Source of the DNA: a virus
Strand: one strand, 5' to 3'
IMG/VR virus record: IMGVR_UViG_3300034683_000229
Location: 1-34,065 of that record
DNA: 34,065 bases
Below the pieces are notes generated by a model. That model made no database searches, had not been told where the DNA came from, and was given only the letters and a program-made list of their open reading frames with translations. Positions within the stretch are counted from its first letter, which is position 1. Each line of letters starts with the position of its first letter. Shown here piece by piece: positions 1 through 34,065 of this stretch. The translations under genes and the position numbers were made by a program.

Positions 1-446
1 TCATGTGGTGTTAATGTAGCCATTATATTTTGGATAATCATTTGCGCATCCATTTTGTTAATAACGTCATCTTCCCATTCTATCATGTCGCATGTTGATA
101 ACTTTGAGCGTAATACAGACGGGCGCATCGTTTTTAATGTGTGGTGCGACATAGCAATGGGATAAGTGTTTTGAGCTATATAATCTCTTATATCTCTTTT
201 AATAACCGTAATGATATAGCTCAGTGGCGAAGTATCTCTGTTTAAATCGCAACGTTTAATAGCTTTCATACAAGACAGGCACGCTTCGTCAAAGAGGCTT
301 TGGTCGTCTACATATGTTTTGGGCATTTGGCTTAGTTGTTGCTTGATACTATACCATATCAGATTTTTATTTTCCTGAATAACTTGCCACATAAATTCGC
401 TATCTTGCTGGCATTGCCGTATTACTTCTTTATCTTTCAGCGTCAT
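1..446 (-). CDS. sigma-70-like factor, 3' end beyond the window
   Basis: The ATG at 446-444 follows a GAGG site. 148 codons lie in the window and the frame is still open at base 1. Residues around 25-100 resemble sigma-70 region 2: an acidic stretch (DDQSLFDEACLSCMKAI), then an LSYIITVIKRDIRDYI segment that matches the FSTYAxxxIRxxI core-binding and -10 recognition helices. The last visible residues (ATLTPHE) would lead into region 4. It overlaps the end of the HU-like gene by 17 bases and is the last visible gene of the operon starting at 5778. It probably redirects host RNA polymerase to phage promoters; the repeated motif described in this annotation is the natural candidate. The family call is by eye and the C-terminal half is not visible. 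Confidence 0.7.
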   Translation of the reverse strand, partial: MTLKDKEVIRQCQQDSEFMWQVIQENKNLIWYSIKQQLSQMPKTYVDDQSLFDEACLSCMKAIKRCDLNRDTSPLSYIITVIKRDIRDYIAQNTYPIAMSHHTLKTMRPSVLRSKLSTCDMIEWEDDVINKMDAQMIIQNIMATLTPH

Positions 447-735
447 GATTAAAACCTCGTTTCAAAGCTCTTTTTATACTTATTGACGGCTTATAATTAA
501 TTGTACGGTATGGTTTCATTACTGTTTTATCGCCGGTTTGAAAGTCGTAAGTTTCTTTGCCGATGATATCAACGGTATATAGCGTCCCAAAACCTTTGAT
601 AATTATATAATCCTCTCCGTTAGCCAAACGCGCTTGCAGTATTTTGATGGCTGTATTTAGCACGTCTCTTGTTTTTTCTTGTGACACTCCCGAAACTTTG
701 GCAACGTCTTTACATAATTGCATCTTGTTGTACAT
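430..735 (-). CDS. HU/IHF-family DNA-binding protein
   Basis: A 101-aa protein of HU/IHF size. It begins with the helical pattern MYNKMQLCKDVAKVSGVSQE followed by an amphipathic helix. The central IIIKGFGTLYTVDI segment matches the family IxGFGxF core, and the C-terminal MKPYRTINYKPSISIKRAL resembles the F-P-x-F-K-x-G end with its basic DNA-contacting residues. It should dimerise and bend DNA, in replication, recombination or packaging. The start at 735 is chosen because GGAGG lies 7 bases upstream. It overlaps the preceding gene by 26 bases and the following sigma-like gene by 17, so the three are probably translationally coupled. Confidence 0.85.
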   Translation of the reverse strand: MYNKMQLCKDVAKVSGVSQEKTRDVLNTAIKILQARLANGEDYIIIKGFGTLYTVDIIGKETYDFQTGDKTVMKPYRTINYKPSISIKRALKRGFNHDAER

Positions 736-1087
736 CTGTATCCTCCAATATACCGAAAGTATTTGCTACATATTTCAAAATAATTAATAATTCGCCTCGT
801 GTTAAATCACTATTATCTACTAATTTAATAATATCGCGGGCAAAACTATCGATATAATCTACGCGCCCTGTAGAGCGTGTAACTACATATATCATTGCTG
901 CCAATAATGTATCATGTAAATCATCAGTGTCAATGTTTGTAAAATCCTCGATATCAATATACTTACAATGTTTGTTAATCATACAATGTTTAGAACATCC
1001 TTGGCATTGCGTTTTATGGTAATTAATAATGGAATGCAGTAATTGTACGATAACTGCGCCTGCTAAAAATGATAATAAATAAAGCAT
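710..1087 (-). CDS. small membrane protein, cysteine-rich segment
   Basis: I do not recognise this 125-aa protein. The N-terminus (residues 1-20, MLYLLSFLAGAVIVQLLHSI) is one hydrophobic helix, probably a membrane anchor. It is followed by a short cysteine-rich stretch (CQGCSKHCMINKHC, about residues 28-41) that could bind a metal. The remaining 80 residues are acidic and helical. A GGGAGAGG site precedes the ATG. It sits between dnaE and the HU-like gene in one operon and overlaps the latter. Confidence 0.65.
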   Translation of the reverse strand: MLYLLSFLAGAVIVQLLHSIINYHKTQCQGCSKHCMINKHCKYIDIEDFTNIDTDDLHDTLLAAMIYVVTRSTGRVDYIDSFARDIIKLVDNSDLTRGELLIILKYVANTFGILEDTDVQQDAIM

Positions 1088-1098
1088 AAATCCTCTCC

Positions 1099-4000
1099 CT
1101 ATTGTTTGATGTAGTCCATAACATATTCATCGTAGCCGCCTATCTCAATCCATTTGCCATCCTCCCCTTTGATTACTCTTGGCTTACTGATTGTTTTAGC
1201 GATGTATAACACATCATATTGATTTATATCTTTAAATAAATTTTTGTATATTTTATACATTTTTTCTTCGCCCGTATTTAAAACTCGGACAGTAAGTTTT
1301 GGAGTGTATTTAGTGTCAATATTCAATACAACAACATAGTTAGGGTCAATCAACGGGTATGTCGCCTGTATATACCCCAAATACTCTTGTTCGTATGCTA
1401 TCTGTTCTCTAACCTTTAACCCTGTGTCAGGCAATGACAATTCGTACTCTTTAATTTCTGCTATCCGTTTTGCCTTAGTTGTTTGTATATACGTCTTTTT
1501 ATAACGCTCCGTAAATTTTTTATAAATTTCTAATAATTTGGCGTTTTTGCCAAATTCGCTGAAAAAATTAAGTGTAATTAATATTTGCACCTGTCTAGTG
1601 TCGCATGATGTTTTTTCGGCAATGTCCACGAGCAGGTCGGTAAAACTATCGTAACTATTATTTCTGAGTTCATACAATTCGCCCGCTATTTGAGCGTTAA
1701 GAAATTTAATAGAGGCCATCCCTTTATAAATTGTGTTGGTTGCCTTGTCATATGAATACCCTGCTTGTGAATGGCGAAATTGTACCGGATTTATCGTTAT
1801 GTTATGCTTATTAGCATATTTAATAATTTCTGCCGTTTTATCTTGATTACCCGTATTTATATTAAGCATCGTTGTTAAAAATTCCAAGGGGTAATAATAC
1901 CGTAAATAACCGCACATGTAACCTATGAAGCTGTATGGCAAACTGTGGTTATAAGAAAACAGATAGTCGGCAGAATCTAATACAACTTGTAAAAAAGACT
2001 CTATGAGTTTTCCCGACTGTTCGGGCTGCACGTTATATTGTTCTTGCATAGTTTTTATAAAGCCATCTTTAATTTGCGGTATAAATTCTTCGGTGCCAAT
2101 CTTTTTCAACGTGTTACCCTATAGGCTTTTTATCCTATAGTTCTGGGAGTTTCCTCGCATTATGGGATGTCTGTTCATCCCCAGTTCGGCATATATTTTC
2201 ACCCACGTCTTTACGTTTGGGTGGGGGACACTCGTGGAGGTATTATTGCTTCCAATAACGCTCAACCTCTATGCTCTACGGTATTATATGGTGGTATAAT
2301 TACCTCGGTATTAGCGGGTAGTAGTTTTATTATATATTTCTTTCGATTCTATATTGTAAATATTTATTATATTTGTACTGCAAACATATCGTACATTCAG
2401 AGTAAATATATTCACAAAACTTTAAAACATCTTCTTGCCTATGGTATCTTAAATTAAATACATTTGTATTGTATTTATTCATATCTATTAATTTTTGATT
2501 ATTCGTACCAACATTATCAGCTAAAAATTGATTTAAACTTTGTAAAAACTTTTGAGTGCCACATATAGAAAGTTTTAATCTTCTTAAATTTTGGTCTTTG
2601 GGTTTGTATAACATGATACAACCATTACCATCAAAATATCCTCGTATAAAATGCTTCATTAAATTAATGGGAATATCAGGTAATTTGTTAATCAAAAATG
2701 TTTTATTTGGTACAATATCATATTTTTGTAAATCTTGTGCCCATTGTTTAGAATAAATATTAATAACTGCACAATGTTTTTTACCATATTGATATTCCCC
2801 AATATTGACTTCAGCATTTATATCATTTTTGAAATATTCTAATATATATTTGTCGTCATGTCGTAATTGTAAACTTATTACACAGCTATTAGATGATTTA
2901 TATCGTACATTACCATCTGCGGTCAAAAAACCCAACCAATATGCCTTATGCTCATCATCAATAGTAGTAAAATAATTATGATTCACAGCAACGGGTTTTA
3001 TATATTTTCCTTTTGACAAATTATTTCGCCGTATAACGCGCTCTATCATCGCGCTACTATTATATTTGTCTGTAAAATAATGTTGCCAAATTTCAGTACA
3101 TGTTTTCCCTTCTAGATATAGCTGAATAATAAGTTGTCGATCCTCATCGGTTAAGCGAGAACCGTAATTTATTTTATATCCATTTTTCTTTAAATATCTT
3201 TCTATGGTACTCTGGCTTCTATTCAATAATTGTGCAATCTGATTAGTATTTAAATTATCATTATATAATTTAATTATTTGCGTTTTTTCGTCATCCGACA
3301 AATACCGTTGTTTCATGTGTTCTACCTCGCTAAAACTACTACTAACGCTTTTACCGATTTTGCCCCCTGATAATATTAAGCATTTCTGCTTAATACGCCA
3401 AAAATTTAGCCAAGCCTCTTCTAACCATGTCTGCCTGCCCCATTGTAAAACCGCAGAATTTATGCAGAAAGGCCAGCAACTCCTCCTGATATATACAAAA
3501 CCCCATGGTATCACTAAAAAATTCGTTTAATATGGGATGGCCGTTGTCGTTAAACTCTCCATTAGCCAATTTGTCCCGATAACTTGCGCCACCAGGTCTT
3601 AATGCACCATTGGCCATAGCGAACAAATCTATATATCTCATATTGGGCGATTGTTGTTTAATTTTAGCTATAGTTTCCGGATTAAACAAACGCTTAATAT
3701 AATCGGCGGCAAAAGAAGATTCCATTTGGAATATTCCCAAATTGTTTTCTGCGATACTGTTCCATACGTCAATATCTTCCACGTCTATATTGTCGGGCGT
3801 CAGTCTGTTTATCCCAATCAGTTCGCATGTCTTGTTAATAATTTCTATATTATCTAATCCAAGCAGGTCTAGTTTAACAAAATTTAGTCCGTCAATTTCT
3901 TTCATGTCAATTTGAGATACAAAGTAATCATTGGCGGATGTGGTACACAACCCGATATTGTCATCCAGCGATACGGGCGACACTACTGAGCCGCACGGAT

Positions 4001-5447
4001 GTGAACCCACTGATACTATAACGCCCTGAAGCAAGTCAACGTAATGGAATAATTCTGGATATTTATTTCTGTAATAATCTTCTTTAGCCTCAACGTTATC
4101 GCATATAGCATTAACAGTGTTAAGCGGCATATTTAACGCTCTGCCTACATCTCTTATAGCGCCTTTGAGAGCAAGTGTATTGTGAGTAATAATATCACAG
4201 CAATATAATTCAGGCTTGTTAAAAATATATTGCTTGACCGCTTCTCTTTGAGACGGAGGGTAGTCAACGTCTATGTCTGCCAAGCTGACTCTTTCATTAT
4301 GCATAAAACGCTCAAAATTAAGATTCCATTTTATACTGTCCATTTCGGTAATGCCAAGCAAATAAGCTATTAAACTGCCCGATACCGATCCTCTGCTTGG
4401 CCCTGGGTATATATTATTTTTATGGCAAAAATCGATTATATCTTTTTGCAGCAACATGTAATCAACTGCACCATTGGTTTTATATACATCGTATTCATAC
4501 CGGACTCTATCAATATACTGTTGTCTTGTTTCGTCAGGCAACATAGTGCATCCACGATTGACAAAGCCTTTATTGATTTCATTCCTAAATACCTCATCAG
4601 AATTAGCGAACAATACGGGGTATTTGGGATTGGTATCAAGCTCAAACGGTTCTACTCTATCGGCTAAGGCATTGGTATTATTTAATGCTTCGATGACAAC
4701 ATTAATCGGCAAACTGTTTTGTATTTTATATGCTTCAATCAGCTCGTCATAAGTTTTAAACGTTAGGTCTAAGGTATCATCTAATTCTATGTGTTTTGAT
4801 AATTGTAATATATGCCGAGCTTCGTGCAATTCTTGATTCAACGAATGAGTATCGGTGCCAATAATTAAAGGAACATTAATATCCTTACTTAATTTGTAAA
4901 GATATTGATTGTAAATTATTTGTTCTTTAATATTATGATGTTGAATTTCTAAGAAACATCTGCCAGCATTAGCTTGCAAAAACTCTATAAAACGATTTTT
5001 AATATTATCGTTGCCCTTGTTTAATATACTGCCCAGACAAGCGGTAGCAACCATAATATTATCGCTGGTATTTATTAACTCGTCGATACTAATGCGCGGA
5101 ACATAGTAAAAGTGACCATCTTGGCGGTTAAAAGCAGCAGACGATAATTTATTTAATTCCTTAACGCCGTCCCAATTTTTAGCATATAAACAGCAGTGAT
5201 AGTTGTCTTTTATCTTCTCAGACAAGGTTTCAGTAACATAAAACTCTTCGCCGTGTATATATTTAATGCCCTGCTTATCGCAGTAATTCTTTTTATTGAC
5301 CCATGATAATACAGAACCGTGCTCGGTAAAGGCAATAGCTTTCATACCAATAGATGCGGCATAATCAATGTATTGTTTATATTTTGTTGTTGAATCAATA
5401 AAGATACCGTTGCCATAGTCTGAATGTAGGTGTGTTACTGTATACAT
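1099..5447 (-). CDS. dnaE: DNA polymerase III alpha subunit (DnaE type), interrupted by a group I intron
   Basis: Exon 1 is 5447-3408 (680 codons) and exon 2 is 2106-1099 (335 codons plus stop). Splicing out 2107-3407 restores one 1015-aa protein. Exon 1 carries the PHP domain (THLHS at residues 5-9, TEHGS 41-45, TDTHS 198-202), the GPSRGSVSGSL motif near 349-359 and the catalytic DIDVD at 391-395. Exon 2 carries the conserved C-terminal polymerase region (SLPYSFIGYMCGYLRYYYP). The exons join inside the conserved motif MGQADMVRRGLA/KKIG. The protein is close to the lower end of bacterial DnaE length, and the C-terminal tail is short. As a phage-encoded replicase it would make the phage less dependent on host PolC/DnaE. 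The start at 5447 has an AAAGG site. Confidence 0.93.
2107..3407 (-). other. group I intron in dnaE (1301 nt) with embedded homing endonuclease
   Basis: The boundaries are set by protein continuity and group I rules: the 5' exon ends in U (GGCU at 3411-3408), the intron starts AAAT and ends in G at 2107. Near the 3' end it shares blocks with the nrdJ intron: GTAGAGCATAG, CCACGAGTGTCC, AAAATATATGCCGA and a hairpin with loop ATAAAAAG before TAACA. A P7 helix can be read as GCATA/TATGC, and P3 as GGGGGC/GTCCCCC with a bulge. The endonuclease gene is inserted in the P5 arm, whose flanks GTAGTAGTTTTA and TAAAACTACTAC are perfectly complementary. Subgroup IA is likely because extra stems lie between P7 and P3. 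Confidence 0.87.
2330..3316 (-). CDS. LAGLIDADG homing endonuclease in the dnaE intron
   Basis: A 328-aa protein from the ATG at 3316. Residues 1-50 form a helix-turn-helix (NTNQIAQLLNRSQSTIERYL) resembling resolvase or transposase HTH domains, with a second HTH-like segment near 55-100. Two LAGLIDADG motifs follow, YWLGFLTADGN (126-136) and FIRGYFDGNGC (223-233), each ending in the metal-binding acidic residue, as in a single-chain two-motif enzyme. It should cut intronless dnaE alleles and drive intron homing. The open frame continues upstream for 66 codons into exon 1, but in a different frame from dnaE, so the internal ATG is preferred; its AGGT site is weak. Confidence 0.88.
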   Translation of the reverse strand: MKQRYLSDDEKTQIIKLYNDNLNTNQIAQLLNRSQSTIERYLKKNGYKINYGSRLTDEDRQLIIQLYLEGKTCTEIWQHYFTDKYNSSAMIERVIRRNNLSKGKYIKPVAVNHNYFTTIDDEHKAYWLGFLTADGNVRYKSSNSCVISLQLRHDDKYILEYFKNDINAEVNIGEYQYGKKHCAVINIYSKQWAQDLQKYDIVPNKTFLINKLPDIPINLMKHFIRGYFDGNGCIMLYKPKDQNLRRLKLSICGTQKFLQSLNQFLADNVGTNNQKLIDMNKYNTNVFNLRYHRQEDVLKFCEYIYSECTICLQYKYNKYLQYRIERNI

Positions 5448-5460
5448 AATAATTTACCTT

Positions 5461-5778
5461 TCACATGCAAAATGCGCGATGCTTAATTTGGGATTGACGA
5501 CGTTGCCAATTGGCGTATTCAGAATAGCCAAGACACGTAACAACTGTTACTTCTCTGTTGTTAATGGCAACAACGATTTCTATGTCGTTATAGCGTAATA
5601 TATAATCTTTAAGGCCTTTACTGCTTACCCTGTTTTTATAAATTATCGTCCCCTTTCTTACTATTTCTGCCATAATGTTAAACATTTGCTCTTTAGATAG
5701 GGTGTCATCTATCCTTTTAGCAAAACGTTTATAGGCGTGTGGGGTAATAAAAATCTTATCCGCATTGGAAATCTGCAT
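5461..5778 (-). CDS. unknown small protein, possible toxin-like or phage host-takeover fold
   Basis: A 105-aa protein. The start at 5778 is chosen for the AAAGGAG site 8 bases upstream; the frame stays open further upstream, but that part overlaps the divergent recombinase gene and its promoter. The sequence (ITPHAYKRFAKRIDDTL, then DYILRYNDIEIVVAINNREVTVVTCLGYSEY) has the pattern of a helix followed by beta strands with a conserved-looking H and R. This faintly resembles small RelE/BrnT-like or DUF4258-like domains; no family is claimed. It is the first gene of the phage-promoter operon that continues into dnaE. Confidence 0.6.
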   Translation of the reverse strand: MQISNADKIFITPHAYKRFAKRIDDTLSKEQMFNIMAEIVRKGTIIYKNRVSSKGLKDYILRYNDIEIVVAINNREVTVVTCLGYSEYANWQRRQSQIKHRAFCM

Positions 5779-5804
5779 GTCAATGCTCCTTTCTTCATTA
5801 TCTA

Positions 5805-5837
5805 TATATATAAGCATATAAACATGGCAAGTGTTGC
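5805..5837 (-). promoter_or_regulatory. phage-type promoter, copy 1
   Basis: On the minus strand: GCAACACT (5837-5830), 14 nt, GCTTATATATA (5815-5805). It lies 26 nt before the ATG at 5778 and would drive the 105-aa gene, dnaE, HU and the sigma-like gene. One of six copies with identical box spacing. Confidence 0.75.
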
Positions 5838-5858
5838 ATAATTTTTGGTTAAAACATG

Positions 5859-5888
5859 TTGACATTATAATATAAGAAGTTTTATAAT
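5859..5888 (+). promoter_or_regulatory. sigma-A-type promoter of the serine recombinase
   Basis: TTGACA (5859-5864), 18 nt, TATAAT (5883-5888), both perfect hexamers, 35 nt before the recombinase ATG, which has a GGAGGG site. It is divergent from phage promoter copy 1, about 20 nt away, so the two directions could interfere. Confidence 0.8.
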
Positions 5889-5923
5889 AGGTGCATAAAT
5901 ATTTAGTTTGGAGGGAATAATAC

Positions 5924-7606
5924 ATGACACCCACAAAACGAGTTGCTTGTTTATATCGTGTGTCTACTAAAAAACAATTAGATGATGCACACATACAAGA
6001 CATCCCCATGCAACGTAAGGCTTGTATGGAATTTATAGATAAACATGACGGTTGGCAATTAGTTAAGGAATACACAGAGCCTGGAATATCAGGCTACAAA
6101 ACAAAAACCGATAATAGGGAACAGCTTATACAGGCTAAACATGATGCTGAAAATGGATTGTTTGATATATTGCTCGTGTATATGTTCGACCGTCTCGGAC
6201 GCAGGCAAGAAGAAACTCCGTTTGTATTAGAATATTTTGACAAGTTGGGTATAGAAGTGTGGTCTGCCGTAGAAGGGCAGCAAAAATTTGAGCAGCACGT
6301 AGACAGCTTGATTAATTTTATACGTTTTTGGCAGGCGGAAGGAGAGTCCAAAAAGACATCGGTACGTGTTGACACCAAACATAGGCAAATGGTGCAAGAG
6401 GGTCAATATAGAGGTGGCGTTGTACCCTTTGGATATAAAGCTGTGCCATCGGGCAAATATAATAAAGATGGCAAGGAATTGTTAGAATTGCAAATCAATG
6501 AAGAGGAAGCTGACACCATCAGGTTAATTTTTGACCTTATAGCCAATAAAGGATATGGAGCATTACGTATTGCCAATTATTTGAATCAACATGGTATGTT
6601 GCATAATGGTAATGTTTGGATAGCGTCTACGATAACCTATATAATACGCAATCCTATTTATAAAGGGCAAATGTCGTACAATAAGAGCACAAAAAAAGAC
6701 GGCAATCATCGTGTCAGTGATACTGAGTGGGTATTGGCTAATACGTATAATCCTCAACTGCAAATTGTAACACCGGAAATATTCGACAAAGCCCAATTGG
6801 TTAGACAATCACATAAACGAGATGCTGGTATCAACACCCCTACTAAAAGCCCACTATTACTAACCGGATTTATATATTGTGGATATTGTGGCAAACCGAT
6901 GACGGTAAAGTATAGATATCGCCAAAATAAGTCGGAAGTGCGCTATAAAACAGTATACGCATGTATGTCTAAAGCTACGCGCGGTGCTGACGCCTGCCCT
7001 GGGCAATACACTTATTCCAAAGAACGCATAGAGCGTCCTGTGTTAGAAGAAGTGTTTAATTATGTAAATAAACTTAAAAACATTGAGAGCAAATCAGTAG
7101 ATAATCCTTTGCAACTTATGGTGCGTCAACAAGAAAAAGAGATAAACAAGCTGATTAAGCAAAATGAAGAAAATGAGGAAAATTTATCCGCTTTGCGCAA
7201 AGAAATAGGCAAGGCATTGTTAGGCAAAAGTAAATTCGATCCTGATACTCTATCTGTTGCTATTCAGGAACAAGAATCGGCCATAACAGACATTAATAAT
7301 CGCATTGCTGATTTACAGAGTCAATTAGAACAAAGCCGGAACAAATTAAATAATATGGACGAATTTGCAAATATAGTCACTGCATGGGAAGATAAGTTTA
7401 ATCGAGCAGATGTTGATACTCAAAAAGCTATGTTGGCATTTGTTGTTGATAAGATCGTTGTTTATAAGGATAATATAGATATTACTTTGAATATGGATAT
7501 AGAAAAATACATGGAAACTGTCGGAGTGCAAAACTATAGTAGTTGTCCTCCCATCTACCACACTTTCGCACCTACTTTAACCTATCAAACTGTTATACAG
7601 TTTTGA
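5924..7606 (+). CDS. large serine recombinase / phage integrase
   Basis: A 560-aa protein. The N-terminal resolvase domain has the nucleophile in YRVSTKKQ (Ser14) and the DRLGRR motif (89-94). A recombinase domain follows (GGVVPFGYKAV near 164-174, RNPIYKGQM near 242-250), then a zinc-ribbon with cysteines 319, 322, 347 and 358, then a long coiled coil (about 395-475) as in integrases that control direction. It should integrate and excise the phage by Ser-linked attP x attB recombination, usually with a separate directionality factor. It is one of only two plus-strand genes, has its own sigma-A promoter, and ends one base before the 3' end of tRNA-Ala on the other strand. The last 25 residues extend beyond the usual coiled coil and are not recognised. 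Confidence 0.96.
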   Translation: MTPTKRVACLYRVSTKKQLDDAHIQDIPMQRKACMEFIDKHDGWQLVKEYTEPGISGYKTKTDNREQLIQAKHDAENGLFDILLVYMFDRLGRRQEETPFVLEYFDKLGIEVWSAVEGQQKFEQHVDSLINFIRFWQAEGESKKTSVRVDTKHRQMVQEGQYRGGVVPFGYKAVPSGKYNKDGKELLELQINEEEADTIRLIFDLIANKGYGALRIANYLNQHGMLHNGNVWIASTITYIIRNPIYKGQMSYNKSTKKDGNHRVSDTEWVLANTYNPQLQIVTPEIFDKAQLVRQSHKRDAGINTPTKSPLLLTGFIYCGYCGKPMTVKYRYRQNKSEVRYKTVYACMSKATRGADACPGQYTYSKERIERPVLEEVFNYVNKLKNIESKSVDNPLQLMVRQQEKEINKLIKQNEENEENLSALRKEIGKALLGKSKFDPDTLSVAIQEQESAITDINNRIADLQSQLEQSRNKLNNMDEFANIVTAWEDKFNRADVDTQKAMLAFVVDKIVVYKDNIDITLNMDIEKYMETVGVQNYSSCPPIYHTFAPTLTYQTVIQF

Positions 7607-7607
7607 T

Positions 7608-7682
7608 TGGTGGAGCAGAAGGGAATTGAACCCTTGGCCTCCTGCGTGCAAAGCAGGCGTTCTCCCGCTGAACTACTGCCCC
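7608..7682 (-). tRNA. tRNA-Ala (anticodon UGC), CCA encoded
   Basis: A complete cloverleaf can be drawn. The 7-bp acceptor stem GGGGCAG/CTGCTCC includes the G3:U70 wobble pair that AlaRS requires. The D stem is GTTC/GAAC, the anticodon stem CCTGC/GCAGG with loop TTTGCAC, there is a 5-nt variable loop, and the T arm is AAGGG-TTCAATT-CCCTT. A73 and CCA are encoded. It has its own sigma-A-type promoter at 7701-7729. The anticodon reads GCA and, by wobble, GCG, codons favoured in an A+T-rich phage. The recombinase stop codon lies just beyond its 3' end. Confidence 0.96.
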
Positions 7683-7700
7683 GTAGTCAGTGCACTACTT

Positions 7701-7729
7701 ATTATACGCATGTGTATATGAAAAGTCAA
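7701..7729 (-). promoter_or_regulatory. sigma-A-type promoter of tRNA-Ala
   Basis: TTGACT (7729-7724), 17 nt, TATAAT (7706-7701) on the minus strand. The predicted start lies roughly 10-12 nt before the mature tRNA 5' end at 7682, as expected for a dedicated tRNA promoter. Confidence 0.8.
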
Positions 7730-7738
7730 CACCTCAAC

Positions 7739-7770
7739 AAAAAAAATTAGCAGCCTTATTTGGCTGCTAA
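7739..7770 (-). terminator. rho-independent terminator overlapping a stop codon
   Basis: A perfect 9-bp stem, TTAGCAGCC/GGCTGCTAA with a 6-nt loop, followed by eight Ts on the minus strand. The stop codon of the 54-aa gene lies in the loop. It separates that transcript from the tRNA-Ala promoter just downstream. Confidence 0.88.
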
Positions 7771-7920
7771 TAATTGTAATATATAATTATCATCTATATC
7801 ATTATTATTAAAGTGTACTGTTATCCACATTTTAGATTTATCATCATATCGCCGTAAAGTATTATCCTCAAATATATATTGTTTACCGTTAATTACTATT
7901 TCTTGTTCTGTTACTTGCAA
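7756..7920 (-). CDS. 54-aa protein with TTG start
   Basis: A short gene reading from the TTG at 7920, with GGAGG 8 bases upstream, through LQVTEQEIVINGKQYIFEDN to a TAA inside the terminator hairpin. The composition is polar and acidic (DDKSKM, NNNDIDDNY) with a predicted beta hairpin near the start; no family is recognised. It is supported as a real gene by phage promoter copy 2 upstream, a good ribosome-binding site and a terminator exactly at its end. The ATG-initiated frames in the same place close after a few codons. Confidence 0.6.
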   Translation of the reverse strand: MQVTEQEIVINGKQYIFEDNTLRRYDDKSKMWITVHFNNNDIDDNYILQLLAAK

Positions 7921-7947
7921 AAAATCCGCCTCCATTCATAATTTCTA

Positions 7948-7980
7948 TATATAGAAGCAGATTTTATAAGAAAGTGTTGC
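7948..7980 (-). promoter_or_regulatory. phage-type promoter, copy 2
   Basis: GCAACACT (7980-7973), 14 nt, GCTTCTATATA (7958-7948); one mismatch to the consensus in the second box. It lies 27 nt before the TTG start at 7920. Confidence 0.72.
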
Positions 7981-8037
7981 CTAAAATTATTGAACGTCGT
8001 TAATTTCCATGCGATAATTCGTTTACTTTTTTTGTTA

Positions 8038-8403
8038 TTACGGCAATAATTCCAGTTGCTTTTTGAGTTTATCAACATATTTAGTTGGAATGTTAATGAT
8101 TTGGCTTATACACTCATCGTCTAAGGCAATTTGCAAAACAGCATCATTATAAGCATCAGTTAAAATTTGATACAGTTCTTCTTTTGTTACATCAGCATAG
8201 CCTGTGAATCTATCGCGGCCGCGCCTTATAACATACCCATAGACGATTATTGGGCGTCTTTCTGTAATAATAAACCTATAACCTATATCGTCATTGCCAT
8301 CGATACGCACATCTTTAGTGTGTGCGTTAACATACTGCAAGGCTAACCAATACTTAATATTTGACCTAATCCGATGTATGACACTATTTTTCTTAACTTT
8401 CAA
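8038..8403 (-). CDS. unknown protein downstream of the PnuC-like gene
   Basis: About 121 aa if it starts at the TTG at 8403, which overlaps the end of the PnuC-like gene by 11 bases and has GAGGAG 11 bases upstream. The same frame is open to 8496, but that part only shadows the PnuC-like gene. The sequence has a basic N-terminus (VKKNSVIHRIRSNIKYW), a probable beta sheet in the middle (YRFIITERRPIIVYGYVIRRG) and a helical C-terminus. No family is recognised. The start codon is uncertain; the reading frame is more secure. Confidence 0.55.
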   Translation of the reverse strand: MKVKKNSVIHRIRSNIKYWLALQYVNAHTKDVRIDGNDDIGYRFIITERRPIIVYGYVIRRGRDRFTGYADVTKEELYQILTDAYNDAVLQIALDDECISQIINIPTKYVDKLKKQLELLP

Positions 8404-8614
8404 TATTTGAGCTACTCCTCTTCCAAGAAATGATGCCATGCGCATTAAGAATCGCATAGCACAGGAATAGTACCACTTGTGCCATATCAGACCCACGAAG
8501 CGCTATTATAACCCATAGGACATTGCTGATTATCCAAACATAAAAACCTTCGACACGTTTTTTATTAACGAGTAAATTGCCTGTTAAACTCAAAGCAGTC
8601 GCTATCCAACTCAT
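8393..8614 (-). CDS. PnuC-like small membrane protein
   Basis: A 73-aa protein with three hydrophobic segments (WIATALSLTGNLLV, YVWIISNVLWVIIAL, VVLFLCYAILNAHGII). The spacing and the WIISNxLW pattern recall the repeat unit of PnuC nicotinamide-riboside transporters. Single-unit versions of about 75-90 aa are known in phages; whether they transport anything is uncertain. The start at 8614 is chosen for GGAG 8 bases upstream; it overlaps the kinase stop as TAATG, so the two are coupled. Confidence 0.7.
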   Translation of the reverse strand: MSWIATALSLTGNLLVNKKRVEGFYVWIISNVLWVIIALRGSDMAQVVLFLCYAILNAHGIISWKRSSSNIES

Positions 8615-9210
8615 TAATAACACTCCAATACAATAATATTATGAATATCGTCAACTATATTATCAATAGCTCGGTCTGCATTAATAACGTAGTCGCATTT
8701 TATACAATTGAATTGATCCAAATCATGCGCATACCGTTTATATACTTTATTTATGTCATCTTGTGTCATAGCATTTGCACGCTTGAGCATCCGTTCTATA
8801 CGTACACTGGCCGACGCATACAATGCAATAGTGATGATTCTTACACCAAATACAGTATATTGTAACTGGCTCGCTCCATATGGGTCTATTACATAAATAG
8901 ACACGTCGTGCCCGCGATACTGTTCTTTTGTAGCCCAATAATAATGCCCGTCAAATAACGTTTCCGCTATTATGAGGCCTTGTTGTTTATGCCGTTTGTA
9001 CATGGTTTCATCTGTAAATATATGCCCCCATTCGTCATCACTACGCGGTGGCCGTGTGGTATATGACTGAATAACGTTATACCACTGTTCGGCTAATTTT
9101 TTTGCTACCGTAGTTTTGCCTGTGCCACTTGCACCTACTAAACAGACAAGCTTGGGTATATTATCGCGTGTTAACACTGAATTAAATTCAGGATATTCTA
9201 CTGTTTGCAT
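8614..9210 (-). CDS. guanylate-kinase-like nucleoside monophosphate kinase
   Basis: A 198-aa P-loop protein of guanylate kinase size. Walker A is GASGTGKT at residues 26-33; the GMP-binding-type motif SYTTRPPR is at 49-56, followed by ETLFDGHYYWATKEQ, the counterpart of the kinase E-x-x-x-G-x-x-YG segment. A lid-like arginine region (RIERMLKRAN) and the C-terminal DYVINAD motif are also typical. It probably makes GDP or dGDP from the monophosphate for phage DNA synthesis. GGAGG precedes the ATG; it overlaps the preceding frameshifted gene by 13 bases. Confidence 0.85.
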   Translation of the reverse strand: MQTVEYPEFNSVLTRDNIPKLVCLVGASGTGKTTVAKKLAEQWYNVIQSYTTRPPRSDDEWGHIFTDETMYKRHKQQGLIIAETLFDGHYYWATKEQYRGHDVSIYVIDPYGASQLQYTVFGVRIITIALYASASVRIERMLKRANAMTQDDINKVYKRYAHDLDQFNCIKCDYVINADRAIDNIVDDIHNIIVLECY

Positions 9211-9436
9211 TCTGGTCCTCCGTCCTCAAATAATAAATTGGTATATATGACAATAAACCTATCATCAGGACAAATCGCATGATTCCCGCACTCGTCGGCT
9301 AATATCAAAGTGCCATAACTATCAATGTAAAACCCATCTATGTCACAATACACCAAATTGTCTGCCCAATCCTCTTGTGCAATTGATTTTAAATCGGGTT
9401 CTGTACCGGTTTTTTGTCAATAACTGTGAAAATCAT
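9198..9436 (-). pseudogene. small acidic phage protein, reading frame broken at an A6 run
   Basis: From the ATG at 9436 (GGAGG site) the frame reads MIFTVIDKK and then stops 7 codons after a run of six A (minus strand; bases 9415-9410). Continuing in the -1 frame from the run gives an uninterrupted 70-codon protein (TGTEPDLKSIAQEDWADNLV, then YCDIDGFYIDSYGTLILADE, then CGNHAICPDDRFIVIY) ending at 9198. It resembles a small phage protein I recall from Firmicutes phages with the pattern GLxYCDxxGFxIxxDGTLxLxDECG. One extra A would restore a single frame of about 79 aa. This could be a sequencing or assembly indel, a true mutation, or slippage; the run is not a canonical X-XXY-YYZ heptamer. Confidence 0.65.
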
Positions 9437-9437
9437 A

Positions 9438-9806
9438 TTATTCCTCCATATCGCTATTATTTTGCTTGTTATTTGAATCTTCGAGTGCTATCAACCTATC
9501 GTTGACAGCACGTTCTAGCTGCAAACCCATCCCGCATGATATGCTGGCTAGCTGTATTACAACGTCGGCGATGCACAAGGCAAAGGCATCATCATTATTC
9601 GGATGCAAGCCATCAACCGCACATGCTAAATGCCCCATAACCCGCATTATATATGCGCTAATAAGATAATAGCGATATTGCTCTACCATATTCAGGTCAT
9701 CGATAATATAATCCCTTATTACATCTTCAAAAGCAAATTCTGGTATCCAGAATTCTGGGTCTACAATATATGGTTTAGAACGTTCAACTAATTCAGTTAT
9801 TGTCAT
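9438..9806 (-). CDS. unknown helical protein, weak MazG-like pattern
   Basis: A 122-aa mostly helical protein. The C-terminal half (ALCIADVVIQLASISCGMGL followed by QLERAVNDRLIALED) has the rhythm of MazG-type NTP pyrophosphohydrolases, where an ExxD motif precedes such a helix. Here the first acidic residue is missing (CIAD), so catalytic activity is doubtful. Context in a nucleotide-metabolism cluster would suit a MazG relative, but the assignment is tentative. AGGAAAG precedes the ATG. Confidence 0.6.
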   Translation of the reverse strand: MTITELVERSKPYIVDPEFWIPEFAFEDVIRDYIIDDLNMVEQYRYYLISAYIMRVMGHLACAVDGLHPNNDDAFALCIADVVIQLASISCGMGLQLERAVNDRLIALEDSNNKQNNSDMEE

Positions 9807-9817
9807 ATATATCTTTC

Positions 9818-10417
9818 CTATTTGATTATTTTAACCTTTAGTTTCCTTCTGCCAAAATTTAATGCCTCTTGCTTACTCGTCATAAATATATCTATGTCGT
9901 TGCCCGTTATAGCCCCGCCTCTATCTTCTACGACAAATACGCAGTCGAACCCTTCGATTCTGACTTTTGTGCCAAAAGGATATTTCCTACTCATGGCAAT
10001 CGTATGATACGGGCGGGCTTTAACCCCGCTTGCCGTAATACCCTTGCCGTTCATGTTATCATCATATGCCGTATATGCTGTAACTTCAGCAACAAAATCG
10101 TATCGATCTTCTTCTCTGCTCGGTTTAGGTTTCTCTTGTTTAGGTGTCTGTTGTTTAGGCGTTTGCTGTTTGGGCTTGTCTTGAACGGGTTGTGCCGGTT
10201 GGATTGGCGTAACCTGCACATTATCACCTTCTGTATCACTATTTTTATTTGGCATTTCTTCCTGTATTCTGTCTACAAGTTCTTGTTGTGTTTTACGCTG
10301 TTCTGCTATCGTTTCAGCCACATTGTTTATCTTGTGTGTCGCCATTGTAGATGTTAAAAGACATCCCAGCACACATCCAGCCCAACCAACAATAATCAGC
10401 CGCCGCCATGTTGTCAT
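9818..10417 (-). CDS. membrane-anchored 3D-domain (double-psi barrel) protein
   Basis: A 199-aa protein. A hydrophobic segment (residues 6-25) would anchor it in the membrane or serve as a signal. A linker of K/Q/P repeats follows (KPKQQTPKQQTPKQEKPKP, about 81-99). The C-terminal 90 residues carry the 3D domain: VTAYTAYDDNMNGKGITASG, then the aspartate-rich DRGGAITGNDIDIFM, whose three aspartates define the family. Such domains occur in Bacillota cell-wall enzymes and resemble the MltA/RlpA barrel. It probably binds or cleaves peptidoglycan. GAGGAAT precedes the ATG. Confidence 0.88.
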   Translation of the reverse strand: MTTWRRLIIVGWAGCVLGCLLTSTMATHKINNVAETIAEQRKTQQELVDRIQEEMPNKNSDTEGDNVQVTPIQPAQPVQDKPKQQTPKQQTPKQEKPKPSREEDRYDFVAEVTAYTAYDDNMNGKGITASGVKARPYHTIAMSRKYPFGTKVRIEGFDCVFVVEDRGGAITGNDIDIFMTSKQEALNFGRRKLKVKIIK

Positions 10418-10420
10418 TGG

Positions 10421-10795
10421 CTATTCCTCATTCTCATTAAGCAACTTGACTAGTTGCTCAAGTTCAGCGATCTTGACAAGATTAAGCTTGGCACTGTATG
10501 TTGTGGTATAATCTTTCAAAGATGGACGAACCTCTACAGAACAGACTTCATCGAAGTGTTCGATTATAGCCGAACTAATTTTGTCCACTAGTTTATCCCT
10601 AATTGCAGCGTCAACATCAAACGCTGGTCTGCATTGGTCTATTTCTTCTGTGGCAACATTACATTGCGCATGCAAACTTCTGATTGAATTTAAAACTTTG
10701 CGCAATGTAGTTTTTAGGACTTGATTTTCCTGCTTTATCTTGTAAAAACGTTCTGAAATATTTTCTAAATCTTTGTCTATTTCCCAATCACACAT
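10421..10795 (-). CDS. coiled-coil protein of unknown function
   Basis: A 124-aa protein with predicted coiled coil over residues 5-45 (ISERFYKIKQENQVLKTTLR) and a second helix at the end (LVKIAELEQLVKLLNENEE). No enzymatic motif is visible. The start overlaps the stop codon of the zinc-finger gene by one base, with GGAG upstream, which indicates coupling. Confidence 0.65.
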   Translation of the reverse strand: MCDWEIDKDLENISERFYKIKQENQVLKTTLRKVLNSIRSLHAQCNVATEEIDQCRPAFDVDAAIRDKLVDKISSAIIEHFDEVCSVEVRPSLKDYTTTYSAKLNLVKIAELEQLVKLLNENEE

Positions 10796-11004
10796 TATTT
10801 ATCATCTCCACTTTCTTCTGCTAACTTTTTTCCTATTTCCTGTAACCTATGGATTTCATCAGCGGAGTAGACAACCTCGCCGCATTCAGTGCATACATAA
10901 GCTTTTATGCCATCTACGGAAGTATTGTAATCGCCCCATCCAGCACTGGTTGATATAAGTCTTTCTTCCATCTCTGTTCCGCAAAAGAAACACAAGCGCT
11001 TCAT
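10795..11004 (-). CDS. YgiT-type zinc-finger protein
   Basis: A 69-aa protein from the ATG at 11004 (MKRLCFFCGTEMEERL). Two CxxC pairs (CFFCG near residues 5-9 and CTECGEVVYS near 36-45) have the spacing of the YgiT/MqsA N-terminal zinc finger, followed by a helix (SADEIHRLQEIGKKLAEE). Proteins of this kind are often antitoxin-like or small phage regulators. The frame is open to 11079, but the earlier ATG codons lack a ribosome-binding site and lie over the 32-aa membrane-peptide gene. Confidence 0.7.
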   Translation of the reverse strand: MKRLCFFCGTEMEERLISTSAGWGDYNTSVDGIKAYVCTECGEVVYSADEIHRLQEIGKKLAEESGDDK

Positions 11005-11026
11005 TTCTTCCCGTCCCAACTTTCTT

Positions 11027-11125
11027 TTAACGGGCATCCCCGTCGTCATGTCCAGCGGCACACAACGCAGCGATTGCAAAACCGATTATACAACCAATAA
11101 ACGCACCAACAATAAAATATACCAT
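11027..11125 (-). CDS. 32-aa single-helix membrane peptide
   Basis: Reads MVYFIVGAFIGCIIGFAIAA and then a short charged tail ending DDGDAR. The ATG at 11125 has AAAGGAA 4 bases upstream. A glycine-rich hydrophobic helix with an acidic tail is typical of the tiny membrane proteins found in Bacillota phages. The role is unknown; the small size and good ribosome-binding site are the only support. Confidence 0.55.
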   Translation of the reverse strand: MVYFIVGAFIGCIIGFAIAALCAAGHDDGDAR

Positions 11126-11175
11126 CAATTTCCTTTCTATAATTCAAATTATTTATAGTTTTAATTATTAGAAGG

Positions 11176-11463
11176 TTAATCCTTTATATTTTGTATTTCA
11201 GCCAATACATTGCTGTCTATTATATTGCTTATTTCATCAAGCTTGGCCTGTATACTCTCTTGATTGTCATCGCATATACTGCTTATCCAGCAATCAATCC
11301 TGGCTGACTGATAATTACCCAAATTTACAGTTGCGCCCTTGGACAATCCCACCAATGTTTTGCCTTCCGGCAGTACCATATAAGGCAACTTATCTTCAAT
11401 TTCCATTGGCCTACCTTTAATTGTTTTTTCTATACCTTGATCAGTTTCCTTTACATATTCCAT
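11176..11463 (-). CDS. unknown small protein
   Basis: A 95-aa protein. The middle part (LVGLSKGATVNLGNYQSARI followed by DCWISSIC) has the pattern LGNYxSxRIDxxxSxPC seen in a family of small proteins in phages of Bacillota and their plasmids, whose function I do not know. The end is an acidic helix (QAKLDEISNIIDSNVLAEI). GAGGTG precedes the ATG. It lies directly downstream of thyX, with 16 bases between them. Confidence 0.65.
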   Translation of the reverse strand: MEYVKETDQGIEKTIKGRPMEIEDKLPYMVLPEGKTLVGLSKGATVNLGNYQSARIDCWISSICDDNQESIQAKLDEISNIIDSNVLAEIQNIKD

Positions 11464-11479
11464 TCTTTACACCTCTTAA

Positions 11480-12100
11480 TTATTGATTATTACTGGCTTC
11501 GTGAGCATATTTACATTGATTTTTACAATTCAGGCATGGTGTTGCAAATCCAAAAATACAATCGTAGTCTTGCATTAATATTTGCCATATATTTACGGCA
11601 AGTTCAAAATGTTCCGGTTGTACTTTGGCTTGACATAAACGTTTTTGTAAATATTCAAACCATGTCCGCCCATTTCCGGCTATAACCATATTGGTTGCCA
11701 TTGCATTAGGCAATATATAACGCGCATCTTCCGCCGGAATGCCACGTTCGCGCAATGTATCATATAAGATGTTGGCTTGCCTTACAGCGATGTTAAAGAT
11801 GTCATTGCTGTAATCGTCATTTAATATAGTGTCTGGCATGTAGAAGCTATTCGGTTTAACATGTCTCTGGCTTTCAACCATGAAGCTGAAATGCCTGTGC
11901 CGTGTTATCTCGGCCAATACAACGCGCGACACATCTTTGACTTCAAAAGCAAACCAGCAAAACTCTAAGCAAGCTAATTCATCGTTACGTATGCAACGTT
12001 TAACGGTTTGCTCTGTGCATTCTTTATTGCGGCATTTATTTAGGGCGCGTATTACAGTCTGTATACCCTTGGCATTAGAATCTATAAGCTTAACTTCCAA
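11480..12100 (-). CDS. thyX: flavin-dependent thymidylate synthase ThyX
   Basis: A 206-aa protein of ThyX size. The signature RHR-x7-S is present at residues 67-77 (RHRHFSFMVES), followed by QRH where many family members have RY. The conserved ARYILPNAMATNMVIAGN block and FEYLQKR, which contact FAD and dUMP, follow. It makes dTMP from dUMP with methylene-tetrahydrofolate, FAD and NADPH. A C-terminal cysteine group (CLNCKNQC) is not part of the usual core. The start is TTG at 12100, with AAGGAG 7 bases upstream. It is the first gene after phage promoter copy 3. Confidence 0.95.
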   Translation of the reverse strand: MEVKLIDSNAKGIQTVIRALNKCRNKECTEQTVKRCIRNDELACLEFCWFAFEVKDVSRVVLAEITRHRHFSFMVESQRHVKPNSFYMPDTILNDDYSNDIFNIAVRQANILYDTLRERGIPAEDARYILPNAMATNMVIAGNGRTWFEYLQKRLCQAKVQPEHFELAVNIWQILMQDYDCIFGFATPCLNCKNQCKYAHEASNNQ

Positions 12101-12126
12101 AATAAAACTCCTTTCGTTGTCATCTA

Positions 12127-12159
12127 TATATATAAGCAGAGATAAAAAAATAGTGTTGC
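12127..12159 (-). promoter_or_regulatory. phage-type promoter, copy 3
   Basis: GCAACACT (12159-12152), 14 nt, GCTTATATATA (12137-12127), a perfect match, 26 nt before the thyX start. Its upstream box lies inside the descending arm of the terminator at 12144-12175. Confidence 0.78.
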
Positions 12160-12175
12160 ATAAAATGCAACACTA
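12144..12175 (-). terminator. rho-independent terminator fused to a promoter
   Basis: A perfect 10-bp stem, TAGTGTTGCA/TGCAACACTA, 5-nt loop, then seven Ts. It starts at the stop codon of the 63-aa zinc-ribbon gene. The second arm contains the GCAACACT box of promoter copy 3. Confidence 0.88.
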
Positions 12176-12364
12176 TATGTTAGAATGATAAATAACTATA
12201 TTTCCGCAATCTCGACATTCGCCTTCAAACTTGAACATACCATCGTCGCCATCATTCACAATTCCCTTAATAACGTCCCAGTTTCTTGTCTTACATTTCG
12301 GGCAATGAGGTTTGCCGTCAATGTATATAGCTTTAAGTCTTTTTTGTTTTTTAGCTCTGCCCAT
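12173..12364 (-). CDS. 63-aa zinc-ribbon protein
   Basis: A basic N-terminus (MGRAKKQKRLKAIYI) followed by CPKC near residue 21 and CRDC near 51, spaced as a treble-clef or zinc ribbon. Probably nucleic-acid binding or a small regulator; no closer family. GGAGG precedes the ATG. Confidence 0.68.
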   Translation of the reverse strand: MGRAKKQKRLKAIYIDGKPHCPKCKTRNWDVIKGIVNDGDDGMFKFEGECRDCGNIVIYHSNI

Positions 12365-12380
12365 ATTATTTCCTCCGTTC

Positions 12381-12602
12381 CTAATGTGCCGGGAAGTACA
12401 TATCGCATGTCTTACAATAGCTCACAGGAATAAAACTGCCGTAGCTGTCACTATTTTCATCAGTACATATATTGTCAATACATAACACTTCGCCGTTTCT
12501 ATCGCACCAGAAAAGCCAGCATTTGTGGCACAGGTGATTGGCATTTTCGTGCATTTGGTACCATTTTTGATAGGCTTCAGTATTTTGATAGTGTTTTGAC
12601 AT
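12381..12602 (-). CDS. 73-aa cysteine-rich protein
   Basis: Two cysteine pairs (CHKC at about residues 25-28 and CKTC at 64-67) could form one zinc site around an acidic middle part. The function is unknown. The ribosome-binding site (AAGGACGGGG) is imperfect. It ends 16 bases before the next zinc-ribbon gene, so two small zinc proteins are paired here. Confidence 0.62.
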   Translation of the reverse strand: MSKHYQNTEAYQKWYQMHENANHLCHKCWLFWCDRNGEVLCIDNICTDENSDSYGSFIPVSYCKTCDMYFPAH

Positions 12603-12616
12603 ATTACGCCCCGTCC

Positions 12617-13195
12617 TTAGAAAATTCTGTCACGTATGGTCGCAAAAACTATTTGCGACCATGATTCCAACTGATTGTATATATCATCTATTTCATCTAA
12701 TGTCATCCATTGGCCTTCCAATTCATCTTCTAAACATCGAATTTTGCTGATAGATGACTGCTCCGGCTCAATGAAACATGTTATAGCCAGATGTACTCTG
12801 TCAACATCTGTTATGGCAGATTGAATAGCACCAAATATATCTATATCATATTCACCAGACTCCAAACCGACTTCTTCCCTAAGCTCACGTTCTATCCCAT
12901 CAAGAATTTTTTCCGGTTCCCTTATGTGCCCGCCAGCTCCAATAGAATATTGGTTTAATAATCTGTTATCTCCGCCGCTAACACGATGTGTAACAAATAT
13001 TGTTTCCTGTTCATTGTCAACAATTATACAATACGGTATAATTTGCAGATAATTGTAGTCATTTTCCACATCGCCGCGGCGGAGATATTGAGCAGTATCT
13101 TCGATATCGGGCAATATATCTGCTAAACTATCATCTGCATACCTGAAAGCAAATTGTTTAGACGGTACGACCATTATTTTTTCTTCTGTATCCAT
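12617..13195 (-). CDS. Nudix hydrolase
   Basis: A 192-aa protein with a complete Nudix box at residues 89-111: G-x5-E-x7-REL-REEVGL (GHIREPEKILD, then RELREEVGL). It would hydrolyse a nucleoside diphosphate derivative bound to Mg2+; the substrate cannot be told. Upstream (1-60) is an extra segment that may set specificity. The ribosome-binding site is unusual: GGAGGGAGG lies 42 nt before the ATG and a perfect 13-bp hairpin sits between them. Near its 3' end the gene contains an 11-bp perfect hairpin (12636-12662). Confidence 0.92.
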   Translation of the reverse strand: MDTEEKIMVVPSKQFAFRYADDSLADILPDIEDTAQYLRRGDVENDYNYLQIIPYCIIVDNEQETIFVTHRVSGGDNRLLNQYSIGAGGHIREPEKILDGIERELREEVGLESGEYDIDIFGAIQSAITDVDRVHLAITCFIEPEQSSISKIRCLEDELEGQWMTLDEIDDIYNQLESWSQIVFATIRDRIF

Positions 13196-13204
13196 GAATA
13201 TTGT

Positions 13205-13234
13205 CCGCTAATACTTATAATTAAGTATTAGCGG
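13205..13234 (-). promoter_or_regulatory. hairpin between Shine-Dalgarno and start codon of the Nudix gene
   Basis: CCGCTAATACTTA (13205-13217) and TAAGTATTAGCGG (13222-13234) form a perfect 13-bp stem with loop TAAT. GGAGGGAGG lies at 13246-13238 and the ATG at 13195. Folding would shorten the gap from 42 to about 12 nt. No T run follows on either strand, so it is not an ordinary terminator. Confidence 0.7.
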
Positions 13235-13267
13235 TATCCTCCCTCCAATTTTAATAATAAGGTTTAA

Positions 13268-15749
13268 TTAATCGCATCGGCTCCATCCGCAATCGGGGCA
13301 TTGTACACATCCGGATTCATGTATAAGAGCCGCGCCGCATTCAGGGCATTTGCTACCGGCAGGTTTTAATGTATTACTTACCGTATTTTTCGATTGTTCC
13401 TTTTGTTGCGGCAAATTCTTGAGTACATTGGCAATGGCCGATGCACATGATTTTCCAGGACTTACGGGTTCCCCTTTGCCCTTGGCAAACTGATAAGCCG
13501 GACACACTCCTGCGGATACCAGTTGGTCTACAACTTTTTCAAGCGGTATACCGCCACGTAATACAAGCGATATAAGCCTGCTGGTTGCCTTGGTGAATAC
13601 CTGACAACCACCATTAGCCGATTCAATAAACGTTTCTGTTATATTACCGTCATCATCAAACGATACATTACAATATAAAGTGCCGCAGCCGGTAGTCAGT
13701 TTATATCTTATGCTTTTCGCAATATCAGCAGCGGGCTTGACATAGCCACGCTGTTCCTTCTCGTTTCCGTCTTTTTGCCCGATTTGTATCGTTTGATGCT
13801 GCCTTGAGTTATTCCTGTAATAAGTTAGCCCTTTGCATCCATTTCGCCATGCATAAATCAGCAAATCAGCCAATTCGTCTTTTGTAGCGTGCTCCGGTGC
13901 GTTTATCGTCTTGCTGATTGCGTTATGATAATATTTCTGCATTTCAGCCTGCACCTTTATATGCCATATAGGGTCAATATCATTGGCACATCTAAATAAA
14001 TTACGTAATACTTGTGGCACTTCTGGTATTTGCGTAGTGCCTGCTTTAAGGCAGCTCTCTATAATATCCTTTTCTTTTGCACTATCATTAACAATATCAT
14101 GCAGCATATCTGCAAATAACTGGTTAACCTCAATTATAGACCCTGTAACAATATTGCGTTGATAAGCCACCATAAATAATGGTTCAATGCCATAGGCGGT
14201 AGTTCCTAAGATTGTGGAAGTAGAGCCATTAGGTGGTTGTGTAGATATGGTAGCGCAACGCGCAGGCACATTCATGCTTGCGTATATGCTTTCGCCCCAT
14301 GCAGGGAAATTACCTTTTTCAAGTGCCAATTCTGCATTATACTCGTTTTCTGTTTGTCGTTTAAACCCAAACAATTTCTTAATAAAATCCAGACATTCGT
14401 CGCTGTCATAGCGTATACCCATTTTTATCAGAAGGTTGGCAAATCCTGTAACACCAAGTCCAATCTTTCGATGAGCCTTAGCCTTTTCCTCAAATTCCGG
14501 CAACGCGTAGTTGTTGATATCTATAATGTCATCCAAGAATCGTATAGACATCTGTATAACATATTTAAACATGTCCCAATCGACATCATTCGTTTCGGGA
14601 TTATATAAATTTTCAAGATTGATACTGGCTAATTGGCACAGTTCAAATTTCTCAAGAGGTTGCTCCACTTTGTTATCCCAAAGGCTTTTTATCCTTTGGT
14701 TCTTGCAGTTGCCTGCAAGGTCGGCATATATTTTTACCTTGCGGTATCGGACACTCGTGGGGATATTATATTCTCTTACGAGGTTCAATCCCTATGCTCT
14801 ACACTGCCTTGCTATATTATTAGCAAGGTTAGCACGGTATTACCCTGACGGGCTTTACCGTTAGCCCTACAGACCCCTTTCCAGGTTTGCCCGATTTTTA
14901 ACCTGAGGCAAGCTATTTACCACAGGGATTCGTCGTTGTAATATAATGCGGGTTAGACGAATCAAACTTACCATCTTGAAGATTAAAGGGATTTTCATGG
15001 TTTATCGTATCTATAAATATAAGTCCTGGCTCACCATTATTCCACATACCGTCAACAATTAAATCAAATATTTGTCGAGCGGGGACTGTATTATAAACCT
15101 TGCCATTCCATTCAAGGTCGACGTTTTCATTATTTATAACCTTTTGCATTTCATCATCAGTTATAACTACCGACAAATTCATATTAGATAACGAACCATC
15201 GTTTTGTTTGCACGTAATAAAATCAAATATGTCTGGATGATTAAATCTAAGACTGCACATATTAGCAGCGCGCCTTGCCGAATCGCCTTGTATAGTTGTT
15301 TCGGCCACCGTGTTGAACAGTTTAAGCCAATTGATAATGCCAGCAGATTTACCGCCCGATGTTTTTATTATTGCACCTTTTGGGCGTATATCTGAAAAAT
15401 CTTGCCCAACACCGCACCCGAACTTTGTTAACTTGGCATTATACCATGCATGTTGATATATACCTTCCAAACTATCGGGTATACGACCTATTACAGAACA
15501 AGCCGACAGGCATCTTGACGACCCTGCGCCCACTAAAGTGGGCGTGTTGGGCATCATTAGCTGGCGATTCATCAAATCATAAAATATTTCCGCATACTTG
15601 TCACGATCTTCAGGTTTTTCGGCCTGAACAACTGCCCGCGAAACACGGGCAAACATTTCTTCTGGCGAATGTTCTATCAATTCACCTGTGCGCGAATCTC
15701 GTTTATAATACCGTGATTGTAATAGTTTTAATGTTTCGTCTGTAAACAT
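13268..15749 (-). CDS. nrdJ: class II (B12-dependent) ribonucleotide reductase, interrupted by a group I intron
   Basis: Exon 1 is 15749-14919 (277 codons) and exon 2 is 14665-13268; removing 14666-14918 gives a 742-aa protein. It shows PNTPTLVGAG, the finger-loop radical site NPCG/EQPL (Cys276), PPNGSTSTILGTTAYGIEP, the class II C-terminal block (GCGTLYCNVSFDDDG and ESANGGCQ) and a terminal zinc ribbon (CPECG, CPDCGWSRC) with the redox cysteines. It reduces ribonucleotides to deoxyribonucleotides using adenosylcobalamin, so it depends on B12 from the host. The intron sits directly after the Cys-Gly codons of the active-site loop. GGAGG precedes the ATG. Confidence 0.95.
14666..14918 (-). other. 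group I intron in nrdJ (253 nt, no ORF)
   Basis: The 5' exon ends in U (TGTGGU) and the intron begins AAAT and ends in G, as in the dnaE intron. P1 can pair GGU with GCC across the splice site, with a U.G wobble. P3 reads AUCGGGCA/UGUCCGAU (8 bp) and P7 GCATA/TATGC; P6 CCTTGCTA/TAGCAAGG and a 3' hairpin CCAAAGG/CCTTTGG with loop ATAAAAAG are also visible. The extra stem GGGAT/ATCCC between P7 and P3 suggests subgroup IA. It shares several conserved blocks with the dnaE intron but lacks the endonuclease. Confidence 0.88.
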
Positions 15750-15750
15750 T

Positions 15751-16164
15751 TTATACCTCCAGTAATCTTGATATTACTAAACAAGCTTCGTCAGCAGTTT
15801 CATAAAATAAATCTATATTTTTATTAAACCATGGATGCTCGACATTTCTTGTATCTCCGAATCCAACAGTTATTTTATCGTTGCATTTTGCAAAAACCAA
15901 TTCTCCTAACATGCCTAAACTCTTGGCCGATATATTATTGCTAAAATCTGCTAATACCACTCTGCTATTTTTAATACGGCATTGATTGGAAATAACTATT
16001 TCTTCTGGCGAATAATAATCAGGATTGTTTAAATTAAATCCATCTAACGGATCTATATAAGTTAATCCATGTATTTCCAAAATATCTTTGATAATATCTC
16101 TAAATTGTTGTATTTCTTTTGCTGACAATCCACTTACTGGGCCAGCTATATATACATCTTTCAT
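15751..16164 (-). CDS. nucleoside 2-deoxyribosyltransferase-like protein
   Basis: A 137-aa protein. MKDVYIAGPVSGL at the start, DPLDGF (about 38-43) and SLGMLGELVFA (about 82-92, with the catalytic-type Glu) match the fold of nucleoside 2-deoxyribosyltransferases and related nucleoside hydrolases (YIAGPMxG...GTxxELGxA). It could salvage or hydrolyse deoxynucleosides or a modified nucleotide. The reaction is not certain from sequence. It lies two bases upstream of nrdJ, whose ribosome-binding site overlaps its end. Confidence 0.78.
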   Translation of the reverse strand: MKDVYIAGPVSGLSAKEIQQFRDIIKDILEIHGLTYIDPLDGFNLNNPDYYSPEEIVISNQCRIKNSRVVLADFSNNISAKSLGMLGELVFAKCNDKITVGFGDTRNVEHPWFNKNIDLFYETADEACLVISRLLEV

Positions 16165-16316
16165 ACATTGCCTCCGTCGTGATTTTCAGTATTTGTATCT
16201 TCACAAAAAATATAGTGACATACAGGACATTCATATATTATGGTTGTTTCTGTTATTCCAACAACCTCCATTTGGCATTTATCCCAAAAACAAATATGCA
16301 CAATATTATTTTTCAT
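16161..16316 (-). CDS. 51-aa cysteine-rich protein
   Basis: Reads MKNNIVHICFWDKCQMEVVG and later CPVCHYIFC; cysteines 9, 14, 30, 33 and 38 could bind zinc. The ATG at 16316 has GAGGG 8 bases upstream and overlaps the previous gene by 11 bases; the stop overlaps the next ATG as ATGA. The tight overlap on both sides supports a real gene. Function unknown. Confidence 0.65.
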   Translation of the reverse strand: MKNNIVHICFWDKCQMEVVGITETTIIYECPVCHYIFCEDTNTENHDGGNV

Positions 16317-16653
16317 TATCTGCGCCCTCTATCATATAAACAATAAGATTTCTAAAATTATCTAAATCCAATAGAAAAAAATCTTCGCCATCGCCAAACG
16401 ATATAACCAAAACAGGTATTTGATCCGTCAACAGCGCTTCATCTCTTAGTTTATCTATCCATTCTTTTTTGATTGTAAATTGCTTTGACGGTTTGGCCTT
16501 GGTTTTATCTTCAAATCTAAACATACTACATATTTGGTCGGATTTCTGAAACCAAAGATTGCCGCTGCCCATTGTCTTTTTTAAGTCTGGCAATATATCT
16601 ATCAAGTTTTTGATAACCCTTGTTTCTTGTTTGTTGCTTATTTTGTTAGACAA
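16306..16653 (-). CDS. PD-(D/E)xK-like nuclease, possible Holliday-junction or recombination nuclease
   Basis: A 115-aa protein with start TTG at 16653, GAGG 7 bases upstream inside recA. The middle reads WFQKSDQICSMFRFEDKTKAKPSKQF, with an aspartate about 11 residues before an E-D-K triplet, as in PD-(D/E)xK nucleases; then TIKKEWIDKLRDEAL and IPVLVISFGDGEDFFLLDL, which resemble small phage archaeal-Hjc-like proteins I recall (FxIxxKxWxKIxxEAL...IPxLxIxFGD). The family call is by eye. Position after recA and ruvC fits a recombination role. Confidence 0.55.
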   Translation of the reverse strand: MSNKISNKQETRVIKNLIDILPDLKKTMGSGNLWFQKSDQICSMFRFEDKTKAKPSKQFTIKKEWIDKLRDEALLTDQIPVLVISFGDGEDFFLLDLDNFRNLIVYMIEGADNEK

Positions 16654-17633
16654 TTTATAACCTCATTCTTAATGGTGTTATATAATTCTTTGTCTTGAAG
16701 GGCATCTTTAACAGCATCTTTGCCCCGCCATTTAATGTCCCCATATGAATAATAAGGGCCTGCTTGGTTGATTATACCCGCCTTGGTGGCCATGGTGATT
16801 AATTCGCCCACATAATCGATGCCTGTATCGTAATATAAATCAAATTGCCCTGTTTTATAAGGTGGCGCTACCTTATTTTTACTAACCAGCCCCATGATTG
16901 TATGACCTACCCTGACTTGTTCACCATTAACGGTCTGTTTAATGTGCCCGTTAATACGCATTTCTATGCTGTAACTCACTGCATGGCGGAAGAAATGCCC
17001 GCCTGGTGATGTGGTAGGCGATCCATATACCACACCTACTTTATCTCTAAGCTGATTAATCAAAATAAGCACTGCCTGGCTTTTAGACAGATAACCTTGA
17101 TTAATAATCTTGCGCAATCCATTGGTCGTTACCATAGCCAAAGAACCGATTTTATTGCCATCTTCTAAATCTCTATCAATATCGGACTTGGGGATTAGTG
17201 ATGGCAGCGAGTCTAACACAATGACGCCGAACTTCTGCGTATCCAAAAGATGTATGATTAAATCGAATACATCTTCGGCTATACCGTCAGGTTGACTGAT
17301 AAATAAATCATCAGTATTAACACCGATTTTTTGTGCCCATTCCGGTTGGAAAGTTTGTTCGCAATCTATAAAAGCGCAATCCAACCCTTGCCGTTGGGCG
17401 CTTGCAATAGTCATCAGCGATAACAAGGTTTTGCCGCTGGATTCGGCACCTTTAATTTCTACTGCTCTGCCACGCATAAACCCGCCGCCTAATGCCATAT
17501 CCATAGATAATGAGCCCGTCGATACCAAATCGGCAGCAATGCGTTGCGGTTCCTGGCCTAATACAAATATGGTGCCATCTCCGAATTTTTTGTTAATTTC
17601 TTTAACTATCTTAATTTTATCTTCATCGATCAA
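16638..17633 (-). CDS. recA: RecA recombinase
   Basis: A 331-aa protein with Walker A GAESSGKT (62-69), the DNA-binding loop 1 and 2 regions (GSLAMVTTNGLRKI; SPTTSPGGHFFRHAVS) and the CAFIDCEQTF block with the catalytic Glu. It lacks most of the acidic C-terminal tail of bacterial RecA (about 350 aa). It forms filaments on ssDNA for strand exchange. The start is TTG at 17633 with AGGAG upstream. It overlaps the preceding coiled-coil gene by 4 bases and the nuclease-like gene by 16. Confidence 0.96.
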   Translation of the reverse strand: MIDEDKIKIVKEINKKFGDGTIFVLGQEPQRIAADLVSTGSLSMDMALGGGFMRGRAVEIKGAESSGKTLLSLMTIASAQRQGLDCAFIDCEQTFQPEWAQKIGVNTDDLFISQPDGIAEDVFDLIIHLLDTQKFGVIVLDSLPSLIPKSDIDRDLEDGNKIGSLAMVTTNGLRKIINQGYLSKSQAVLILINQLRDKVGVVYGSPTTSPGGHFFRHAVSYSIEMRINGHIKQTVNGEQVRVGHTIMGLVSKNKVAPPYKTGQFDLYYDTGIDYVGELITMATKAGIINQAGPYYSYGDIKWRGKDAVKDALQDKELYNTIKNEVINCLTK

Positions 17634-18136
17634 TTACTTATCTCCTTTTGGCGTCTGGATATTTCGCGGCTTATGGCATCTCTGCGGCCAACATACCCGC
17701 TGTTTAACGCAGACATCATTTTATAGTAAGCGTATTTTTCCAAGCGTTCTTTTTCGGCATTTATATAAATTTCTTCTGCATGAGAGCTGGCCTGTTGAAC
17801 ATCTGCTCTGGCTTTTGGCTGTATCAACAAAAGCATTTCTTCTGCTAGGTTAACCTTGCTTTTGGCAATGGCCAAGTCTATGTCCGCCATTGATTCTTCC
17901 ACCAGCGAATACGCGATCATAGCCGAAAACTTTTCGTAATATTCACCTAATAAGGTATAGGGTACATTAGATAAGTCAATATACTGTTGCCTGATAGCTT
18001 CCCATTCATCAACAATATTAACATCTAACCCGTAATTAGGTATGGGCAATTTAGCATCTTTTAGTTTTTGTAGTACATTTTCTTTTATATCAAACTGTGC
18101 CAGCGCTCGTTTAATAGTTTCCCTTGCTTCATCCAT
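17630..18136 (-). CDS. coiled-coil protein between ruvC and recA
   Basis: A 168-aa almost fully helical protein with start at 18136 (AAAGGAG site). Long charged helices run from residue 50 to the end (DLAIAKSKVNLAEEMLLLIQ; HAEEIYINAEKERLEKYAYY). The frame is open upstream to 18178, but that lies in ruvC and has no ribosome-binding site. Similar helical genes often sit beside phage recA/ssb genes; the role is unknown. Confidence 0.62.
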   Translation of the reverse strand: MDEARETIKRALAQFDIKENVLQKLKDAKLPIPNYGLDVNIVDEWEAIRQQYIDLSNVPYTLLGEYYEKFSAMIAYSLVEESMADIDLAIAKSKVNLAEEMLLLIQPKARADVQQASSHAEEIYINAEKERLEKYAYYKMMSALNSGYVGRRDAISREISRRQKEISN

Positions 18137-18578
18137 TATTTTTCTCCTTTGCAAAAGTATAGGCGACGGCAATAGCATCTGCCATATCAGAGTTCAACTT
18201 TATATCGGTCAGGGCTTGTGCTTTGTCAATTACTATCTGTTTACTGGCTTTGGCATTACCTGTAAATGCCCGCTTAACATTGGTGGGCGAATAAAAAATA
18301 ATATCAATGTCGTTTTGGATGCCGCTTAGTATAATAACACCCACCAAACGCGACAATACCTTTAATGTTTTAACATTCTTGTATACAAATTGATCTTCGC
18401 AACAAATTACATCTGGTTGGTATTGCTTTATGATTTGACATATGTTATCATATACATGTAAATACTTTTTAGATAAGATCTTGGTGCGGGGTTGTATTGC
18501 CCCGCACGCTATAACGTGGCCGTCAATTACGGCCCAACCAGTGGACACCGTACTCGGGTCTATGCCTAATATTCGCAC
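18129..18578 (-). CDS. ruvC: RuvC-like Holliday-junction resolvase
   Basis: A 149-aa RNase-H-fold protein. Catalytic acids can be read as Asp7 (LGIDPS), Glu61 (ICCEDQF), and Asp131/Asp134 (NSDMADAIAVA), matching RuvC. It resolves Holliday junctions and may trim replicated phage DNA before packaging. The start is GTG at 18578 with GGAG upstream. Two short perfect hairpins lie in its coding sequence at 18484-18507 and 18518-18534. Confidence 0.93.
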   Translation of the reverse strand: MRILGIDPSTVSTGWAVIDGHVIACGAIQPRTKILSKKYLHVYDNICQIIKQYQPDVICCEDQFVYKNVKTLKVLSRLVGVIILSGIQNDIDIIFYSPTNVKRAFTGNAKASKQIVIDKAQALTDIKLNSDMADAIAVAYTFAKEKNNG

Positions 18579-18751
18579 ATAACGTCTCCGAAATGCTGCT
18601 CAATTATTTCGGAATTAAAATACTTGTCGATAAGGGCAAAATCCGGTTCGGTGTCCTCTGTATCACTTATGTTTATTTCTACATCGGTATTCAGCATTAA
18701 ATCAATGACACCTAGTAGCGCAGTAATATTTACGAGTTTTTGTTTATCCAT
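18566..18751 (-). CDS. 61-aa acidic protein
   Basis: No family recognised. It has a hydrophobic-helical start (LVNITALLGVIDLMLNTDVE) and an acidic middle (ISDTEDTEPD). It overlaps ruvC by 13 bases and follows ssb by 13 bases in the recombination operon. AAAGGA precedes the ATG. Confidence 0.6.
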   Translation of the reverse strand: MDKQKLVNITALLGVIDLMLNTDVEINISDTEDTEPDFALIDKYFNSEIIEQHFGDVMCEY

Positions 18752-18764
18752 TGCTTTATCCTTT

Positions 18765-19343
18765 CTAAAATGGCAGCGTGTTGCCTACGGCATCAACGCT
18801 ATGTTTCGATTCTTCCGATTCGCCTGCTCCATGCAACAACATATCTATATCATCCAACGTCTTAGGCGTTGCTAATGGTGTTACGTCTATCGGTTGGTAT
18901 TTGCTTAAATCAATCTGTTTAATGGGAGGCGTTACAAACAAGACATATTGTGTATCCCTGCCGCTGCCTCGCCTAGTTACTTCGATGTCATATTCTTTAA
19001 TATTATCGCCGTATTTTTCCATCAACACTATTAGTTGCGACAGCGTCGTCTTATTCACGCGCCACACCTTGACATCGTTATCTTTTATATCCAGCACTGA
19101 TATAAATGCTTTCATACTTGGGCGGCTACCCTCTGCACATACTGGGCACCCTTGCCCAGGACAGGCGAAACTGCGCCATCCCGACGATGTTTGTACCACA
19201 TGTTCATATACTGCGCATATTTCGCTTGGCGGCGTTAATATGCGTACGGTGATACTTTGCCCCTGTGGTATTTTAATAAAATTATATTGGCCGTTGCTAT
19301 TGTTTTCTACTGCATTTTTAATGTTATTTAATCCCTTTAGCAT
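18765..19343 (-). CDS. single-stranded DNA-binding protein, gp32-like
   Basis: A 192-aa protein. A zinc-binding-like cluster (CPGQGCPVC, residues 61-69) sits inside an OB-like region, with KVWRVNKTTLSQLIVLMEKY following, as in T4 gp32-type phage SSBs. The C-terminus is acidic and ends in PF (GNTLPF), like the protein-interaction tip of bacterial SSB. It should coat ssDNA at the phage fork and recruit partners. GAGG precedes the ATG; the start overlaps the upstream sigma-like gene by 7 bases. Confidence 0.85.
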   Translation of the reverse strand: MLKGLNNIKNAVENNSNGQYNFIKIPQGQSITVRILTPPSEICAVYEHVVQTSSGWRSFACPGQGCPVCAEGSRPSMKAFISVLDIKDNDVKVWRVNKTTLSQLIVLMEKYGDNIKEYDIEVTRRGSGRDTQYVLFVTPPIKQIDLSKYQPIDVTPLATPKTLDDIDMLLHGAGESEESKHSVDAVGNTLPF

Positions 19344-19804
19344 TCTGTTACCTCTTGGCTTTCTATTAATGTTTTTATTCTTTCTATACTACTGTATAAC
19401 TTCCTTGTACCTATACCCAATTTTTTTGCGATGGTTCTTTTCGGTATATCCATTAATAATAGTGCTGCTATTTGACGATCCAGCGGCAGCAACTTACGCT
19501 GTAATTCACCCCAGTCAACATCCCATTCTACTTCATTATGCTCTGGGGCGGGCACATCCCAACCAAATTCCTGCATTTCTTCTATAGAATTGCAATGTGG
19601 TTGTTTAAGAAATCTTGCAACGCGGGTATATAAACATGTTACATAATACCCTGGCTCTTTATCACATTTGCCATATTTGATAATATCAGCGCATACATCA
19701 TCGACTATGTCATCTTTTTCATACCCTTTCATTTTAAGCGAATATAACAATTCGCGGCTTATATTTGTTTTGTTTAACAGATTATAAATTTCTTCAATTT
19801 CCAT
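19337..19804 (-). CDS. ECF/sigma-70-like regulator
   Basis: A 155-aa protein from the ATG at 19804 (AAAGGA upstream). The C-terminal 50 residues (LPLDRQIAALLLMDIPKRTI followed by AKKLGIGTRKLYSSIERIK) have the helix-turn-helix of sigma region 4. The N-terminal part (KDDIVDDVCADIIKYG and YYVTCLYTRVARFL) resembles a degenerate region 2. It could be a second phage sigma factor or a sigma-like late activator. It is the first gene after phage promoter copy 4, so it may be part of a transcription cascade. Assignment is by pattern only. Confidence 0.62.
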   Translation of the reverse strand: MEIEEIYNLLNKTNISRELLYSLKMKGYEKDDIVDDVCADIIKYGKCDKEPGYYVTCLYTRVARFLKQPHCNSIEEMQEFGWDVPAPEHNEVEWDVDWGELQRKLLPLDRQIAALLLMDIPKRTIAKKLGIGTRKLYSSIERIKTLIESQEVTEC

Positions 19805-19821
19805 CGCCGTAATCCTTTCAT

Positions 19822-19854
19822 TATATATAAGCATAATATTTTTTAAAGTGTTGC
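19822..19854 (-). promoter_or_regulatory. phage-type promoter, copy 4
   Basis: GCAACACT (19854-19847), 14 nt, GCTTATATATA (19832-19822), a perfect match 17 nt before the ATG at 19804. The upstream box lies inside the last codons of the primase gene, in one arm of a 7-bp hairpin (TGTTGCA/TGCAACA, about 19848-19867). Confidence 0.78.
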
Positions 19855-20649
19855 ATGGTTTTGCAACATTTCATTGGCATCCTTATACCCGTTTGGTTGG
19901 TATATACTTACATCGTACCCATGTGACATTAACGTGTTTTTTATTTTGTCGGCTGCTTCTCGGCCTGGTTTGTCATTATCCATAAACAATATGACCCTAC
20001 GAAAATAGCTCAACAAATCAATTTGTTTTTTGGTAATGGTACACCCGCCGAGCGCTACCGCCGGATAACCCATTTGCCACATAGAAATGGCGTCAAACTC
20101 TCCTTCGGTTATATATACCTCCCTATAATACTTAGCTAAGTAAAGCCCATACAAATAATCCCCCTTTTTAATATTTTTACCATTAATATATTTACGCTTG
20201 TCAGCATTTAATGGTCTGTATTTAATATAAACCAATCGTGCATGTTCGTCGCGCACTGGAATGGTTATAGAATTACGGCTAGCATCGTAGCCAAGCTCAA
20301 ATTTAGCAATGGTATCATCATTAAATCCGCGGCTGTATAAATATGGATGTATAGTGTATTGTTTAAGTATAGAATCATCAAGAAATTCAACACCGTGCGG
20401 TTCGCACAGCGCGATATAGCGCACGTCCGGCATGTCACCACCAAAATCTTTTATTAGCTTGGTTATATTACCGGCAGCCCCACATGTAAAGCAATGGAAA
20501 CGGTATGGCGGTTGAGTTTCTACCCCGAATGATGGGTTGTCCTCGGAATGATACGGGCATGTTGCCATTATATCATTGCCTACGCGACGGATCTTATCAA
20601 GTTTGCCTGTTTTGTTATGAATATCTGTCAGCACTTCATATACATCCAT
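19843..20649 (-). CDS. dnaG: DnaG-type primase
   Basis: A 268-aa short primase. The N-terminal CHC2 zinc finger uses Cys31, His34, Cys53 and Cys56. The TOPRIM domain has TEGEFDA (181-187) and MDNDKPG (223-229), the metal-binding Glu and Asp. It ends soon after the catalytic core and lacks the helicase-interaction domain of bacterial DnaG (about 600 aa), as is usual for phage primases encoded beside a separate DnaB. It makes RNA primers at the fork. AAAGGAG lies 9 bases upstream; two sigma-A-type promoters precede it. Confidence 0.94.
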   Translation of the reverse strand: MDVYEVLTDIHNKTGKLDKIRRVGNDIMATCPYHSEDNPSFGVETQPPYRFHCFTCGAAGNITKLIKDFGGDMPDVRYIALCEPHGVEFLDDSILKQYTIHPYLYSRGFNDDTIAKFELGYDASRNSITIPVRDEHARLVYIKYRPLNADKRKYINGKNIKKGDYLYGLYLAKYYREVYITEGEFDAISMWQMGYPAVALGGCTITKKQIDLLSYFRRVILFMDNDKPGREAADKIKNTLMSHGYDVSIYQPNGYKDANEMLQNHATL

Positions 20650-20673
20650 GCATTAACACTCCTTTGCCGCTAT

Positions 20674-20703
20674 ATTATAATACGATTCCGCATTTTATGT
20701 CAA
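20674..20703 (-). promoter_or_regulatory. sigma-A-type promoter of the primase gene
   Basis: TTGACA (20703-20698), 18 nt, TATAAT (20679-20674), 24 nt before the primase ATG. The -35 is preceded by ACAAAAGTA, the same 9 bases as at the promoter 24653-24682. Confidence 0.8.
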
Positions 20704-20757
20704 TACTTTTGTTATAAATACTTATGTTTAACTATACGAACATATTTTTGCATACTT

Positions 20758-20786
20758 ATATTATCATCACCCGTTTTGTTTGTCAA
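20758..20786 (-). promoter_or_regulatory. second sigma-A-type promoter upstream of the primase gene
   Basis: TTGACA (20786-20781), 17 nt, TAATAT (20763-20758). The -35 overlaps the stop codon region of the helicase gene. About 55 nt upstream of the first promoter. Confidence 0.65.
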
Positions 20787-22036
20787 GATGAGAAAATGGT
20801 TTCATCTTCCTTGATTTCGCGGTACATGCCAATGTCTAAATCCCAGTATAAAAATATTTTAGGTTCCTCATTCTCTATGGTATCCTTACCGCTGCGGTAT
20901 TTTTTGACCACTATTTTAAAAACATCGCCCGTCTTGCGAATCGATGCAAATTTATCAGCATACTGCGCCGGTGCGTCGCTTTCGGCAACCTGATCTATTT
21001 CAGGTTCGGCATTAAGCACCTTACGCTGTTCCTTGGCTGCCTCACGATTCGCTTGTGTTAACAGTATAATTGGGCAATGGTGTTGCAGCGTCAATTTTTT
21101 TAGAGAGTCCATGGTTGATATATAATTTTCCCTTATACTTCTATATTTGCGGTTAGACGCTATCAAAGATAGTTGGTCAATGCCGACTACATCAGGTTTA
21201 ACCGTATCTATAATTCGGCCTATATCGTCTATTGTATATGGCATTCCTTTATTCTCGTCAAGCGTAAGTATATAGAAAAAATTATCATGTTGCTTTAATT
21301 CGTCGAGGTATTCTTTATACAGCACCTCATTGCTTAATTTCCCTGTCATTAATTGTGAATTAGAGAAATGCCCGCATATAGTGTCGAGGCGGTATCCTAT
21401 AGTCATTTTTTCCATTTCCAATGAAAATAACAACACATTATATCCTTTGCGCCATGCATTGAGTAAGAATAAATTAGACAGCCAGCTTTTACCTTGCCCT
21501 AACCGCGCCGTTATTACAAATAAATCCTCTCTTTGCAACCCCCCATCAAAAAGCTTATCTAAGGTTGGTATACCAGTAGGTATGATGATTGATTGCGGGT
21601 TTTGTGCGCGTCTGATGTAATCTTCGTAACGCACATCCGTTTGTTTGGCCCAGTTGTAAAAGGATGAAATCTCTATATCTTTGCTTATTTGTTGTATGTT
21701 TTGTTGTAACGTATTGACACCTGCGATGCTATTGCCGCTTTCCATTTCCTTGCTGACCGTTTCCAATACTGGTTTCATTTTGTTATATACGTATGTTTCT
21801 TTGATATTGGCGGCCACAGCATCGATATTGTCTACTTCTGTACGCCCAATATTAAAACGAGCATATACTGTATTATAGGAAGGTACAGTATGATATTGCG
21901 CATAGAAATCAAATATATATTGTATCACTTCCTTATATGAAAAGAAGTAATTTTCATCAATGTTATATTTTTGGAATATTGTATAATCTTTAGTATCAAG
22001 TAGATAAGTAATGAATTGTTCTTCGTGTATTCTCAT
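20783..22036 (-). CDS. dnaB: replicative DNA helicase, DnaB family
   Basis: A 417-aa protein. The N-terminal helical domain (about 1-100) carries HEEQFITYLLDTKDY, as in DnaB. The RecA-like motor has Walker A ARLGQGKS (177-184), FSLEMEKM, Walker B VVGIDQLSLI and QANREAAKEQRK. It lacks a few dozen residues relative to bacterial DnaB (about 450-470). It unwinds the phage replication fork 5'-3' on the lagging strand, loaded by the adjacent DnaC-like ATPase, whose stop overlaps its ATG by 4 bases. Confidence 0.95.
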   Translation of the reverse strand: MRIHEEQFITYLLDTKDYTIFQKYNIDENYFFSYKEVIQYIFDFYAQYHTVPSYNTVYARFNIGRTEVDNIDAVAANIKETYVYNKMKPVLETVSKEMESGNSIAGVNTLQQNIQQISKDIEISSFYNWAKQTDVRYEDYIRRAQNPQSIIIPTGIPTLDKLFDGGLQREDLFVITARLGQGKSWLSNLFLLNAWRKGYNVLLFSLEMEKMTIGYRLDTICGHFSNSQLMTGKLSNEVLYKEYLDELKQHDNFFYILTLDENKGMPYTIDDIGRIIDTVKPDVVGIDQLSLIASNRKYRSIRENYISTMDSLKKLTLQHHCPIILLTQANREAAKEQRKVLNAEPEIDQVAESDAPAQYADKFASIRKTGDVFKIVVKKYRSGKDTIENEEPKIFLYWDLDIGMYREIKEDETIFSS

Positions 22037-22692
22037 AACGACCGCCTCCGATTTACACCATTAAACACAATCGCCGATGAGTTTTCCATTAACCTGGACA
22101 TAATCCGTTCCCCTAAGTGTATAGTTAATTCCTCAAGCGATAGGTTAGATGTAATAATAGTGCTGCGCTGAAAGGCATACCTTGTATCGAAAATATTTAA
22201 CGATAAGTCTTTAACGTGTTCGGTCAAAGCTGTAGCGCCTACGTCATCTAAAACCAATAGCGGCACGTTGTATATGTTATTCATATATTGTGACAACATA
22301 TCGTCTTCGTGGCTGTAGCTATTTTTTATGCGCGCCATAAGCATTGAGTAATTAGCAAAAAGTCCCAGTGGTTCTTCAAAATTAAATGAACCAAGGCAGT
22401 TGTCAATTATAAATTCGTTTAAAATGACGCACGCCGAATACGTTTTACCCGTTCCGACATTGCCCGTGATTACTAAATTAGTAGACGGGTATTCACGCAA
22501 ATATTTAATAAATTTTATAATACGATTGGTAGACCGATTGTCATTTATATAGGTATTTAATGTAGCATTGGCATACCGCGATGGTATCTGAGCCATTTTT
22601 AAAGCTTCAGATAAAATAATATATCCATCGCAGGTATATACCGGTTTATTTTTTCTGCAACGGTATTGCGCAATACAACTTTCGCAAAGCAT
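22033..22692 (-). CDS. DnaC/DnaI-like helicase loader (AAA+ ATPase)
   Basis: A 219-aa protein. The start at 22692 is preferred because GGAG lies 7 bases upstream; the ATG two codons earlier is too close to that site. A cysteine cluster (CESC at 3-6, CRKNK near 12) resembles the DnaI N-terminal zinc module. The AAA+ core has Walker A GNVGTGKT (77-84), Walker B LLVLDDVGA, a sensor (STIITSNLSLEEL) and a terminal Arg-rich box (GERIMSRLMENS). It should load the DnaB ring on DNA. It has phage promoter copy 5 upstream and heads the helicase-primase operon. Confidence 0.9.
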   Translation of the reverse strand: MLCESCIAQYRCRKNKPVYTCDGYIILSEALKMAQIPSRYANATLNTYINDNRSTNRIIKFIKYLREYPSTNLVITGNVGTGKTYSACVILNEFIIDNCLGSFNFEEPLGLFANYSMLMARIKNSYSHEDDMLSQYMNNIYNVPLLVLDDVGATALTEHVKDLSLNIFDTRYAFQRSTIITSNLSLEELTIHLGERIMSRLMENSSAIVFNGVNRRRSL

Positions 22693-22719
22693 ACACATTC
22701 TCCTTATTATTTCTTACAT

Positions 22720-22752
22720 GATATATAAGCGCATTTAGAGAGAATGTGTTGC
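22720..22752 (-). promoter_or_regulatory. phage-type promoter, copy 5
   Basis: GCAACACA (22752-22745), 14 nt, GCTTATATATC (22730-22720); one mismatch in the last position of each box. It lies 27 nt before the loader ATG at 22692. Confidence 0.72.
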
Positions 22753-22768
22753 TAGAAATTAATGGAAA

Positions 22769-23062
22769 CTATTGAAGTGCTTCCTTTAATTCTTTGATTT
22801 TAGAATTGATAATATCAGTAGTATCTATATTAGAATTGCTAAATCTATCCTTTAATTCTTTTTGAGTATAATTTTGTAATAAATTTTTAATCTCTTCCAT
22901 TTCTTCTAATGTAAACAGCCTTTTGATATAAACCTTGCCGTTTTTGCCTTTTGTAACCTTTATGTTCTTTGGTTCCGGCAAATACCCCCTGCTATAATAC
23001 GTTCTTATTGTTTCTTGGCTGTATCCCGTATAATCAGCTAATTGTGGCAATGTAAACAACAT
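22769..23062 (-). CDS. MerR/excisionase-like HTH protein
   Basis: A 97-aa protein. The N-terminal part (FTLPQLADYTGYSQETIRTY followed by YSRGYLPEPKN) is a winged HTH of MerR or excisionase type, followed by a basic stretch (KVTKGKNGKVYIKRLF) and a helical tail. It may be a transcription regulator or a recombination directionality factor for the serine recombinase; such factors are often small DNA-binding proteins. That role is an inference only. It overlaps the end of the SNF2 gene by one base. Confidence 0.68.
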   Translation of the reverse strand: MLFTLPQLADYTGYSQETIRTYYSRGYLPEPKNIKVTKGKNGKVYIKRLFTLEEMEEIKNLLQNYTQKELKDRFSNSNIDTTDIINSKIKELKEALQ

Positions 23063-24411
23063 TATGCCGTCACCTTCCTTATCAATTCAGCATAATCCTT
23101 GACGTCGTTGTTAATCATTCTGTTAAACATATTTTGTTTTTTAAGCAGTATTTGCCCGACATATTCATCTATAGTGTTAACACACCGATAACGGTATATG
23201 TTAACGGTTTGTTTTTGGCCTATTCTATACAACCTGTCCTCGGCTTGGATATTATATGCTTCAGCCCATTCTTCGTCCAAAAAGAAACAGTGCGATGCCG
23301 CCGTTAGTGTCAACCCTTCTCTGCAAGCACCTAATGTACCTATAAACAATCTGCATGAAGGATCTTCTTGAAATCTTTTAACCAATTCATTACGTTCTTT
23401 TTTATCGGTATCACCCGTTATTACAACAGGATTGTACGATGCAAAGTCTTTTGCCAGTAAATATACTTCTTCTCTAAATTGTGTAAATACGACCGCTTTA
23501 TCTAAATCTTCTATTTGTTCTTTTAACACTCTAATTTTAGCTGGTGGTATATCTGCACCTAAAAGCCGCGGATCGGTTGTAACCTGCTTCAGCCGCAACA
23601 ATTTAGTTAAAGGGTGCCTGTTTATATTGGTAACCGTCAAATCAAAGTCTTTTAATTCTTTTTTAAGGTTGTGTTTTATAGTTTCATATAATTTCCTTTG
23701 CTGAGGCAACATTGGTACATGTGTTATCGTTTGAATTTTAGGCGGTAAATCCAACACTTCATCTTTTGTTTTGCGCAACTGCACGCCTTGTATAATCTGT
23801 CTTAATTCGGCCATATTTTTATACCGCAGGACTTTCTTATTCTGCATTACGGCAAAATGATGTAAAAACTTATTATAGTCGTAATCAATAACTCCTAACC
23901 TCTTTAATAAGTTATAGCTCTCTAGTGGGCTGTTTATAATCGGCGTACCGGTTAATAAATAAACTCTCTTAGCGGGTATTTTGTGTATAACTTCGCCTAT
24001 AATCGATTCCGGGTTTTTGATTTTATGCGCTTCGTCTAAAACCAAACAATCAAAATGCATATATACTACCCAATCTTCCCTGAAGGTTTCATAACCTACT
24101 ATAACATAATCATAATGATGCATTTCAAACGTATATAAATTACGCCGATGGTTAAACGAACCATTAATAACTAAACATGTTCTGTCCGAAAACCGCCTTA
24201 CTTCATCGGCAAATGTATATACTAAAGATGCCTTAGTAATAACCAGTACGTTTTTAATCTCGCCTTGTTGCATAAGATAATCTGTCGCTGCTATTATGGC
24301 TGCCGTCTTGCCAAGCCCCATATCCCAAGACAACAATAACCGCTGGTTGTTTACTAAGGCGTCAAAACCCTCGATCTGATGGGGAAATGGTGTAATTTTC
24401 CAATTATACAT
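23062..24411 (-). CDS. SNF2-family DNA helicase
   Basis: A 449-aa protein with all core motifs: DMGLGKT (30-36, Walker A), LVLDEAHKIKNPE (Walker B, from 123), LLTGTPIINSP, and the C-terminal VVFTQFREEV and EDRLYRIGQKQTVNIYR arginine-finger region. No N- or C-terminal accessory domains, as in short phage SNF2 proteins. It is an ATP-driven dsDNA translocase that may displace proteins or help replication and recombination. The ATG overlaps the preceding gene by 8 bases. Confidence 0.94.
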   Translation of the reverse strand: MYNWKITPFPHQIEGFDALVNNQRLLLSWDMGLGKTAAIIAATDYLMQQGEIKNVLVITKASLVYTFADEVRRFSDRTCLVINGSFNHRRNLYTFEMHHYDYVIVGYETFREDWVVYMHFDCLVLDEAHKIKNPESIIGEVIHKIPAKRVYLLTGTPIINSPLESYNLLKRLGVIDYDYNKFLHHFAVMQNKKVLRYKNMAELRQIIQGVQLRKTKDEVLDLPPKIQTITHVPMLPQQRKLYETIKHNLKKELKDFDLTVTNINRHPLTKLLRLKQVTTDPRLLGADIPPAKIRVLKEQIEDLDKAVVFTQFREEVYLLAKDFASYNPVVITGDTDKKERNELVKRFQEDPSCRLFIGTLGACREGLTLTAASHCFFLDEEWAEAYNIQAEDRLYRIGQKQTVNIYRYRCVNTIDEYVGQILLKKQNMFNRMINNDVKDYAELIRKVTA

Positions 24412-24637
24412 CGTCCATCACCTTCTTTATTATTTCCTTCACCTCTTCGTTATTGCTCAAGATAATAGAGGTAGCAATTTTAAGAACATTTTTCTTTTCC
24501 GTCGGTTTTAAATGTTCGTCTAATATACGTGATACCTCTTCATCGCTCATATTGTTTTTTTCGGCATATATAAGAAGAGCAACAGTTGCCATGACAGGAT
24601 TCTCCTTAAACATATAGTTTAAATCCAAACACAACAT
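24404..24637 (-). CDS. unknown 77-aa helical protein
   Basis: A small helical protein (MATVALLIYAEKNNMSDEEV; KKNVLKIATSIILSNNEEVK). The start is ambiguous: the ATG at 24637 is immediately after the AAAGGAG site, while the TTG at codon 4 is at a better distance (9 bases). It overlaps the SNF2 gene by 8 bases and has a sigma-A-type promoter upstream, so it probably begins the replication operon. Function unknown. Confidence 0.58.
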   Translation of the reverse strand: MLCLDLNYMFKENPVMATVALLIYAEKNNMSDEEVSRILDEHLKPTEKKNVLKIATSIILSNNEEVKEIIKKVMDDV

Positions 24638-24652
24638 CTCCTTTCTGATACT

Positions 24653-24682
24653 ATATTACCTTGTCATAGCAACTGTTGTCAA
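24653..24682 (-). promoter_or_regulatory. sigma-A-type promoter of the SNF2 operon
   Basis: TTGACA (24682-24677), 18 nt, TAATAT (24658-24653). The upstream flank ACAAAAGTA is shared with the primase promoter at 20674-20703. It is 15 nt before the ATG at 24637. Confidence 0.7.
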
Positions 24683-24708
24683 TACTTTTGTAATATATTT
24701 ATATGCGC

Positions 24709-25116
24709 TTATATTCTTTCTGTTTTGCGCATGTCAAGATAATCATCTGTTAATTTTATCGTGCTATCCTTCTTGCCGCGTATGGTACATATCCAATTAT
24801 CTTTATCAGAGAATATACGTATATCCTTCTCGGGGAATTTAAACTCGTTCATGACCTTCACTTCATGTAGACTAACAGATTCCACAAATGACTCGCCGTC
24901 TTTTGTAAACCCCGTAAATATTAAATGTCCAAGTTCTGTGTTTACATCAATATTAATATTGTTCGCCTCAATTTTCTTGTCCTCAAACGTTATGGTGGCG
25001 TTAGTAATCTGCATAAGTGCCACAGGATGTTCCGGCGTTATCTCGCCGTCAATAATCTTTAATAATCTATTGGCTGCTATACGTTGCCTTTGTTTCTTTT
25101 TTTGCTCCTCTGTCAT
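24709..25116 (-). CDS. unknown 135-aa protein, probably beta-rich
   Basis: A basic N-terminal helix (EEQKKKQRQRIAANRLLKII) followed by alternating strands (NATITFEDKKIEANNINIDV; HLIFTGFTKDGESFVESVSL). The overall charge is mixed. No family recognised. AGGAGG precedes the ATG and a sigma-A-type promoter lies at 25178-25205. Confidence 0.65.
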   Translation of the reverse strand: MTEEQKKKQRQRIAANRLLKIIDGEITPEHPVALMQITNATITFEDKKIEANNINIDVNTELGHLIFTGFTKDGESFVESVSLHEVKVMNEFKFPEKDIRIFSDKDNWICTIRGKKDSTIKLTDDYLDMRKTERI

Positions 25117-25177
25117 TTATTTACTCCTCCTATATTTTTATTTGCCCATACATGGTTAATTTCTTGCATCATATATT

Positions 25178-25205
25178 ATTATAGCAAAATATTTAAATTC
25201 TTCAA
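25178..25205 (-). promoter_or_regulatory. sigma-A-type promoter of the 135-aa gene
   Basis: TTGAAG (25205-25200), 16 nt, TATAAT (25183-25178). It shares AAGTATTGA at the -35 with the two other minus-strand promoters at 20674-20703 and 24653-24682. Confidence 0.6.
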
Positions 25206-25233
25206 TACTTAACTAGCGACTAAGCGCTTTATC

Positions 25234-25524
25234 CTAATCACACGAATACATTGTGTCGCTGTTGTTTCCCGCTTCGTCTACAATTTCAATCAAACGTTCT
25301 ACGGCATCATCGCAATCATATACATACGGATCTAATAAATCTTTTAACCCATCAGTGTTAATTAATATTTCTGCCTGATGGTTATATACTGGCTCAGCGG
25401 TTCCTAAATTATCGCCTCGCGATATGTCAATTTTACCCCCATACTTATATATTACCGGATAACCATTGTTGCCTAATGATTCTCTGGCAACTTCTAACAT
25501 TTCTATCGCTTGCTCTCTTGTCAT
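25234..25524 (-). CDS. unknown 96-aa acidic protein
   Basis: Starts with a helix (REQAIEMLEVARESLGNNGY), then strands and an acidic end (YDCDDAVERLIEIVDEAGNN). No motif recognised. GGAGGGA precedes the ATG. It ends the group of small acidic genes 25234-26632, which share a high Asp/Glu content and could be DNA-mimic or host-inhibitor proteins; this is speculative. Confidence 0.62.
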   Translation of the reverse strand: MTREQAIEMLEVARESLGNNGYPVIYKYGGKIDISRGDNLGTAEPVYNHQAEILINTDGLKDLLDPYVYDCDDAVERLIEIVDEAGNNSDTMYSCD

Positions 25525-25534
25525 TGTATCCCTC

Positions 25535-25996
25535 CTATTCTTCTATCCGATATATCGCTTCTAACCCTGCCCATGGGGAATTAGCCACCCCACCGTTCAA
25601 TTTAAATGCTTTGGTTATTGCTTCACCGTCAAAATCAGCTTCCCAATCAAGCGCATCATCGTCGTCGCTGAATTCAACGTCGTCTACCCAATCGTATGCC
25701 ACCCGTTCACCGGATGGTGTCCAATAATGAATATAACTATACAGCTCTATATCATCAAGTACGTAATCGCTCAATTCCTCTCCATCCTTAAAGAAACATG
25801 TTCCGTTGTTAAGATATTCAACAATTCCTAGCTCGCCATTAATTGTTACGGGCACAAAAACATTGCCGAAAATGCCTTTTTCTTTTTCGCGTTCCTGCAT
25901 ATTATATACATCGCGTCGGCTAACTGATTGTATTACATCATTATACTCCAAATAGTCAACTAAATCCATTGTGTTTGATTTTCTAAATTTTAACAT
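25535..25996 (-). CDS. unknown 153-aa very acidic protein
   Basis: The start at 25996 (MLKFRKSNTMDLVDYLEYND) is chosen for the GGGGGCGG stretch 6 bases upstream. The C-terminal half is strongly acidic (DDVEFSDDDDALDWEADFDG). The middle has a short beta pattern (VFVPVTINGELGIVEYLNNG). A DNA-mimic function is possible but not shown. Function unknown. Confidence 0.63.
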   Translation of the reverse strand: MLKFRKSNTMDLVDYLEYNDVIQSVSRRDVYNMQEREKEKGIFGNVFVPVTINGELGIVEYLNNGTCFFKDGEELSDYVLDDIELYSYIHYWTPSGERVAYDWVDDVEFSDDDDALDWEADFDGEAITKAFKLNGGVANSPWAGLEAIYRIEE

Positions 25997-26010
25997 TATT
26001 TCCGCCCCCT

Positions 26011-26448
26011 TTATTTCCAATCTAATCCATATTGTTCTGCTAAATCTATAAATTCTCCATCAATTTCCGTATCAACATATACAGCCGTTCCGTCATTATC
26101 TTCATCATCAATAACGACCAATTCTAAATTAAGCCATGTTTGAAACTTGCTATCATTTAAGAAATTTACCATTTCAACAGAATCATTTTTCCAGTATAAA
26201 TTGAAATGCCTCATGTTTTCTAATAACTCCCTCGATTGGTTAATGACCCACTCGTAATTATCTAGCGCATATTGCACATCTTCTAAATCTGCTGGAATAG
26301 TAATACTGTCCTTAGTCCATATGGTATCCGATTCTATACCGTTATCCCAACTTGCAGCCAATACTTCCGCTCCGCCTCTTGTATGCGCTATAAAAAATGT
26401 ATAGCGCAAACCATTACCTAATACAAATGTCCTTTCCTCATTATCCAT
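26011..26448 (-). CDS. unknown 145-aa acidic protein
   Basis: Beta-rich start (TFVLGNGLRYTFFIAHTRGG), a helix (LDNYEWVINQSRELLENMRH) and an acidic end (VVIDDEDNDGTAVYVDTEID). No family recognised. Overlaps the preceding 63-aa gene by 8 bases. AAGGGG precedes the ATG. Confidence 0.62.
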   Translation of the reverse strand: MDNEERTFVLGNGLRYTFFIAHTRGGAEVLAASWDNGIESDTIWTKDSITIPADLEDVQYALDNYEWVINQSRELLENMRHFNLYWKNDSVEMVNFLNDSKFQTWLNLELVVIDDEDNDGTAVYVDTEIDGEFIDLAEQYGLDWK

Positions 26449-26632
26449 TATTGTTTGCCCCTTCCTGATATTCGCTCATATATTTGTCATAATTTTCCCA
26501 TATACCTCCTAAATTTATATCTTGGCGCAATACACCATCAACAATTGAATAATATAATTTTAATGTAACTTGCCTGCTTATTAAATCATTCACCGCCTTT
26601 CTAATCAAAAAATCCTGCAATTCTGTCATCAT
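26441..26632 (-). CDS. unknown 63-aa protein
   Basis: A helical start (ELQDFLIRKAVNDLISRQVT) followed by a tyrosine-rich part. The start is either the ATG at 26632 or the next one; GGAG lies 5 or 8 bases before. It overlaps both neighbours, as expected in a coupled operon. Function unknown. Confidence 0.55.
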   Translation of the reverse strand: MMTELQDFLIRKAVNDLISRQVTLKLYYSIVDGVLRQDINLGGIWENYDKYMSEYQEGANNNG

Positions 26633-26751
26633 TCATCTCCTTTCCAAAATATTGAATTTTTATCTTTATACATCTTCCATATGTCTTTGCCGGTATCATA
26701 TAACCCATATAAAGCCGATAATAATATGCAGATAATAACAATTCTTTGTAT
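26629..26751 (-). CDS. about 40-aa membrane peptide without a normal start codon
   Basis: An open frame reading QRIVIICILLSALYGLYDTG and a charged tail (KDIWKMYKDKNSIFWKGDE) that ends overlapping the next ATG. It looks like a typical phage single-helix protein, but the frame opens directly after a TAA and holds no ATG, GTG or TTG before the hydrophobic part. An ATA or ATT start behind AAGGAAGGG is conceivable, as is a frameshift. Weakly supported. Confidence 0.35.
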   Translation of the reverse strand: MQRIVIICILLSALYGLYDTGKDIWKMYKDKNSIFWKGDE

Positions 26752-26824
26752 TTATACCACACCCTTCCTTATATCGTTGTTATGCATACATCGATGGTGT
26801 CTATAAAATGCCATAAAACGCCAA

Positions 26825-26893
26825 CTATCTCTTATCTTCATAAAATATCGAATATAATAATAATGCGACGAATAAAACAATAAGTGTTCTCAC
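26825..26893 (-). CDS. 22-aa hydrophobic peptide with GTG start
   Basis: Reads from the GTG at 26893, overlapping the stop of the 88-aa gene by one base, through RTLIVLFVALLLYSIFYEDK to TAG. One hydrophobic helix with a charged end. Translation could restart at the preceding stop. Very short, so the support is weak. The rest of 26633-26892 holds only the frame above and a 29-codon frame without a ribosome-binding site. Confidence 0.35.
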   Translation of the reverse strand: MRTLIVLFVALLLYSIFYEDKR

Positions 26894-27159
26894 TACATAC
26901 ACCACCCATCAAGCAGTAAAACTTTGCCATATGGTACATGGCTATCTTGGTTTGGGCTGTTTAACAACCATGTTATACCGTCGCCGCCATTGCAAATATA
27001 TTCGGTTAATAAATGTTCAGCATACATAGGATGAACAACAACCTTGGCCGTATTTATATTGCTTTTACCATTCCATCCTATTGCCTTGTAAAACTCCGAT
27101 ATGCTATGAACACAAATTGCGCCAACATCTACAATTGTATAATCTTGTAATACATTCAT
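26893..27159 (-). CDS. unknown 88-aa protein
   Basis: Mixed alpha/beta pattern (YTIVDVGAICVHSISEFYKA; AKVVVHPMYAEHLLTEYICN). No family recognised. AAGGAG lies before the ATG. It follows the 90-aa gene by 12 bases. Confidence 0.62.
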   Translation of the reverse strand: MNVLQDYTIVDVGAICVHSISEFYKAIGWNGKSNINTAKVVVHPMYAEHLLTEYICNGGDGITWLLNSPNQDSHVPYGKVLLLDGWCM

Positions 27160-27171
27160 AATATCATCTCC

Positions 27172-27444
27172 TTAATATTCTTCCGGAAACAAGATTGTAG
27201 TATATGACCTGTCCCATTCAGTTATAATCCATATTTTAACGCCGTTTATATTGTATGCGGACAATATGCGCTCACCGTCTTTAACAGCCTCATCATTTAT
27301 TTTTTTATCTTCCTCGCTTAAATCGCCCCAATCACAATTCGCGTGTCTTTTTACACAATTTATAATCGCATCTGCAAATTTCACATCTTCGGCCACCTTA
27401 TCTGCTACACCTCTTGTCATCATAATTTGTCCTAATTGTAACAT
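27172..27444 (-). CDS. 90-aa conserved mobile-element protein
   Basis: The sequence (LGQIMMTRGVADKVAE, WGDLSEEDKKINDEAV, ILSAYNINGVKIWIITEWDR, TTILFPEEY) matches a small protein common on plasmids and phages of many bacteria, sometimes mislabelled as a restriction subunit. I recall the WGDLxEEDxxxNExAL and KIWVITEADRxxTTxLxPEEY blocks. Its function is not known to me. AAGGAGG precedes the ATG and the gene overlaps radC by 13 bases; these two families are often neighbours on mobile elements. Confidence 0.75.
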   Translation of the reverse strand: MLQLGQIMMTRGVADKVAEDVKFADAIINCVKRHANCDWGDLSEEDKKINDEAVKDGERILSAYNINGVKIWIITEWDRSYTTILFPEEY

Positions 27445-27923
27445 TTTGTCACCTCCTTATTATTTTTAAATATTGAAGGGCAGATATACTTCAACGACGT
27501 ATAGCAATCATCCCCAATAATTATGTGATCTAAAACATTAATTCCCAATATATTACCTGCATCAACGCATCGCTTTGTTGTATTTATATCGACCGTTGAA
27601 GGCGTCGGGCTGCCGCTAGGATGGTTATGGAATAGTATTATTGACATTGCATTATATAACAATGCTGCCTTAAATATTTCTCGTGGGTGAACTATAGTAG
27701 CATCTACCGACCCTCTGCTAATCTCACATATAGAAAGAATGCTGTTTTTATTATTCAAACAAATTATACCAAATACTTCTTGCGCTTCTTGCTGTATGCC
27801 CGTTACTGTTTTGATTGCATTATAAGCATCTTCTTGATTGCCGATTGTTTTATTGATATCATACAACGCCCCCTTTTCTTTTACTAAAACAATTTTGCTT
27901 GTAACTAAATAAGCCTTGGACAT
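27432..27923 (-). CDS. radC: RadC-like JAB/MPN-domain protein
   Basis: A 163-aa protein consisting of the JAB domain only, without the N-terminal helix-hairpin-helix part of chromosomal RadC. The metal motif HNHPSG (99-104) with Asp112 (PTPSTVDINTTKR) is complete, and the Glu of FGIICLNNKN/EISRG lies upstream. Such proteins are common on phages and plasmids; the true activity (peptidase-like or otherwise) is unsettled. GGGAGGGG precedes the ATG, 24 bases after the 3' end of the tmRNA-like RNA. Confidence 0.9.
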   Translation of the reverse strand: MSKAYLVTSKIVLVKEKGALYDINKTIGNQEDAYNAIKTVTGIQQEAQEVFGIICLNNKNSILSICEISRGSVDATIVHPREIFKAALLYNAMSIILFHNHPSGSPTPSTVDINTTKRCVDAGNILGINVLDHIIIGDDCYTSLKYICPSIFKNNKEVTKCYN

Positions 27924-27947
27924 CGTACCCCTCCCTTTATGTTTTTT

Positions 27948-28026
27948 TGGTGGAGCTGGCGGGAATTGAACCCGCGTTTACCTATATAAGCCCGCCACTT
28001 ATATAAGCCGAATACCTTTCAGCCCC
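27948..28026 (-). ncRNA. tRNA-like RNA resembling the tRNA-like domain of tmRNA
   Basis: 79 nt ending in encoded CCA. The 7-bp acceptor stem GGGGCTG/CAGCTCC has G3:U70, the alanine identity pair. The T arm is GCGGG-TTCAATT-CCCGC. The 3' 30 nt closely match bacterial tmRNA as I recall it (ACGCGGGTTCAA...CCAGCTCCACCA), and the D region (AAAGGTATTCGG) resembles the tmRNA GGATTCGAC segment instead of a D stem. In place of an anticodon arm is a 10-bp helix CTTATATAAG/CTTATATAGG with loop TGGCGGG, lacking U33. There is no messenger domain, tag frame or pseudoknot. It could be charged with alanine and perhaps bind SmpB. No promoter was identified with confidence. Confidence 0.8.
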
Positions 28027-28081
28027 AATGGTAACCAAATATATTGCTTAAATATTTATGTTCTTTACCTTGTATAACCTC

Positions 28082-28408
28082 CTAAACCTTTGCTAATGCC
28101 CTACAACCCACAATTCTACCTTGTTCGTCTCTTACGCTGTCATCCGGTATAACCAAATCTTGCCGATTGCAAGCCTGGGCAACCAAGGCAGACACTATAT
28201 ATAACGTGTCAGGTGCAGGATTGGGCAAACCTTCAACTTGGCTATATGCTACTTGATTAATTGGTACTTTTATACCGTTTATGCTTATAATGTCTATAAC
28301 TTTTCTTGTAGTAGAGCATCTAGCCACTTGCCCAGATGCAGGTATAGTTATGACCCCTGTATCTGTTATAATGTTTACGTCATGCGGTGTTAAATTGATG
28401 ATATTCAT
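28082..28408 (-). CDS. unknown 108-aa phage protein (LTPHDVN-type)
   Basis: The start at 28408 is chosen for GAGGAGGG 6 bases upstream. The beginning (MNIINLTPHDVNIITDTG) and middle (TIPASGQVARCSTTRKVIDI) follow a pattern seen in small phage proteins, NLTPHxVxI...PxSGxxARv, whose function is unknown to me. Predicted mainly beta. It lies 55 bases upstream of the tmRNA-like RNA. Confidence 0.7.
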   Translation of the reverse strand: MNIINLTPHDVNIITDTGVITIPASGQVARCSTTRKVIDIISINGIKVPINQVAYSQVEGLPNPAPDTLYIVSALVAQACNRQDLVIPDDSVRDEQGRIVGCRALAKV

Positions 28409-28422
28409 ATAATCCCTCCTCA

Positions 28423-28755
28423 TTAAAACCATGCCCCAAATTCCGATACTTCTTTGCCTTGCAATGCCGCATCGACTTGTCTTTTAGCCTCTTTATACGA
28501 TGACATACTGCCTTTATGACCATGCCGATTTGCAATTGCGCGCTGTATAATATATTTGTTAATTTCTTTTATATCTTTTATTCCCCCTCTTTCTTGTATA
28601 TCAATATACCATTCGCACCAAAATTCCACATTTTCCTTATAGGCTTTGATAGCGCGCGCCGCCGCGCTAACACTGAAATAACCTAAACTTTCCGCTATAA
28701 GATGGGCGGTGAGGCGCGGATAACGCCTCACCGTTTCAAGCGCTTCTTTATTCAT
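28423..28755 (-). CDS. unknown 110-aa helical protein
   Basis: Begins ALETVRRYPRLTAHLIAESL, possibly an HTH, and continues helical and basic (INKYIIQRAIANRHGHKGSM). No family recognised. AAAGGAGG precedes the ATG. Two perfect hairpins lie within it: CGGTGAGGCG/CGCCTCACCG at 28707-28733 and TAGCGCG/CGCGCTA around 28653-28672. Confidence 0.6.
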   Translation of the reverse strand: MNKEALETVRRYPRLTAHLIAESLGYFSVSAAARAIKAYKENVEFWCEWYIDIQERGGIKDIKEINKYIIQRAIANRHGHKGSMSSYKEAKRQVDAALQGKEVSEFGAWF

Positions 28756-28851
28756 TTATTTTACCTCCTTTCATTTACTTATGAGAAATTGCTTACATAG
28801 TGATGACGGTTAAGGATACTATTTTACAACCTATTATAATATTTTTTATAA

Positions 28852-28869
28852 CGGGTAGTATATTACCCG
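28852..28869 (-). terminator. possible weak terminator hairpin
   Basis: CGGGTA/TACCCG, 6-bp stem with a 6-nt loop, 15 nt after the stop of the 155-aa gene. It is followed by TTATAAAAAA, not a clean T run, so termination is uncertain. The rest of 28756-28883 shows no gene. Confidence 0.4.
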
Positions 28870-28883
28870 CTATATTATTTTAC

Positions 28884-29351
28884 CTACTCGCTCGCAGACT
28901 TCTTTACTTCCTCTATTAAGTAATCAACTTCTTTTTCCAAATCGGCAAATTCATAATAAAGTTGTAACGCCAATTCTTCGACATCTTCCTCGTTGATTTT
29001 ATCTTCATATTGCGGATAAACATCCCTAATATATTTAAGGGCGTGATTAAACAAGATGGCATCCAAATTATTGTTTAATATCTTTTCATTATATAGATAC
29101 CAAGCATACTGTATGTCTTTAAGTAAATCGCCGCTTGGCCCTATATCATCCATGGCCTCATCATAAAGGCCTGCATTATACAACCTTGCAAGATTTGCAA
29201 ACAATTCTTCATTCCATATACTTACATTATTGTCGGCAACTTCATGTATAGCCTCTTCAATATTGCCGCTATAATTGAACGCCAGTTCGTCGCATATTTG
29301 GACATCGTCTTGGTCTAATAGGTTGTCTACATCATACTCTTTATAATCCAT
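28884..29351 (-). CDS. unknown 155-aa acidic protein
   Basis: The start at 29351 (MDYKEYDVDNLLDQDDVQIC) is chosen for AAAGGAGGAG 6 bases upstream. Very acidic and helical throughout (EEDVEELALQLYYEFADLEK). No enzyme motif. First gene after phage promoter copy 6. Acidic small proteins expressed early or mid infection are often inhibitors of host DNA-binding proteins, but nothing in the sequence proves it. Confidence 0.65.
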   Translation of the reverse strand: MDYKEYDVDNLLDQDDVQICDELAFNYSGNIEEAIHEVADNNVSIWNEELFANLARLYNAGLYDEAMDDIGPSGDLLKDIQYAWYLYNEKILNNNLDAILFNHALKYIRDVYPQYEDKINEEDVEELALQLYYEFADLEKEVDYLIEEVKKSASE

Positions 29352-29399
29352 GATTACTCCTCCTTTTGAGCAACGGCAAATTAACTCTAACTGCACCTC

Positions 29400-29432
29400 T
29401 ATATATAAGCATATTTTTTATAATAGTGTCGC
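29400..29432 (-). promoter_or_regulatory. phage-type promoter, copy 6
   Basis: GCGACACT (29432-29425), 14 nt, GCTTATATATA (29410-29400); one mismatch in the first box. It lies 48 nt before the ATG at 29351 and back to back with the plus-strand promoter at 29440-29468. Confidence 0.72.
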
Positions 29433-29439
29433 TTAATTG

Positions 29440-29468
29440 TTGACAAACAAGCGTTTAACAATTAAAAT
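29440..29468 (+). promoter_or_regulatory. sigma-A-type promoter giving a probably leaderless transcript
   Basis: TTGACA (29440-29445), 17 nt, TAAAAT (29463-29468). The start codon of the 75-aa gene is only 7 nt after the -10 box, so the expected transcription start is at or within a base or two of the ATG. No Shine-Dalgarno sequence is present. Confidence 0.65.
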
Positions 29469-29474
29469 ATAAAT

Positions 29475-29702
29475 ATGATAGTAATATTAAATGACGGGAC
29501 AAAAATAACAGGCAAAGATTACACAGAAATAGTAACCCAAATGAATTATTTACAATTCGCACCATGTGATACTCTTGAAGAGTATATGGTGCAAACTATT
29601 AAAAGGGTAAAGGGGTTTTATGGGATTGATATAAAATATATCAACCCCCAAACCTTTATCCTTGCTTTACAAGAGGCAGGTTTGCTTAATCTAATAATCT
29701 GA
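29475..29702 (+). CDS. 75-aa protein, paralogue of the facing gene
   Basis: Reads MIVILNDGTKITGKDYTEIV and ends FILALQEAGLLNLII. It aligns along its whole length with the 76-aa protein of the opposite strand (29686-29916): DGT, (K/F)xGxDxxxxVxQM, LxQFxP, T(L/I)Ex YM, RV, and LQEAGL(L/I)xL. It has no ribosome-binding site and its promoter suggests leaderless translation. Function unknown; the plus-strand location is exceptional in this region. Confidence 0.7.
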   Translation: MIVILNDGTKITGKDYTEIVTQMNYLQFAPCDTLEEYMVQTIKRVKGFYGIDIKYINPQTFILALQEAGLLNLII

Positions 29703-29718
29703 TTAAACCTGCCTCTTG
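29670..29718. repeat. inverted repeat at the facing ends of two paralogous genes
   Basis: CAAGAGGCAGGTTT (29670-29683) and AAACCTGCCTCTTG (29705-29718) form a perfect 14-bp stem with a 21-nt interval. Both arms encode the shared LQEAGL C-terminus of the two paralogues. It could act as a bidirectional terminator. The 3' ends of the genes overlap by 17 bases here. Confidence 0.85.
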
Positions 29719-29916
29719 AAGGCTGTATATGAAATGTTCTACGCTATCGGTTTTAATTATCTTCTCATACATAAAGCCTACTCTTTCCTTAACTCGTTGC
29801 ATATACTGTTCTATAGTTGGGTCCGGCGTAAACTGGCTCAATTTCATTTGTCTAACCAAATCCTCCAAGTCATACCCTTGGAATATAGTGCCATCTGTCA
29901 ATATTTGTAATCTCAT
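29686..29916 (-). CDS. 76-aa protein, paralogue of the facing gene
   Basis: Reads MRLQILTDGTIFQGYDLEDL and ends HFIYSLQEAGLIRLLD; paralogous to the plus-strand gene 29475-29702. Unlike that copy it has a normal AAAAGGAG site 7 bases before the ATG and belongs to the amidoligase operon, 14 bases after the first amidoligase gene. Function unknown; a short beta hairpin followed by helices is predicted. Confidence 0.7.
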   Translation of the reverse strand: MRLQILTDGTIFQGYDLEDLVRQMKLSQFTPDPTIEQYMQRVKERVGFMYEKIIKTDSVEHFIYSLQEAGLIRLLD

Positions 29917-29930
29917 ATAACCACTCCTTT

Positions 29931-31091
29931 TTAAGCTATTAGTAATTTTTCGTTTATATCGTAAGTTCTCATAAAATTGCCGAAAGTGTCATTACTGCTA
30001 TAATAATTGACAACATAATGCATTAAATTAGTTGCCAATTTAATATATTCGGCCATTTTATAAAAGTCAGTTGTTGCGTCAAAATAACGAAATTCAACCG
30101 TTCCCCTATACCAATAAGAATTTAAATTTAACCCTCTATACCTTGCTTCATTATATTTGGTTATATCTGGATTATAATAATTGTAATATATACACTTCAT
30201 ATAATCATCCAGAATGTTGGCTTTATATAAGTTATATGCCGTTTTAAAATCAAGCTGAATACCATTCCGAAATGTCTTTGTCATCGGCATACAATAACGT
30301 TCTGCCCTATGTTTATTTTTGATTATCTTTTCATATATAAAGGGTTCTACAAGCCCCATAAATTTACTTAACCTGTAGATGTTGAGTATTTTATCACCGG
30401 ATTTATTAAACGCATCACAGTGGATATGTAATCCACATGTGCTATCAACGTAAAACTCGTTGTCGTTCAAAACATGCATGACTTTATATAAATCATGCAA
30501 ATCTTTCATAGGCGGCGATATTAATTCAAAGCCACCTTCACTCAACGAACCGTCACTTGTTATTTTCCATTTTGTAGTAGTTGTCATGCTACTATTGATA
30601 ACAGCATCAATACCGGCTGAGTATAATAAATCTTTAAGGTGACAACTGACTTCATCCCAGTCATCATAACCTTCTATATAACCCTCGATTTCAACTCCAA
30701 ACATCCATCTGATGTTTGGCAAATCAGAGGGTATTTCGATTGTTTGCTCAACCTTAATATATTCTTTATGCTCTTTAATAAGGTCAAGCATATTGGTATA
30801 GTCTATATCATTACAAGTAAAATACCATCCATCTTCTAAATAGATGCGGTTGTTTTTCACCGCATCTATCTCGCCAAATGTTATATAATTTCTACCATAA
30901 CGACTCGTGATATTATGATTGCAACTATCGCGTTCTATATAGATGGGTTCATCTTTGAGCGCATCTAATTTATAAACTCGTCTAATAAAGTTATATATCA
31001 ACGATTGTACGTCTTGATGGTAATTAGTAATATCATTGCCAGTAATATCCTTATATAAGGATATTACCAAATCTTTTCTAGTTTCTCCCAT
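29931..31091 (-). CDS. amidoligase-family protein (COOH-NH2 ligase fold), long form
   Basis: A 386-aa protein. The C-terminal part has the amidoligase signature of the glutamine-synthetase/GCS-like fold: FGVEIEGYIEGY (131-142), SDGSLSEGGFELISPP (179-194), CGLHIH (219-224) and YWYRGTVEFRYF (326-337), supplying the acidic metal ligands and the ATP-binding Arg. It would join a carboxylate and an amine using ATP. The first 130 residues are an extra domain I do not recognise, absent from the second copy. It overlaps the glutaminase gene by 14 bases, with GGAG in that overlap. The substrate is unknown; cell-wall peptides or a protein target are possible. Confidence 0.85.
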   Translation of the reverse strand: MGETRKDLVISLYKDITGNDITNYHQDVQSLIYNFIRRVYKLDALKDEPIYIERDSCNHNITSRYGRNYITFGEIDAVKNNRIYLEDGWYFTCNDIDYTNMLDLIKEHKEYIKVEQTIEIPSDLPNIRWMFGVEIEGYIEGYDDWDEVSCHLKDLLYSAGIDAVINSSMTTTTKWKITSDGSLSEGGFELISPPMKDLHDLYKVMHVLNDNEFYVDSTCGLHIHCDAFNKSGDKILNIYRLSKFMGLVEPFIYEKIIKNKHRAERYCMPMTKTFRNGIQLDFKTAYNLYKANILDDYMKCIYYNYYNPDITKYNEARYRGLNLNSYWYRGTVEFRYFDATTDFYKMAEYIKLATNLMHYVVNYYSSNDTFGNFMRTYDINEKLLIA

Positions 31092-31881
31092 TTACATTTT
31101 CTCCTTTCTTCTTTGATTTCACAGGTTTTAGATAGTCCCATTTGTACCAATCGTATGACTTTTTATAATATGAATACTTTTTGCCTGTAAATTCTTTGGT
31201 ATTATATACGCCTGTAAATGGATTAATTTGTACTATTGTATCCTCCACTATATCAACGGGTAACCATTCATAATCTTGAAATTCTGGCAATAAATCCATG
31301 GCGTTATATATAATGTTCTTTGTAGAAGCATATATATATACGCCATCTACCATGTTATAATACATGGCAATTGGGTTATTGTGCCTTGCTATATAGACGT
31401 TGCCATCGGCATCTAATATAGTAAACACAAATGAACCCTCTAGCCTTTCACATACGCTTTTTAGCGTGTCTAGATTTAACCTCCCTTCTTTTTCAATTAA
31501 CTGTACAGCTATATAGCTGTCAGTTTCAATTTTAGTTTCCGGTAAATCTTTAAACTCCCACGTATTATATAAAATGCCATTGTGGGCCAATGCAAATTCT
31601 ACATTGGCTTTGCCTGGAAATGGATGGTTATTAAAGTTTCTACTTGCCAACCCCTCAGTTGCAGCCCTAGTATGGCCGATTATAATATCGGTCATACTGG
31701 GCAGCATCCAATCGAATTCTAGCGCCTCCACTGGCGCTTTGTCTATTTTTATATCACCTTCTTTTATATACGCGATACCTGTCGCATCAGTACCGCGTGT
31801 TTGAGAATATATCCCAAGAGCCTTGAACAGGCTCTTGTATTTTGTCGTATCTTGCCCAATTACTCCGAATATACCACACAT
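31078..31881 (-). CDS. stand-alone class II glutamine amidotransferase
   Basis: A 267-aa Ntn-type glutaminase. Met1 would be removed to expose Cys2 (MCGIFGVIG). RGTDATG (29-35), GHTRAATEG (69-77), NNHPF (84-88), HNGILYN (100-106) and ETDSY (119-123) match the glutamine-binding and oxyanion motifs of GlmS/PurF-type domains. No synthetase domain is attached; the C-terminus is a basic, aromatic tail (YSYYKKSYDWYKWDYLKPVK). It should release ammonia from glutamine, presumably for the neighbouring amidoligases. It overlaps both amidoligase genes (22 and 14 bases), so the three should be made together. Confidence 0.92.
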   Translation of the reverse strand: MCGIFGVIGQDTTKYKSLFKALGIYSQTRGTDATGIAYIKEGDIKIDKAPVEALEFDWMLPSMTDIIIGHTRAATEGLASRNFNNHPFPGKANVEFALAHNGILYNTWEFKDLPETKIETDSYIAVQLIEKEGRLNLDTLKSVCERLEGSFVFTILDADGNVYIARHNNPIAMYYNMVDGVYIYASTKNIIYNAMDLLPEFQDYEWLPVDIVEDTIVQINPFTGVYNTKEFTGKKYSYYKKSYDWYKWDYLKPVKSKKKGENVNGRN

Positions 31882-32708
31882 TCAGCATCTCTCCCATCCT
31901 CTTTATATTTATCGCTTAGAGTAATTAATACATTGCCATATTCTAAGTCTAATATATCAACCAATTCACGCAAACAATTTGCGTGAATGACATCCTCAAC
32001 ATCTATATAATTAACCATCTTAGTCAGCAACTCTATATAAGCCGCTGCTATTTCAAAATTGTCACACCCTGGGAAATATCGAAACTCGATAGTCCCACGA
32101 TACCAGTAGGAATGGAGGTTAAACCCCCTATATCTTGCCTGGTTGTATTTCTCTTCCCAATCCGGGAAGGCACTTTCATAATACGCCGTTTTTAAGAGCG
32201 ACATTAATTCGTCTTTATAATCTAGCAAAACTGCTAGATTATCGTTTATATAAGCGACACTTTTAAAAGTGTCGCTTATTTTTTGACACCAGTCATTATC
32301 CCGTCTATCTGGCGGGATAATCTCCATTATAATATCCTCGCCATATTGAGCCATAAACTGGCTCAACTGCCATAATTTATATGAGCTTGTATCGGTGCGG
32401 TCTATATGTATATGTAACCCGCACTGGTCGTCCGTATAAAATCCCACTTCTTCCAGTATATGGAACACCTTCTCTAATATATCCAAGTCGTCCAGCGGTG
32501 GCGATACAAGCTCTATACCACCATAAGACAACGACCCATCGCCTGTTATTTTCCAGGCGTTCCTATAAGCCGCGCCCGTATCCCAATCCACCACTGTTTG
32601 GATACCACGTTTCCTCATGGCATCCAGCAATATACTGGCAGCACGCTCACCGCCAGTGCCATGTATATAGCCCTCAATTTCCACTCCAAATTTAACCGGA
32701 GTTTTCAT
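31860..32708 (-). CDS. amidoligase-family protein, short form
   Basis: A 282-aa protein from the ATG at 32708, GGAGGGAG site. It has the same motifs as the long copy: FGVEIEGYI (7-15), GDGSLSYGGIELVSPP (56-71), CGLHIH (96-101) and ARYRGFNLHSYWYRGTIEFR near 191-210. The two copies are clear paralogues in this core but differ elsewhere, which suggests an old duplication and different substrates or a heteromeric enzyme. Its coding sequence contains five perfect hairpins of 8-15 bp, at 31964-31988, 32217-32242, 32250-32279, 32295-32321 and 32346-32366. Confidence 0.85.
   Translation of the reverse strand: MKTPVKFGVEIEGYIHGTGGERAASILLDAMRKRGIQTVVDWDTGAAYRNAWKITGDGSLSYGGIELVSPPLDDLDILEKVFHILEEVGFYTDDQCGLHIHIDRTDTSSYKLWQLSQFMAQYGEDIIMEIIPPDRRDNDWCQKISDTFKSVAYINDNLAVLLDYKDELMSLLKTAYYESAFPDWEEKYNQARYRGFNLHSYWYRGTIEFRYFPGCDNFEIAAAYIELLTKMVNYIDVEDVIHANCLRELVDILDLEYGNVLITLSDKYKEDGRDAECVVYSE
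32250..32279. repeat. 30-bp perfect palindrome inside the short amidoligase gene
   Basis: Centre at 32264/32265; left half ATAAGCGACACTTTT, right half its exact complement. It encodes ISDTFKSVAYI. On the minus strand it also holds GCGACACT and GCTTATATAAA, like the phage promoter boxes but with 12 instead of 14 nt between them. Confidence 0.9.
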
Positions 32709-32935
32709 TGTACTCCCTCCTCCTCTATATAATAATGGATATATCTGCCCAACTCTGGGCAGCAATTATAATAAGTAAATTCGTTGATGGCATGTTCAAA
32801 TGACATGCCATTTGACTGGCTAATCGGGTGAGGCTTAACCCATGCACTATCAAGCCCTACTTTACAGGGCAAAAGATATATTGTTTTGCCCTGTAAATAT
32901 AGCCGCCGTGCTGTAGGTTTATATACCTGCTTCAT
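32705..32935 (-). CDS. unknown 76-aa phage protein
   Basis: Reads KLYLQ-type start (ARRLYLQGKTIYLLPCKVGL), then SAWVKPHPISQ and NEFTYYNCCPELGRYIHYYI. The GKTIYLLPC...W...P and FxYYNCxxExGRYxxxY blocks match a small family I recall from Bacillota phages; function unknown. AAAGGAGG precedes the ATG. It overlaps the amidoligase start by 4 bases. Three perfect hairpins lie within it, including a 14-bp one at 32861-32897. Confidence 0.72.
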   Translation of the reverse strand: MKQVYKPTARRLYLQGKTIYLLPCKVGLDSAWVKPHPISQSNGMSFEHAINEFTYYNCCPELGRYIHYYIEEEGVQ

Positions 32936-33294
32936 ATAAATACCTCCTTTACCAAGGCTAGATCAATTTCTCCATCAATCCAGCCCAAGTATATTGTATA
33001 GTCTTGGCCTAATATATTATCCAGTTGTTGGTTAAGATAGCTGCTCATCTCAACAAGTAGGCTATCCACCAATAAATCTTTCTCATCGAAATTCCCTGGA
33101 ATTGGCAATCCTACCATTTCCAAAAATTCGTCGTGAGTAAATATGCCGGCCGATGCCGGTATAATCGTATCTAGTATATACTCCCCATCATAAAGAGATG
33201 GAGAAGTTTCCAGCTCTTTTTTGGCCTTCTCTACCGCGGATATAAGCCGCGGTATATTGAACATTTCTTTATAATCAATAGTCTTTGCTTTCAT
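32932..33294 (-). CDS. unknown 120-aa acidic protein
   Basis: The start at 33294 is chosen for AGGAGG 8 bases upstream; an in-frame GTG three codons earlier overlaps that site. Helical (YKEMFNIPRLISAVEKAKKE) with an acidic end (IYLGWIDGEIDLALVKEVF). No family recognised. A hairpin TACCGCGG/CCGCGGTA lies within it at 33232-33254. Confidence 0.62.
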   Translation of the reverse strand: MKAKTIDYKEMFNIPRLISAVEKAKKELETSPSLYDGEYILDTIIPASAGIFTHDEFLEMVGLPIPGNFDEKDLLVDSLLVEMSSYLNQQLDNILGQDYTIYLGWIDGEIDLALVKEVFI

Positions 33295-33394
33295 TGTATA
33301 CACCTCCTAAAATTAACTTTAGATTCCAGTATAAATCCTGTATAGGTATGTATATATACCTTTGCCTTTTTTTGCGTAAACGCCAAGGTTTCAT
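33275..33394 (-). CDS. 39-aa basic peptide
   Basis: Reads MKPWRLRKKRQRYIYIPIQD and ends GGVYNESKDY. AAGGAGG lies 5 bases before the ATG at 33394. The highly basic N-terminus could bind nucleic acid. It overlaps the next gene's start by 20 bases. Function unknown; small size lowers confidence. Confidence 0.5.
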   Translation of the reverse strand: MKPWRLRKKRQRYIYIPIQDLYWNLKLILGGVYNESKDY

Positions 33395-33413
33395 AATACC
33401 TCCTTGTCCCTCC

Positions 33414-33614
33414 TTATAAAACTTCCTCAACATTGATACCGTTACGCTTGAGTATACGGAATATACGTTCAACTTGTATACGTAAACTTTCCCCCAAGTC
33501 AATGGTCATTTCTGCATTCTCAATTTCTTTGAGATCCATCAATTCACTTCTCAAAGCCCATTTCAGTTTATTTTGGAATTGATCGATTTCCATATCATGT
33601 ATAATCATATCCAT
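33414..33614 (-). CDS. unknown 66-aa helical protein
   Basis: The start at 33614 (MDMIIHDMEIDQFQNKLKWA) is preferred for GAGGAG 6 bases upstream; the frame is open to 33680 without a better site. Two amphipathic helices, the second reading LRIQVERIFRILKRNGINVE. First clear gene of the leftward operon that contains the amidoligases. Function unknown. Confidence 0.6.
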   Translation of the reverse strand: MDMIIHDMEIDQFQNKLKWALRSELMDLKEIENAEMTIDLGESLRIQVERIFRILKRNGINVEEVL

Positions 33615-33746
33615 GGTTACTCCTCTTTCCAATTGTTTATTTTTTGCGCGAGTATATGCAACTTGCATTGCATTACTCACTTAAACACTTTTTTTGTAAA
33701 CGATGTGCAAAAAACTGAATTGTAATAAATTGACATGTAAAAACTT

Positions 33747-33783
33747 ACTACAACAACTTGAAGTGCTTTATTGTTGTTGTAGT
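33747..33783 (-). terminator. hairpin upstream of the leftward operon, terminator-like
   Basis: ACTACAACAAC (33747-33757) and GTTGTTGTAGT (33773-33783) form a perfect 11-bp stem with a 15-nt loop. On the minus strand AAGTTTTT follows, so it may terminate or attenuate transcription entering from the repeat side. The rest of 33615-33855 shows no gene; it is A+T rich, most strongly at 33822-33858. Confidence 0.5.
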
Positions 33784-33855
33784 GATTGGTTACATAGTAA
33801 TAACGATGAGATGGGCAATTTTATTCACGGTTTTAAAAATTTTTTTTATTTTTTT

Positions 33856-34065
33856 GGATAGGCCATGGATAGGCCTTGTAGGCCATGGATAGGCCTTGTA
33901 GGCCATGGATAGGCCTTGTAGGCCATGGATAGGCCTTGTAGGCCATGGATAGGCCTTGTAGGCCATGGATAGGCCTTGTAGGCCATGGATAGGCCTTGTA
34001 GGCCATGGATAGGCCTTGTAGGCCATGGATAGGCCTTGTAGGCCATGGATAGGCCTTGTAGGCCA
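33856..34065. repeat. 20-bp tandem repeat array, at least ten copies, reaching the window end
   Basis: The unit GGCCATGGATAGGCCTTGTA repeats exactly from 33861 to 34060, followed by GGCCA; 33856-33860 is a partial unit. It contains two 6-bp palindromes (CCATGG, AGGCCT), and GGCC recurs every 11 and 9 bp, about once per helical turn. The array directly abuts a tract rich in T (33842-33855). The open frames through it are only translations of the repeat. Unit length and adjacency to an A+T-rich tract resemble replication-origin iterons. Confidence 0.95.

Follow-up and report, generated by a model that had tools for sequence, protein, structure and literature searches.

Bacteria rescue stuck ribosomes by means of an RNA called tmRNA, and this process, trans-translation, is both the main bacterial ribosome-rescue system and an antibiotic target. 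Phages can also encode full tmRNAs, with 402 reported carriers among 18,146 phage genomes (PMC9004378). Furthermore, a 'TLD only' tmRNA was described in mycobacteriophage DS6A by Mao et al. 2009; according to reviews (PMC4131195, PMC11915505), a DS6A-like molecule strongly inhibits E. coli tmRNA whether it is chargeable or not, perhaps via SmpB titration. DS6A is also named as the phage case in a 2025 tmRNA database survey (PMC11915505). Organelles harbor comparable genes: the Mallomonadaceae have CDS-less plastid tmRNA genes of about 65 bp, and some mitochondria retain, along with SmpB, tmRNAs devoid of a tag frame that are regarded as rescue aids (PMC11915505). We found no paper in the open-licence literature in which the mini form is described as a family widespread among phages. 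The kind of RNA considered here is already known from DS6A; its breadth, its conserved architecture and the selection for its alanylation appear to be unreported.

The window, i.e. the whole stretch of 34,065 bases that was analysed, is an IMG/VR virus record carrying phage genes. It encodes on the minus strand, at 28026..27948, a TLD-only (mini) tmRNA of 79 nt that fits the DS6A kind, being a phage-encoded tRNA-like domain without coding part. Both RNAs, as described, have little beyond this domain and no tag frame. However, DS6A is a single reported case whereas the family described here occurs in many phage groups and has a conserved capped arm. Like the mitochondrial tmRNAs of jakobids, oomycetes and others (RF02544), the phage RNA has no messenger domain or tag frame, but these organellar tmRNAs are usually permuted (two pieces) whereas it is made of one piece in standard order. 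The CDS-less gene of Mallomonadaceae is similar in size and likewise devoid of a coding part; it differs in being located in the plastid and derived from ochrophyte plastid tmRNA. The mini tmRNA shares with the standard tmRNA SsrA (RF00023) the tRNA-like domain, the alanine identity, the SmpB-contact nucleotides and the base of helix P2. Compared with SsrA, it is shorter (about 79 versus about 360 nt) and lacks the resume codon, the tag frame, the pseudoknots and P5. It also resembles tRNA-Ala (window 7608-7682) by its acceptor with G3:U70 and its T arm, but harbors A8 instead of U8 and has neither a D stem nor an anticodon arm.

The Rfam tmRNA model RF00023 matches 28026..27948 from end to end (model positions 1-374, 55.6 bits for a cut-off of 47 bits, E 2.1e-19), about 276 central positions of the model being absent from the RNA. 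Its identity as the tRNA-like domain of a tmRNA without the message half is strongly supported at the sequence level. An earlier sequence-only reading had placed at this very position an alanine-type tRNA-like domain with neither messenger domain nor anticodon, and had suggested a covariance model search as a check; the RF00023 match and the sequence itself bear this out. Our own family model R1 gives the window RNA 53.4 bits, this RNA being among the sequences used to build R1. ARAGORN did not call the mini tmRNA, its sole call in the window being a tRNA-Ala elsewhere. In the RF00023 alignment, the messenger domain, together with its resume codon and tag frame, is missing from the window RNA, and the region of pseudoknots PK1-PK4 is deleted, as expected from a length of 79 nt. 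No second tmRNA or messenger part was found elsewhere within the 34,065-base window. A messenger domain spliced elsewhere, which the sequence-only reading had named as the finding that would count against it, was detected neither in the window nor in the carriers searched.

The predicted fold (-33 kcal/mol, z -3.66, none of 200 shuffles being equally stable) consists of an acceptor stem, one central arm and a T arm, a single capped helix connecting the D region with the T arm. The RNA reads GGGGCUG AAAGGUAUUC GGCUUAUAUAAGUGGCGGGCUUAUAUAGGUAAAC GCGGGUUCAAUUCCCGC CAGCUCC A CCA, all its parts lying on the minus strand. G3:U70, A73 and the encoded CCA are all present in the sequence: the 5' acceptor strand GGGGCUG (28020..28026, with G3 at 28024) is fully paired with the 3' acceptor strand CAGCUCC (27952..27958, RF00023 and fold), in which U70 at 27954 faces G3, and the latter strand is followed by the discriminator A73 and CCA (27948..27951). 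The RF00023 alignment identifies a tmRNA-type D region, made of AAAGGUAUUC and the G at 28009 (28009..28019); this G is the counterpart of G19 of E. coli tmRNA, a SmpB contact (PMC8363625). The central arm (27980..28008), delineated by the fold and by covariation among relatives, stands in place of the absent anticodon arm and occupies the position where tmRNA helix P2 begins. Its two strands, 27997-28008 and 27980-27991, enclose a GGCGG loop (27992-27996). The 10-bp helix with one G.U and a GGCGG loop described previously from the letters is correct according to the predicted fold, in which this core is extended to 12 pairs by a basal G.U and by a U.G beneath the loop. A linker AAAC (27976..27979), whose A at 27977 corresponds to E. 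coli A334, leads to the T arm GCGGG-UUCAAUU-CCCGC (27959..27975, RF00023 and fold). The 5' and 3' parts are contiguous and in standard order; hence, this is not a permuted two-piece gene. A related contig (L022) harbors the same 79 bases without any change; the next upstream gene is 82% identical in the two contigs and the intervening spacer shows several changes and gaps.

The mini tmRNA sits between two same-strand genes. The downstream one is a RadC-like gene with a JAB domain (27432..27923, minus strand; Pfam PF04002, E 2e-41) and the upstream one encodes a phage protein of unknown function (28082..28432, minus strand; PHROG 30542, E 7e-30). The window also encodes a helicase, a helicase loader, a DNA polymerase, a ribonucleotide reductase, a recombinase and an amidoligase. 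The search for relatives of this phage via three of its proteins returned near-identical contigs only. The gene of a large serine recombinase, on the plus strand, ends 2 bases before an opposite-strand tRNA-Ala(TGC) gene (window 5924-7682), which may mark the integration site; this tRNA-Ala also has G3:U70. The large chain of the ribonucleotide reductase is encoded by two ORFs separated by a gap of about 125 bases (window 13268-15749); the gene could be split, interrupted at an intron site or frameshifted. Moreover, a DNA polymerase III alpha-like ORF is followed by an overlapping ORF with HTH and LAGLIDADG domains (window 2330-5447), which suggests a homing-endonuclease insertion. A tandem repeat array (about AGGCCATGGATAGGCCTTGT, window 33846-34065) reaches the contig end and is possibly the reason why the assembly ended at 34065.

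The sequence-only reading knew neither of the precedent of DS6A nor of the large phage family to which the window RNA belongs; this RNA is no decayed singleton. A first pattern, in which the tmRNA D region and the T arm were spaced by 22-52 bases and the 3:70 pair was left free, retrieved 36 stretches from viral contigs, nearly all with the same anatomy. A looser pattern gave 105 matches in viral contigs, about 95 of them apparently real. By contrast, only 5 matches were obtained with a gap of 53-83 bases, indicating that the mini tmRNA forms a size class. The relatives have a median length of 78, counted between the two ends of the acceptor. The 84,980 bacterial and archaeal genomes scanned contain only 4 matches. 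Once chance matches were removed, about 75 distinct relatives remained, and ACCA is encoded in 24 out of 75. The patterns imposed GGGG, A8, U15 U16 C17 and portions of the T arm, and most scans also imposed CUCC; conservation at these positions is therefore partly by construction. When the carrier loci are clustered with a threshold of two or three shared proteins, about 45-49 groups are obtained; this count is approximate because the loci are short, and most of them merge into one group at one shared protein. The G+C of these loci ranges from 0.29 to 0.69, which suggests many hosts.

Some sequences deserve a separate mention. Two contigs of Poribacteria MAGs (L039 7171-7254 and L040 7118-7201), which may be prophages or else phage contigs that were binned along with their host, bear an 84-base member. 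The 3' acceptor strand apparently has one bulged C in three otherwise different sequences (L060 6942-7019, L105 341-416 and L051 50-126). Several candidates were excluded from the family: L016, L087/L096 and L110 were dropped as chance pattern matches, as were the tRNA-Ser fragments found in L052/L061/L090/L098/L101. The full tmRNA called by ARAGORN in L097 joins the 3' end of a mini tmRNA to an unrelated upstream start, its tag not being identified. Among the BLAST matches, RpAliso, MT835676 and PA_L9 correspond to full tmRNAs and Bobbio, JSF12 and Ray17 to tRNAs.

Compensatory changes in relatives, the test that had been proposed for the central helix, were searched for by aligning 53 distinct sequences with MAFFT and scoring the seven pairs of this helix, and the result is clearly positive. 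The helix is paired in 92.5% of cases versus 48% in shuffles, with double-sided changes in 178 cells versus 58. Its covariation score reaches 1.13 versus 0.25 for shuffled alignments and at most 0.18 when the helix is slid. Double changes are seen at all seven pairs, and RNAalifold, unaided, predicts the same three helices. Covariation also affects the T stem and the free positions 5-7 of the acceptor. In the arm, pairing is kept while sequence and length vary freely. Most members harbor an asymmetric internal loop near mid-arm, whose first position is an A in 48 out of 53 sequences, and helix P2 of the Rfam tmRNA consensus has an internal loop of similar asymmetry. Because of this P2-like loop, the mini-RNA looks like a tRNA-like domain followed by the base of P2 and capped by a hairpin. 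The arm of the window RNA is a simpler and longer hairpin, and its linker is two bases longer.

Conservation also concerns the nucleotides that host partners would recognise. At positions left free in the patterns, A73 is kept in all 75 relatives and the counterparts of E. coli G19 and A334 (numbering mapped by hand) in 74 out of 75 each, the latter as A. In cryo-EM structures, A334 forms part of the SmpB Trp122 pocket and G19 stacks on SmpB; furthermore, the E. coli G19C mutation abolishes SmpB binding and trans-translation (PMC8363625). In the looser viral scan, the U70 pattern has 105 matches versus 1 for the C70 pattern, and this sole match reaches only 27 bits with R1. In the scan with a free 3:70 pair, the U70 form (CUCC) is present in 26 of the 28 distinct sequences, the other two being one C70 sequence (L015) and one chance match. 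The drop from 105 matches to 1 when G3:U70 is replaced by G3:C70 therefore indicates that alanine identity is selected. Judging from these patterns of conservation, the mini tmRNA is very probably kept as an AlaRS substrate and a SmpB ligand. Since G3:U70 is so strongly kept, the charged form probably matters too, beyond a simple soaking up of SmpB. However, the inhibition caused by a DS6A-like molecule, reportedly independent of charging, would not by itself require a conserved G3:U70.

Neither a SmpB gene nor a full-length tmRNA above the model cut-off was found in 50 carrier records, many of which are fragments, and no alpha-type permuted tmRNA was found above cut-off in a largely overlapping carrier set. 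For the window phage, the absence of a full tmRNA covers the 34-kb fragment only. As no SmpB or full tmRNA of the carriers was found, the mini tmRNA would have to rely on the AlaRS, SmpB and EF-Tu of its host. Three cultured phages have intact unannotated copies. That of Streptomyces phage Shaeky (MT701595, about 42931-43011) lies within a tRNA array and reaches 68.6 bits with R1, a score that is not independent since this copy is among the 53 sequences building R1. Those of Streptomyces phage LuckySocke (OR725497, L130 1992-2068), located among tRNAs, and Stenotrophomonas virus Jojan60 (ON045087), adjoining tRNA genes and a primase gene, are outside the R1 training sequences and score 65.9 and 65.5 bits, respectively. 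In the LuckySocke acceptor (GGGUCUG/CAGAUCC), pair 4:69 is changed from G-C to U-A and G3:U70 is retained. In Alone3, a relative of LuckySocke, the copy found at the same place (L129 1979-2054) is damaged, its T stem and UUC being broken. Arthrobacter phage Elezi carries a divergent mini-like stretch (L125 2952-3027) with G3:U70, a T arm and a long arm; it scores 37.5 bits with R1, has no RF00023 match and its D-region UUC is missing.

The most likely function, to which we assign a probability of about 60%, is that of an alanylated decoy, competing for SmpB and stalled ribosomes against the tmRNA of the host. The element is the gene of a tmRNA reduced to its tRNA-like domain: it lacks the messenger domain, the pseudoknots and most of P2, and a short hairpin closes what is left of the P2 base. 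The mini-RNA would be transcribed, its ends would be made by host RNase P (and the CCA-adding enzyme where needed), and it would be charged by host AlaRS and bind host SmpB and EF-Tu. The resulting Ala-mini-tmRNA-SmpB complex would then be a competitor of the tmRNA of the host. It might sequester SmpB, or act as a poison substrate that accepts the nascent peptide without providing a message. If a nascent peptide were accepted, there would be no resume codon, hence no tag, and normal release would fail to follow. The net effect would be that host trans-translation is dampened or blocked during infection. Among the functions suggested by the sequence-only reading, competition with tmRNA/SmpB appears the best supported, because the SmpB-contact and AlaRS identity elements are conserved and because a similar TLD-only molecule inhibits E. 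coli tmRNA. Tentatively, and with somewhat less than an even chance of being right, this can be extended to the whole family: its members would form a widespread class of counter-rescue RNAs, selectively maintained in dozens of unrelated phage groups, and would need both alanine and host SmpB to enter stalled ribosomes, where they would act as a poison substrate of trans-translation rather than as a passive sponge.

The main rival to inhibition is that the charged mini-tmRNA and SmpB help to clear stalled ribosomes without tagging, through peptidyl transfer to alanine followed by either drop-off or release through another factor, phage proteins being thereby spared proteolysis. The charging and SmpB elements would be equally conserved in this case, and the mitochondrial tmRNAs devoid of tag frame and kept with SmpB are thought to help rescue and not to block it (PMC11915505). 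We nevertheless consider such a rescue role unlikely, since there is no known step by which the ribosome would be freed in the absence of a resume codon and a stop codon and since a TLD-only RNA expressed in E. coli inhibits tmRNA (PMC4131195). The mini tmRNA could also be a resistant stand-in or decoy directed against a host defence nuclease or toxin attacking tmRNA, tRNA-Ala or SmpB complexes, the attacker being absorbed or evaded by an RNA without anticodon or messenger target. Phage tRNAs do counter anticodon nucleases, and many copies are located in or near tRNA genes (within 1 kb in about 29 of the 101 carrier loci, as well as in Shaeky). However, the parts cut by such nucleases are absent from the mini-RNA, and an arm whose sequence is free to vary is a poor fit for a specific bait, which makes this role improbable.

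Even less probable is a use as alanine donor outside the ribosome, for instance for cell-wall or peptide ligases: it would agree with the conserved alanine identity and with the amidoligase encoded in the window, but would leave the conservation of each SmpB contact (74 out of 75) unexplained. The idea that we find hardest to credit is that of a decayed tmRNA, an attachment-site remnant or one part of a two-piece tmRNA. Remnants do exist, as tmRNA 3' ends lie beside integrase genes in Mycobacterium phages Nibb and Marshawn, which were left out of the family for this reason. However, the mini tmRNA has both ends intact and a helix that covaries across many groups, which contradicts decay and upholds the earlier opinion that it is neither a decayed tmRNA nor an att remnant; besides, the serine recombinase of the window is 20 kb off, beside tRNA-Ala. 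As for a two-piece tmRNA, the arm ends in a loop of its own, which makes a second piece unnecessary, and no permuted tmRNA was found in the carriers searched.

A phage RNA known from one isolate turns out to be a common and structurally conserved gene, carried by phages of very different G+C. It is missed by ARAGORN and has remained unannotated even in cultured phages. The cultured Streptomyces phages that carry this gene allow direct testing of its role. These data point to a general strategy of phages, in which ribosome rescue is inhibited or redirected.
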